This document shows positions 1 through 64,000 of a stretch of 64,000 nucleotides of DNA, piece by piece. Origin of the DNA: Sipunculus nudus (Eukaryota > Annelida > Sipuncula > Golfingiida > Sipunculidae); contig CM049318.1 of assembly GCA_026874595.1 (NCBI GenBank), positions 42,700,456-42,764,455 of the forward strand. Reading direction: 5' to 3'. The notes below the pieces were generated by a model. It was not told the DNA's origin and did no database searches. It worked only from the letters and a program-made list of their open reading frames with translations. The translations under genes and the position numbers were made by a program. Every line of letters starts with the position of its first letter. The first letter of the stretch is position 1.

Positions 1-2126
1 AAACAACTACATTATGAAAGACAGACACTTTATAATCATGCAGCTCAGCCAGTTAATGCCTGAATATTATAAACTTTTTGTAGCTATGATTTAACAACGT
101 AAATGTTTGGTTGTATTTTCAAAAAAAAAGAAGAAAAAAAAATGGCGAATTGCAAACAGAAATTTTAATTGAATGAATTTAAACTAAAAAGCTCTAAGAG
201 ATTTCACATCAGCATTCTGAACCACCAGATCTTGAATATTGTCAGAATCCTGATCAAACAGTGATAGATGGTTTGTAAGCTCTTGAAAAATATTAATCCA
301 CGCCCAGAGAAATGTGTCACAAACGCAACTCGATGGTTGGAATGAACTGTGTCCACCAGAAATATTTCATCGAAATCTTTCCTTCACTTTTTGTGTAAAG
401 CCGCTCAAAGAAAAACCAACGAACGGCGACAAAGACGTGACGTCCCTTTCATCCTGCAAACAGGGAACTTTTGACATGGCAGGTGTGATGGTTTACATGA
501 AGTTTAGTTTTACCCTTGTAATGATAGTGACGACTTCCAAATTTGAGAGTTAGTGCTAGGTAAAGTAGCCGTTTACCTAAACATTGTAGTTAGAAGGATT
601 GTTCTAGGAAACTGCCATTTGCCGTACAGCCCGCCTTATGAGCGGCGTGTTGCTGGGTTTACTGTAATTTATCTCCAGGTTCGCTTGGCGTGGGCCTCTT
701 CGTTACTATTCAGTGCAGATGGTTAATATCTCATGTAGAAGGGAACAGATCTCGGTGATTTCCCAGTGGATAGATTAACCCGATACAGTACAAGATCAGA
801 ATTTACTACATCATAACGTAGCCAGATTAAAACCTCCAAATCATCTCCTCAACTATAGCTTCACAAAGATTTCTCAATCATCCGCCGTATCTGGAAGAGT
901 AAGGCCAATCAACGTCGTGTGTAATCTTTGATAAATCTGAAGGAATATCCTTATCAGACTGATCAAGTGCATCACGTGTATCATTATGTGACGTGGTTTG
1001 CAGTTTTATAAAATGAAAATTAATGTGCAACCCACATGCGACAAGAAACCTAATATTTTATGGTTGTCTACTCAAAAAAGACTTTCCGTTTTCTATCTAT
1101 ATCTTACAATGTATTATTTCCGCATTGTTTAAGTTTCTTTTAATTATATATTTGTTTGTGCGTAGGGGGTTTTTAAACTTAACCATGTTGTCAAATAGAT
1201 ATTGAAAAAATTTATAAGCATTTGAATGTTTTACAGGGAAAATATTTTTAAAAAAATTGAATCTATATTTTTTACTCCCTGAAGGTTTCTTAACATTTCC
1301 TGGACGGGACATAATGTCATCCATGAGATCAATATTTTTTATTAGGTGGTTTGATAATTATAGAGCCCGAAATCCAGTCATGTATTCATTTTTTTCTGGT
1401 AGATTGGACACGCATCTCTAATTCTCTATATACATCCTAAATTTAAGGCTTAAAGCTTCCACTTATATGTATAGGTCTCTCTCATGAGAGAAGTAATTCA
1501 TCCTTTATGATGGTACGTTTCTTCCAGTTAATTCTCTATTAAAGTCCGGTAAACACGTGTCCTAATAGATGCCTTTTCAAATATTAGATCTGCGTCTTTG
1601 TTAAAACCAGAATTTTCTGATAACAAGTGTCCTCCGTCAACTCTCAGTTGTCCTGACGTTTTATTTAAATACAACAAGTCATTTATTATTATTTTTTTTT
1701 ATTTATTTCGTAACTGCAAAGCTATGGTCCATGTTACATTTCCGTCTATTGAACATTATCGAACAGGACAATTATTTTAGTAGCAGACTATCATAGAGTG
1801 TTAATCAAAAACATAAACACATCAGTCAGCAATATCATAATCAACCAGTTCTGAAAAAAAATCATATAAGTAATGTTAGTGCTTTCACATTTGCATGAAA
1901 GCTCTTGATACAGAGTATGAGTTTGGAGATAAAGTCACCAGGTACTTGGCCTACATTAAGTTATTAGCGATACATAAGCTTACACCATGCGCTTCATCAA
2001 CTTGACTCACTCGGACCATGAAAGGCTCATAAGTAATCTTTTATACTAGGAGTGTTGGTGTAGTGGCACACATTTTTACTAGAACCTGATTGGTAAACGT
2101 GAACAGCAATACTTCTTTGTCGGAAA
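1..2126. other. AT-rich noncoding stretch
   Basis: I see no conserved ORF, RNA gene or clear repeat here. There are short A- and T-runs (for example around 121-141) and only small random open frames. It reads as intergenic or intronic animal DNA. Confidence 0.6.
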
Positions 2127-2449
2127 ATGGCTTCGTACAAATTTAATGAGTCACTCGGTGTTTTTGAAAATGTTAAAACAACCACTTATGCGGTTCCGTG
2201 GCAACAAAGTTTGGACTTCTACACTTCATGAAAAAAGAACAGGGTTGCTGGTTCATTTCAGAATGCTTGAGGAAACAAGCTTATCAACAGCTCGGGGCAC
2301 ACAATTTGGAGGGTCTACTAAAAATAAAAAATGTATCCATAATGTATGAACGCAATTTGCACCTACAAAAACCAACATTTGTTTCCTTTGAGCCTTTAGA
2401 ATCCATATTTCACAATCATCATTTTTTAAACGAGGGCCGTGGCTTTTAA
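2127..2449 (+). pseudogene. possible broken coding fragment, unrecognised
   Basis: An ATG at 2127 opens a 34-codon frame (beginning MASYKFNESLGVFENV) that stops at 2229-2231. A second frame, open from 2198 to 2449, continues with residues that look protein-like (QGCWFISECLRKQAYQQ). Joining the two would need a frameshift near 2200-2230. I do not recognise the family, and base composition is only slightly less AT-rich than the flanks. It may be a decayed exon or processed pseudogene, or chance. Confidence 0.22.
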
Positions 2450-2573
2450 ATGAAAAAATCCTGAAATTGAAAGTTTATGTCTCAATGAATTTTGAACCAA
2501 ATCCTTTTTTTTACGAGACCAGGACAGATGACCTTGAGACGGTTAAGCAACTCAGGAATGGATTTCAAGATGT

Positions 2574-3389
2574 TGTTACAGGTGCTCTTTTTATTGTGTG
2601 ACACGGGCGTAACTCGTGTTGTTGTTGTTGCACTCTCGGTTTGATCCGTACTAGTTGAACTCTCGTTGTCATGCTAGCATGGGGCCTTCTCGCCTGGTCG
2701 CGCCGGGGCGAGGTCACGTGTGGACCCTGGTTTGTAGAGACACAGCGATGTTCTTCTAGATGATTCCTGTAACGCGTGTTTACTGTGTATTATGTTAGAT
2801 CCTTTAAAATGTTCGAGAAGTGGAAAATGCTCGGCTTGGGGCAAGAAGTTATTAAAATAGGGGGCTGTGTTTTAAGAGCGGAGAGAGAGCAGAGAAGATT
2901 CCAGCGGACGCAGAAGCGTGTGTGTCAGTTTGTGGGACCTTATCCGATGAGTGCGGCAATTATAGATTGTCTTCAGACTTTCTCCTGGATTTTGTGACGA
3001 GTCTTGTTTGGACTTCAGTTTATTTTCTGGATTGTTACAAGAGTTTTACATGGGACTGTTATTCTAGGAGAGTATACTTTTAAAGAACTTGTCGTTGTGA
3101 CGGTGGTGGTATCCAGGTACTGTGCACATTGTTTATTTTACTGTGTGATTGCATTGATTTGTTGTTATACCGCTGTTATACTGTTTATTGTATTGATTCA
3201 GTGTATTGTAATGTTAGGGTTGTTTTAAGAATAAATTATAGTTATTTGTTAACAAAAAAACCACTGACTTCTTTGTTCATTCCCCTGGACATTTCACGCT
3301 GCCTAGTGTTACAGAATCTGATTTTTTTTATCTCCTTGACAAAATTTGTGTTCACCACGCATACGTGATCTGTTTATGGTTCCGTAACA
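2574..3389 (+). mobile_element. solo LTR, family A copy 1 (A1)
   Basis: The 816-bp sequence begins TGTTACAGGTGC and ends GGTTCCGTAACA, so it has short inverted TGTTAC...GTAACA ends typical of retroelement LTRs. Copies sharing most of its length occur at 36199-36687, 36711-37318, 54634-55399 and 63183-63997. An AATAAA signal lies at 3230-3235 near the 3' end; the TATA region seen in other copies is degenerate here. The element is flanked by ATGT on both sides (2570-2573 and 3390-3393), which reads as a 4-bp target-site duplication, so this is a solo LTR left by LTR-LTR recombination. Its small open frames are not coding. It is closest to the 63183 copy: both read GTGA(C)(A/G)AGTCTTGTTTGGACTTCAG where the other copies read GTGCATTTGGACTTCAG. 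Confidence 0.82.
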
Positions 3390-4626
3390 ATGTTCCCATA
3401 AAAAGTTACAAAATTAACACGCATTACTTCCAACTGACAGACAGTGTTGATCTTCAAACTGTGAAAACATGAATGCTTAGATATGTATGAACTTTCATAA
3501 TCATATGTATTTGCATAAAATGCCACAGAAATATTATTCTACATAATTAATAGTTATTAACTGATAAATCCATGTGGTCTGTCTGGGGGTGATGAGGCTC
3601 ATAACAGGCCTTCATTTTGGATGGATGTCCTGAGGTCGTGGTAATATTTATAAAACAAGAATGAAGATAAACATAAATAATTTATTTGATATATTTTAAC
3701 CATTATTGGTACTTTTAGTTGTCTATGTACTGGTCAGCACTATCATAATTTATACATAAGTAGAGAGAACGAATCCATACTGATATTTTGCCATATATTG
3801 TAACTGATGACCACGGCTCTTGCATTCCACTTTAATCATACTTCAAAATACTTCACATATAGAAATCCTTCATAGGCTGCCAAACCAAATATTCATTGGG
3901 GGGGGGGGGCAACAGTACACAAAAATACGGTACACGAAGTACCAAGGGCGCAAAACGCCCGAGCGGAGGAGGATATGTTGGTGGGGCCCTCCTCTGACCG
4001 GGCCATTAAATTCTTGGCTTTAACTTTACGGTTGGATATAATTTGATTGAGTGATCGAATTTCGGATGGTATAATTACAATAGTACTTGTTGTAGGTTAT
4101 TTAGGCCTGTACAGCGGAAATAATGACTGTACACCAGAGAATACAAGCACGTGTATACTTATCGCCGCCTATATATGTCCTTTGCATTCTAAATACGTGC
4201 CCTCGCGTGAGCAGTTGGTCGTGAGGAGCACTTTATGTACCCTTGGTGAATTAACAATGCGGTCAGACAATGATAGTCGAAGACCAGACAGACAAGTCCC
4301 TGTGAGAATTCCTTCCTTGGTAACATGCCATTACATGGTCAGTCTAAGTTAGGAACAGATGAAATATTCTGGCATTCTTAAACCGTTTGAATGAAGTTCT
4401 CTTGTTCCTCCGACTCGTGGTTATCAGTATCACGCACATTTCCCCTGAGTAATATATCTATATCTGTTTTTGGAACGTTGTCTTGTACCATGACGGAGGC
4501 GAAGCGCGATGTATGAGCGAGGAATGTCCCGACAAATTGAAAAGCATCCCTCCGTCAATTTACTGTTTTATATATTTTTACAAACTAAGCGTGGTTGCGT
4601 AATCGCTAAAACATCCGAATGTAAAC
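3390..4626. other. noncoding stretch with a G-homopolymer
   Basis: There is no supported gene. A 12-G run lies at 3898-3909, followed by a somewhat GC-richer patch to about 4020. The 101-codon open frame at 4047-4352 has no recognisable motif, and I treat it as chance. Confidence 0.55.
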
Positions 4627-5570
4627 TACCAGTAATCGGGTACCCTTGTGTCACATTCAGACTTACAACTATCCCAGTAATCGGGAACCCTCGTGTAACA
4701 TACAGGCTTACAACTGTCCCAGTAATCGGGTACCCTCGTGTCACATTCAGACTTACAACTGTCCCAGTAATCGGGAACCCTCGTGTAACATACCGACTTA
4801 CAACTGTCCCAATAATCGGGTACCCTCGTGTCACATACAGACTTACAAATGTACCAGTAAACGGGTACCCTGGTGTCACATACAGACTTACAAATGTACC
4901 AGTAAACGGGTACCCTCGTGTCACATACAGACATACACTTGTACCAGTAAACGGGTACCCTGGTGTCACATACAGACTTACAAATGTACCAGTAAACGGG
5001 TACCCTCGTGTCACATACAGACTTACAACTGTACCAGTAAACGGGTACCCTCGTGTCACATACAGACATACACTTGTACCAGTAAACGGGTACCCTGGTG
5101 TCTCATACAGACTTACAAATTTACCAGTAAACGGGTACCCTCGTGTCACATACAGACATACACTTGTACCAGTAAACGGGTACCCTGGTGTCACATACAG
5201 ACTTACAACTGTACCAGTAAACGGGTACCCTCGTGTCACATACAGACATACACTTGTACCAGTAAACGGGCACCCTGGTGTCACATACAGACTTACAACT
5301 GTACCAGTAAACGGGTACCCTCGTGTCACATACAGACATACACTTGTACCAGTAAACGGGTACCCTCGTGTCACATACAGACTTACAAATGTACCAGTAA
5401 TCGGGAACCCTCGTGTCACATACAGACTTACAAATGTACCAGTAATCGGGAACCCTCGTGTCACATACAGACATACACTTGTACCAGTAAACGGGTACCC
5501 TGGTGTCACATACAGACTTACAACTGTACCAGTAATCGGGTACCCTCATGTCACATTCACATTCACATTT
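4627..5570. repeat. 45-bp minisatellite, about 21 copies
   Basis: About 21 head-to-tail copies of a 45-bp unit built around GTAAACGGGTACCCTCGTGT followed by CACATACAGACTTACAAATG. Most units carry a KpnI-type GGTACC; some have GGAACC. Variants alternate: near 5100-5340, units with CATACACTT alternate with CTTACAACT, and at the 5' end GGTACC/CATTCAG units alternate with GGAACC/TAACATAC units. This indicates a 90-bp higher-order unit. Because 45 is a multiple of three and the unit lacks stops in most frames, long open frames appear on both strands (up to 355 codons on +, 313 on -); the + frame reads as 15-residue repeats such as VPVNGYPRVTYRLTN. This is a property of the repeat, not evidence of a gene. 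Confidence 0.93.
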
Positions 5571-6340
5571 TATTAGTATTCTCTTAATATCAGGGGGGCG
5601 GGTGATAACATTGACCATCCCCCTGCTAAAAAGTGGGGGATATATGTATACCCTGCATCCCCACAGTATTTCCCCTGTAGGAACTGTTAATTTACGATTA
5701 GCTACTATTTTCAAAAGCGCCTCTGTGTTGGTGAACAAAAATATCTAAAAACTTTCGGTCCTTATAAAAAGAAACAGAATTTGCGTTGTTCAGACCCCAG
5801 CTTCGTGACCTGCAGGTCTGCCCGAAAATGTACAGCATAACTATATGTTGGTAAATAAAATAATTTTATATAAAATGTTTGCACGAACAATTGTGATAGC
5901 CATTTTTAGGGACAGATATCATATCGACATTGAAAGCACACGTTTTATGATCGACTGCCAGGCCTTCAGTAATATTAACAACCTGTCACGTGACAACACG
6001 GCCATCGATATACTTTTAAAACTGATCTACTACGTTTCATTTAACCTAGCCATGACAACATGACACTCAGGCCTTCGGAAAAAAACTGATAGGGCCTGGA
6101 GTCATGATGGCAGTCACAACAGAACGCCCATTCTAAGGGTCGGATCAAAATATTTGCTGTCTGGTATTATTTGGCATCACAGGCTTATTAAGTCGAATTA
6201 TATGTGCTAAATATCGAAGAATAAATGTTTTACAAAAAAATAATTACAATTATTACCTCCTTTCATCACTGTGGCACCGATTCACGTGAAGCGGTACTTC
6301 TCATTCAAAACTAAATGTGTCATGGCGCGGTCGTGTATGT
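5571..6340. other. noncoding stretch
   Basis: There is no conserved ORF. Short G- and C-runs (5593-5640) and a local inverted motif around 5793-5824 are present but not diagnostic. Confidence 0.5.
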
Positions 6341-6585
6341 AAACTTGGAAGTCGGAAGCCGGAAGGCGGAAACCAACGAAAGCAGTTTAAAGCATATACA
6401 AAATGCTAACGTTTCAATACCGTTTTGTTTTTTCCCCGATAAAATAAGATCTTTTTTTATCATTCTATGAAGGATTATAGTTATCCATTGTTTAATCTGA
6501 ACGTTATGGAAGATTTTGTGCTCGGAGCCATCTCGGAAGTCAGTCAGAAGTGCTTGGATGTTTTCCAATCTGTATAACTCGGAAG
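6341..6585 (-). repeat. dispersed repeat, inverted copy 1
   Basis: Read on the minus strand, this segment aligns with 8125-8360 on the plus strand. Both begin CTTCCGAGTT(A/T)TACA, pass through ATGGATAACT, an A-rich centre containing GATCTTATT/GACCTTATT, and GCTTTAAA, then end in CTTCCGACTTC. Identity is moderate, with many indels. The pair forms an inverted repeat with about 1.5 kb between the arms. The 89-codon minus-strand open frame here is probably a by-product; I do not recognise it. Confidence 0.65.
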
Positions 6586-6744
6586 TCACAGAGACGCACT
6601 GTGCGCAAAATGCAGTTTCATTATAATTATAGTTGCATGCATATATTAAAATTGCTTATGCATGATTCTGCTTTTAATGAGTGTATAATGCAATACATGA
6701 TACATAATCGGAAAACTATAAGTTCTTATTTTTTTATTTGTAAA

Positions 6745-6748
<4 letters not shown>

Positions 6749-6790
<42 letters not shown>
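6749..6790. repeat. (AT)n microsatellite
   Basis: An uninterrupted AT dinucleotide run of about 21 units. Confidence 0.98.
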
Positions 6791-6792
<2 letters not shown>

Positions 6793-8124
6793 TCGGTGTT
6801 ATTATCGAGTAAAGTGTGATAACGGAAATACTTCCTCTCTCATTATACTAGTATATATTTGGATGCTCTCTCAGTGGAGTAAATCACCAATTTATGAATT
6901 GGAAAGTAATAAATATAATAATAAAATTGCTAGGGAATAAAAAAAAAGGAATCTGGAAAAGAAATGAAAATTAAGAGATATTACGTCTGAACGGGCTTGC
7001 GCCCTCTATGGATGCACCACTGAATAATAAATATGGTATGATTAACCCATGTACGGCATTAAAAATACAGTTATAAATTACGATGTCATTCAAAATAAAA
7101 TATATTGTAATATATTTTCAATACGTTGAACAAATATGAAAATTCAATATATCCCAGAAATCGCTGGAACAAACATACATGTATCATATGCAAAACGAAA
7201 TGTCTTTCAATATGTTTCAGTTCAACGATATTTAAAAAAAAAAAAGTTACATTTATATCTTTGAAAAGGGATACAACATTCCAGATAATATATATCATAC
7301 TAATACATGTATTATTATAAAATCTGATCGATTTACGAATTTAAGCAAATATTTTTTTAAAACTAAAATTAATTCTTTTTCAAGTTTTTGACTCTTTCTT
7401 TCAAACTTTATAAATCTCGATATTTATATTATATTAATTTCACTCCTGATGTTTCAACATCACATTTCAACTTCAAATATATGGATATTTATTAATATAT
7501 TAAAGTATGTTTGCAACTGATTGCATCCCTTCAACTTCATATTACTGTACGATTACAAGGATCTCGATAAGAAATTACAATTTTGTTTACATAATATATA
7601 TATAAATGCAACCGGACCATGAAATGCATGTAAAATAATATTTGGCATAAAAAGTATTACATAATAGATAAGAGTCTAAGAGATTCATAATCCTGATGAA
7701 TTTTTTTTTGGTCAATGGAAGAGGAAAAATGTTTCTCAATTTATACATAAAAAAAATAAAATATTTTGTTCGAAACAACTTGTAAAAACATTAACTGGAC
7801 GGTTTTTTGGTTCTGTCAAATTTTCTGTTTAAGTCTCTATGATATTATCAGGGTGATTTTAATAGGGGCACATGTATAAAATATTATCAAAACCTTTATT
7901 TTTTCATGTTTCCATCAATATAAAATGCGGTAACAGCGTAAAATATTGATGAGTTAAAATAATCTTGTTTTACAAAATGAAATAAATATCAATATAATAT
8001 ATTATTAAAAAAACAGCATCATGAATGTTACAAAACAGATTGAATTTATGAAAAATACATGATACTGAAAAAACTGAAAATGCTTGACACGTTTGCTGAC
8101 GATATGATGACCAGTGCATTTGCC
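6791..8124. other. very AT-rich spacer between inverted repeat copies
   Basis: No gene is supported. The stretch lies between the two inverted copies of the CTTCCGAG-ended repeat and could be the interior of a larger element, but no transposase-like frame is visible. Confidence 0.5.
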
Positions 8125-8360
8125 ATTACTGGCTTCCGAGTTTTACACATTTGGACCATATCCGGGCATTTCCGAGCAAAAAATAGTCATTAACTTCGGA
8201 TGGATAACTTTGATTATTTTACATGGTGATAGGAAAGACCTTATTCTATCAATAAAAATAAAAAGGTTATATCCATTGATGTAGTAGCATTTTAATTAAG
8301 CTTCGATCATTGCTTTAAAAAAAGTCCTTGCTTCCGACTTCGGACTTCCGAGTTTTACAC
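8125..8360 (+). repeat. dispersed repeat, inverted copy 2
   Basis: This is the plus-strand partner of 6341-6585. It starts GGCTTCCGAGTTTTACACAT near 8129 and ends CTTCCGACTTCGGACTTCCG near 8331-8350, and the phrase CTTCCGAGTTTTACACAT recurs at its 3' edge (about 8346). The repeated CTTCCG words look like ETS-factor sites but are better explained as repeat termini. Confidence 0.65.
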
Positions 8361-8549
8361 ATAGCCGTTTGGAAATCCCCTACCGGAAGTTATGATTCTC
8401 CCGCTGACAGACGTGGGAGACGAGTTTTTCGAGTAAAACCAGCCTTGGAATTAAAAACTGCTGCATGTTTACACGTAAGTCGACCGTGGATGTAATAATT
8501 ATTATTTTCCCCAACAGAATAACGTCACTTTTTGTCTTAACTCAGTAAA

Positions 8550-8854
8550 ATGACAGTTCGAGAAGTGGATGAAAATGAAAAAGTAGTGTCAGAAATGGCG
8601 TGCACATCTGCACATACTAGAATTGATGCGAACCCAATAGCTTGTACTGTCACCCCATCGTCTTCAGTTCATCTAAAATCGACGTTTGGGGTGACAAGCT
8701 GTCGCTACATTTAAACCCTGCAAATAACGAAACAAAACAATTCAGGACTCAACACGGATACCACCACATGATAAACTACCGTCATCTCTCAAACAGTACA
8801 CGTTTACGCCAGCTAGTAGCGGAGGAAATGAATCTCCCTCAATTTGTTTACTGA
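8550..8854 (+). pseudogene. possible exon or coding relic, unrecognised
   Basis: Two overlapping plus-strand frames: ATG at 8550 gives 54 codons (start MTVREVDENEKVVSEM, stop 8712-8714), and another frame runs 8642-8854 and ends LRQLVAEEMNLPQFVY. A strong splice-donor word GTAAGT (8475-8480) and a good acceptor (pyrimidine tract then AACAG ending 8517) lie just upstream, but the 43 bp between them is very short for an animal intron. An ACCGGAAGT ETS-type word is at 8382-8390. I do not recognise the product, and one frameshift separates the frames. It could be a first exon, a relic or chance. Confidence 0.25.
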
Positions 8855-10306
8855 AATAGCCTCCAGTGGATGCCGTGTCGGGGTGTTTGTTCCGGGGTGT
8901 CAAAATCATTTCATGCTTTATTTTACAGCAAATGTCTAAAATTTTAAAAGTTTTAATTCAGAATTCTACGCTTAAATTAGATATATCATTTGGTAAACGG
9001 TTTTAGTCAATTTACCGGATTAACTGAATTTTTATAACAATGCCTGCAGTGTTAGTTTTTTTTCAATTATACCCATATTTAAAAATTTTATTTAAATCAA
9101 ATTGAAAAATGGAAACATGGAAGCTGAATGATGAATGGGGTCAAATTATGTACAGTCACTGTTTTACTGGCTTAAACACAAAACGCCCAATCAGTTTTTT
9201 ATATGAATATATTTTCATTATTTTTAAATTTGAATTTAAATTTTAATTGAAAAATAAATTCCTTAATACTAATCTTGTGGAGTCACTTAAACGTGTAATA
9301 AATGACTCTGACGTGCTATATGTGCATGCATTAATGTGAAAACTGGGCTTCTTTTGTCACATAATAAGGTCATTTTTATGGGTTTTTTTTTTTAATTTAC
9401 ATTTAAAAAAATTTGGATATGTCGTTCTTCACACTTTGGTTCATCGAATGACATCATGATCAGCTTTCTACCATTTTTTTCATGTACACCTAAAAATTTG
9501 GACTCAACGGCCCGACTGTATGCAGACTTACATACAAAGGCATCACCGCTGGCAGCACCTTTTGTGACGAGCAAGGCTGGTCACATTTACAGGGCGCTTT
9601 ATGATAATGAAAAAACATGGAGTTTTTTTTTTCTAAGCCTCATCACTTGGTATAAGGTAACCCAACGCTTTGAGTGTATCCTTCCTTTTTGGGAACTCCT
9701 AAGATCCAGTGTACACTATTTTACATGTTTGTTTTATAAACGCATGCGTCATGACAAGCGCAGGGGATGCTGGGATGATAAAAAACTTAATGTTAACTCA
9801 GTTGACCGAGTTCCTTGTGATAAGATATCTTGTCTTTGTTCATACTAAACTTCAGACTACTTTATTATTGAAGAAATAAGATAAACACATTATCAACAAT
9901 CTAGTTTTCTGGTACGAAATTAATCTTCAATTCTGCACGGTGACCGTTCCATTATTGTCTTGACTTACAGGGCAGAGTGCATTGTGGTATATTGCCTGTC
10001 ATACCATCAACAATAAGCGTATGCACATTGCTGGTGTTATTATTCAAAGTGCTCGATTCGTTACGATTGCCCTCCTATCTATCCTTTTTTTTCATGTCGC
10101 ACCATCCAGCGACCCGACTAATACCGATGATTATTGTGACGTGTCCCATCCAAGAACAGCGGTGTGTTCAAGCGCCTCTTGAAAGAAACGTGCAGGGAAG
10201 ATGGTCCGTCCATACACTTGTATCTTCGTTTATATTACAGGATTTCTTAGACACACTTATCATTGGTAATGGTCTAAGTAGTTTCTTGACGTCAAAATAA
10301 TTATAA
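8855..10306. other. noncoding stretch, unrecognised open frames only
   Basis: AT-rich to about 9450, then somewhat richer in GC. Open frames at 9456-9848 (+, 130 codons) and 9392-9574 (-, 60 codons) overlap and show no recognisable motif. I cannot assign either strand as coding. Confidence 0.45.
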
Positions 10307-10486
10307 CAAGCTCGCTTAGATTGTGATTCTAAAGTATTTCACTGCTTTTGTGAGCAACACGTGATACCACCTGGTGAAGAATGCAGCTCTCTGCAGGATG
10401 TTTTTGACGAGCCTTGCTTTGACGATAACATGTACCTGCATGTAAAGCGGTATTTTGGGATATGCAAATTTTACCTACAAAGATCA
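10307..10486 (+). pseudogene. cysteine-rich (EGF/EB-like) exon fragment, possible
   Basis: A frame open from 10307 shows regular cysteine spacing: C-x6-C-x-C-x10-C-x11-C around LDCDSKVFHCFCEQHVIPPG and EECSSLQDVFDEPCFDD, then one more Cys. The C-x-C followed by P-P-G-x-x-C and a final D-x-P-C-x-x-D is the style of EB or EGF-like modules common in mollusc surface proteins; this is a resemblance, not a proven domain. A possible acceptor (TTATAACAAG) precedes it near 10301-10310. Downstream the same frame runs straight into a degenerate 33-bp repeat and ends at 10700-10702, so no normal gene continuation is visible. Confidence 0.33.
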
Positions 10487-10899
10487 ATTACCCCAGATCT
10501 TAATGTCCATCCAGATGAATCGCTCCTAGATCCTTATATCAGTCTGGACCTGATTCCCTTAGATCTTAATGTCCGTCTAAATGAAACTCCCCTAGCTGTA
10601 TCCGTATGTCCGCCGTATGTAACCGCCACTAAATCCATGATTATGTCCATCCAGTTCAACTCCTCCTTGATTCGTATGTTCGTAAAGATCAACCTCCCCT
10701 AGAACTTTATATCTGTCCGGATCAACCTCCCCTAGAACTTTATATCTGTCCGGATCAACCTCCCCTAGAACTTTATATCTGTCCGGATCAACCTCCCCTG
10801 GAACTTTATATCTGTCCGGATCAACCTCCCCCAGAACTTTATATCTGTCCGGATCAACCTCCCCTAGAACTTTATATCTGTCCGGATCAACCTCCCCTA
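10482..10899 (+). repeat. 33-bp minisatellite with an old and a young half
   Basis: From 10687 to 10899 there are about 6.5 almost identical 33-bp units (GATCAACCTCCCCTAGAACT then TTATATCTGTCCG). From 10482 to 10686 there are about six much more diverged units of the same design, one of them extended by 8 bp. In one frame each unit encodes an 11-residue motif DQPPLELYICP; the diverged units read as DLIPLDLNVRL and NETPLAVSVCP in the upstream cysteine-rich frame. The 8-bp insertion breaks the frame, so the young units are not translated with the upstream segment. Confidence 0.9.
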
Positions 10900-10962
10900 T
10901 AGATCTCAGGTATAGGTTTCAATTAACTCTACCATCACCAAAAAAAAATAAAATAATCCTTT

Positions 10963-11076
10963 AAGGCAAGTCTTACATATGCCGGGCCAAGCAATTGGAA
11001 TGTACTCCCTAAGAGTGTAAACACTGCCAATCATATTAGCCAATTTGAATCTCAGTACAAGCAGTTAATTAAGTAA
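10963..11076 (+). pseudogene. LINE reverse-transcriptase C-terminal fragment
   Basis: A 37-codon frame ending at TAA 11074-11076 contains TYAGPSNWNVLPKSV followed by about 20 residues. This is the conserved W-N-x-L-P terminal motif found at the very C-terminus of ORF2 proteins of many non-LTR retrotransposons (CR1/L2/RTE-like clades), after the RT domain. Nothing of the RT catalytic core is present upstream, so the copy is 5'-truncated, as expected of LINE insertions. The truncation point lies about 10900-10960, directly after the 33-bp array. Confidence 0.72.
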
Positions 11077-11405
11077 GTTTTATAATACCACGACTTTAAC
11101 TAATATTTAATGGCATATAAGATAATTATACATATAATTATACATTTTTAATAACTCTATGTAATGACTTAGAATTGCTCTTATGTGTATAAATTTATAA
11201 ATTTAATTGTATTTCATTTGTTTTTTATTGTAAAATATGTCACATTTTGTCATAATTCACATGTTTGCAATTATTTTTGTTCATTTGTGTTAAACCATGC
11301 ATGTATCCGATGAAATGTTTTAGTCCAGGACCTTGTTGAAAAACAGCTAATGCTGAATAGGTTATTCTGGTGAAATATGCATTATAAATCAATAAATTCA
11401 TTTAT
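11077..11405 (+). mobile_element. LINE 3' untranslated tail
   Basis: AT-rich sequence following the LINE stop codon. It contains TTTTAGTCCAGGACCTTG and AACAGCTAATGCTGAATAGG, a short stem-forming phrase of the kind seen near the 3' ends of CR1-like elements, and ends in an AATAAATTCATT run near 11390-11405. The exact 3' end is not certain. Confidence 0.5.
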
Positions 11406-11575
11406 CTAAAATACCCGAGAACACAAACAATTCATCAAAAATATGTTCTTGACGTACACCAGCCATCAAAACCCTCAAAGAACAGCACACTCTGGGGCAC
11501 CTATAACGTTCATTCTTGTAGGCATTTGAGTTTGTGCGGGTAAGAGTAAGAGGGTTCGAAGTATGCAATTTCATT

Positions 11576-11578
<3 letters not shown>

Positions 11579-11628
<50 letters not shown>
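11579..11628. repeat. (TA)n microsatellite
   Basis: About 24 TA units that abut the left end of a family B mini-element. The first bases of that LTR (TGTT) appear to have been absorbed into the repeat. Confidence 0.97.
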
Positions 11629-11629
<1 letters not shown>

Positions 11630-12048
11630 CGAAGACAAATTGCTCAGGGGAAAATACTGGGCTGATCCGGGATTCGAACCCATATTGGTTGCGCACATGT
11701 CCGGCGTTCCAGCCGCCTCGCTAGAAAAGCAAGCTTCTCTAGCGAGACAGTTTGGTCCGCTTTTATGTCACCCCGTAACACACCCCTCTTAAGAGCGTTC
11801 TGATATCAGAACAGGTCTAATTATCCACGGAGTCACACTTTGGTGAGCTTTTTCCCTGGGTCACAAAGTTTACCATCTCGTCGGACGAGCCCCCATTTTG
11901 TTACGAAGACGAATTATTCAGGGGAAAATACTGGGCCCATCCGGGACCCATGTCGATGGCGCACATGTCCGGCCTTCCAACCGCTTCGCTAGAAAAGCAA
12001 GCTTCTTTAGCGAGAAAGTTCTGTCCGCTTTTATGTCACCCTGTAACA
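11625..12048 (-). mobile_element. TRIM-like mini LTR element, family B copy 1 (B1)
   Basis: The best-preserved copy, on the minus strand. Right (5') LTR is 11899-12048 (150 bp) and left (3') LTR about 11625-11780. On the minus strand the LTR begins TGTTAC(A/G)GGGTGACATAAAA and ends CTTCGTAACA. Three bases (AAA) separate the 5' LTR from a primer-binding site TGGGGGCTCGTCCG (11895 to 11882), matching 14 nt of the tRNA-Pro-type site known from murine leukaemia virus. A roughly 100-bp internal region without coding capacity ends in a purine tract AAGAGGGGTG (11790 to 11781) beside the 3' LTR. The left LTR contains a tRNA-like B-box GGTTCGAATC (11680 to 11671) and a 9-bp stem CTCGCTAGA/TCTAGCGAG. 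ATATA follows the right end and the TA repeat lies at the left, so the target was AT-rich. Total size of about 424 bp fits TRIM elements. Confidence 0.85.
11882..11895 (-). other. tRNA-Pro primer-binding site of B1
   Basis: Minus-strand TGGGGGCTCGTCCG, 3 bp inside the 5' LTR. Complementary to the 3' end of tRNA-Pro; the equivalents are 13543-13531, 18179-18168, 35483-35494 and (with indels) 35759-35778. Confidence 0.8.
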
Positions 12049-12519
12049 ATATATGCTTAACTGAAATTCTTGGAGCGAAACATAGCATTTACCTGAAATA
12101 TCAAAGACTCTACGCTAAACGATTGCAAGAGAATTGAATATAGAAGTATAAAATTTGAGAAACGACTCGGAACTGTGTTAGGTGTTCACGAACTCTGTAT
12201 CACAAAGGCCCAGTTATATTATTTAGGTGTGTACATATGCTATAACGCTTTTTGGCTGTTGCACATTTTTCACAGATGGATCTTCACAACTAAATAAAAA
12301 TATTTGTTTCCGTAACTGACGTTTTCATTTCAACTGGGGTATTCGTGATATTGACAGGATACAAGCATAAATATGATTTTTAGCTATGATCCTTGCAGCT
12401 ACCCACTTTCTATGAGAAATGCTCTTATATTTTTTCATATTATCTATAACAACTGCTTCTTTTACATATGGACATATGACGTGATTTATTTATCCTAAAC
12501 GTATGACTTAACCTGCACT
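12049..12519. other. noncoding stretch
   Basis: No ORF, RNA or repeat that I can support. Confidence 0.55.
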
Positions 12520-12780
12520 GGAGGTTCTATAAAGATCCATACAGATGGGTTCCACCAAGAACTTTTCAAAGTTTCCTGATGGACTGAGTGCAGTCCATCG
12601 TGAAGAACCTTAGGGGGTTCCTTTCAGAATCTCTAAAGACGTTCTTCATGGAACCTTGTAGGTTCCATAAAAGAATACTCGGGGGGTTCAAAAAAGAACC
12701 CCGCTTTAAAGGGTTCCAGCTGGAACCCTTAAAAGGTTTCCCACTGAGTCCACTCTGAAGCTGGAACCCTTTTTCCTTAG
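12520..12780. repeat. GGTTC/GAACC fold-back block (MITE-like)
   Basis: Dense direct and inverted copies of GGTTC/GAACC. They include a perfect hairpin GGGGTTC-6 nt-GAACCCC (12683-12702) and a perfect 22-bp palindrome at 12709-12730 whose core is GGGTTCCAGCTGGAACCC. Further motifs occur at 12524, 12548, 12606, 12617, 12650, 12661 and 12763. This looks like a fold-back or MITE-type repeat; I cannot define its ends or target duplication. Confidence 0.6.
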
Positions 12781-13204
12781 TGTTGTTGCAGGCTGGCTAT
12801 TGAGCAGGTTAAACTCAACCATCTATTAAATACTTTATATTTCCATCAAGTGTCTTTTAGTCCGATATTCACGGTGTATTGTCCGCTATTGATAGCTATC
12901 CAGGCAGGCTTGAGTTGCCCGTATTACATCTATAAACCATTGTATTAGTCAGCTAATAATCCAAAACGGAGAGTTTAATCGGTGTTTACAGCCTCGTTGG
13001 GATTAACGTGCGCAGCTGATAGGGCACGCACACATTATATTTAATTCAGGAATTCCTGATCATATCAGTAATTCATTCCTCGCGATGTTGTGTAGTCAGC
13101 TCATGCTCCTAACTCACATCCCTTCTCCTCACTTTCAGAGGAGGGTACGTACATATGAGCTACCACTGGGGTACATCAATCAATATAACTGGCTGCCCCG
13201 TAGA
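12781..13204. other. noncoding stretch
   Basis: Nothing recognisable; slightly higher GC than the surroundings. Confidence 0.5.
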
Positions 13205-14180
13205 AAATCCCCGATTCAATCAGGTAACAAGTTTGCAATGAGCTGGTAGTGACTGAATGTCGAATATTTTTCTCCAGATATGTTTAAGTTCAAGGGAATT
13301 TTTTCACTTGTCTGCTATAAAAAAAAGTACGTGTGTAAGGCTTTCCCTTTAAAAGGTCATCAAAGAATGGCAAAATTTGTTATTCACTACCGAGACAGTT
13401 TGGACCGCTTTTATGTCACCCCATAACACACCCCTCTAAAGAGCGTTCTGTTATCAGAACAAGACTAATTATCCCAGGAGTCACACTTTGATGAGCTTAT
13501 TCCTTGGGCCACAAAGTTTACCGTCACGTAGGACGAGCCCTCATTTTGTTATGAAGGTAAATTGCTCAGGGGAAATCTTCGGGCAGATCCTGGATTCGAA
13601 CCCATGTTGGTGGCGCACAAGTCCGGCGTACCGTGGCGCACACGCAAGCTTCACTAGCGAGACAGTTCGGTCCGCTTTTATGTCGTCCCGTAACAAAAAG
13701 AATCGCACAAAGAAATGGGGGTTTCGAAAAAGACGTGAGAATTTTTCCCTTGGTAAACATAAACAACATGGGTGCAACACTGCGTGCGTGATGACAATGT
13801 TGTAAGTATTATTTGTTAGATTGTATGTAGAGGCCATCTACTGTGAAAATAATTGAAAGAAATGATATGACTATAGCAAAGAGAAAGTTTATGAAAGATA
13901 CTTTATATATAGTGATGCTGAGAAAAGATCATATAAAAAAACTGTTTGTAGTTGTTAGTTGAGGGTAGTCTTATATTAACAGACACATGAAGACTCTTGC
14001 AAGCGGACACTTAACGTAAACACGGACCGGGAGCATCTAACCATAGCGGCCTCCACATTACGGAGGCTTGCATTCGAAGGAATGCAAATTTCTAGTTTGT
14101 AAATGGAATTCCTATCAGTTTAAAGATGTAGTGGTGACATGTTTTCGTGTTTCAACATCATGGAGATACTTATGATTGTA
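13205..14180 (+). repeat. diverged 1-kb duplication, copy 1
   Basis: Aligns in the same orientation with about 14545-15620. Shared landmarks are GAAAATCC near the start, CAAAGAATGGCAAAATTTGT versus CAAAGAATTGCAAATTATGC, AATCGCACAAAGAAAT, GCCATCTACTGTGAAAATAA, TTGAGGGTAGTCTTA versus TTAAGGGTAGTCTTA, and AGTTTAAAGATGT followed by ACATGTTTT. Copy 1 carries the B2 mini-element (13391-13695), absent from copy 2. No ORF is shared between the copies, so this looks like a duplicated noncoding or repeat segment. Confidence 0.7.
13391..13695 (-). mobile_element. TRIM-like mini LTR element, family B copy 2 (B2), truncated
   Basis: Minus-strand copy with a complete 5' LTR (13547-13695, 149 bp), AAA spacer, a primer-binding site TGAGGGCTCGTCC (13543 to 13531, one change from the tRNA-Pro match), an internal region, and only the first 38 bp of the 3' LTR (13391-13428). 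The LTR keeps the tRNA-like B-box (GGTTCGAATCC, 13602 to 13592), but its hairpin segment is rearranged by a local inverted GTGCGCCAC-type sequence. It sits inside copy 1 of the 1-kb duplication; copy 2 shows the corresponding unoccupied sequence near 14749. Confidence 0.82.
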
Positions 14181-14544
14181 AAGAAACCAATATACCTGTA
14201 AACTCATAAAAGTTTTCAAACGGTGGCTGTATCACTGGTTTCAGTTAATAGTGTTGACTCAAATGATCAGTACTCGTATTGAAAGCCGAGTCAATTGGTA
14301 TTAATATAGCGCTTGAATTTAAAACAATTATTTCCTTTTGAGGGAGTAAAATTCCTTTATAGGCGTTACAATCGATACTGTGATCAACGGAGATGATAGA
14401 GAACTGTGGCCGCAAATTTCACAAAAGGCTCTGTGGCCATTCTGTTTCCCGACTCAAGCGCAAAAGAGGAGAGCACACCGACGAGTCCTGTATAGAATAT
14501 TGAGGGCCAAATCAGATCTGTGAATTAATTATAAAGACTCGATG

Positions 14545-15620
14545 CTCCCGTGGAAAATCCACAGTTCTATGAGATAAACATTTTTGTAATGAGGGAATGA
14601 ATTACACATATTCTAAGCCTGATCTCTTCGTTGGGACTTTTTTCATGTGGTTCACTTAATTGCATGATATAACGATTACATGTGCTAGAATTCACGAGGA
14701 AACCCCCTCCCCTAAAAAAAGTCCGCAAAGAATTGCAAATTATGCTATTCAAGAAATCGCACAAAGAAATACGTTTTGGATAAAGATGTGAGGGATATAT
14801 AGGGTTACGAATTTTGAGTGAAATTGTTTTTGCCCGATAAACTACATGCATGGGTACGGTATCATCATGCATTGCTGGGTTGATGACAGTATAAGAGATA
14901 TAACGATTGTTTATAGATGCCATCTACTGTGAAAATAATTTGAAGAAATTATATGACTATACAAATTTAAGTTTATTAAAGAAACTTTGCATAATTGAAG
15001 CCCAGAGTACATCACAAAAAAGTATGTTTTTAGTTGTCATTTAAGGGTAGTCTTAGGTATGTTACCAGCCACATGTATTTTAGCGACGGACCTTGCACGC
15101 GAAAATGTGTACAACTAACTGGCACTGTGAAAAGACAAGCTAAGGTAAAGTGATTCAAACAGTATAAAATGTTTGTACTGAGCTTTGTAGATTGTCATTT
15201 GATAATCAGGTCTGATCGAAAACTGACAACGCTGCCAGATAAAATAAAGGTTAACTTTCTTTCAGTGCAAGTATGTGGCAAAGATTAACTCTATTATTGG
15301 CTCTTAGCATATTAACGCATAAAGCTATGTACGTAAATTATTATGATAAAGCATTATCCATTATGAGAAAGGACGAATCCTATGTCCCTGGGTAGAAGAC
15401 GCCCAGTCCTGTTCATTTGTTCTGCCAATCGCCAGGTGAGCCCGTGTTACTGAATCGTGACACTGTTTGTACATGAAACATGTACAAGTGATTTATAAGG
15501 AAATTTTGGCGGAGGTTTGAAGGCTCCGACTACAGAATCTGGTTTGTTTAAGGAATCTATATTAGTTTAAAGATGTCCTGTAACATGTTTTATTTTTCAA
15601 CGTCCCTGGAGATTGAGGAT
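14545..15620 (+). repeat. diverged 1-kb duplication, copy 2
   Basis: Partner of 13205-14180, without the B2 insertion. The 118-codon minus-strand open frame at 14567-14923 falls in it, has no counterpart in copy 1 and shows no motif. Confidence 0.68.
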
Positions 15621-18008
15621 CCTAAAAAAAATATATGTGCAGCATTTAAACATTTGTGGAGAAGATAACCATACTGTGCATCAATTATATAGATGTACAA
15701 ACCGATAAACACTAAAATGTCTCAAATATCACACCCTTTCTCAAATATAGAATTAAAAAAAATACATCATGAAAAAGTTAGTACCTGAAAATGATTTAAG
15801 TGCTGGAATATATTGTTTTGTTTGTTTTCATTATTCAGATATATAACTCTTAATACAGGAACTCAAATAAATATACTCATTATCGTTGTAAATATGTATC
15901 ATTTTGAACGTTTTGCTGCTATTTATGTAATGTGTAGGCGGAATCTAGAGGCCATACTGATAACAACATACCACCAGCGAGACCACAGCTACTCCTCCAA
16001 TCTCAGTTTATATTTATATATATATAGTGTAGGTAAAGAGTAGGAATGACACCTTTTATTTATTATAAAAAATAAGTTGGTCTATTTAAAAAGGCGACAC
16101 TCTAAGTTTTTAACTAGACTTCAACTACGGACTAATACGGCTATACCATCAATTATATATATATATATATATATTATCAAATCACAATCGAAATAAGAAG
16201 AATATAATAATAGTCAGCACCACAATCATCATTATCGCCATGGTACCGCCCTATCACTTTTATAATCATTATCATCAGCATGACTGAGTTTCAGTGTTTT
16301 ACAAAACTTAGCCATTTGACCCTCTATCTTCCAGGTTCTCATCCTAATCACTTTCTATTACCGTTACTTGCAAAGATAATATAATAACTGGCCACTTTCT
16401 AAATTTAATTACATTTTCGGCTCTAGTACAACATTAACCCTGTCATCACTCACAACCATAGCCATAACTCACAGCTACCTTCACTGAATCAATACTTCAA
16501 AGCGTACGACAAGACAACAGCCTGTCTGTCAAAGACAACACCATAGTAAACCTATTTAAGTCTGATTGAGTTTGGTACATCCAATGACATAGCAAACTTT
16601 CCCCCTTAGTTACTAACGACATCGACACCACGTGACCATCCCCTCGGTCATGTGCTCAAACGGGCTTTCCAAAATGTTCACAAAATTAAATCTAATTGGA
16701 GAGCGGCAAGATCTAATGTCAATCACCAAAGCAGCTGCTTAAATATATTTAACATGTAAAGCGTCTGTCTCTCTCAGGCCACGCCTTCTACGGACAATAA
16801 CAGACATGAATGGTTATGCGTGCTCCCACCTGTGCACTTGGTGTGCCGGGTGACTGTGGGCGCTCTGGTTGACTACAAGTACCTCTGCCTGGCAGGTCTC
16901 GTAAGTGGCATCAGTCTTGAGGAGATGCCCTACTACGTAACACTTAGACCTGCGTTCTCCAAAGAAACCGGTGACTAACGTGAGTATTTCAGTTTTATAT
17001 ACGGAATACCCGGCTCGTCCGATCAGACCCACACTGCACGACTTTTTAAATATAACCAAAGGTATGTGTTTATCTCCCGTAAGGTTCAGTTGTTTTTGTG
17101 AATTTTTTGTAAACTATTTTTTATGAATGTTCTAAACATTTATGTATACATAACGTAATACTAAACACGTGCAGAACCACATCCTTGGGGGGGGGGGGGA
17201 GAGATTCTAGGGGGTTCGGACCACCCTTTTCAGCCACTGTAACCTTTTTTCAAGGGCTTCTAACCATTTTTTTTTCTGGCCTGGACCCCCCCCCCCCCTT
17301 TTCCTTTCCTGGAAAATTTTTTTAGGTTTTGTCATTAGTCCGCCTGGGTTGGAACCCTCCTTTTTCTATTCCTGGCTCCGCCCCTAACGTGCCCTTTTCT
17401 TAATACAAATATATTAGGTAAATGTATTAAGCTGTAGACGATTAACAAGGTGTTATTTCATTTTTTGGTTTTAATCATAAACTCTCGTAAGGTAACATTA
17501 AAATATATAAAATGCTCAGGTTGGTTCTATTTTATGATCGATCCATGGCTAAGATGAGGCACTGATGAAACAAACGTATGGTATGAGGATGATGTAAGTG
17601 ATCACTGTGGTCTGACCTGTCAGGGAGAGATCGGAGGGATCTCCCGGTTTCTGCTGAGACCATTGTTCAGGCTTGGGGGGGGGGGGTGATCACAACTTCA
17701 GTTCCAGGCCCAGACCTCGCTAGGCTCGTTATCTGTCTATACTAGAGTACATAATAAGCAGATCATAATAATAACAACTCAGCTTGTAGCTTAATTTAAT
17801 TATTGCATGAGTAGCAGCATTTTGGTATCCTGGGATTGTTACCGAGGGGTATCACCCAGTGTGTTCTACACTTGATTCCGCCTGCTGTTAATTTTTCACA
17901 GCTTTGACTGTACACTCTTGAGGGGTGTTTCCATGTGCGCGTATTTGCTAATATGCGTGAAAAGTCGCTCATATGATTTTGTAACTGTGGTGTGTCACGA
18001 AGAGTTAC
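15621..18008. other. noncoding stretch with microsatellite and G/C runs
   Basis: (AT)n at 16153-16174; homopolymers G13 at 17187-17199, C13 at 17286-17298 and G12 at 17675-17686. The minus-strand 81-codon frame at 16814-17059 lies in the GC-richest part but has no recognisable motif. Confidence 0.5.
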
Positions 18009-18339
18009 GTACCAACCGCTTCGCTAGAAAGTTCGGTCCGCTTTTGTGTAACCCCGTAACACATTCCCTCTTAAGAGCGTCTGCTATCAGAACAAGACTA
18101 ATTATCCCAGGAGTCGTCACACTTTGGTGAGCTTATTCCCTGGGCCACAAAGTTAACCGCCACGTTAGACGAGCCCCCATTTTGTTACGAAGGCACATTG
18201 TTGAGGGGGGAAATCCTGGGCCGATCCGGGAGTCGAACCCAGGTCGGTGGCGCACAGGTCTGGCGTACCAACCGCTTCGCAAGCAAAGCAAGCTTAACTA
18301 GCGAGACAGTTCGGTCCGCTTTTATGTCACCCCTTAACA
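18009..18339 (-). mobile_element. TRIM-like mini LTR element, family B copy 3 (B3)
   Basis: Minus-strand copy. Complete 5' LTR 18183-18339 (157 bp); 3' LTR truncated to 18009-18061; internal region with the family hallmark words (AGTGTGACGACTCCTGGGAT, AGTCTTGTTCTGATAGC) and purine tract AAGAGGGAATG. Primer-binding site TGGGGGCTCGTC (18179 to 18168) follows an AAA spacer. The LTR holds the tRNA-like segment with B-box GGTTCGACT (18239 to 18231). After the tRNA-like part only TTT remains, where other copies have TTTT or TTTTT. The LTR ends read TGTTAAGGGG and CTTCGTAACA. Confidence 0.85.
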
Positions 18340-19839
18340 GGTGTTTCAATGTGTCTGTCAGCGTATACTCGTATGCCTGCATGGACTCAGGGATTTGGGG
18401 TAAAATGACGTCACCTCACCGTATTTTTTTGGAAGGCTTGCTCGATCGACTGAACAAATACATGTATATTAGTCTGTCAGGTCAGGCATATACGCGCACA
18501 TCGAAACGCAACTCTAGTCAGTGTGAATCGGTGTAGGAGTCCATGAGATAAATGTGCTGTTTAGAGACAATCCCATCTCACAACTGTGCATGTTTTTCCC
18601 CGTTTCAGTGGCATAATCATAAAAGGACTTTCTCGTGAGGCATTCATCCAAACCACAAGTCATGTCCATCCTTCTATAACTTTAATTCGGTACCGTTAAA
18701 TGACTGTTATTCGTAAATATATAAACGTATCTTGCCACAGACCACAGTCTACTGCGGTTCGTATCATATGTCATATTTTTACAAATGCATAATAGCCTCA
18801 CATAGGAAGAAACGATGAAAAATAAAAAATATGGCTATTTCGCAAAAAATGGAACTCATTAAGTACCTCCGCCGAGGCAGCTCATTTCCCCCATAGTCAT
18901 GGCACTGTCAGAAATGCAGCATTTTTCTTTTATAAAAAATCTGGATCCAGAAGGTGATCCGGTATCATCTTTCATTGAAAACGCAAACATAGTTTTTATC
19001 TGGAACACTGGATTATGAGATATATTGATGGATTATGAGTGATAAGGTTTACCGTGTTATGTTATATTAGTTTAACTGAATCCATACCTTAAACCAGACC
19101 AAACCCATGGGACTTTTTTATAAATAGCGGCTTATTTATGACACTTTTTCATGCATACTTCATGTCAGGAATGAGACAATCAAATTCTTTATGCGGGCGC
19201 ATTTTGTAAAAGTCGCATTCACATTGATATAAAGTTGAATTTAACGCGCCAGGTCTGTCTGTAGAAAATTATAATTTGTGTTAAATTGTTATTAATAGGG
19301 TTTATTTTAGGTCCTGGTTTACACAATTTAACATTAAGGCGTTTTCCATACTTTTACATTTAAGTATTGTTTTACATATTTTACTATAAGTTACTTTTAC
19401 ACAAATGTCATTATTAAAGGAAAGAGTGTTGATATGGAACCCGAAAACACTCAACAACACCTTCCTCCACTATCCTCGGCATTTTTTCCCTGATAACTCT
19501 CCAGTGATGTAGGACTCGAGTATATATTTTTTTAATAAATGCACTCGAAGGCCCTGGTCTCTGACTTGTACTCGGACTCGGTAGTAGGAATAGAGAAATT
19601 AGACACCCCGTCTCCACCCAGAGTCCATAAAAAATAAAGCTCTGTCACATACAATAAATAGTATGTGAACCGGACTCGACTACATCACGGATTCACCTAC
19701 CATGCAGTGGTCGAGCATTTGCAAAATATGATCACTGCTTCATCGTCTGCGACACGACCCCGACACGTTGGAGAGCTCTATAAGCGTTATTTAACCTCCC
19801 AATATACAGTATTAATAGAGACTTTCTCTACCATTTTTG
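18340..19839. other. noncoding stretch
   Basis: No supported gene; AT-rich with scattered short open frames only. Confidence 0.5.
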
Positions 19840-19870
19840 CTCTCTCTCTTTCTCTCTCTCTCTCTCTTTC
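19840..19870. repeat. (CT)n microsatellite
   Basis: CT dinucleotide run with two TTT interruptions, just before the 47-bp array. Confidence 0.95.
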
Positions 19871-19880
19871 TATAAAGAGG

Positions 19881-22020
19881 GTTGGGTTGTAACATAAGGA
19901 AGCGTTGTTAATATTTATTGCGTCCTAGCTTGAGGTGTAACATGAGGAAGCGTTGTTTATATTTATTGCGTCCTTCTTGGGTTGTAACATAAGGAAGCGT
20001 TGTTAATGTTTATTGCGTCCTTCTTGGGTTGTAACATAAGGAAACGTTGTTAATATTTATTGCGTCCTTCTTGGGTTGTAACATAAGGAAGCGTTGTTAT
20101 TGTTTATTGCGTCCTTCTTGGGTTGTAACATAAGGAAGCGTTGTTAATATTTATTGCGTCCTTCTTGGGTTGTAACATGAGGAAGCGTTGTTAATGTTTA
20201 TTGCGTCTTTCTTGGGTTGTAACATGAGGAAACGTTGTTAATATTTATTGCGTCCTGGCTTGAGTTTTAACATAAGGAAGCGTTGTTAATATTTTCTGCG
20301 TCCTAGCTGTGGTTGTAACATAAGGAAGCGTTGTTAATATTTATTGTGTCCTGGCTTGAGTTGTAACACAAGGAAGCGTTGTTAATATTTATTGAGTCCT
20401 TCTTGGGTTGTAACATAAGGAAGCTTTGCTAATATTTATTGCGTCCTTCTTGGGTTGTAACATAAGGAAGCGTTGTTAATGTTTATTGCGTCCTTCTTGG
20501 GTTGTAACATGAGGAAACGTTGTTAATATTTATTGCGTCCTTCTTGGGTTGTAACATAAGGAAGCGTTGTTAATGTTTATTGCGTCCTTCTTGGGTTGTA
20601 ACATAAGGAAGCGTTGTTAATATTTATTGCGTCCTTCTTGGGTTGTAACATAAGGAAGCGTTGTTAATGTTTATTGCGTCCAACTTGGGTTGTAACATAA
20701 GGAAACGTTGTTAATATTTATTGCGTCCTGGCTTGAGTTTTAACATAAGGAAGCGTTGTTTATATTTTCTGCGTCCTAGCTGTGGTTGTAACATAAGGAA
20801 GCGTTGTTAATATTTATTGTGTCCTTCTTAGGTTGTAACATAAGGAAGCGTTGTAAATGTTTATTGCGTCCTTCTTGGGTTGTAACATGAGGAAACGTTG
20901 TTAATATTTATTGCGTCCTTCTTGGGTTGTAACATAAGGAAGCGTTGTTAATATTTTCTGCGTCCTAGCTGTGGTTGTAACATAAGGAAGCGTTGTTAAT
21001 ATTTATTGCGTCCTTCTTGGGTTGTAACATAAGGAAGCGTTGTTAATGTTTATTGCGTCCTTCTTGGGTTGTAACATGAGGAAACGTTGTTAATATTTAT
21101 TGCGTCCTGGCTTGAGTTTTAACATAAGGAAGCGTTGTTAATATTTTCTGCGTCCTAGCTGTGGTTGTAACATAAGGAAGCGTTGTTAATATTTATTGTG
21201 TCCTGGCTTGAGTTGCAACAAAAGGAAGCGTTGTTAATATTTATTGCGTCCTTCTTGGGTTGTAACATAAGGAAGCGTTGTTAATATTTATTGCGTCCTT
21301 CTTGGGTTGTAACATAAGGAAGCGTTGTTAATGTTTATTGCGTCCTTCTTGGGTTTTAACATAAGGAAGCGTTGTTAATATTTTCTGCGTCCTAGCTGTG
21401 GTTTTAACATAAGGAAGCGTTGTTAATATTTATTGTGTCATGGCTTCAGTTGTAACATAAGGAAGCGTTGTTAATATTTATTGCATCCTTCTTGGGTTGT
21501 ATCATAAGGAAGCGTTCTTAATGTTTATTGCGTCATTCTTGGGTTGTAACATAAGGAAACGTTGTTAATATTTATTGCGTCCTTCTTGGGTCGTAACATG
21601 AGAAAGCGTTGTTAAAGTTTATTGCGTCCTTCTTGGGTTGTAACATGAGGAAACGTTGTTAATATTTTTCTTGCGTCCTAGCTGTGGTTGTAACATAGGG
21701 AAGCGTTGTTAATATTTATTGTGTCCTGGCTTGAGTTTTAACATAAGGAAGCGTTTTTAATATTTATTGCGTCCTTCTTGGGTTGTAACATAAGGAAGCG
21801 TTGTTAATATTTATTGCGTCCTAGCTGTGGTTGCAACATAAGGAACGTTGTTGATATTTATCGCGTCCTGGCTTGGGTTGTAACATAAGGAAGCGTCGTT
21901 ATTATATTTATTGCGTCCTGGCTTGGGTTGTAACATGAGGACGCGTTATTAATATTTATCGCGTCCTGGCTCGGAGTGAAACATAAGGAAGCGTTGTTAA
22001 TATTAATTTCGTCCTGGCTT
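19881..22020. repeat. 47-bp minisatellite, about 45 copies
   Basis: Unit: GGGTTGTAACATAAGGAAGC then GTTGTTAATATTTATTGCGT then CCTTCTT. Main variants differ at the junction (TTCTTGGGTTGTAAC, GGCTTGAGTTTTAAC, AGCTGTGGTTGTAAC) and at TATTTATTG versus TATTTTCTG. The block GGCTTGAGTTTTAAC...TTTTCTGCG...AGCTGTGGTTG recurs as a package at about 20253, 20727 and 21106, showing higher-order amplification of multi-unit segments. Units become more diverged at the 3' end (after about 21840). Confidence 0.95.
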
Positions 22021-22419
22021 ATTGGACAATACTCTGTGTCTATCGTCAAATATTAAATATAGAATCAGTGTAAACAAAGAGAAAGCATGACTCGGCAAGT
22101 ATTTTTTTTATATCACAGACTGGTCGTGACTTGTCATCGTGTAACAGTTGGTGTTTGTGTGAGAGCCTGCTGCTGACCCGGGCTCTGAAGTCCCATTCAC
22201 CACATTAAAGGAATGCTTCATATCAAAGAGATATAATATTTATGCAATGTAATTGATGATCAAGCTTTAATTATGTTAACAAAGACGATTCATATAATGA
22301 GACTGAGGTTTTATTCAGAGACTATGGGTGTATTCTGCTGATGTTCTAGCCGGCTGTGCTGGGGTTTTTTAATGAATGGGTAAAAGTGCTCTGTAATTCT
22401 GGCAGAGTGGCTTCGTCAC
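22021..22419. other. noncoding stretch
   Basis: No recognisable feature. Confidence 0.5.
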
Positions 22420-22650
22420 TTATAGTGCGGCCAGCAGGGAGCGGACAGGTTGTCCTGTTTCTATGCGGGGACGATCCCAGCCAGCATCAATAGCATTTCG
22501 ATTGCTGGTAAAGGGCTGCATCAGTCTGTCATGGGCTGTGTGGAAGCGAGATACCAAGTCAAACATCACGCCCAGCAAGCCCGCTGCCGGGTCGGCTGTT
22601 GACTTACCCAGCACGGCTTGACAGCCCCAGAGACTGACGCTCGGATGTTA
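22420..22650 (-). other. candidate coding exon, minus strand, unrecognised
   Basis: A local GC-rich island. On the minus strand a frame is open for more than 70 codons and reads plausibly as protein (for example KSTADPAAGLLGVMFDL, then HDRLMQPF, ending PVRSLLAAL before a stop). A GGTAAGT word on the minus strand near 22607 looks like a splice donor and would instead place an exon end there. I do not recognise the family. Composition and codon-like structure are the only support; a fragment of a transposon protein is equally possible. Confidence 0.28.
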
Positions 22651-22905
22651 TAAGAGCTGATACAGACTGGTTATCTGGTCAGTCAGCTGAAACAGTAAAA
22701 CATGCTACCAGTTTATCCTAACTTAAGCAGTAATATACCTATACGCCATAGGAAACATTAATAACTCAAGGGATGGTTCGAAGTTTCATTCCATTGAAGG
22801 GTTTTTCCCATATCAGTGGACGCATGATTCATTTTTCATCGCATGTTGCATGGGATTATGGAAAGGTACGGAACTGGTAAGTTAAACCGATATTATAAGT
22901 GAATG

Positions 22906-22923
22906 CATATATATTATATATAT

Positions 22924-22985
<62 letters not shown>
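22906..22985. repeat. (AT)n microsatellite
   Basis: About 80 bp of TA repeat with two phase breaks. Confidence 0.97.
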
Positions 22986-22987
<2 letters not shown>

Positions 22988-23180
22988 TTATAACATATGA
23001 CTCATTGTTATCCTGAGGACTTACGTTGATACATAAAATTCAAAGCCCTAAACATTTAAACATTAACAGTTTCATTTGGATTTTTTAATGTAAACTAATC
23101 ATTTCCACTGTCCTTTTTTTATTATAATTTTAAACTTGATTTCTAATAGGCACCACTTTTTCATTTGACAAAATGTAAAG

Positions 23181-23702
23181 CTCCGTGATATTATTTAGGT
23201 TTACGGATGGTAGCCTGTCCGTGGTATGATATAGATTTGCGGATGGTAGCCTGTCCCTAATATGATTTGGATTAACGAATGGTAGCTTCTCCGTGATATG
23301 ATTTAGATTTACGAATGGTAGCCTGTCCGAAGTATGATTTAGCTTTACAGATGGTAGCCTGTCCGTGATATGATTTAGATTTACGAATGGTAGCCTGTCC
23401 GTGATATGATTTAGATTTACGAATGATAGCCTGTCCGTGGTATTATTTACATTTACGGATGGTAGCCTGTCCGTGATATGATTTCGATTTACGGATGGTA
23501 GCCTGTGCGTGATATGATTTAGATTTACGAGTGGTAGCCTGTTCGTGATATGATTTAGATTTACGAATGGTAGCCTGTCCCTGGTATGATTTAGATTTAC
23601 GGATGGTTGCCTGTCCGTGATATGATTTAGATTTACGGATGGTAGCCTGTCCGTGATTTGATTTCGATTTACGGATGGTAGCCTGTCCGTGATATATGAT
23701 TT
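23181..23702. repeat. 36-bp minisatellite, about 14.5 copies
   Basis: Unit: ATTTAGATTTACGGATGGTA then GCCTGTCCGTGATATG. Being 12 codons long, it leaves an open minus-strand frame (23443-23748) that reads as SYHGQATIRKSK repeats. I regard that as a by-product: there is no signal peptide or flanking domain. Confidence 0.94.
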
Positions 23703-25110
23703 GATGATTACTGCCTATCTCAATAGTTAATTCAGTATTCAGGGACAAAGCTAGTCACTGAAACGTCATAGCTTAAAAAGAGCTTAAGTTTCATAATAAT
23801 AGCTTTCATTCACAAAGTCGGTGTCATTTTCTAAAACGCGCATTATCTCAAATTTAAAAAAAAGGGGCGTTTTAATTATGAAAGCGGTTTTTTTTCATCT
23901 ACGTTCAACACTTCCACATAAAACTGCATATTTATAAACTAAAATGAACAATAAAAATAATTAGGTGAAGCACAAAACCTACTTTACAATGCATGACCCT
24001 TTTGCAAAAATTGACACTGTGTCGGGTATCAAAGTGCTCCTTCATTTCAGGGAGTTCGGCCGGTTACTTATAATGCTCAATACCTATATGTAAATCCGTA
24101 TGACAAGATTTATATCCAAATATATACATGAACACTGAGGATACCATTGTCTCCGCTACCATCATGGGCTATCTGCACAGCTGCTGTACGATTCAGGATA
24201 CCAACGGTACAACTAAGTTGTCAGCTGTTGGAATGATACATGGAAGAGACAGTGCGGTTTTATATAAAATGAGGAAGTGTCAAATTTAGTTTAATTTCAT
24301 ATACGCACTGCATGAGCTGCAGGCAAGAACGTTACGATGTAAAGACGTCTAAAAACTGTGTTCTCATTTTTTTACCGGAGGGAGGATAAAATTCAATATT
24401 ATATATAATTTAAACAATCAAATTCGTGTAATTGATGTCCTCTGCTTCCGCCTCTTGTTAATTTAGCCTCCTGTGATCCTCAAAGTTGCTTTCCTAATAT
24501 GTTTTAGTTTTTATTTTTCCCTGAAGATGTTTCAACATGTCATAATTTTAGTTGTGAATTGGGAACAAAAGGAAGGTAAATGTTTTGTTTGTTTTGGAGC
24601 TGGTGATAATAAATTTTCAGACAGACACTGAAAGGAAAACCCGACGGACGTTCAGACGGAGGGACAGGAAGACAAACAGACAAACCTAAATCAATGTCCC
24701 CCGTTCGGCGGAAGCGGGTGATAATTATTACTTTTTTTTTATTTTTACATAACACGATTATATTCAGGAATTTTTTTTACGTACTTCTCTAAAGTTAAGC
24801 AAGAGGCCTCAAGGCTTTGGGCCCCACTGAGTATAGTAATCGAGTCCCATTTCCATATACCGTGTCTAAAACATGACAGGCCATTGCAAGATTCGAGACA
24901 TTGTTTAAGTCCCTGCAATGACAATGATAAACATTTGTCCGACCTAACAAATCAACAAGTCTAGCTAATAGTCTTGGGGCAAATTTCCAGTAAGGCCCCA
25001 CATTTAGAGTTTGCTGAATCCCCCGTCATTTTTAAGGTGTCTTGTCATTTTCATATAAGTGTTATTCATATAAGTCATATTTCAAAACATTACCCCTCAT
25101 TATGGTGTCC
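23703..25110. other. noncoding stretch with a dispersed-repeat tail
   Basis: No gene. At about 24625-24730 there is a GACGGAGGGACAGGAAGACA-type run followed by CAATGTCCCCCGTTCGGCGG and a G-rich complement, a low-complexity plus small-hairpin tail style that I know from many mollusc dispersed repeats. Confidence 0.5.
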
Positions 25111-25655
25111 AAAAAGGCTTGAAATCGGCAATTTTTAAAATTACCTCAGTACATACTTTTTGAAAATATATGGGTTAATGACCAGGGTTCACTATTCGAA
25201 ATTGTTATGTGGAAACATATTTACTCCTGAATTCAATAAGAGCTACCACATTGCCTCATTTTGATTTGCTAAATCTATTTAAATTAATTTCGAAAGTCTA
25301 TTGTAATTTTTTAAGATACAAGTTTTAAAATTAATAGTTTAAAATATAAAAAGGAAACATTTTAAAACCTTTCTGATATTAGGGATATAAAGAGGCCAGA
25401 TTAGTCCGAATCATCAGTTTGATGAGCCAAATTGAATAAAAATGTTTATTTTGTCATTCAGCGTATTTCAAGCCTGAAGGTTTACAATTTTGATCTACAA
25501 TAAACATATGACTATTTGTTCATGATAAGGGTATACATCAGCTTTTGCAGCCGAGTTAAACTTAAATGTATACATTTCGTATGAATGGCATGGGGCAATT
25601 TGTTTTCGTTTTCTTAAATTCGACTGAAATGAAGTTACAAATGTAAATTTTTACT
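25111..25655 (+). repeat. long inverted repeat, left arm
   Basis: Left arm of an inverted repeat whose right arm is 27487-28015. The arms pair from outside in: AAAAAGGCTTGAAATCGGCA with its complement near 28015; the CTGGTT/ACCAGG-type AGGGTTCAC block; TAAAATATAAAAAGG; TCCGAATCATCAGTTTGATG; GCGTATTTCAAGCCTGAAGG; ATAAGGGTATACATCAGCTT; and TTACAAATGTAAATTTTTA. Identity is moderate, with small indels. A third, degenerate direct copy of the arm's middle (AAATATAAAAAGG...TTAGTCC(T)AATAATCA) follows at about 25700-25800. Confidence 0.85.
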
Positions 25656-27486
25656 TTCAATAAAACATTTAAAATATAATTTTAAACATATATATATATA
25701 TAAATATAAAAAGGCATATAATTTTTAAAAGTTACTGTTGCTAAAAGTGTAAACAGGCACAATTAGTCCTAATAATCAATTTGATCGAATAATTTTGTTT
25801 ATTTCGGTCCTAAGTCTCGTTTTAAATTTTAAAAATTCATTATTTGAAGTAGTAAGTTTGATTAATTAAATGGCTTCCCTGATTGTCTCACAATCTGGTG
25901 TGTCGCCAGTTCTCAGATTTCCTGACCACATACACAAACTGACGGAGTCTATTGTCTTACAATAAAAAAGGGATAATAAATAAGCTTTGTTCGGTTAATT
26001 AAAGAATCAGAATTACAAAAGAATTATTTTACAACCATATAAACCCATGAAAAATAGAGTAAAAGACGTACAAGGGTTTCTACCAAAAGATTTTTGAAGA
26101 CTTATGAAAAGGCATTCTCTCTCAAATATCCAGCAAAGTGAAACTGTCAATAAAGTGGAAATATTTCAGGATTTCCTTTATCTGCATCTGGCTCAATCAA
26201 TGGCCATTCATACTGTACAGACCAGTAATTTGGAACCGTCTTGCAAATTTGGCTTGCAAAACTAACACAAGAAATCACATATGTCTTGATATTTCGCACA
26301 ACGTTTACATTTATCAGATTGGATTGTATCAGTATTTGTATTCATATCAAGTAGCACTCTACTAAAAAGAAGAGCAAAACTAAATTGATAACAGGGGACT
26401 TTAATTACCATTAGAGAAGTTTATTACGTGTTTCCGTTTTCAGCGTCTTTGGATTCTTTGACAAGACTCCAGTCATGTCAGCCACAGTCCCGAATTCCAA
26501 ATAACAATGACTGCCTCTCCTGTCAAATCAAGTTTACAGCCGTCCAGACCCCCTGATCTAGATCATGACTTTGTCTTAGATTTGGACTGGTGTATGGTTT
26601 TTAATTAATCAAATGAATGTTTTGTCTATTCATTCTTTGTTATTCTGCATGTTCACAATCTGAATCAGAATTTGGACTGAGATTCTGTCGAATTCTGGAC
26701 TTTAAAAATTATATTTTGGTAATAAAAGACTTCAAACGAAAACTGTAAAACATTGTGGATATACGACAGATTTATTTTATTCCAAAATATAAAAGAAATG
26801 AATGAATTCTGTCCCAGTCTCGCGGAATACTTCTTGCTCGGTAAATTTAGAAACTCTTTGCCAGGTCCTAGCAGGTTACAACCAAATATATATAAACAGT
26901 GTTTCTAATTAAAATTTGAATGACTGAGCTAGAAATACCAGTCTTTCTGACGAATATAAAATCTAATTTAAATGTTTAATTTCAAAATTATGTGTGGAAG
27001 CTCACTAGGGTCTTTATTATGCTTAACTTACAACACTGCATGCAAATGCTTATAAAATACAGACTTGTTTTATGAAACAGAAAAAATCACTTCGCCTCCC
27101 AGTGGTTTCAGCCAAAGAAGCTTCTGTGGTATCCCCTGTTTGGTTGTCTTTTTTTTCAAGTTTTTTTTTCAACATTTTGACGCGCCACTTCATATTAATG
27201 AAGGTAGTGCAATTTTATCTCGTAATGCCTGGGTCGATAAACTTATAAAATCAATTTAAAAAATATATATATTCATCCTAAATGTATGCATAGTTATAAT
27301 TTTTAATGCTACACGTTTAATGATGCAAAGCAGAAATGTGTTGAAAGCAATTATTTCCCAGGATTTGTTTATCAACGTACATGTCTAACTTCATCTGCAG
27401 AGATTATTTTGCAAATGCTATTAAGACTTTAAAATTCTGTAAATTTAATATTTTTTTTAATTTCCTTTAAAAATTCATATAAAAAC
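25656..27486. other. spacer between inverted-repeat arms
   Basis: 1.8 kb of AT-rich sequence. A possible acceptor (TTCCGTTTTCAG near 26443) precedes a 40-codon frame, but I recognise no transposase or other protein, so any element bounded by the arms would be non-autonomous or decayed. Confidence 0.5.
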
Positions 27487-28015
27487 TAAAAATTTACTTT
27501 TGTAACTTTATTTCAGTCGAATTAAAGACAATGTTTTGGCCCATGCCGTTGACACGGAATGTAAATATCAAAATTTTACTCTGCCCAAAAAGCTGATGTA
27601 TACCCTTATTATAAACAATAACTTACTTGATTACCATAAGTAGTTAAAAATTGTAAACTTTCAGGCTTGAAATACGCTGAATGACAAAAATAACATTTTA
27701 AACCCATCTGGCTCATCAAACTGATGATTCGGACTAACCTTGCCTCCTTAATATCCCCAAAGAACAATAAGGTTTTAAAATGATATTCCTTTTTATATTT
27801 TAAACTTTTAATTTTAAAAGTTGAAGGAAAAACTTTAAAATAGACTTTCGAAATTATTTTTTAATTCATTACATCAAAATTAGGTATTGTGGTAGCTTTG
27901 ACTGAATTTAGCAGTAAATACTACTCCACATAAAAATTTCCTAGAGTGAACCCTGGATATCAACCAGTAAAATTAAGTACCGACGTTTATAAAATTGCCG
28001 ATTTCAAGCCTTTTT
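27487..28015 (-). repeat. long inverted repeat, right arm
   Basis: Reverse complement of the left arm 25111-25655. It ends at 28015 in GCCGATTTCAAGCCTTTTT, and the flanking sequences (CCCCTCATTATGGTGTCC versus AACACTTATCCAGAGGGG) diverge at once. Confidence 0.85.
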
Positions 28016-28082
28016 AACACTTATCCAGAGGGGATCTCTTCGACTCACTTTAACAGAAAATGAAATCAACCCTGATAAAGAC

Positions 28083-28244
28083 GGGGGGGGGGGGGGGGGA
28101 AGCAAAACTTAAAATTTCAGGATTGGCCAAAGAACTACTTGCCCACTCAGTCCTTTCAATGAACACACCTGTCTTTCGTCATTACAACGGCACACTTTCA
28201 ACTGTCTGTCTGTCTGTCTGTCTGTATATCTCTCTCTCTCTGTC

Positions 28245-28276
<32 letters not shown>
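28083..28276. repeat. G-homopolymer and TGTC/CT microsatellites
   Basis: G17 at 28083-28099; (CTGT)n at about 28200-28224; then an imperfect (TC)n run with TGTC interruptions to 28276. Confidence 0.95.
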
Positions 28277-30024
28277 AGCGGCAGCATCCATGGCGTTCTA
28301 AGGATTTATGTCCACATTTCCTTTGATTTATTTATTCTTACCTTAGAACTTGAGATGAATAATGGATGAAGCTTCCAGAGGCTGAAAGAATATCACTATA
28401 TAGGTCAAAGGGCACTCAGGGTCAAGCTCGGTGTTTCGCTCCAAAGACGGCGGCGGGCCTATTGTGAATATCAACTGCTCAGATGAAAATGGATTTTTTA
28501 GGGTAAATGTCTATCAAGTTGCTTTGAAGGAAGTGGCGTCGCTAGATGAACGGCAGAGGCCGCACCTTTAAGAAAGAGCGTTTTTCTGTTTGACAGCATG
28601 ACGAGATACAGGGAAGATACACCGACACTAAAACGAAGCTCTCTGTTTATGAAAGACCGGCTGCAGTTTTTCTGAGCGTGATTTAGTGCTGAATGACTGA
28701 ATATTATATCCAGATATTGAAATATCAAGGCCCACACATAAATTTAAAGTAAATTTGTTTATTGCAAACTTGTACATATATTATCCATTGTGATTCAAGT
28801 GTAACCAAAACCAGCTATTAACACTCCTAATGTATTTTTATTCACTAAGATCATAATAATCTGCCGCCTATACTGCATTAGACACTGTTAGTTGAAGCGG
28901 GTATTTCACAACAGTTGACGAAGGGGAGGAGTCGTTGCACATTGACGGTAATTAAATGTTTTCTTTGTGAAATGAAAGTGGCCCTTCTGGCTGTCTATTT
29001 CGGCCTCTGAATAGAGAGTCTACGACCAGCCTACTGTCTGTTTATTTCTACCATGATCGAGATAAATGTTGTTTTAACTCCGCATATTGTTAAATCCCTA
29101 TGCATGTTGTATTTCTGACCACATGAATACAAGCATGCCCCGCACGGGCTACTGGAGGACAGTCAACTTGTACATGATACAGGAAATGGCTCGTTACCGA
29201 AGTTTCAGTTTGAGTTGTGAGTTCACATGTATTCTTTTCTGTTAATTAATCATTCGTACCCTTATGTCACGATTATGGACTGTTTACCACGATATCACTT
29301 CAACATGATAGAAGACCACTGTAATCCATTCCTCCATGTGGCTTGCGTCACGACTCAAGGCATAAAAATGCGTGTATTCACGGCTAGTTTTAGCCGCGTC
29401 CGCAATTAAAGCTGAAAGGTACCTTCAGCGTTTTGACCGACTCGAAGCTGCGACCATACTGAGTGACCAGACTGTACGCTTTTAAAAGTGCACCCAAGAC
29501 GACACTCACAAGCAATACATGCTCTCAGACACTAATGCAGATAAAAATCATGAATCAGATGTTTATATAAAATATGTAAGACCTAATGTATACTAGTTGT
29601 AAAGGTTCCATTTGTAACACATGTACAGTGCACGTTTTACTTAACCAAACATTTTAACATCCTTACAACACACCTGCCTAAGGTAACTGTATCTCATATT
29701 TAAGCCCTAAATGGATGTCTGAATGGATATTGACTGACAATGTAGAATTAGTTCAAGTATTTTTTTGTCCCGTGTATTTCTTTAAGAGTGCAGATTTACT
29801 ACAACAAGACATAAGATCATAAAACTGAACTGTAACACCATTATCAGGTTAAAATATTCATATTTTACAGTCGGTGTAGTGAAGGTTCGGATAAGCTAAG
29901 GCATTTGCTCATTAGCATGTCGCGGTTGTATTTACATATTCTGAATATGTTCTAGAAATTCTCAGAAGTTAGGGACACTTTTAAGACGACCTCTTATATA
30001 CCATACCTGCAATTAACGCTGAAG
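28277..30024. other. noncoding stretch
   Basis: No supported gene, repeat or RNA. Confidence 0.5.
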
Positions 30025-30620
30025 TCTCTCCGGCCGGTGAATGCCCGCACACCTACCAATCTAATGTGCAAGATCTTCCAAGATTTTCAAGCCATTTTGT
30101 TCATTTCTGGTTTGGTCCCCTCGATGTCTGTTGTTGTCATGAATGTCATTATAAAGGACAACCTTGCAAAAATAATCGGACATTCATTTAAGTTCCGTCA
30201 TCACATATGCCAATCAGTCCCGGACGGATTTAAAGCGGCCGATAATTCCTTAACATTGTCAAAAGCCAATGGACAAATCTACAAGCCTCGCCGGCCCGCG
30301 AGTGCCCGCAAACCTACCGAATTTGTGTGTACATCACCAGATTTTTCCGACCATTTTGGTCACTTTTGTTTCATTCTCGTGATTGCTATTGTCGCCATAA
30401 ATAATGAAAGAAAGCTAATAAACCGGCCGATGTTTTTTCGGTTCCGTTATCATATCTACCAGATAAAAATCGGCCGGTAAAAATTAATCCTTAGCATAGC
30501 AAAGGATTCTTGCAGCCAATTTTTTTCTGCCGGATTCTGAGGAAATCCTGCCGGCAGCACCTTACATCTACCCAATTATTCCGGCAGGAAAAAATATGTA
30601 GATGTGAGACCGGCATAAAT
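30025..30620 (+). repeat. two ~260-bp tandem units rich in CCGGC
   Basis: Unit 1 (30025-30284) and unit 2 (30285-30525) share CCGGCC(G/C)G(C/T)GA(A/G)TGCCCGCA, ACCTACC, AGATTTT, CCATTTTG and a CGGCCG(A/G)TAA...CCTTA...AGCCAAT end, at moderate identity. A terminal stretch (30525-30620) adds inverted words (CTGCCGG/CCGGCAG, ACATCTAC/GTAGATGT). The 147-codon open frame at 30037-30480 spans both units and is probably not a gene, because it reads dissimilar peptides from the two units. Confidence 0.6.
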
Positions 30621-33500
30621 TTTTTGTCAAAAGAAAATGTAATGTAACTTTATATCCTTCTCCTACATTTTGTAGGATTAAAAAATGTAAAAAGAAAACC
30701 ATGATATATAAAAATCAAACAGTGTGCACCCCTCCCCCCCCCCAGTATAATCCGAGGCACTAATTGCCCTGTCTTTCCATGAATATTCATATACATCACC
30801 TGCCATAATTAGCTCACGTGCTACCCAATGAAATGCCAGAAGTTATTATATTTTATATCCGATATGCTGTCAAGGAATAAAGTGAACAGATGCACTTAAC
30901 AGGTTGTTATGAATATTTGAAGAAAAGCCTGCTTGATTCTTATTTGAAAAGAAGTTTTAAAGGATGGTGTTTTGTCAGAAAGGTGATAGATAATTCCGTA
31001 ACTTACCAGTTTACGGCGGTGTAACAAGATTAGCATTCATTCCTTACAGGTTCTTACGTTAATCTGTCTAAATATATTACATATTGCATTAATACTTTAA
31101 ACTGACAATTTATCTATTTGTTAATCCATACAAATTGTCATTTTATCATAGTAACCTATTATTTCTTCGAAATTCTGGTACGACCATTTTCACTGCGGTA
31201 TGCGTGTAACAACGTTACATTATCTAATTTAGTGAATTATATGTTAATTTCTCGACACTATGTCATTACTATCGTTATCAGTTATAGTTTGATTCAGTAC
31301 AAAGTATGTTGATACACAATGAGAGTCCAAAAAAAAAATGGATCGGAATGCGGTGAATTTACATTTCCAAAAGCTCACGTAACAGATCATTTATATTCAG
31401 AACTAATCATCATCAGCCGCCGTGATTGAACTTCTGTGACGGACACATTATTGCATCCCTTTCACAAAAGGAAAAACGCCCATAGTTGTCCCTATCACTT
31501 GAACCTGAACAACATTATGTGTGGAATGCACTTAATATTCTTCGGGCGTCACATCCAGATCTCTGCGTTCATCATACAAATCCTTGGAATTCTTGCCGAC
31601 GGTGCACCATGGGTGCAATGTCTGATGGTGAGCGCTGTGTAGTTCTGCAATGTGTTTTATCAACCATATACCAATTAAACCCCTGCGACATTGCTTCAGG
31701 CTGGTTACCCGAAATTAATATCTAACAATGCAATTTGTTTCCGTGTCAACGTTTAACATGATTCATTCGTTAAATATGGACAGCCATTCTGAAGGGAAAT
31801 GACAACGCGATGCATTGCAAATGTAAAGAAAGATGTAAAGAGCACACACCTACGCCAACGTCTCCTGATATCATTCAAACTTATTCTTTTTGGTCTTAAT
31901 GCAAAAAAAATTGTTTTATATTTTCACAAAGTATTCCTCCATAACCATCTGCATTAAGTTGTATTTATGGAACTTGTTTCGGAGGTCCGTTTGAACTTCA
32001 TGTTGTTATTTGTCTAAGTTTTCATTACAAGTTGTCTTGTATGAATATTTCTCAATCACTCGAAATGTAGCCATGCCATTTTTTTTGCAAACATAAGTAT
32101 TTGCAGTATGTTCTGTACCAGCTGAACCCTCCGCAAGTGGCAATGTGCGTAGGGATTAGTTAATTCCTGCACATTCTTGAATTAGTAAAATTTGCGTACT
32201 TTTAATTATCATATTTCCACCTGTCATCCACACTATCCAATATTTAAATATTGACGTATCCATCGTATACACGTCGGTGACACGTGATTGGCAAAAAATG
32301 ACTTAGCTTTGTTAAATGTATCACATGTTATGTGTTTGTGTGTTGTGGCAGACAGACCTAGATGCTTGTAGAATTATTGGTCCAGCTTGTTGTATGTTTA
32401 GTCACATCCAGGAACTTCGGAACGTCACAGGTTTGTTATGTTTCACGTCACTAGATATGGCGGTCGGACTAGAATTTCATAATTGTGAGCCATTCTGGCT
32501 GACTTTCGTTGTTTTTGATGGACCCTGACCTGTGGACATCACTCGAGGAAACACTTTGTTTACGTCACGATTAGACGGTTTACTGCGCTTGGAATGAAGT
32601 GAACAAACCCGGATATATGATATTGTGAAAACTGTGAGATGTAACAAAAGACATATTAGAGAGTTGTGAATTTTAATTGGAATGTTTGGAATTTCGAATC
32701 GCCCAAAGAGTTCCTAAATCGGTAGGCGTGCGGATCGATTCCCTCTTCCTTGGCTCTTACAGATCGCATTTTGTTATTATTTTTATTTTACGAGAACCTC
32801 ATTGTAAAAAAGTCGAAAACGCAGTGGTTGCACGGTAATTTGAACTTAACCCCTCTGGAATATCAGAATAGGTGCGGCAGCAATCCATCTCTTGTTAGGG
32901 CATGTATTATGAATGAGCGGAGAGCAGGCTGCTTCTTTGTCAGGGATTTTCTCGGATGTCATTAATCATTTCCACCATTACCCAGAACAAACCTACTTTA
33001 GTGCCGTATCACTTAATAGGACACAACAAAACGGACCAATTTGCCTGGTCCCTTTTTCAGTAGGGGGATAATTTAAAGTAAGAAAAATAATGCTTCTGGT
33101 CAAATTTCGTTAGTCACCCTCCAGGGGCAGGGTTTGAAATATTGTCATGGTTACTGAGATTTGATATATGCGTCGTGTTCCTTTTAGTTTCAATTATCAA
33201 AAGAAATATTTTGTTAAATGTATTACTTTGGTAACTGCTTTTTTTCAATTATATGGCTTTGTTGAGGACTTAAAAAGATTACTTACCTTCGCCAAGAAGG
33301 TATATTCATGTCCACTAAAAGTTCCATTTATACTGGAGTTATTATCCTGATAATCAATGAAATGCACACAATTTGTACAATAACCACAAAATTACGCCTA
33401 CACACACACATACATACATGTGTATTGCCTCACGCGTAATGACTTTAATCTGGTGATTTAGATTTAAACCGAATAAAATCTCAACATAAACTTTGTATGG
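30621..33500. other. noncoding stretch, small unrecognised frames
   Basis: C10 at 30734-30743. Open frames at 31436-31725 and 32316-32528 (+) are of ordinary composition and show no motif I recognise. (CA)n-like patch near 33401-33420. Confidence 0.45.
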
Positions 33501-33514
33501 GAAGTAAATACGTT

Positions 33515-34380
33515 TTTATATTATAAATGCATTAAATAAAATATTTTGAAGTGAATATGTTCAATCATATATTAAATAAATTCACATTGTGAATAGTTTT
33601 ACTAGAAGTAGATAAGTTTTTTTTCTATTTATGAATACATTAGATAAAACGTTTTTGAAGAAAAAAATTGTTTATTCGCTATACATTCACTAAAGCAGAT
33701 CCACATTCATAGGCAATGGTTTTAAAGGTCTAATCTAGCAACCGCTGTCACACGCAAACAAACCTAATTTATACTGAATAAAATCACAACATGAGTAATT
33801 TTGACACCCTACAGTTGTGACACTTCATCATAACTTAGTGATCAGATAAGTGGTTTTAAACACTCAGTCATGACACCTCTTTCCTTAATTTATCATTGAT
33901 ATACTGAATCAAGGCCAAGCAACCGAGACGTTCGACACCCCACAGTTATAACACATTCATAACGACTCTTTTTTAATTAATGATAAAGTTACGAGATCAG
34001 TGAGGAGTTGTCTCACTGGAATATTTCTGCAAACTTATCTACTGCAACAATGCTTCATTTAATGCATTACAAAAACTACTTTCATAATAATGTTTATGTT
34101 GTAATTTTACACAATTAATGAATGGTTTATTAACTTCAACAATAAAAAAAGATTATGCGTTGAGAATAAATGTATCAATTTCTTATAAAATGAACTTGTT
34201 GTGTTATCTAATACATGTTTTTTTTTTTAATTTTATTTATTCACGATATAAGACACGTATCAGCTTCCAATAACAATATCAATGTTGGGAACTTATTCAA
34301 TATGTGATATTGAATATACATATTTTCTTCAAAATGCTTTATTTAATGCATTCATAATAAATTTAAAATTGTCAGCTCAT
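33515..34380. repeat. AT-rich inverted repeat with internal direct repeats
   Basis: ATAAATGCATTAAATAAAAT followed by ATTTTGAAGTGAATATG (about 33525-33562) pairs with the reverse complement of 34315-34358 (ATGAATGCATTAAATAAAGC, then ATTTTGAAGAAAATATG). A GTAGATAAGTTT word also occurs in both arms. Between them, TTTGACACCCTACAGTTGTG (33801) recurs as TTCGACACCCCACAGTTATA (33931). It is probably a decayed non-autonomous element. Confidence 0.5.
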
Positions 34381-34409
34381 ATTTTTGGTTCACATGCATT
34401 ATGACACAG

Positions 34410-34515
34410 AACCCTTTGGTACAAATTGCCAATCGTATGAATTGTACTGGTACAATTGGCAATTTTAATTTGTACCAGATAGCTCCTTTGTACCAGATTG
34501 CCATTTGTACCATGA
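34410..34515. repeat. short inverted GGTACAAATTGCCAAT cluster
   Basis: GGTACAAATTGCCAAT (34419) faces ATTGGCAATTTTAATTTGTACC (34455-34476), and TGTACCAGATTGCCATTTGT follows. It can form a hairpin; too short to classify. Confidence 0.6.
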
Positions 34516-34899
34516 CACATATATATCATATACAAATATCTTTTAGAGCGTTCGTTGACCTCGCCGTATATTTTAATTTCGGTTAATGGCTGGGCTAATA
34601 TTGTTTTGCTGTGTTAAGTTTTACGTGTGACAATACCATGCGTTAGGATGAACGTATGCCCAGGTCCTCCGTGCTGATCCTGCTGTTTCGCCAAAGCATA
34701 AAATTAATATTTAATGTGAATGATTTTCAGCACGCCTACATTACAAATGTAATGGTTTCCAGTGTTAATAACAAAGAGCTATATCAGCACGGATGTTTGA
34801 TGGCCATGGGATTATGGACGCCACTCCATCTTTAAAGCCGAAAACATAACAAGGCCTCCTGCCACACAGAATATTACGCTGCCCCTTTTATAAATTACT

Positions 34900-35010
34900 T
34901 CTCACTATGTCTGTGTGTTGGGGTGCGTATATACATAAGTGTGTGCGTATGTGTATTTGTAGGTTGGGGTGTGGGTGTGTGCGCGCGTGCGCGTCGGTGT
35001 ATGAAGGACT
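34900..35010. repeat. GT-rich low-complexity region
   Basis: Imperfect (GT)n containing TGTGTGCGCGCGTGCGCG near 34976-34994, an alternating purine-pyrimidine tract of the type that can adopt Z-DNA. Confidence 0.75.
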
Positions 35011-35228
35011 TACTTCGCTAATTGCCTCAATCCATTCAAAGCTTTCATAAAGCTACCACGGATAAACTTAAGTCGTTCATATTCACAATGTGTATGCAAG
35101 TTCACAAAATGCCGCTTGTTTCTTCTCAACCGTTAACAAAATTAACTCTTCAGAGATTGTATAAGATGGTTGTTCGCGGCTTTATATGTCTTAAATCCTC
35201 TGAGGAACAAACGAGCTGATCGGCAAGA

Positions 35229-35396
35229 TTCAACAGTACTAGTAGTACATGTATATATACGTGTACTTATAGGAAAAGAATCGACAGTACTAAATAGTAG
35301 TACATGCATATAAACATTTAATAATAGGAGAGAATCAACAGTACTAGTATTACATGTGTATATACGTGTACTTATAGGAAAAAGAATCAACAGTTA
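35229..35396. repeat. 51-bp satellite, left block (about 3 copies)
   Basis: Same unit as the array at 37319-38797 (GAAAAGAATCAACAGTACTA, GTATTACATGTATATA, CGTGTACTTATAG). It is cut off at CAACAGT, where the composite retroelement begins. Confidence 0.92.
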
Positions 35397-35754
35397 CGTC
35401 GGACTTGTGCGCCACCGACCTGGGTTCGACTCCCGGATCGGCCCAGGATTTTTCCCCTCAACAATTTGTCTTTGTAATAAAATGGGGGCTCGTCTAACGT
35501 GACGGTTAACTTCGTGGCCCAGGGAATAAGCTCACCAAAGTGTGACTCCTGGGATAATAAGTCTTGTTCTGATAGCAGAACGCTCTTAAGAGGGGATGTG
35601 TTACGGGGTGACATAAAAGCGGACCGAACTGTCTCGCAGCGAAGCTTGCTTTGCTAGCGAGGCGGTAGGTTCGCCGAACTTGTGCGCCACTGACCTGGGT
35701 TCGACTCTCGGATCGGCCCAGGATTTTTCCCCTCAACAATTTGTCTTTGTAATA
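35397..35754 (+). mobile_element. TRIM-like mini LTR element, family B copy 4 (B4), plus strand
   Basis: The 5' LTR is internally deleted (about 35397-35479, retaining the first TTACG and the tRNA-like 3' half). Then come an AA(A) spacer, primer-binding site TGGGGGCTCGTC (35483-35494), an internal region of about 100 bp, a purine tract AAGAGGGGATG (35588-35598) and a full 156-bp 3' LTR (35599-35754, TGTTACGGGG to TTTGTAATA). In the 3' LTR the tRNA-derived segment runs about 35654-35720: A-box-like TAGCGAGGCGG, a tRNA-like middle, T-arm with B-box GGTTCGACTC (35698-35707), acceptor-like ATCGGCCCA, then TTTTT (35724-35728), a possible Pol III terminator. Unusually, the 3' LTR is followed by a second primer-binding site, so it also serves as the 5' LTR of the next element. 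Confidence 0.85.
35654..35728 (+). promoter_or_regulatory. tRNA-derived Pol III promoter-like segment in the LTR
   Basis: Shows in order an A-box-like word (TAGCGAGGCGG, near TRGCNNARNNGG), anticodon-arm-like CGCCGAACTTGTGCG, a T-arm CTGGGTTCGACTCTCGG containing a B-box, a 3' acceptor-like ATCGGCCCA, and T5. The 5' acceptor strand is missing, so this is tRNA-derived rather than a tRNA gene. Equivalent B-boxes are found in the other family B LTRs at 11680-11671, 13602-13592, 18239-18231 and 35423-35433. Pol III activity is inferred, not shown. Confidence 0.62.
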
Positions 35755-35758
35755 AAAT

Positions 35759-35778
35759 TGGGGGCTCTCGTCGGGATA
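35759..35778 (+). other. second tRNA-Pro primer-binding site
   Basis: TGGGGGCTCTCGTCGGGAT lies directly after the B4 3' LTR. Compared with the 18-nt tRNA-Pro site it has an extra CT and lacks one C, but the GGGAT end is present, giving a longer footprint than the mini-elements keep. Confidence 0.7.
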
Positions 35779-36198
35779 CTTAATAGTTTTCAAATTTATT
35801 AGGCCTTGACCTGGACACGTTGTTTTATCATACATTGTTTACAAGATTACATATTGTTTTCAGTTCATTGTTTACAGGATTTATCTCAGTGGTTTTTTGT
35901 CACTGTTTTGAGATCTTAACATGGCAGATTTCAAACCTGATACATTTGTTGACGATCCCGACCCTGATCAACTTGAACAGTTGTCAAAAGAACAGTTGTT
36001 GCGTTTGGGACAACACTTGGGGCTAAGTGTGAAAAAAAACTTTGAGAAAGCCTGATATCATTGCAAAAATCATGCAAGATCTTATTAGCAAATGTTTAAT
36101 TGAAGAAACTGAAGTTGAAAAAATGACAGCCTTGCTATGCAATTAGAATTAGAAAAAGTTGGAAATGCAACATGAGCTAGCATTAAAAGAGAGAGAAC
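35779..36198 (+). pseudogene. broken gag start of an LTR retrotransposon
   Basis: After a leader of about 140 bp, an ATG at 35921 opens a 44-codon frame (start MADFKPDTFVDDPDPD, stop 36053-36055). The run of eight A at 36032-36039 looks like a frameshift point: in the next frame the helical pattern continues to a stop at 36144-36146, and after a further shift a Glu/Leu/Lys-rich coiled-coil-like stretch reaches about 36198. The segment LSKEQLLRLGQHLGL resembles the N-terminal SAP-like helix-turn-helix that I know from gag proteins of metazoan Ty3/gypsy elements; a domain search is needed to confirm this. No capsid, zinc knuckle, protease or RT follows. The copy is dead: two frame breaks and a 3' truncation into a family A LTR. 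Confidence 0.55.
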
Positions 36199-36687
36199 TG
36201 CAGAGCAGATTCCAGCGGACGCAGAAGCGTGAGTCAGATTCTAGGACCTTATCCGACTAATGCGGCAATTATAGATTCTAAGACTTTCTCCTGGATTTTG
36301 TGCATTTAGACTTCAGTTTGCTTTCTGGATTGTTACAAGAGCTTTACACTGGACTGTCATTCTCCGAGAGTTTACATTTAAAGGAGTTATCGTTGTGATG
36401 GTGTTGGTATCCAGGTACTGTGCACATTATTTTTCTATGTGATTGTATTGACTTGTTGTTATACCGCTGTTTTACTGTATAATCGTAGTGATTTAGTGTA
36501 TTGTATTGTTATTTTGTTTTAAGAATAAATTATAGTTATTTGTTAACAAAAAACCACTGACTTCTTTATTAATTCCCCTAGACATTTCACGTTGCCTAGT
36601 GTTACAGAATCTGATTTTTTTTGGTCTCCTATACAAAATTTGTGTTCACCACGCATACGTGATCTGTTTATATTAGGTTCCGTAACA
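36199..36687 (+). mobile_element. partial family A LTR (A2), 5' part missing
   Basis: 489 bp from GCAGAGCAGATTCCAGCGGA to GGTTCCGTAACA. It corresponds to the family A LTR from about 40 bp after its TATA box to the end, that is roughly the transcribed R-U5 part without U3. AATAAA at 36524-36529. It is joined on the left to the gag relic within a shared GAGAGA/GCAGAG-like stretch. Satellite sequence (CAGTATACTAGTATTACATG) resumes right after it. Confidence 0.78.
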
Positions 36688-36710
36688 CAGTATACTAGTA
36701 TTACATGTAT
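36688..36710. repeat. 23-bp satellite remnant between two LTRs
   Basis: Matches the 51-bp unit (CAGTA-TA-CTAGTATTACATG-TAT). It shows that A2 and A3 are separate insertions into the same array. Confidence 0.8.
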
Positions 36711-37318
36711 TGTTATAGGTGCTCCTTTTATTATGTGACACGGGTCGTTGTTTCACTTTATGTTTAATCCGTACTGGTTGAACTCTCTTTGTCATGCTGG
36801 CTTGGGGCTTTCACGCCTGGCCGAGGTCACGTGATGACCCTGGTATGTAGAGACACACACAGCGATTTTTTTCTAGATGATTCCTGTGACGCATGCTTAC
36901 CGTGTACAATGTATTATTCTTCGAATGTTCTAGGGTTGAAAAAATCTCGGTTTGGGGGAAGAGTATATAAAGAGGTTGTGTTTTAGAGCCGGGAGCAGAG
37001 AGCAGAGATTTCCAGCGGACGCAGAAGCGTGTGTCAGCTTCTGGGATCTTGTCCGATGTGTGCGGCAATTATAGATTTTCTTCAGAGTTTCTCCTGGATT
37101 TTGTGCATTTGGACTTCAGTTTACTTTCTGGATTGTTACAAGAGCTTTACACTGGACTGTCATTCTCCAAGACTATACATTTGAAGAACTTATCGTTGTG
37201 ACGGTGTTGGTATCTAGGTACTGTGCACATTGTTTATTTTTCTGTGTGATTGTATTGATTTGTGTTATACCACAGGTTTACTGTATAATTGTATTGATTT
37301 AGTGTATTGTAATGTTAA
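36711..37318 (+). mobile_element. family A LTR (A3), 3' truncated
   Basis: Begins TGTTATAGGTGCTC (one change from the family start) and runs through a TATA box TATATAAA (36964-36971) to AATGTTAAGG, where it is fused to the 51-bp satellite. The AATAAA and GTAACA end are missing. It belongs with A2 and A4 (GTGCATTTGGACTTCAG variant). Confidence 0.8.
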
Positions 37319-38797
37319 GGAAAAGAATCAACAGTACTAGTATTACATGTATATATACGTGTACTTATAGGAAAAGAATCAACAGTACTAGTATTAAATA
37401 TATATATACGTGTACTTATAGGAAAAGAATCAGCAGTACTAATATTACATGTATAAACACGTACTTTAGGAAAAGAATCAGCAGTACTAGTATTACATGT
37501 ATATAGACGTGTGCTTATAGGAAAAGAATCAAGAGTACTAGTATTACATGTATATAGACGTGTGCTTATAGGAAAAGAATCAGCAGTACTAGTATTACAT
37601 GTATATAGACGTGTGCTTATAGAAAAAGAATCAACAGTACTAGTATTACATGTATATAGACGTGTGCTTATAGGAAAAGAATCAGCAGTACTAGTATTAC
37701 ATGTATACAGACGTGTGCTTATAGGAAAAGAATCAGCAGTACTAGTATTACATGTATATAGACGTGTGCTTATAGGAAAAGAATCAGCAGTACTAGTATT
37801 ACATGTATATAGACGTGTACTTATAGGAAAAGAATCAGCAGTACTAGTATTACATGTATATACACGTATTTTAGGAAAAGAATCAGCAGTACTAGTATTA
37901 CATGTATATACACGTGTGCTTATAGGAAAAGAATCAGCAGTACTAGTATTACATGTATATAGACGTGTGCTTATAGGAAAAGAATCAGCAGTACTAGTAA
38001 TACATGTATATAGACGTGTGCTTATAGGAAAAGAATCAGCAGTACTAGTATTACATGTATATAGACGTGTGCTTATAGGAAAAGAATCAGCAGTACTAGT
38101 ATTACATGTATATAGACGTGTGCTTATAGGAAAAGAATCAGCAGTACTAGTATTACATGTATATAGACGTGTGCTTTAGGAAAAGAATCAGCAGTACTAG
38201 TATTACCTGTATATAGAAGTGTGCCTATAGGAAAAGAATAAGCAGTACTAGTATTACATGTATATAGACGTGTGCTTTAGGAAAAGAATCAACAGTACTA
38301 GTATTACATGTATATAGACGTGTGCTTTAGGAAAAGAATCAGCAGTACTAGTATAACATGTATATAGACGTGTGCTTTAGGAAAAGAATCAGCAGTACTA
38401 GTATAACATGTATATAGACGTGTGCTTTAGGAAAAGAATCAGCAGTACTAGTATAACATGTATATAGACGTGTGCCTATAGGAAAAGAATCAGCAGTGCT
38501 AGTATTACATGTATATAGACGTGTGCCTATAGGAAAAGAATCAGCAGTACTAGTATTACATGTATATAGACGTGTGCCTATAGGAAAAGAATCAGCAGTA
38601 CTAGTATTACATGTATATAGACGTGTGCTTATAGGAAAAGAATCAACAGTACTAGTATTACATATATATACGTGTGCTTATAGGAAAAGAATCAACAGTA
38701 CTAGTATTACATGTATATATACGTGTGCTTATAGGAAAAGAATCAACAGTACTAGTATTACATGTATATATTCGTGTGCTTATAGGAAAAGAATCAA
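37319..38797. repeat. 51-bp satellite, main block (about 29 copies)
   Basis: Unit: GAAAAGAATCAGCAGTACTA, GTATTACATGTATATAGACG, TGTGCTTATAG. Shorter 49-bp units (GTGCTTTAGG) cluster at 38170-38460 and near 37465 and 37870. ACG-TGTG units dominate the middle; TATACGTGTACTTATAG units lie at the left edge, matching the block at 35229-35396. A 222-codon open frame at 37511-38179 (17-residue GKESAVLVLHVYRRVLI repeats) arises because 51 is a multiple of three. Confidence 0.95.
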
Positions 38798-38888
38798 TTT
38801 CCAGCACATCATATGTGCTATACGCCTTACAATAAATGTGTGTGGGCATTAATATATTCAAGTTTGATTATGCTACCCGTTTTATATA

Positions 38889-38976
38889 TATGTGTGTGTG
38901 TTTGATGTTGTTTGTGTGTGCGTGCGTGCGTGTGTGTGTACGGGTGGGTGGGTGCACATGTGTGTGTGTGTGTGTG
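38889..38976. repeat. (TG)n microsatellite
   Basis: Imperfect TG/TGCG/GGTG run. Confidence 0.95.
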
Positions 38977-39104
38977 TTGTTCAGCACATCAGCTTGAGCA
39001 GCCTTTTTTTTATTTGTAGGAAACCAACAACATTACTGATCCTGTCAAGATGGTTTATTTTGTGAATATGCTCCTGGTTGCCTTGGCTTTCTGTGTGTGA
39101 CCTA

Positions 39105-39672
39105 TTATTATACCCTTGCAACGAAGTTGCGAAAGGGATATAGTAACGCCTCCGATCGTGCCGTCCGTCGGGCCGTCCGTCTGCACGTCTATCCGTCCGG
39201 AATTGGCCTGTTGATCGATTATAAGCCAAACCATTTCACCAAAACATTTCGTCTTGCACAAATGGCTCACTCACCTATGGATGAAAAACCCTATCGATTT
39301 TGAGGTCACAGGGTTAAAGGTCACGGCCAAACGGCCTACTTCTTGAGAAAGCTTGTCGACCCCTTTTAAGCCAAACCGTTTCACCAAAACCTCTCATCTT
39401 CCACATATGGCTCACCCACCCATGGATGAAAAAACTTATTGATTTTTCAGGTCATGGGTTCAACGGTCACGACCAAAAGGCCCACTTCTTGAAAAAGCTT
39501 GTGGATCCATTTAAAGCCAAATTGTTTGACCAAAACTTTTTCAACTTGCACATGTGCCTCATCTACTCATTGATGAAGAACCCTATCGATTTTGAGGTCA
39601 CGGGGACAAATGTCATGGCCACAGCGCCCACTTCTAGAAAAATCTGGTGGACCCATTATAGGCCAAACCGTT
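39105..39672 (+). repeat. ~146-bp degenerate tandem repeat, left part
   Basis: After a head (TTGCAACGAAGTTGCGAAAG and CCGTCCG-rich patch) there are about three units of roughly 146 bp, each with AAGCCAAACCGTTTCACCAA, CTTGCACAAATGGCTCACCC, GATGAA(A/G)AACCCTATCGATT, TTGAGGTCACGGG and GGCC(C/T)ACTTCTTGA. The array continues at 40314-40430 after the TTAA element. The head motif is typical of high-copy repeats in mollusc genomes. Frames at 39097, 39426 and 39592 are by-products. Confidence 0.75.
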
Positions 39673-39676
39673 TTAA

Positions 39677-40309
39677 GTCTCGGTCACAACCCGATGCGGT
39701 CTCCACACACCGTAGAGAACCCTGCGGTTTTTGGGACCACAGGAATACTTAAGCCTCGGTCACAACCCGCTGCAGTCACCGCACACCGTAGATCACCGTT
39801 AGGTTTTTGAAACCGCAGGATTACTTAGTATTCCTGCGGTCACCAAAACCGCACGGTACTCTACGGTTTGCGGTGTCCGCAGCGGGTTGTGACCGCGGCT
39901 TTATGCGGCCGACGTGCGGGAACGGCAAGGTGTCTTCCTTATTCTGATGGCCTTCGCAAGGTAAAGTAAGCTAACCCTGCGGACGCCGCAAGTTAACCTA
40001 GCGGAAGCCGTGAAGACCCCTTACGATAGCCACAGGTACACCGTACGTCTCTCGGGTAGCCGAGTAGGCGTTAAAAATCGCACGGGCATCCTACGACATC
40101 CGTAGTCTACTGTACGTTGCCCGTACGGAGCCCGTAGGTGGCTGCCTCACGCACGGCCGCCGCTTTAACTTAAGCGCTCGCGCTATGTCAATTACGCTCG
40201 TTGCGGAGTCCCTGCGGCCTTCGAAACACGCACGGTTGCCGTACGTCAACCGCACGGAATAGCCAAAACACGCGCCGTACGGCGACCGTATCCCGGTTGT
40301 GACCGAGGC
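39677..40309. mobile_element. TTAA-flanked, GC-rich TIR element (633 bp), nested palindrome
   Basis: Flanked by TTAA (39673-39676 and 40310-40313), with terminal inverted repeats G(T/C)CTCGGTCACAACC. It interrupts the 146-bp repeat, which resumes on the right. It is markedly GC-rich, with many CGTACGG/CCGTACG words. Near its left end a second TTAAGCCTCGGTCACAACCC start (39749) begins a near-perfect palindrome of about 150 bp (39751-39901). TTAA target duplication points to a piggyBac- or Kolobok-type mover; no transposase ORF is present, so it is non-autonomous. Confidence 0.8.
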
Positions 40310-40313
40310 TTAA

Positions 40314-40510
40314 ACACACAACACCAGTCAGTGTCATCTTGCACAAATGGCTCACCCACCCAAGGATGAAGAACCCTATTTATTTGAGGTCACAAGAGCA
40401 AAGGTCAAGGCGAGAGAGGTGCCCTCCTCATTTTCACACTGTGTAATACACCCATTCTGATTATGCCACGTGCGAGGGGATGCTCCGCTTTTTGGTGCCC
40501 TTGTTCTCAT
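40314..40510 (+). repeat. ~146-bp degenerate tandem repeat, right part
   Basis: Continuation of the host repeat after the TTAA element (CATCTTGCACAAATGGCTCA, GGATGAAGAACCCTATTTAT, GAGGTCACAAG), ending in GCCACGTGCGAGGGGATGCT and similar sequence. Confidence 0.7.
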
Positions 40511-40625
40511 ACAAATTCCCTGAAGTACTGTACTTTTGAGGAATCCCCTTGTGGTAAATACATATCATGCTCCAGTGATGATCCTGGAAACTTGAGAGAC
40601 GAATGCAGAAAAGTAACTAACACTA

Positions 40626-40795
40626 ACTAGTGTAGACGCTCATGTAACAAAATCCCAATCCCGTAGGAATTGAATGCCCAAATTGAGATAGCACTTGTTT
40701 TCACTTCATTTGGGTGTAAGCTGAAGGAATATGTTAGGTAACAAATTTTATCAACCCCTGACCCCCAAAAAAAATCCAAGATGGCCGCCATCATA
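40626..40795 (+). repeat. dispersed repeat, plus copy (pairs with 44220-44382)
   Basis: Contains TAGTGTAGA, CCGTAGGAATT, ATGTTAGGTAACA and AATCCAAGATGGCCGCC in this order; the reverse complement of 44220-44382 has the same words in the same order. Between the words the copies are diverged. Confidence 0.65.
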
Positions 40796-41141
40796 ATAAA
40801 AAAGGCTAGATATTGCTTTGATATTGTAAATATATAGCATCAAAATGAATAATATTGGATTGATTTATAAGATTTTGAATGTGTACTGGTAATACCAACT
40901 ACTCCAGGAGCTGTCCAAAGGTCAGAGAGGGTATTTAAGGTCAAGGTCAAACTTATTTACCAACCTTCGATCTTAAGAATAACATTAGACATCTTGGTCA
41001 CTACGCTGTCATATATAATGTAATATGGTTTTCAAATAGTCAACAGTATTAGTAATTGTCTTGGCAGAAAAATATATCATAGGACGATGTTAAAATACAT
41101 AACACTTAAATACTGCCATATGGTTTTCAAATGGACCTTAA

Positions 41142-41590
41142 AGGTGCCCATTCACCTACATTTTGAAAGAGAATTTGTGATTTCTGGCTTCTCTGTGTAT
41201 ATATTAATAATATAAAGGTAATTCTGGTTTTGAAAAGTTCTTATATTACCTCCGTGAAGGATGTATGAACATGTTGATCAAGAACATGTTTGTAAACACA
41301 GCAATGTTGACAAAAGGGGGGAAAATGTAACCTAATATGGTATGTGGCGTATTTGCGGAGGCACAAAAGGTTATTTGTTGCAAAACGCCATTTGCAAAAC
41401 TCTCACCCATCCGACTTGCTGTCCGATGCCATTGCTGAATTTGTTTTATTTTGGCGGGCCCTCACATATTACAAACACGTTGATATTAACAAAACAAGCA
41501 TCCTGTGTGCGTGATATCAACCTATTCTGGCCTATTTTGAATAAAATCTCCAAGGGATTATCTTTAGGTTATAAAGGTGATTTGGCCCCT
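41142..41590. mobile_element. TTAA-flanked TIR element (449 bp)
   Basis: TTAA at 41138-41141 and 41591-41594. Ends are AGGTGCCCATTCACCT on the left and, in reverse complement, AGGGGCCAAATCACCT on the right: 16-bp imperfect TIRs. The interior is AT-rich with no transposase; the 107-codon frame at 41342-41665 runs past the right TIR and is not part of a gene. TTAA duplication again suggests a piggyBac/Kolobok-type non-autonomous element, unrelated in sequence to the one at 39677. Confidence 0.75.
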
Positions 41591-41594
41591 TTAA

Positions 41595-43844
41595 AATGCG
41601 AAACAAACATTTTGAAATCAGTTTGTGTGGGTAGTAAAAAAAAAAGATTAAAACAGCCGTATTGATCCTGTTACAACAACCTATGACCAGACGCCTGGTA
41701 CACTTCGAGGAGCATTAAAAACCTTTGTCCAGATATCTTTTGAGTTTACCTGAATATAGGCGGGAATAGGTCAGTTATTATTGTAATTGTCACAAAATTA
41801 TGGAAATAGTATAACAGAAAAATATGCTCCCCTGACATAAGAAGACAACACATCTGCACATGCACAGGGTCATACTGATTCGGTCCGTAAAAAATGTTAA
41901 GTGTGTACAACTAAATGTCATCTGGCGAATTCAAATATATGTATCTTTAAGAACCCCGTAGGTTAATGTCGGATAATCGGGACCAAGCACCTCAATATTT
42001 AGATACCACTACCACGGATGATAATATCGGGAATAACTATCAGGTCTGCATCGACAAGAAGCTGCGCGTGCTTAGAAAACCAGAATGCCACAGCAGCTGA
42101 TTATAAGATACGCTTAGAACGTATTCGAATAATATTGAGATGGGCAGTGGAATATGTAATATAAGGATAACTGTTTCAAGTGACCATATATATGTATGCA
42201 GGTAAAGTCAACATTGATTGATCTTGAAATGGTTGATATTATGTATTATATTTAAACCCTAAGGCACAGCAATACCTGAAAGTCACTAATTTTTCTGCTA
42301 CAGTCCTATTATATTAATTCTTTGGTGAAACCGTTGACAATGCAACTACGGAGGCCGATGATGCTGTAGATTAAGTGTTAAATTGGGCAATCTGTGCCGC
42401 TTTTCTTGAATTCGAGAAACATTGGACGATCTCTGGTGAAGGTTCCCTCCTTAATTTAGAAACACTCTACTGCATGATCATACTCGAGATCTTTATTACA
42501 CACGTTGGTAATATCGTTGGTAATATCGGGGGATTAAAGACATTGAAATTCAAAAATATGTTGAAATCAATTGTCAATTCATGAATCAAAACACCTGTAA
42601 TAACACGGTAGTATAACCGCATGATAAAAGCCTCAAACGTTTTCTTCCCAACGTTTTTCTGTGGACACGATATGAACATCTTGATATAAATAATGTCTCC
42701 TGTATAGGAAAAACGTTTTACATATGTAATTTAAAGAGAAATATTTTGAGGCATTATTCACATAAGAAATATTAGGATTTTCTACACCACAAATATTATT
42801 CCATTAAATGTCTTTGGATGATGTGATTAAACCTTAGTGGGGCTTAGCTTTGATATTTATATTATATAATATTTATATACAAGTTAAAACTTAGGAAATC
42901 GATTGTATGTTACATGTTGATTCATGTGTTTCCAAGTTAACCAGTCACAAAATAACAACATATTTAATTTTCGTGGTAAAATAATTGATGTGAAAGACTA
43001 TGTTTAACTTTGCAAATTTAATGACTTCTGCAGTCTAGGCAGAGCCCCTTTCGGGGGTTCCTCGGTGGTATGACCCAGCAGTGGGGATGATTACGCACCA
43101 AGGACCCGCTAGTGTAGTACATGTAGTTATTTGGGCTTGGTGAACGCCAGGACAAAATGAGATGAAGCGTGTTATACAAAAATATATATATAAAAAAAAC
43201 TTACATCTGTGGTGTTGGTTTTTATGCCAGAATCTACATGGTCCGTTTTATCCAACAAGTGTACCGTAGAGATATTTGTATTCCCGTAATGCACAAACTT
43301 TCCTTTAGGAATAATGCGTACTCATATGCCATTTTATATATGCAGATGTGCCTTTTTTCTGCTAATCAAATATGGCTGATTATTTTTTCGTGTGCATTAT
43401 TTGTCTCCTTTTAGCTTTAGAAGTACCTTATCTATAATTTGTAACAGCAAGACCTGTTTCAGCTCATATTCAGATAAACTATATAGAAATGTAAAATGTC
43501 CAGACAACGGTATCTACTGATCCTCCTGTTATACAAGGTTCATAGAATAGTGAAATACGACATGAATGTTTCTGTATCAAGACCACAAACAAGGCTTTTG
43601 GAATCTTGGAATCTTCCATATAATAACACAAATTGATTCTAAATGTTTGTTTTGTTGTCATATGGTAGGCACCTAGACCATGTAGTACTACTATGAGAGA
43701 ATCAGCAATATAAAAAAGAGTTCACGAGCATCAATTTCATCAGGTCTATTTCCTTTTGATCACCATATCACATAACATATGACAGTGTAGTGCCCAAGAT
43801 ATTTTTATGCTTTAAAATATTAGTACATACATACCTACATCATT
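41595..43844. other. noncoding stretch
   Basis: No supported gene. Around 43030-43120 a GC-richer patch (GAGCCCCTTTCGGGGGTTCC hairpin-like) stands out but has no assignable identity. Confidence 0.45.
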
Positions 43845-44075
43845 AAGTTTGATCATTATCTCTATGTTAAGATTGCCATGGCCGCCCTTTGGATTCCCTG
43901 GGGTCACAGAGCTCATAAAAACTACTTTTTAGTTGCAATCGACAGAACACATTTAAAGACGTGGAAAATCGATCCAATATCATTAAGTTTTAAGCATAAT
44001 AGCATTATCTCTATGTTAAGACTGCAGTGGTGGCCATCTTGGATTCCTTTGGGTCACAGGGTGCATAAAATTAAA
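43845..44075 (+). repeat. two ~140-bp direct repeats
   Basis: CATTATCTCTATGTTAAGA, then GGCC(G/A)(C/T)C(C/T)TT-GGATTCC-(C/T)-GGGTCACAG and CATAAAA, occur at about 43853-43920 and 44001-44069, each preceded by ATCATTAAGTTT. They belong to the same GATGGCCGCC-type repeat family as 40626 and 44220. Confidence 0.65.
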
Positions 44076-44219
44076 TAACCTGCATCCATTCATCAGCTTA
44101 AGTGCAAATAAAATGAAAGCAAGCACTATCTTATTCACTTCCTAAGAAAACGTCGTTCTGTTCCACGTGCAAGTACACTATATCCCCAACACTCAATTAT
44201 TCCCCCCCCCCCCAAGGGT

Positions 44220-44382
44220 GAAGGCGGCCATCTTGGATTTTCGGTGTAAGAGGGATATGAAAATATGTTACCTAACATTTTCAATTAGCTCATATCCTGT
44301 TTATGCTAAATCAGTCATTTTTGCAATTTTGGCCTCAAATTCCTACGGAAATACATCCCCATCTACACTAAACGACCACATC
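44220..44382 (-). repeat. dispersed repeat, minus copy (pairs with 40626-40795)
   Basis: Reverse-complement partner of 40626-40795; a C12 run (44202-44213) lies just outside, and a CCCCC-A run at the same place beside the other copy. Confidence 0.65.
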
Positions 44383-44530
44383 GAGAAGAGTCACGAGACC
44401 CATGACCAGATGACGTAGCAATGTTTTATCACGGGTTGTCAATTGTCAAGGTGTAATTGACATCCAATGAACATTGTAGAGGTCGGCCAAAATGTACCGG
44501 TGATCAATCATGAAATTACACCTGATTCCA

Positions 44531-45857
44531 GACACTGTGTACAGCATGATGTATTTTAATATGCTGACACTGTGTACAGCATGATGTATTTTTATATGCT
44601 GACACTGTGTACAGTATGTTGTATTTTAATATGCTGACACTGTGTACAGTATGTTGTATTTTAATATGCTGACACTGTGTACAGCATGATGTATTTTAAT
44701 ATGCTGACACGGTGTACAGCATGATGTATTTTAATATGCTGACACTGTGTACAGCATGTTGTATTTTAATATGCTGACACTGTGTACAGCATGATGAATT
44801 TTAATATGCTGACACTGTGTACAGCATGATGTATTTTAATATGCTGACACTGGGTACAGCATGATGTATTTTAATATGCTGACACTGTGTACAGCATGAT
44901 GTATTTTCATATGCTGACACTGTGTACAGCATGATGTATTTTAATATGCTGACACTGTGTACAGCATGATGTATTTTAATATGCTGACACTGTGTACAGC
45001 ATGTTGTATTTTAATATGCTGACACTGTGTACAGCATGATGTATTTTAATATGCTGACACTGTGTACAGCATGTTGTATTTTAATATGCTGACACTGTGT
45101 ACAGCATGTTGTATTTTAATATACAACACAGTGTACAGCATGATGTATTTTAATATGCTGACACTGTGTACAGCATGATGTATTTTCATATGCTAACACC
45201 GTGTACAGCATGATGTATTTTCATATGCTGACACTGTGTACAGCATGATGTATTTTCATATGCTGACACTGTGTACAGCATGATGTATTTTCATATGCTG
45301 ACACTGTGTACAGCATGATGTATTTTCATATGCTGACACTGTGTACAGCATGATGTATTTTCAAATGCTGACACTGTGTACAGCATGATGTATTTTAATA
45401 TGCTGACACTGTGTACAGCATGATGTATTTTAATATGCTGACACTGTGTACAGCATGATGTATTTTAATATGCTGACACTGTGTACAGCATGATGTATTT
45501 TAATATGCTGACACTGTGTACAGCATGATGTATTTTAATATGCTGACACTGTGTACAGCATGATGTATTTTTATATGCTGACACTGTGTACAGCATGATG
45601 TATTTTAATATGCTGACACTGTGTACAGTATGTTGTATTTTAATATGCTGACACTGTGTACAGTATGTTGTATTTTAATATGCTGACACTGTGTACACCA
45701 TGATGTATTTTAATATGCTGACACTGTGTACAGCATGATGTATTTTAATATGCTGACACTGTGTACAGTATGTTGTATTTTAATATGTTGACACTGTGCA
45801 CAGTATGTTGTATTTTAATATGCTGACACTATGTACAGCATGATGTATTTTAATATG
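44531..45857. repeat. 35-bp minisatellite, about 38 copies
   Basis: Unit: CTGACACTGTGTACAGCATG then ATGTATTTTAATATG. Variants are CAGTATGTTG, TTTTCATATG (clustered 45180-45370) and one divergent unit ATACAACACA at 45121. The edges are sharp; the right edge changes to GC-richer sequence within one unit. Confidence 0.96.
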
Positions 45858-46080
45858 CCGGCTTCGCTCTGGTCGCGTTTAAAACACTCTCATTACGTCA
45901 GGTCATTAAAAAATCTATCCCAAACGGAAGGCGACTTTCCCCGAATTCTTCCTAGGGGTATTAAGAAAATTGTGTTTGCGTCCATGTACACCTTCGTTAG
46001 ATCGTCTATGGAAACACTAAAGCGAGGACCCCTTCGCTCGTGCGGGTTATTTCTTGGGGTAAAATATAAAAAAAGACAAC
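45858..46080. other. GC-richer, possibly coding segment, strand uncertain
   Basis: Immediately after the 35-bp array, the sequence is open on both strands. Plus strand: frame 45831-46100 (…SLKNLSQTEGDFPRILPRG…). Minus strand: frame 46123-45893, preceded by an acceptor-like pyrimidine tract TTTTATATTTTACCCCAAG and reading KVYMDANTIFLIPLGRIRGK. I recognise neither, and splice-like words exist for both. This could be an exon or part of an old element. Confidence 0.25.
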
Positions 46081-49000
46081 TGATACTTTTTTTCAGCTGA
46101 TACATGCGTAAGTGTATACACATTGTAATAGATGCAACAAATCCTATTTAGGCAATATATTTTCTATTCAATATTATCATAATGTTATTTTTTTAACCGA
46201 GGTCCAAAACACGCCACTTTAGCCGCATGCCAATTTTAACAGCTATGTCATTCGGAAAATTGACAATATTGATGAAAATAAACTTTAATATTTATGTGAT
46301 GGGTTATTTGTAAACATAGATTTTTAAAATATAAAACATGTATATACAAGAGGAACATCAAACACGAGAGAATCAGTCCCTGTATTTTAAGGAATAACCA
46401 TGCATCCTATACATGTTCATTACCTACTAATACATTGTTGCAGTCCTAACTTTATATTATTATTTCTTTCAAGTGACAGACAAATCCTTGTACCAGATAT
46501 ACTGATATAGCTGGATCATATTTTATATTTGCCCATGTTAATATGTACAGTTAGTACATGATGATTTTATTCCTGTAATTAGCATGTACACATACATATA
46601 TTGGACATCTTTGGAACCAGGTATCTTTTCATAACCTGCCAAATATGGTAACAATGGCTGATATATTATAAGGCTGTTCGCCTACAGGTATAGGTATAGA
46701 TGATTGTTGCGTGCCGGGTGCAAATCACATTCAGCACGAGCTGTTGGTTATAAGGCACGGAGTGTCCGTAAGTAAACGCGGCTGTCTGAGGCTCGTTGTC
46801 CTCCCTCAGGCCCAGCGTAGATAGGTTTAGAGACCGTTGCTATGTCATTCCACTCTCCAAGGCTCTGATTATTTCGCCTTTAACAACCAGAAAATTATCT
46901 ACATAAATCCCTAAAAAACGGCATAAAATGTGGCGTTTTGGTCTTCTCAGACGCCCGGGTACAGTACTATGGAAAACTTATTTCCCATTTGTATGAAAAA
47001 CACAGACAACCGTATCATTAAACGTGGAACAACGGGACATCAAACTCAAACCAAGAAGCATCAAGCTTTTCACAGGCCGAGGGTTTGCTAATAAAACGAC
47101 AACAAACAGTAGGAAAACCCTTGCTCTTTGTTCACGGAATAAAATTCCACCCTCCTCATGACGACGTCTGCGGAAGCTTTTGTACATGTTAATGGTATTT
47201 TCTCCATGCATAGATTCTAAATAATATTCGTGCGTGAATTTATTGCTTGATTTATAGTAGCCTTTTTGATGATTTTAAACGTTATGTGCGAGTGTGTGTA
47301 TAAATAGGTGTTAACGCTATATACAAATGCACGTATAACCTAAGAAAACTGGAGTTATGCCAATTATGTATATTATATATTTCATTGATAGGTTTAGTTT
47401 AAAAGACTGTACAAGATAATCAAAACATATACTACTGACAATGTTCTAAATAAACATATTTATAACTTCTGCTTAAGTAGAGAGGGTAACAGATAAATCA
47501 TACCTGTCAGATGTGTGAGCTGACTGGCCTATTCCTCAACGTGTTACAAGTCTATTCACAATTTGCCAATTCAAGTTTTTTTAATCGCCTCAAGCCATCC
47601 GGTTCCGTTGGTTGAATATTTGTCTGAAAGGTCTAGGGTGAACGGGTGTTCCTGTGAATTCACTGTCATTTAAAAAGAATCATTCAAATAAGTTATACAG
47701 GCACCTGACTCAACTATAAACCAATACAAATCTGATGTCTCATCAAAATATCACATTTATTTGTGTTTAAATACCATTAAAACCCGATCGGTCTGTGGCC
47801 AAACGAGATGATTAATTTATTTCTTTATATACATCTTATGGGAGTTTTAACTTTATCAGTGAATGTATTGATACTAACAATTAAATTATGAAACTTTACA
47901 CATTGAATTCAAAAACAAAAAGGAGTCTTTGTTACATAAGACTGATTGTATTGACGGTACTGTATTCGCGTGATCATATTACCCTTTTGCAAACTTACTT
48001 TCCTTTGCCATTTCTTATTAAGAAATTTAAACTTTCGAAACATAAAGCTAACATTTAGATAAACGGTGCAGTAACATTAAGATAATAATAACATAACAAT
48101 AATTGCTCTGCCAATTTCTCCTTGAGTTTAACTTGGCTCAGCTGTTTGTTGAGCATTTCATAAGGTTTTTAACCTTTCACCGTTCAAGTCAAAATTAAAG
48201 CAGACAAAATACTACAATCAATGTGACCGTGACTGGCATGACAGGAACGGATAAGTTGAATTCTACCCCTGCCCTATACACACACCGGGACACAAACAGC
48301 TCAGTTTCAGAAATAACTTTCCAGGGGTAGCCTGAACTTAAATTTACGAACCCCGCACTGTTTAGATAACCCCCTTGCTGATTAAGCTTAACTATAAATT
48401 ATTATGCTTTTAACCAAAAATATTAATTCAATCATTATTTTAAAGATGAGATATTTGTAACCTGGAATAAATATATAGAATATAGAATGTAGTTAATTAT
48501 TGATCATGCCGTTAATTATATTTATATTGAAGCATACACTTCAGGAAAGCGCATGACACATAACATATAAGATATACAAAGATTCACCCTAATTTGAGAA
48601 AGAAATTATAATATTAGTAGGTTAATTAACATAAAGAAACAACTCTTCTCAGAGGGCAATATGAAATCGGAAGGGGTATAATCTAAAACCGCTACACCGA
48701 CACTGCGTCGTGGACATTTCGGATTTTACACATTAACCATGGGAAGAACGGTGGCTTAATATGTGACCGCTTGTCGAAACTCTCGGATGGGATGCTCCCT
48801 GTATTAAATTCTAGAATGGACATAAAATTTCCCTTAGACAGCAAATGTAGACGTTTAAGAAAGGTATATAAAATCTACAAACTGGTTTATTCTATACACA
48901 TTTGTTGAAGGATGCCATGACCAGTGGGTAAGTGCAATTGGTTTGTGTCGCTGTTGCTCTACATGCAGTTAGTACATTTTTGTTCATTTTGGCAGAATGT

Positions 49001-49096
49001 TCATTCCCATTTGAACGCACAAAAAGGTTTTGAATAATCCACATTGTCCGACATTTTTCAAAATGTCTTATGAAAAAAATAAGCACTTTCTTTGCC
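46081..49096. other. noncoding stretch
   Basis: AT-rich; no supported gene, RNA or repeat. Confidence 0.5.
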
Positions 49097-51578
49097 TTGC
49101 CTTGTTTGTGATACGTAGGAGCCGCTGTCCGCTTTAGACAGCTTTAGTGTAGACATCGTCGGCCAGGTGCCAGCACCTTGTTTGTCATACTTAGGAGCCG
49201 CTGTCCGCTTTAGACAGCTTTAGTGTAGACATCGTCGGCCAGGTCCCATCACCTTGCTTGTTGTACTGAGGAGCCTCTGTACGCTTTAGACAGCTTTAGT
49301 GTAGACATCGTCGGCCAGGTCACAGCACCATGTTTGTCATACTGAGGAACCAGCTGTCCGCTTAAGACAGCTTTTGTGTAGACATATTAGGTCAGGTCCC
49401 AGCACCTTGCTTTTTATACTGAGGAGCCGCTGTCCGCTTTAGACAGCTTTTGTGTAGACATATTAGGTCAGGTCCCAGCACCTTGCTTGTCATACTGAGG
49501 AGCCGCTGTCCGCTTAAGACAGCTTTAGTGTAGACATCGTCGGCCAGGTCCCAGCACCTTGCTTTTTATACTGAGGAGCCGCTGTCCGCTTTAGACAGCT
49601 TTAGTGTAGACATCGTCGGCTAGGTCACAGCATCTTGTTTGTCATACTGAGGAACCAGCTGTCCGCTTTATACAGCTTTTAGGTAGACATATTAGGTCAG
49701 GTCCCAGCACCTTGCTTTTTATACTGAGGAGCCGCTGTCCGCTTTAGACAGCTTAAGTGTAGACATATTAGGTCAGGTCCCAGCACCTTGCTTTTTATAC
49801 TGAGGAGCCGCTGTCCGCTTTAGACAGCTTTAGTGTAGACATCGTCGGCCAGGTCACAGCATCTTGTTTGTCATACTGAGGAACCAGCTGTCCGCTTTAG
49901 ACAGCTTTAGTGTAGACATCGTCGGCCAGGTGCCAGCACCTTGTTTGTCATACTGAGGAGCCGCTGTACGCTTTAGACAGCTTTAGTGTAGACATCGTCG
50001 GCTAGGTCACAGCATCTTGTTCGTCATACTGAGGAACCAGCTGTCCGCTTTAGACAGCTTTAGTGTAGACATCGTCGGCTAGGTCACAGCATCTTGTTTG
50101 TCATACTGAGGAACCAGCTGTCCGCTTTAGACAGCTTTAGTGTAGACATCGTCGGCTAGGTCACAGCATCTTGTTTGTCATACTGAGGAACCAGCTGTCC
50201 GCTTTAGACAGCTTTAGTGTAGACATCGTCGGCTAGGTCACAGCATCTTGTTTGTCATACTGAGGAACCAGCTGTCCGCTTTAGACAGCTTTAGTGTAGA
50301 CATCGTCGGCTAGGTCACAGCATCTTGTTTGTCATACTGAGGAACCAGCTGTCCGCTTTAGACAGCTTTAGTGTAGACATCGTCGGCTAGGTCACAGCAT
50401 CTTGTTTGTCATACTGAGGAACCAGCTGTCCGCTTTAGACAGCTTTAGTGTAGACATCGTCGGCTAGGTCACAGCATCTTGTTTGTCATACTGAGGAGCC
50501 GCTGTACGCTTTAGACAGCTTTAGTGTAGACATCGTCGGCCAGGTCACAGCATCTTGTTTGTCATACTGAGGAACCAGCTGTCCGCTTTAGACAGCTTTT
50601 GTGTAGACATATTAGGTCAGGTCCCAGCACCTTGCTCTTTATACTGAGGAACAAGCTGTCCGCTTTAGACAGCTTTAGTGTAGACATCGTCGGCCAGGTC
50701 CAAGCACCTTGTTTGTAATACAAAACAGCTTTTGTATAGATATATTAGGCCAGGTCCCAGCACAGGTCCCAGCACCTTGCTTTTTATACTGAGGAGCCGC
50801 TGTCCGCTTTAGACGGCTCTTGTGTAGACATCGTCGGCTTGGTCCCAGCAGATTTAGTGTAGACATCGTCGGCCAGGTGCCAGCACCTTGTTTGTCATAC
50901 TGAGGAACCAGCTGTCCGCTTTAGACAGCTTTAGTGTAGACATCGTCGGCCAGGTCACAGCATCTTGTTTGTCATACTGAGGAACCAGCTGTCCGCTTTA
51001 GACAGCTTTAGTGTAGACATCGTCGGCTAGGTCACAGCATCTCGTTGTCATACTGAGGAGCCGCTGTACGCTTTAGACAGCTTTAGTGTAGACATCGTCG
51101 GCCAGGTAACAGCATCTTGTTTGTCATACTGAGGAACCAGCTGTCCGCTTTAGACAGCTTTAGTGTAGACATCGTCGGCCAGGTCACAGCATCTTGTTTG
51201 TCATACTGAGGAACCAGCTGTCTGCTTTAGACAGCTTTAGTGTAGACATCGTCGGCTAGGTCACAGCATCTCGTTGTCATACTGAGGAGCCGCTGTACGC
51301 TTTAGACAGCTTTAGTGTAGACATCGTCGGCCAGGTCACAGCATCTTGTTTGTCATACTGAGGAACCAGCTGTCCGCTTTAGACAGCTTTTGTGTAGACA
51401 TATTAGGTCAGGTCCCAGCACCTTGCTCTTTATACTGAGGAACCAGCTGTCCGCTTTAGACAGCTTTAGTGTAGACATCGTCGGCCAGGTCCCAGCACCT
51501 TGTTTGTAATACTGAGGAGCCGATGTCCGCTTTAGACAGCTTTAGTGTAGACATCGTCGGCAAGGTCCCAGCACCTTC
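49097..51578. repeat. 77-bp minisatellite with hairpin, about 32 copies
   Basis: Unit: TTAGACAGCTTTAGTGTAGA, CATCGTCGGCTAGGTCACAG, CATCTTGTTTGTCATACTGA, GGAACCAGCTGTCCGCT. Each unit contains AGCTGTC-CGCTTTA-GACAGCT, a 7-bp perfect stem with a 7-nt loop. Two linked variant types alternate: CATCGTCGGC(C/T)AGGTCACAGC with GGAACCAGC, and CATATTAGGTCAGGTCCCAG with GGAGCCGC. Units from about 49990 to 50470 are nearly identical, so that stretch was amplified most recently. A scrambled patch lies at 50700-50880. Confidence 0.95.
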
Positions 51579-52589
51579 ACCTATCTCTCTCGCACACGAG
51601 TCCCCCCGGGACCTGACGAAATCCTGCGCTGGGTTTCAATGCAACTTACAAAGCTTTGCGGAGCCAGGCAGCAGAGGAACATATTACATGCATGTCTGAT
51701 CAATAGGCAGAAGAGTCAGTCAGTTTTTCTACCAGGACAATGCCAACAACATACTAAGAGTTTGTTCACTATAGATAAAAACCGCCTAGTCATTCCGATA
51801 TTGCCACGAGAAAGGGAGGTCGGCTGTGCTCAAAGCCTCAAAATTAAGTTTTAATTAATAAGCCGGGGGGAACGGAAGCCGGCCCCGACGTCTCACTGTA
51901 AGACGACGTAATCAGAAAGAATCATGTCTGCAGAATGCGCTGATGACAACGTGAACGGGATATATTTTTTTGTATAAATATAATCAGTGCCAGCTGAAGA
52001 CATTTTGTATTCTTTCTTGGACAAAGTACCCACGTATTTATCTCTACATGGGATTTCTTTCTCGGCTTCCATTTAGCCAATAAAAACTAACAGTAAAAAG
52101 CAAAAATACAATAAGGTATACAATATTCATGGAAGCCAATGATAGGAGGTTCTCATGTTGCTCATCTTATGACCGTTAAGTTTTTCTCACAGTATGCTGA
52201 TAGAAATGCATCAAAGGATATCTATAGGACTTCTCCATTAATGTTTGTAACACATGACAGGTGGGAAGTTCTTTCTTACACGTAAAATATACATATGAAA
52301 GGGAACATAGGTCACAAAATGTTTTTATTTTATACTGATGTTCACGGCCGGGACGAGCCAACCCTTTCTACTAATTACTGTAAGAAATGTGATGAAATGA
52401 CTGACTTCCAGTATACATAAATGGTATAATATGATAGGATACAATCTTACGACCAATAAAGACCTGCAGACATAAAAGATAGATGCAAAAAGAACCAATA
52501 TTAAGTTAAGTATATTGGTATTTTATTTTCCACAAAGAACCAATATAAAGACAAATCCTGTTGAATTTATTAAATAAAACCTGCGTTTA
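51579..52589. other. noncoding stretch, unrecognised frame
   Basis: A plus frame at 51639-51854 (71 codons, RQQRNILHACLINRQ) lies in a GC-richer patch right after the array. No motif is recognised. Confidence 0.4.
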
Positions 52590-52775
52590 AATTGATATTC
52601 AACAATCGTAACCATAAGGTCGACATTGATATTTAAAATTGATACGTTGTCGTAACCATAAGTAAGTACGTCTACATTGATATTTAACAATGGATACGTT
52701 GTCGTAACCATATATATCTTCGTCTACATTGATAATTAACAATCGATACGCTGTCGTAACCATAAGTAAGTACGT
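52590..52775. repeat. 52-bp tandem repeat, about 3.5 copies
   Basis: GTCGTAACCATAAGTAAGTA, CGTCTACATTGATATTTAAC, AATGGATACGTT, with a shortened first unit. Confidence 0.88.
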
Positions 52776-54633
52776 TTTAAGAAAATAATTAATTCTCCAA
52801 ACTAGGCCTGCTTTCCATACGTTTTCTTCCTGGAAACTTAAAAGAACCATGAAGTCAAAATATCTTTTATGTGAATGTTTTAAGACCAAACCTCTTTATT
52901 TCAATATTAAAAGTTGGGCCCGTCGAGCAAAGATTTATATGCCAGCATTAACGAGAGAAATAATATATTCAGGGTGTTCAAGTGATGTTCCATACAAAAA
53001 CCTAACTGATATATTGATATTGACATATAAGTTCGTTTTTTTAAATATCGTAAGCAAGGAAGAGTCCCTTCGCTTTTGATATTTATCAAGTATGTTAAAG
53101 ATAAAGAATTAATCGAACGTAAAGAAAGAGAAGTACATAAATATGTGGAAAAATGTCGGAAAATACTCTCCATTTTAAATACCTAATGTTAAATCTGAGG
53201 ATTGTCGTTGGAATTGTCTTCGTGTTAAATGATTTTGTGTATAATTATATTATTTTGTATTGAACCATATTTAGTACACTTTGAGCTCGATTTAATGATG
53301 GGATGTCGATGATGAAGGAGAATAAAATATATGAAATATAAAAAGAAACATTCTGAGGCATTCTAAAAGAGCAAAAAAAAATGAAGTCAAAGTAAAGCGT
53401 CTTATATATTTATAACATTATCATAAAGTTATGAGTAAAACAATTAATTGGTACAATTATAAACTCCTTACAGCAATACAGCATTGTTTAGGTTTTTCCC
53501 TTAATTGTCCAACTACTGCTATACGTCTACTTAACATATTCTAGAAGGTAACACATATTCTGAATTGTGGGCATTAAGCATTTAATGTTTCCAACAAGTG
53601 TTTTATTAATAGTTGGAGGGATCAAAATATGTACAACCCTAAAAAAATGCAATAAACTGTTTTATGATCCAGATTTGAGGCGATTCCAGTGTTGACAGTG
53701 TTGACCAAAATATAATTTTGCCTGGCCTGAGTTCAGTATATAGGAGTTGCTTAAGAATCCTGGAATTCTCTAATCAGTTTTGGTAATCTTTTGATAAATT
53801 GTTAAGCTGATCCTATAATACAGAAAATAACCATAAAACAATTTATTTCAATTTGTTGGGGTTTGAGCTATATTTTCCATATTTTAACCCGTCTTTAAGG
53901 AGAAACTGAAACAATACTCGCCGACTCTGTCTGCAGAATTACTCATGGAAACGTTTTGATTCTCACAGAGGTCAATTGGAGCGTATCTGAGCGCCCTCTG
54001 GTGGATACTAGGCTACGTCAAAAGACTATTTCTTGTGGTTTGGCGTTTGAAATGACACCACTTAGGAAACTGGCTCTGGGTCATCGTTTTTATTGCTATG
54101 TCTCTTGGACAGGAGCGTCTTCAAGTAACCCGGTCCTCCAAACAGCTTCTTTATTCCATTAATTGCAGCGATGCGGAGTGAGCGGATCAATGTCACCTCA
54201 TCTAGAAGGGGCGCTTCTCTAACAACACTGTTAAGCCTGTCTTCATTTTGCAGGATTTGAGGAAAGTAACCGGAGTGTTTGGCATCTGTGAAAGGATACC
54301 CTGGTCTTAACGCATATCAAGGTCAGTTGACATTCTTTTAAATTGGGTCATAACTTGGGCTTATTATTGATTGATACCCAGTGGAACCACTCACCGTGCC
54401 CCCCCCCCCCCCCCATTTTGGGAGACACCTGAAGTTACAACACAGCGGGCTGCTTGACTGGATGAATCCTCCCTGGCCAACGAACTACAAAACTATTTTT
54501 TGTAATGTGTATTGTTTTACGAAAATAATAGAAAACATAATTAACACCTAAAATAATCTTAAACCTCCCACTAATGATATATTATATATAGTATATATTA
54601 TGAAGAGATATGGGCAAATAATGTTATATATGT
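52776..54633. other. noncoding stretch with C-homopolymer
   Basis: C16 at 54399-54414. A CTCF-like word lies at 53991-54004 (annotated separately). The 68-codon frame at 53956-54162 shows no motif. Confidence 0.5.
53991..54004 (-). promoter_or_regulatory. CTCF-consensus-like site
   Basis: Minus-strand CCACCAGAGGGCGC matches the core CTCF pattern CCASYAGRKGGCRS at every position. CTCF is conserved across bilaterians; occupancy is unknown. Confidence 0.4.
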
Positions 54634-55399
54634 TGTTACAGGTGCTCTTTTATTGTGTGACACGGCCGTAACTCGTGTTGTTGTTACATTTTATGTTTAA
54701 TCCGTGCTGGTTGAGCTCTCGTAATTGTCATGTGAGCCTTGGGTTTTCATGCCTGGTCGTGGGTCACGTGATGAGCATGTTGTGTGTAGAGACACACGGC
54801 TATGTCTTTCTAGAGAATTCCTGAAAACGCGTGTTTACTGTTGAGTAGGGTCCTTATAGACTGTTCGAGAAGTGGAAAGTTCCCGGCTTGGGGTGTGATC
54901 TATATGAAGGGGCTGTTTTCTAGAACCAGAGGGCAGAGCAGAGCAGATACCAGCGGACCTTATCCGACGAATGCGGCAATTATAGATTTTCAAGAACTTT
55001 CTCCTGGATTTTATACATTTGGACTTCAGTTTACTTTCTGTGTTGTTGCAAGAACTTTCCACTGGACTGTCATTCTCCGAGAGTTTACATTCACAGGACT
55101 TATCGTGGTGACGGTGTTGGTATCGAGGTACTGTACCATTATCTTTCTGTGTGATTATATTGACTTGTTGCTATAACGCTGTTTTACTGTATAATTGTAT
55201 TGATTAAGTGTATTGCATTGTTAGAGTTGTTTTAAGAATAAATTATAGTTATTTGTTAACAAAAAAACACTGACTTCTTTATTCATTCCCCTAGACATTT
55301 CACGCTGCCCAGTGTTACAGAATCTGATTTTTTTTATCTCCATTACAAAATTTATGTTCATCACGCATACGTGATCTGTTTATATTTGGTTCCGTAACA
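54634..55399 (+). mobile_element. solo LTR, family A copy 4 (A4)
   Basis: 766 bp, TGTTACAGGTGC to GGTTCCGTAACA, with several small internal deletions relative to A1 (for example at the CGGACCTTATCC junction near 54955). AATAAA at 55237-55242. Flanked by ATGT on both sides (54630-54633, 55400-55403), the same 4-bp duplication as A1. Frames inside it are not genes. Confidence 0.82.
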
Positions 55400-56403
55400 A
55401 TGTGTCAATAATATGTATAAAATTTGTATACCTGAACAACTAAGTTCAACGACTGTAAGGTAGTAATATAAGGTAGTTCATTAATTGCACTAAATAATTT
55501 TATGCATTTGTTACGAGAAATTTCCTCACTTAAAGCCCTGGTAAATGAATGGTAATGAATTGCACGTTAATATCCAGTACTAGTCACTCATCTGATGTTT
55601 CTTTGCTTAATTCCCGATGTCTTCGAGAACTGAGGATACGTTCATGCAAATGTCACGAAAAAATGGAACTACCGGTACAATGTATGCGGGTATGTTTAAA
55701 TTCTTGATGCTGTCGAATTTTCATATAGATTTTTGCAAGCATAGATTTTCCAAAACTCTGGACCATAATGTCACTAAAAATCCATATTTACATTTTTTCT
55801 CTCCCCATCTTGGATAATTGGTGGCCATATTAAAACATTATACATCTCTCGATGTGACAGCTATTACAGACAGGGCTAACAAAAGAACCATTTGATATTC
55901 CTCGATAGAAAATTTTTGATTCTTTTGATTCCATTGATTCTAGGGTAATATTTCCCGAAGAATCGATTTCTGCTTTCAAAAGTGTTATATTTTACCTATT
56001 TAACGACATAATTTGCATAAATTTGTATATCAAAATAAATTAGTGGAATTAATTATAAAATAAATCTATTGATAATTTGGCTTTGTATAGAAATAGTTAA
56101 GTATTGCGGGTACAGAATATTCAAATTTGATCAAATATAATGTAATATTATATAAAATCATGTTCTATATTAATAAAATGCAAATAAATTATTCAAATTA
56201 GGCAGATTATTGAGATCAGTAGTTCGGTTAGTGGACTTTTTATAAGAATATCATACCAAAAATAATTGCTTATTATTTCACTTATTTGCAGTAATATGCA
56301 TTGTTTTTCATTTGTAAAGCTAATTTACATAATGGCGTCTTTGATTAACCAATTTGCATATATAAATACATTTAATTGTATATATGTGTAATGGGAATAG
56401 TAC
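55400..56403. other. AT-rich noncoding stretch
   Basis: Nothing recognisable. Confidence 0.55.
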
Positions 56404-57793
56404 GGTGGCTGATTTAGGACACAGAAAAAAATATTTATCTCGAGTTCTCGAGATAACATAAAATCTCGAGATCTCGACATAAAAATTCACCCAAAATTAA
56501 ATTTTGCTGCAGAAAAAAAATATTATCTCGAGATCTCGAGATGTCAAGTCGAGATCTGGAGATAATATCTCGAGATCTCGAGATTAAAATTCACCAAAAA
56601 AAAATTTTTGCTGCAGAAAAAAAAATATTATCTCAAGATCTCGAGATGGTAAGTCGAGATCTGGAGATAATATCTCGAGATTTCGAGATTAAAATTCACC
56701 CAAAAATATTTTTGCTGCAAAAAAAAAAAATATTTATCTCGAGATGTTAAGTATAGAGATCTGGAGATATTATCTCGAGATCTCGAAATAACATTTCAAT
56801 GTAAAAAAATAAGTCCACGTAGGTGTTTTACGAACCATTCGATGCTTAATTGACGTAAAGCAAAACAAAGATAAAGGGCCTGACTTCTATATCTGACGTC
56901 TGTCAAAAAACATAATATATTGAATCTTTCAAAAAAAGGAGCCAATCCCAGGGTGTAAAGGTGGTGCCGTTTGTTTATATCCAAATGTTTATAACATGGG
57001 TCGGTTTGGTTTAGGGGGGAGGCTGCAAAAATAGCCACCAATCGTAATTTAAGACTTCCGGCAAAGACATCTGGCTTCAATCAACAGAGTACAGAGTTAT
57101 GTAAATGACAAATATTGCATTGCTTCACATGCTCATGCACAAACATCAACTAGGGATCTTTCAATAACTCGGTTACATGTTTTTATCTGTACGTTCACAC
57201 TGGCTCAAGTATCTTGTGTACAAGTAGCCTGTAGATAAATGTTTATACGTCAAAGTGGCGTTACAAGAACCTTTCCCAGCAAGAATTACCTTCACTTCAA
57301 TAATAATAAACATTTCTATTTGAGTGATTTCTCAGCCATGGCTTCGAATCCGCCGTTCAGGTAAAATGTTTCAGTTTCTTTAGGCTTTGACAGCTCACAT
57401 TCGGATATGAATAATTAAATATTGACTTTTCTTCACCTCGCCTTATCTTAGGGGAAATACAAACTTGATTGATTTTAAATGAACACAGTATACACGGTCT
57501 TTGTTTTTATAATTGCAATAGTATGCACTCTTAACGTAAACTGTCCCTTTAACGTTGTTTTGCTTTATGTCAATTCAGCATCGAATGAATGTACAAATGT
57601 GAAATTTCATCTCGAGGTCTCGAGATAATATCTCAAGATCTCGACTTAACAAATTATCTCGAGATGATAAGTCGAGATCACGAGATAATTTTTTTTTCTG
57701 CAGCAAATTTTTTGTTTGTTTGTAAAAAATTATGCCGAGATCTCGAGATATTATGTCGAGATAATTTTTTTTCTGTGTCCTAAATCAGCCACC
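56404..57793. mobile_element. 1.39-kb TIR element with CTCGAGATCTCGAG subterminal palindromes
   Basis: Left end GGTGGCTGATTTAGGACACA (56404) and right end, in reverse complement, the same 20 bases (57793 back to 57774), followed on both sides by GAAAAAAA and TATCTCGA. Internally, tandem and inverted CTCGAGATCTCGAGAT words fill 56440-56790 and 57603-57765, interspersed with AAAATTCACC(C/A)AAAA and TTTTGCTGCAGAAAAAAA. GAATAG occurs 3 bp outside each end (56394-56399 and 57797-57802), a possible 6-bp target duplication. The middle (56800-57590) holds a minus-strand 94-codon frame (57080-56796) that I do not recognise. No transposase is visible. Confidence 0.82.
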
Positions 57794-57944
57794 AGAGAAT
57801 AGCGATACTGATTGGAATTCCTTTTTCTTTTAACTGCAGGTAATTTAGAAACATATATTAAGTGAGATTCAATGGTTAGTTTGCTCACTCATACATTGGT
57901 TATTTATGTCACGGTGTGCTTGATTGAATGGGACGATGTGTCGT

Positions 57945-58815
57945 ACGATAGCTACCGAGGGGTCATACGATAACTACCGTCGCGGTTACGTACGAGTAGT
58001 CCGCCTTACTTTGCAAGCGGCCGTACGACCACATAGAACAACTTACAAGTACTTAGGAGTAGGTCCGACTTACGACTGGTCTGCTTGATACAGCTTATAT
58101 TGTGAATATCCAGGGACACAATATACATAAAACAATTGGGTATTTAGAGGTAGCTAGTTTCTAGTGTAGAATTCCCTTTAAAAAAGGAGCCATATTATGG
58201 AGCAATGAAAATGAAGTTGTTTTTTTTTCCCAAAAATGTCCACTATTATGAGGGGATATAGATATAACCCTCCCATACACTGAGCCACGCACTTAAACGT
58301 TCAGTTCATCATGTATGGATTTTTTTTTGTACTCTGGATTATACAAATTCAAATTTACCTAGCCCTTTGTAAGTATCTCTCTAGTGTATCTCTTGCCAGT
58401 CACGTATTCACGACAAGTCGTAAGACTCGCCGTACCACTAGTCGGGATCGGTCGTTATCAGTCCTAACCACTCGGTCACTGGTCTTAACCTGGGTCACGA
58501 CCTATCGTATGACAAGTCGGTATCATTCTGCAACCGCTCGGCAGCTCCAATTGCTACCGATCACATAAGGCCACCTACGACCACTTGTAAACTAGTCGTA
58601 CGAAAACAGAGTACCGCCGATCTCTCCAAGACCACCCAGATAAGTCGTAGGAATGCGATTCGTTCGCGTTTCACTTACGACTGGTTAGGAGTACTTACGA
58701 CTACTTAAGACAACCTACGAATTCTTGTGACTAGTAAGGACTTGTGGGACGACTTTTCCAAGACTACCTACGATTTTCAAGTCGCAGTTGGTCGTAACCT
58801 GTCGTAAACCGGTAC
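57945..58815. repeat. TACGAC/GTCGTA-rich repeat region, two blocks
   Basis: Blocks at 57945-58090 and 58395-58815 are filled with GTCGTA, TACGAC, TCGTACGA, ACTTACGACTGGT and AGTCGTA words on both strands and are richer in CpG than the surroundings. ACTTACGACTGGT appears in both blocks (58069 and 58673). The 300 bp between them are ordinary AT-rich DNA and may be an insertion. This is probably one element with many subterminal motifs; its ends are not defined. Confidence 0.5.
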
Positions 58816-59159
58816 ATGTGTGTCTGGGGCTTTAGGTGCCGACTAAATATATGATCAGTTAATTAGCATATGTAATGTGCGACGGGTCAAATAAGGATCA
58901 TGTTTTTGTGCGAAATAAGGGCGCAGTATATACATCAGTTGTTCTCTGATGAAACGCATTTTTGTATGATAGACGTAACAGCAACATTTTACAACTTAAA
59001 TCAATTTTGCACCGTTTTATGGAAATTTTATTTGTGCTCTAATATATAACTATAAATTAGCGGTTATATAGTGCAGGGGGTGTCAACATCACGTTCTTGT
59101 GGTGTCGTGCAGACAGAAAATCATGAATATCTATCCCTTTCAGGTTTAAGTATGTTTAT

Positions 59160-59290
59160 ACTTTATACCTTTGGTCATGTTCATTTATTGCTTGCCGGAA
59201 ATCTTCGATTTCGGCAAGCATGTTGGTCAGTTCTTTATGTTTGTTTGCTGCTTGCCGGAAATTTTCGATTTCGACACAATTGTTGGTTAG
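59160..59290 (+). repeat. ~68-bp tandem duplication with hairpin
   Basis: TTGCTTGCCGGAAAT(C/T)TTCGATTTCG occurs twice, about 68 bp apart; in the first copy CTTGCCGGAAATC-TTC-GATTTCGGCAAG forms a nearly perfect hairpin. Confidence 0.8.
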
Positions 59291-59299
59291 TTTCATATG

Positions 59300-62130
59300 T
59301 GTGTTTGTAACGGTGTCTCTCTGTCTGTCTCCACTCTAAAATGCACAGTTTTGCAGCGAATGCTTTCAAACTGACATAGTTGATAAAAAAACAAAAGTCC
59401 CCGAAGCCTATTGATTTTTGTTAATATCGGTCAAGGTCATTCAAACTTCTCAAAACGTTTTTTCTTCATATCTTTGTCACTATTAGTCGTGTCTACTTCA
59501 ACTATAGCTCATTTTCTTGGTCATTCCAAGGCATTTCTTCTAGTGTGTGGCTGCCTCAAATCTACCATACCCCTGGTTACGCATTTTCGGGGAATAGTCA
59601 TGATATTCGAAATTAAAAGGACTATTTTTTCTTACTTTGTCAGTTTTAACGCTAGATAGGATTATTTTTTCATAAGGTAGCATTCCATGAGTTCTTTAAA
59701 ATTTTAGTACAAGTGTCGCAATATCTCGCACAATGTCTCTTAAAACAAGATTTTGCGATATTTCATTAAGTGATACCCTAGAGGCCACAGTTTTGCAAGA
59801 ATCCTTTTGAAACTGTTAATCTTATGTCTTACACTAATACCACGAAACCGAGTTTTCGTTTTTTGGAAAATAGCTGCTAGGGGCGGTGCATTTCAACATA
59901 TCATTTTTGGCCATATCCCCAAAACTGTAAACCTTAACTGCAAAAACTATAGCTCATTTTGTTCTTCTTCACCTTCACAAAATTTGTCCCATTATCTGTT
60001 ATCTCAGATGTGTCACTTAATCAGTATGTCTGTCTGTTTGTTTGTAGTCCTCGATTTCGCCTGCTTGCTGGGTCTTGCATCCTACAATTAGCAATCTACA
60101 GGCCACAGTTTTGCAGGAGTCCTTTGAAACCGGTACATCTTATGTCTTACACTAATATCTCAAAACAGATTTTTCATTTTCGGGATCTGGCCGCAAGGGC
60201 CGCTGCACCTGAACCTTCACAACATATCATTTTTTAGTCTTATCTCCAAATCAATAAACCTTACCTACATAAACTATAGCTAATTTCTTTCTCTCGGACT
60301 TCTCCGTAACCGGGTGAGATCAACTGGTTTTCCTTTTCGGGATATGGCACCTGGGGGCGCTGCACTCAAACCTCCACAACATATGATATTTTCGCCATAT
60401 CTCCAAAAGTAAAAAACCCTAATTCCATAAACTGTTTCTTACTTTCTTCCTCTTGGTCTTCTTCATAAAGTGTTTAAGTCTTCTGGTCTCAACCTTGTGT
60501 CACATTGTCAGTATGTCTGTCTGTTTGTCAGTTAATTTCAATTTAACCGTCTTGCTAATACTTCTTGTGTATGGCATATAGCGTTCAACTGGCCACAATT
60601 AAGCAGGAATAACTTTTTTACACTTAAACATATCGTATATCGGAATGATCTAAGGAAGCAGTATGTGTATTAATTATCTTGATCAAGGGTCAAAATCAAG
60701 GTAATCAAAACACGTCAAATTCTTCATAACTTTGTCAATATTGGTCCCATATAAGAAAAAAATATGGCTCATTTTCTCTCTCTGTCATTGCACATTCATT
60801 CGACTGTTTCCACGTCATTTCCGGCAAGCGCTCGACCTCTTGTCTGTTTGTCTGTCTCCACTTTTTTGGCCACAGTTTTGCAGCGATCGCTTTCAAACTT
60901 ACACATTTGATAGAAATCCAACAGTCTCCGAAGTCTATTGATTTTAGCCATTTTAGGTCAAAGGGCAAGGTCATTGAAAAACGACGAAATTTTACTTTTG
61001 TCAATATTTGTCGGATCTTCACAAACCTAGGTTTATTTTCTTCCTCTGGGTCTTCCCCATAACTTGGTCTAGTCGACTGGTATCAATCTTGTGTCAGTAT
61101 TTCTTTCTGTTTGTCAGTTGTCCTCAATATCACTTGCTTACTTGTTCTTTCGTCTTACAGTTATTATTCTACAGCCAACAGTTTTGCTGGAATCATTTTG
61201 AAACTAGTACATCTTATGTCTTACACTAATATCTCGAAAGCGATTTTTCATTTTCGGTATATGGCAACTAGGGGGCGCTGCTCTCGAACCTCCATAACAT
61301 ATGATATTTTGGCCATATCTCCAAAACTATACACCTCAATTACATAATATATAGCTTATTTTCTTCCTCTGGGTCTATTGTATACCCTGATCAACTCATT
61401 TGGTCTCAACCTTGTGCCACTTTGTCACTTTGCCTGTCTGTTTGTCAGTTGTCCTCAATTTCGCCTGCTTGCTGTGCTTGCGTCCTACTTATAGTATTCT
61501 ATAGGCCACAGTTTTGCAGGAATCACTTTGTAACCTACACATAATGTATATCGCAACGATTTCTTGAAGACTAATATATATATTATTTATATAGGTCAAA
61601 GGTGACGGTCATGAAAACCTGTCAAAGTCTTTTCTCCTTAAAATGTTGTCAATATTGGTCATATTTTCACAAACCATGGCTCTTTTTCTTTCTCTTTGTC
61701 TTCTACATGACCTGGTTTAGTCAATTGTCCTCCTCTTCGGGTCACTTTGTCAGTATGTCTGTCTCTTTGTCAGCTATCCTCAATTTCGCCTGCTTGCAGG
61801 TTCATGCGTCTTACATATAACATTCTACAGGCCTCCGTTTTCCTAAGTTACTTTGTAACTACACATATTGTATGTCTTAAGGATTTCTTGAAGTTCTATG
61901 TGTATTGTTTAAATAGGTCAAAGGTCAATTTCAAGGTCATCGAAACACATCAACATTTTATTTTCCTCATAACTTTGCTAATATTGGTTCTGTCTTCACC
62001 AACTATGGCTCATTTTCTGCCTCTTTGTCATTACCTATTTTACTTTCTATCTCAACGTCATTTCCGGCAGGCGCGCGACCTAAGGTCGTCTTGTTTTTAT
62101 TTCGACTCTTTTCAGGGCAACCGATTATCT
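59300..62130 (+). repeat. ~280-490-bp degenerate tandem repeat, about 8 units
   Basis: Recurring block: GGCCACAGTTTTGCAG(C/G) (59345, 59787, 60103, 60594 degenerate, 60870, 61170, 61505, 61835 degenerate), TTTGAAAC-GTACATCTTATG, GGTCAA(A)GGTCAAGGTCAT, ATAACTTTGTCAATATTGGT, ATGGCTCATTTTCTTCCTCT, CCTCAATTTCGCCTGCTTGC and GTCTGTCTGTTTGTC. Some units add GGATATGGC-(A)CTAGGGGGCGCTGC. All open frames here (up to 130 codons) are by-products. Confidence 0.85.
61265..61278 (+). promoter_or_regulatory. CTCF-like motif inside the tandem repeat
   Basis: CAACTAGGGGGCGC differs from the CTCF core CCASYAGRKGGCRS at one position. Weaker versions sit at the same place in other units (60347-60360 GCACCTGGGGGCGC; 59874-59889; about 60190). 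Confidence 0.35.
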
Positions 62131-62561
62131 CACCATTAATAATCAGTAGTCGTATCGACTCTTGTCAAAGCTATGCATCATCATATCTTTCCTTTTGCAT
62201 CGAAAGGTATATCTGGGATATATAACACGCCAACACCTGTATCCATCCATGTGTAAGAATCACATATGGATGTGCAATTTAATCGTGTAAAAACATGGCA
62301 TTTCCACCTGTCAGAGCTGTCATTCTTTATATAATGAGGCAAACACTGGTATAAAAATGCATTGTATGATACAAAAAGGTGTACTGCAGAGATGTTACTT
62401 TGCTTAAATATGTTACAAAGGCACATACTGTTTAAAATAATATGCGGACAAATATTGTTATACGCCTGTCTATAACAGAACGTAAACCATATACCTATGG
62501 GTCGTCAGTCCGTCTATCCGTCCATTAACTCTTAGTGTCGCCGCGATAACTTTGGTTTGAG
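62131..62561. other. noncoding stretch
   Basis: Nothing recognisable. Confidence 0.5.
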
Positions 62562-63182
62562 GGAATTAACGTTATGTTGTCTGTACAGTCATAGGTTTAT
62601 ATTTGATCAGCCTATAATTGAACGTTATCCTGTCTGTACAGTCATAGGTTTATATTTGATCAGTCTATAATTGAACGTTATCCTGTCTGTACAGTGACAG
62701 ATTTATATTTGATCAGTCTATAATTGAACGTTATCCTGTCTGTAAAGTCATAGATTTATATTTGATCAGTCTGTAATTGAACGTTATCTTGTCTGTAGAG
62801 TCATAGATTTATATTTGATCAGTCTATAATTGAACGTTATCTTGTCTGTACAGTCAGTGATTTATATTTGATCAGTCTATAATTGAACGTTGTCTGTAGA
62901 ATCATAGATTTATATTTGATCAGTCAATTATTGAACGTTATCCTGTCTGTACAGTCATAGGTATATATTTGATCAGTCTATAGTTGATCATTATGTTGTA
63001 TGTACAGTCATAGGTTTATATTTGATCCGCCTATAATTGAACGTTATCCTGTCTGTACAGTGACAGATTTATATTCGATCAGTCTATAATTGAACGTTAT
63101 CGTGTCTGTAAAGTCATAGATTTATATTTGATCAGTCTATAATTGAACGTTATCCTGTCTGTACAGTCATAGGTTTATATTT
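62562..63182. repeat. 53-bp minisatellite, about 11.7 copies
   Basis: Unit: GAACGTTATCCTGTCTGTAC, AGTCATAGGTTTATATTTGA, TCAGTCTATAATT. It is cut off within a unit at TTTATATT, where a family A LTR begins. Confidence 0.95.
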
Positions 63183-63997
63183 TGTTACAGGTGCTCTTTT
63201 TATTGTGTGACACTGGCGTAACTCGTGTTGTGACACCCTCGCCGGACCGTTTGTTACATTCTCAGTTTAATCCGTACTGGTTGTCACGTAGCCTTGGGCT
63301 TTCTCGCCTGGCCGAGGTCACGTGTGGACCCTGGTTTGTAGAGGCACGGCGACGTTTTTCTAGATGATTCCTGTAACGCGTGTTTACCGTGTATTGTGTT
63401 AGATTCTTCGAATGTTCGAGAAATAGAAGCTTCTCGGCTTGAGGTGAAAAGGTATATAAAGGGGCTGTGTTTTAGAAGAGAGAGAGAGAGAGAGCAGAGA
63501 AGATTCCAGCGGACGCAGAAGCGTGTGTGTCAGTTTCTGGGACCTTATCCGATGAGTGCGGCAATTATAGATTTTCTTCAGACTTTCTCCTGGATTTTGT
63601 GACAAGTCTTGTTTGGACTTCAGTTTACCTTCTGGATTGTTACAAGAGCTTTACACTGGACTGTCATTCTCCGAGAGTATACATTTAAAGAACTTATCGT
63701 TGTTACGGTGGTGGTATCCAGGTACTGTGCACATTGTTTATTTTACTGTGTGATTGCATTGATTTGTTGTTATACCGCTGTTGATACTGTTTAATTGTAT
63801 TGGTTTAGTGTATTGTAATGTTAGGGTTGTTTTAAGAATAATGAATAGTTATTTGTTAAAAAAAGAAACTGACTTCTTTATTCTCTCCAATAGACATTTC
63901 ACGCTGCCTAGTGTTACAGATTCTGATTTTTTTATCTCCTTGACAAAATTTGTTTTCATCACGCATACGTGATCTGTTTATATTAGATTCCGTAACA
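63183..63997 (+). mobile_element. family A LTR (A5) at window edge
   Basis: 815 bp, TGTTACAGGTGC to GATTCCGTAACA. TATA box TATATAAA at 63453-63460, then a GA-rich run and the family R region; the polyadenylation signal has changed to AATAAT. It is most like A1. The left flank is satellite (TATATT) and the next bases after the LTR are TAA, which do not repeat the left flank, so this may be the 5' LTR of a longer element beyond the window or a copy with an altered 3' flank. Confidence 0.8.
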
Positions 63998-64000
63998 TAA

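Follow-up and report, generated by a model that had tools for sequence, protein, structure and literature searches.

A Helenus-type TRIM family with a tRNA-like stretch in its LTR in Sipunculus nudus, and its probable Gypsy helper

Sipunculus nudus harbors an abundant family of short non-coding TRIM elements, of the type known as Helenus, that probably depends for its copying on proteins encoded by a Ty3/Gypsy element, one whose PBS is of tRNA-Pro type and whose domain order is Gmr1-like; we put the probability of this reading at about 0.7. The PBS is of tRNA-Pro type in both the TRIM and the Gypsy element, albeit imperfect in most Gypsy copies, and rearranged copies of the TRIM point to that element as the one that probably moves it. 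The family was found in a window of 64,000 nucleotides (the whole stretch analyzed, on contig CM049318.1) and followed through the genome (1.43 Gb, 153 contigs).

Copies in the window and across the genome

A sequence-only reading of the window had described four TRIM copies. BLAST aligns pieces of at least 80 bp at 79–95% identity, so that all four places belong to one family, but only B1 keeps both LTRs near-complete (about 150 and 152 bp), B2, B3 and B4 each having one cut LTR. B1, B2 and B3 are on the minus strand and B4 on the plus strand. B4 begins in mid-LTR and does not end at 35754 as had been read: the sequence runs on into a Gypsy 5' UTR and gag remnant to about 36196. The features are as follows.

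11625..12048, minus strand: B1, TRIM with two LTRs (sequence and BLAST)
12048-11899, minus strand: B1 5' LTR
11896-11898, minus strand: B1 spacer AAA, before the PBS
11884..11895, minus strand: B1 PBS TGGGGGCTCGTC (13 nt including the next C), complement of the tRNA-Pro 3' end
11898-11781, minus strand: B1 interior, non-coding
11781..11790, minus strand: B1 PPT-like purine tract AAGAGGGGTG, directly before the 3' LTR (by eye)
11780 to about 11629, minus strand: B1 3' LTR, its end decayed into a (TA)n repeat
11670..11680, minus strand: B box GGTTCGANTCC of the B1 3' LTR (pattern search)
13383..13695, minus strand: B2, one full LTR (13695 to about 13547), interior and the first ~46 bp of a second LTR
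18009..18339, minus strand: B3, one full LTR (18339 to about 18184), interior and the first ~40–50 bp of a second LTR
35397..35754, plus strand: B4, 83-bp LTR end (35397-35479), interior (35480-35598) and full LTR (35599-35754)
35655..35665, plus strand: A-box-like TAGCGAGGCGG in the B4 full LTR (by eye)
35698..35708, plus strand: B-box-like GGTTCGACTCT in the B4 full LTR, one mismatch (by eye)
35724-35728, plus strand: T5 run in the B4 full LTR (by eye)
35755..36196, plus strand: Gypsy PBS, 5' UTR and broken gag start, joined directly to the B4 TRIM LTR (fused copy)

The reference for the B1 PBS was given by three tRNA-Pro genes of the same genome (L128, L129, L138). The exact B-box pattern GGTTCGANTCC has four matches in the window, both strands counted, and all lie inside B1–B4, with about 0.1 expected by chance (an estimate from its 10 fixed bases). 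Over the whole window, ARAGORN reported no tRNA genes and Rfam no matches at gathering threshold. Long minisatellite arrays also occur in the window, at 19882-22015 (47-bp units), 44531-45858 (35-bp units) and 49100-51577 (77-bp units).

Genome-wide, the layout is constant: a 156-bp LTR, AAA, the tRNA-Pro-type PBS TGGGGGCTCGTC, a 119-bp non-coding interior, a PPT and a second LTR, about 431 bp in all, with lengths read from loci with intact marks among 39 loci drawn from the best-scoring copies (40 of 3,934 candidates were scored). The pairing of LTRs around a PBS and a PPT, proposed from the window, was borne out across loci. Exact 4-bp target duplications flank 24 of the 37 loci (out of 39 fetched) at which both ends were found, and 18 of these duplications are not ATAT; shuffling the flank pairing 1,000 times gave a mean of 3.0 (2.98) 4-bp matches and a maximum of 10. 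Flank matches of 3 or 5 bp were found at none of these 37 loci, and matches of 6 bp at six (shuffle maximum 5), an excess due to AT-repeat flanks. The exact 21-mer of the LTR start has 2,061 matches in the genome (1,077 + 984; none for the reversed control) and that of the LTR/PBS junction 846 (416 + 430).

Eight of the 39 loci hold arrays, (LTR-interior)n-LTR, whose unit recurs about every 275 bp; an exact 4-bp duplication surrounds the whole array in L009, L011, L022, L027 and L028 and is absent at L020, L033 and L035. An automatic tally of 40 loci on contig C1 gave 22 canonical, 5 tandem, 10 LTR-only and 3 one-sided forms, counting as canonical the fused L072 and also L081, whose LTRs are 5 kb apart. 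Loci L042–L081 comprise 39 taken in order along C1 by the exact LTR-start 21-mer, a choice that inflates the conservation of the LTR start, and L081, taken for its 5-kb spacing. The LTR pairs within 29 canonical copies are 86–97% identical (median 92%), so these copies are not young. Among the PBSs of L003–L080, the five bases after TGGGGGCTCGTC are the tRNA-like CGGGA in 8 of 36, with CAACG and others in the rest, a mixture to be expected if the PBS of either strand can be kept. Three loci (L117, L120, L121) represent a subfamily with an extra stretch in mid-interior, and in L120 and L121 the PBS matches tRNA-Pro further. At L113 (C1:7856288-7857275), the LTR end and PBS form head-to-tail repeats with a period of about 60 bp.

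Promoter-like boxes and transcription

Pol III promoters have A-box and B-box patterns, and a spacing of the boxes like the one seen here fits a type 2 Pol III promoter. The majority LTR, built from 137 near-full LTRs of L003–L080 (BLAST matches from base 3 or earlier to base 150 or later; split LTRs were excluded and counted separately), carries an A box TAGCGAAGCGG at 58–68 and a B box GGTTCGAATCC at 101–111, both perfect (TRGCNNAGYGG and GGTTCGANTCC) and 43 bp apart, then GGCCCA ending at 123 and TTTT at 127–130. Individually, 77 of the 137 LTRs have an exact A box, 72 an exact B box and 41 both, with the 43-bp spacing in 38 of these 41. The A-box and B-box reading of the window copies holds in this majority sequence, but no copy in the window has both boxes exact at a tRNA-like distance (pattern search, 30–60 bp apart).

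From these boxes, Pol III might transcribe the TRIM. A T4 run directly follows the tRNA-like part in 27/29 five-prime and 25/29 three-prime LTRs, and 24/29 have a further T4 immediately upstream of the A box; T4 occurs in the interior of only 2/29, which reflects one inherited sequence and thus provides no independent test. Given the T4 after the B-box part, Pol III would often stop early, and its product would mostly be an RNA of about 80 nt, or else a read-through to the next LTR. The LTRs also contain ATAAAA at about positions 15–20 in 127 of 137 cases (sampling favored intact LTR starts), a position from which Pol II, or Pol III aided by a TATA box, would begin within that same region. The former description of the element as devoid of Pol II signals is therefore insecure.

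Pol II transcription is in fact a serious contender, to which we grant somewhat less than an even chance: the TRIM and its helper would be the same, transcription would proceed from ATAAAA, some 30 bp upstream of the presumed Pol III start, and the tRNA-like stretch would be the relic of a captured tRNA or SINE head. The scarcity of LTRs with both boxes exact fits this alternative, as do the absence of most of the A box from 6 of 145 LTRs, the lack of a tRNA call by any search and the T4 just past the B-box part, which would end a Pol III RNA early. Conservation at non-CpG positions, a comparison limited by neutral decay and sampling, can be read both ways. The B box (0.934) is conserved at the average of the whole LTR (0.933), as would suit a relic, whereas the values for the A box (0.958) and T4 (0.963) lie a little above those for the sequence separating the two boxes (0.905) and for U5 (0.911), which argues against it, as does the absence of AATAAA from the majority LTR. 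In the model that we propose, transcription would begin at about LTR 40–51 of the 5' LTR, ahead of the A box; Pol III acting through the two boxes, Pol II acting through ATAAAA (~15–20), or both would make the RNA.

Fused copies, primer read-through and foldbacks

Gypsy copies were sought with the Gypsy stretch of the window as query, and 40 of 1,785 candidates were scored, the window included. Window positions 35755-36196 are 91–93% identical to the 39 other scored copies, and with the LTR included (35599-36196) the stretch is 82.6% identical over 609 columns to the same fusion in L072. This abundant Gypsy with a tRNA-Pro-type PBS is represented by L083 (contig C3) and L084 (C1). Pfam finds a SCAN-type gag in L084 and, in L083, Integrase_H2C2 (2767-3153) and p58_C (3542-4288) upstream of RVT_1/RNase H (4282-5217). 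Integrase before reverse transcriptase is the order of Gmr1-like Gypsy elements, and the SCAN-type gag is a further likeness; the helper is probably Gmr1-like, as judged by the domain order of L083. The TRIM itself is not that element. The Gypsy LTR measures about 780–820 bp (L084 and L083, by eye from the end motifs), starts with TGTTACAGG after a GGAGGGGGAG tract and ends with GTAACA; its termini resemble those of the TRIM LTR, beyond which the two LTRs show no likeness, and the TRIM LTR matches nothing in any of 20 fetched Gypsy loci. One of these 20 loci has a PBS exactly complementary over 18 nt to tRNA-Pro with CCA, and at least 8 have a variant shifted after the first nine bases.

Five fusions join a TRIM LTR to Gypsy PBS and gag (window 35599-36196, L072, L105, L108 and L109), with their junctions at the LTR/PBS boundary; one junction pattern, with 12 matches, retrieved four fusions, seven TRIMs and one foldback. 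L072 begins with a TRIM LTR, passes into PBS and gag of the Gypsy element, returns to the TRIM at its PBS and interior and closes with a second TRIM LTR; its flanks agree in three of four bases (AATG/ACTG, by eye). Such an order would be expected if reverse transcription had switched templates between co-packaged RNAs and plus-strand transfer had then completed the product at the PBS. We propose that a shared primer is what allows the LTR from one template to become joined to the PBS from the other. Such copies make the Gypsy element with integrase before reverse transcriptase the probable helper of the TRIM.

Two other candidates were rejected. L072 had suggested that the TRIM interior was the 3' end of the Gypsy element; the Gypsy copies L082–L084 contain no match to the interior, which makes a fused copy the better reading of L072. 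The other candidate was an autonomous element bearing the TRIM LTR; none of the 20 Gypsy loci is of this kind, and L091 and L093 have other DNA near the PBS. The longest ORF of L081 has no Pfam match.

Primer sequence is retained in some copies. The 22-mer of the tRNA-Pro 3' end has 49 matches in the genome: four in tRNA genes (L129, L138, L142, L151), 16 in a cluster on contig C14, of which the one read (L128) is a tRNA-Pro gene, and 29 others, all fetched, which comprise three primer read-throughs and 26 foldbacks. The repeated tRNA-Pro matches at C14:19081324-19319682 are spaced by steps of mostly ~3.6 kb; similar runs of tRNA matches occur at C9:40605435-40699894 in steps of ~1.67 kb. In the read-through loci L130, L131 and L133, the complement of tRNA-Pro extends past the PBS through 63, 35 and 36 nt of tRNA body plus CCA, respectively. 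It adjoins the LTR end (by eye) of a TRIM in L130 and L131 and of a Gypsy element in L133; in L130 it then continues into a Gypsy LTR.

In the 26 foldbacks, the PBS is followed at once by an inverted TRIM LTR that starts from the T arm (~LTR 115, the limit of LTR identity to the tRNA-Pro stretch). The inverted LTR reaches LTR base 1 in 17 of the 26; past the T arm, the alignment of L104 is limited to positions 50-1. A TRIM LTR end precedes the PBS in 21 (19 by BLAST; L132 and L147 by eye) and a Gypsy LTR in four (L139, L144, L153, L156), L154 being unclear. As L134/L135 and L149/L150 look like duplicates, the independent loci are at most 24. Four foldbacks have two whole arms: L134 and L143 lie within exact 4-bp duplications (TGGC and CCTT), L148 has flanks with one mismatch, and L140 is preceded by TRIM interior. 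Among eight others re-fetched with longer flanks, only L183 has an exact duplication (CTGT on both sides), which makes 3 of the 12 checked, several ends being cut or unclear. The 18-nt PBS of the foldbacks is not an independent fact, because the search pattern demanded it; the shared breakpoint and the duplications are independent of that selection. Arm identity in four foldbacks is 0.90–0.95, close to the between-element mean of 0.90, so that it does not separate self-foldback from an origin in two molecules.

The breakpoint lies in the T arm, where the LTR resembles the 3' end of tRNA-Pro. Compared with nine tRNA genes of this genome, the LTR has a modest likeness. A tRNA-Thr gene (L122) is collinear with it over 55 bp, including CTTGT of the anticodon loop, yet its z of 3.3 is no better than those of Lys and Gly tRNA genes (3.1–3.4). 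Only another tRNA-Thr gene (L123, z 4.9) and tRNA-Pro (z 5.0–5.4) exceed all 300 shuffles, and the tRNA-Pro likeness, with 16 bases identical to L138, is confined to the T arm and 3' end. An 18-nt sequence exactly complementary to tRNA-Pro pairs with tRNA-Pro itself at -41.2 kcal/mol and, in the LTR, best at about 107–123 (-26.9 kcal/mol), a value reached by 4 of 500 shuffled LTRs (mean -19.6 kcal/mol). Pairing with the LTR is unremarkable for the usual Gypsy PBS variant (-19.9) and for the usual TRIM PBS (-16.1). If the pairing has any role, it is therefore in plus-strand strong-stop DNA, because the end of that DNA copies the tRNA itself.

Synthesis of plus-strand strong-stop DNA ends where the primer tRNA carries m1A58. 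In the proposed cycle, the TRIM RNA would enter Gypsy particles, where tRNA-Pro would prime reverse transcription and the plus-strand strong-stop DNA would end in a copy of the last 18 nt of the tRNA. Because the T arm and 3' end of the LTR resemble the tRNA-Pro 3' end, this DNA might sometimes anneal at the T arm of an LTR; it would then copy that LTR backwards instead of extending on its proper partner, and the products would be inverted elements, some of which could still integrate. A wider reading, which we think rather doubtful, would make the tRNA-like stretch more than a promoter: its T arm and 3' end would mimic the tRNA-Pro 3' end, letting strong-stop DNA with the copied 18-nt PBS at its end pair with RNA or DNA of the TRIM. 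Plus-strand transfer would thereby be misdirected, giving inverted elements with two U3 ends and 4-bp duplications, and the stretch may also capture strong-stop DNA of the helper onto TRIM templates.

Foldbacks and fusions might instead have arisen by DNA recombination or nested insertion and be uninformative about the helper, which we consider unlikely. Repeats are dense here, the pairs L134/L135 and L149/L150 look like segmental duplicates, the flanks of foldbacks L147, L154, L182 and L188 are complex, and 9 of the 12 foldbacks checked are without an exact duplication, all of which would suit such an origin. It accounts poorly for fusions that all fall at the LTR/PBS boundary, foldbacks that share a single breakpoint interval in the T arm, three of them within exact 4-bp duplications, and three loci where tRNA-Pro sequence extends past the PBS next to an LTR end.

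The family among known TRIMs

As had been read from the window, the tRNA-like stretch is a regular part of the LTR; it is not a separate repeat. Among 145 two-ended LTRs, 137 align through it and eight are split by deletions, six of these without most of the A box and two without the B box (L042 lacks both). Moreover, the B-box 22-mer has 405 places in the genome, and 20 of 20 sampled lie inside these LTRs, two with the LTR start cut (drawn from the first 31 listed, 11 near known copies or in close pairs being skipped). A SINE inserted in a few LTRs, with a coincidental layout, is thereby refuted for the copies sampled and hardly credible beyond them, for the box and T-arm likeness to tRNA and the few LTRs without boxes, which might suggest it, stand against LTRs whose gaps are explained by deletions, B-box 22-mers confined to LTRs and 4-bp duplications located at the LTR ends. 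In the LTRs of L043, L044, L046, L073 and L074, bases ~22–35 to 60–67 are absent, a gap that takes away the left-hand part of an inverted repeat together with some or most of the A box; it is possibly a recurrent deletion or a subfamily.

Rfam recognized no tRNA in the LTR: 14 loci gave no tRNA match at E ≤ 5, the sole match, which covers the T arm of L003, being to 13 nt of a tmRNA (E 2.6, 9.7 bits), and ARAGORN found no tRNA genes in 57 loci (of 121). Nor did Rfam match 5S rRNA in the window (gathering threshold) or in the 14 loci (E ≤ 5). The family resembles the plant TRIM Cassandra in having a stretch like the promoter of a small-RNA gene in its LTR, but is tRNA-like where Cassandra has a 5S rRNA promoter. 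An animal analogue with a tRNA head, once put forward as new, is already in print: Kojima (2024, PMC10886601) describes Helenus as TRIMs with a tRNA-like LTR stretch from six animal phyla, bivalves included, and proposes for them Pol III transcription and an origin by SINE capture. Our family has the features of Helenus and of TRIMs generally, namely paired LTRs, PBS, PPT, a short non-coding body, boxes and 4-bp duplications. The likeness to Helenus (animal TRIMp3) extends to a length mostly below 1 kb, an A and a B box in each LTR, the presence of a PBS and a PPT, 4-bp duplications, a tRNA-Pro PBS in some bivalve families, a Gypsy-like PBS, tandem arrays (LTR-11_DR) and mostly no working tRNA (PMC10886601). 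By these published features, the family is best filed as a further member of Helenus.

It differs from Helenus as so described in its fusions, which tie the TRIM to one Gypsy family, and in its inverted copies, which join the PBS and the tRNA-like T arm. Kojima reports no complementarity between the tRNA-like stretch and the PBS in his families (PMC10886601), whereas in this family the T arm does pair with the exact complement of tRNA-Pro, the common TRIM PBS pairing weakly. He also argues that LTR homology with a helper is unnecessary (PMC10886601), a view that the different LTR of the Gypsy element supports. The mollusc biv-TRIM is similar in its solo and tandem forms but has 202–218-bp repeats, a 77–80-bp interior and no clear PBS (Satovic 2019, PMC6934838), against a 156-bp LTR, a 119-bp interior and a tRNA-Pro-type PBS here. 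Among the matches listed in the literature from 2024 on, Kojima's paper is the only one on Helenus, and the listed titles and abstract starts, on inverted or plus-strand products and on Gmr1 and TRIM, mention neither the foldback nor this helper, which is weak evidence of absence.

The filing of tRNA-like repeats as SINEs or tRNA pseudogenes could, we infer, mislabel LTRs of this kind. The broken copies of the family suggest a fossil record of its replication, in which a probable helper, the primer and a side reaction of tRNA mimicry may be read. The foldbacks suggest that a tRNA-like LTR has a second effect, on the PBS step, and the fused and primer-bearing copies make one animal pair of TRIM and helper directly testable.
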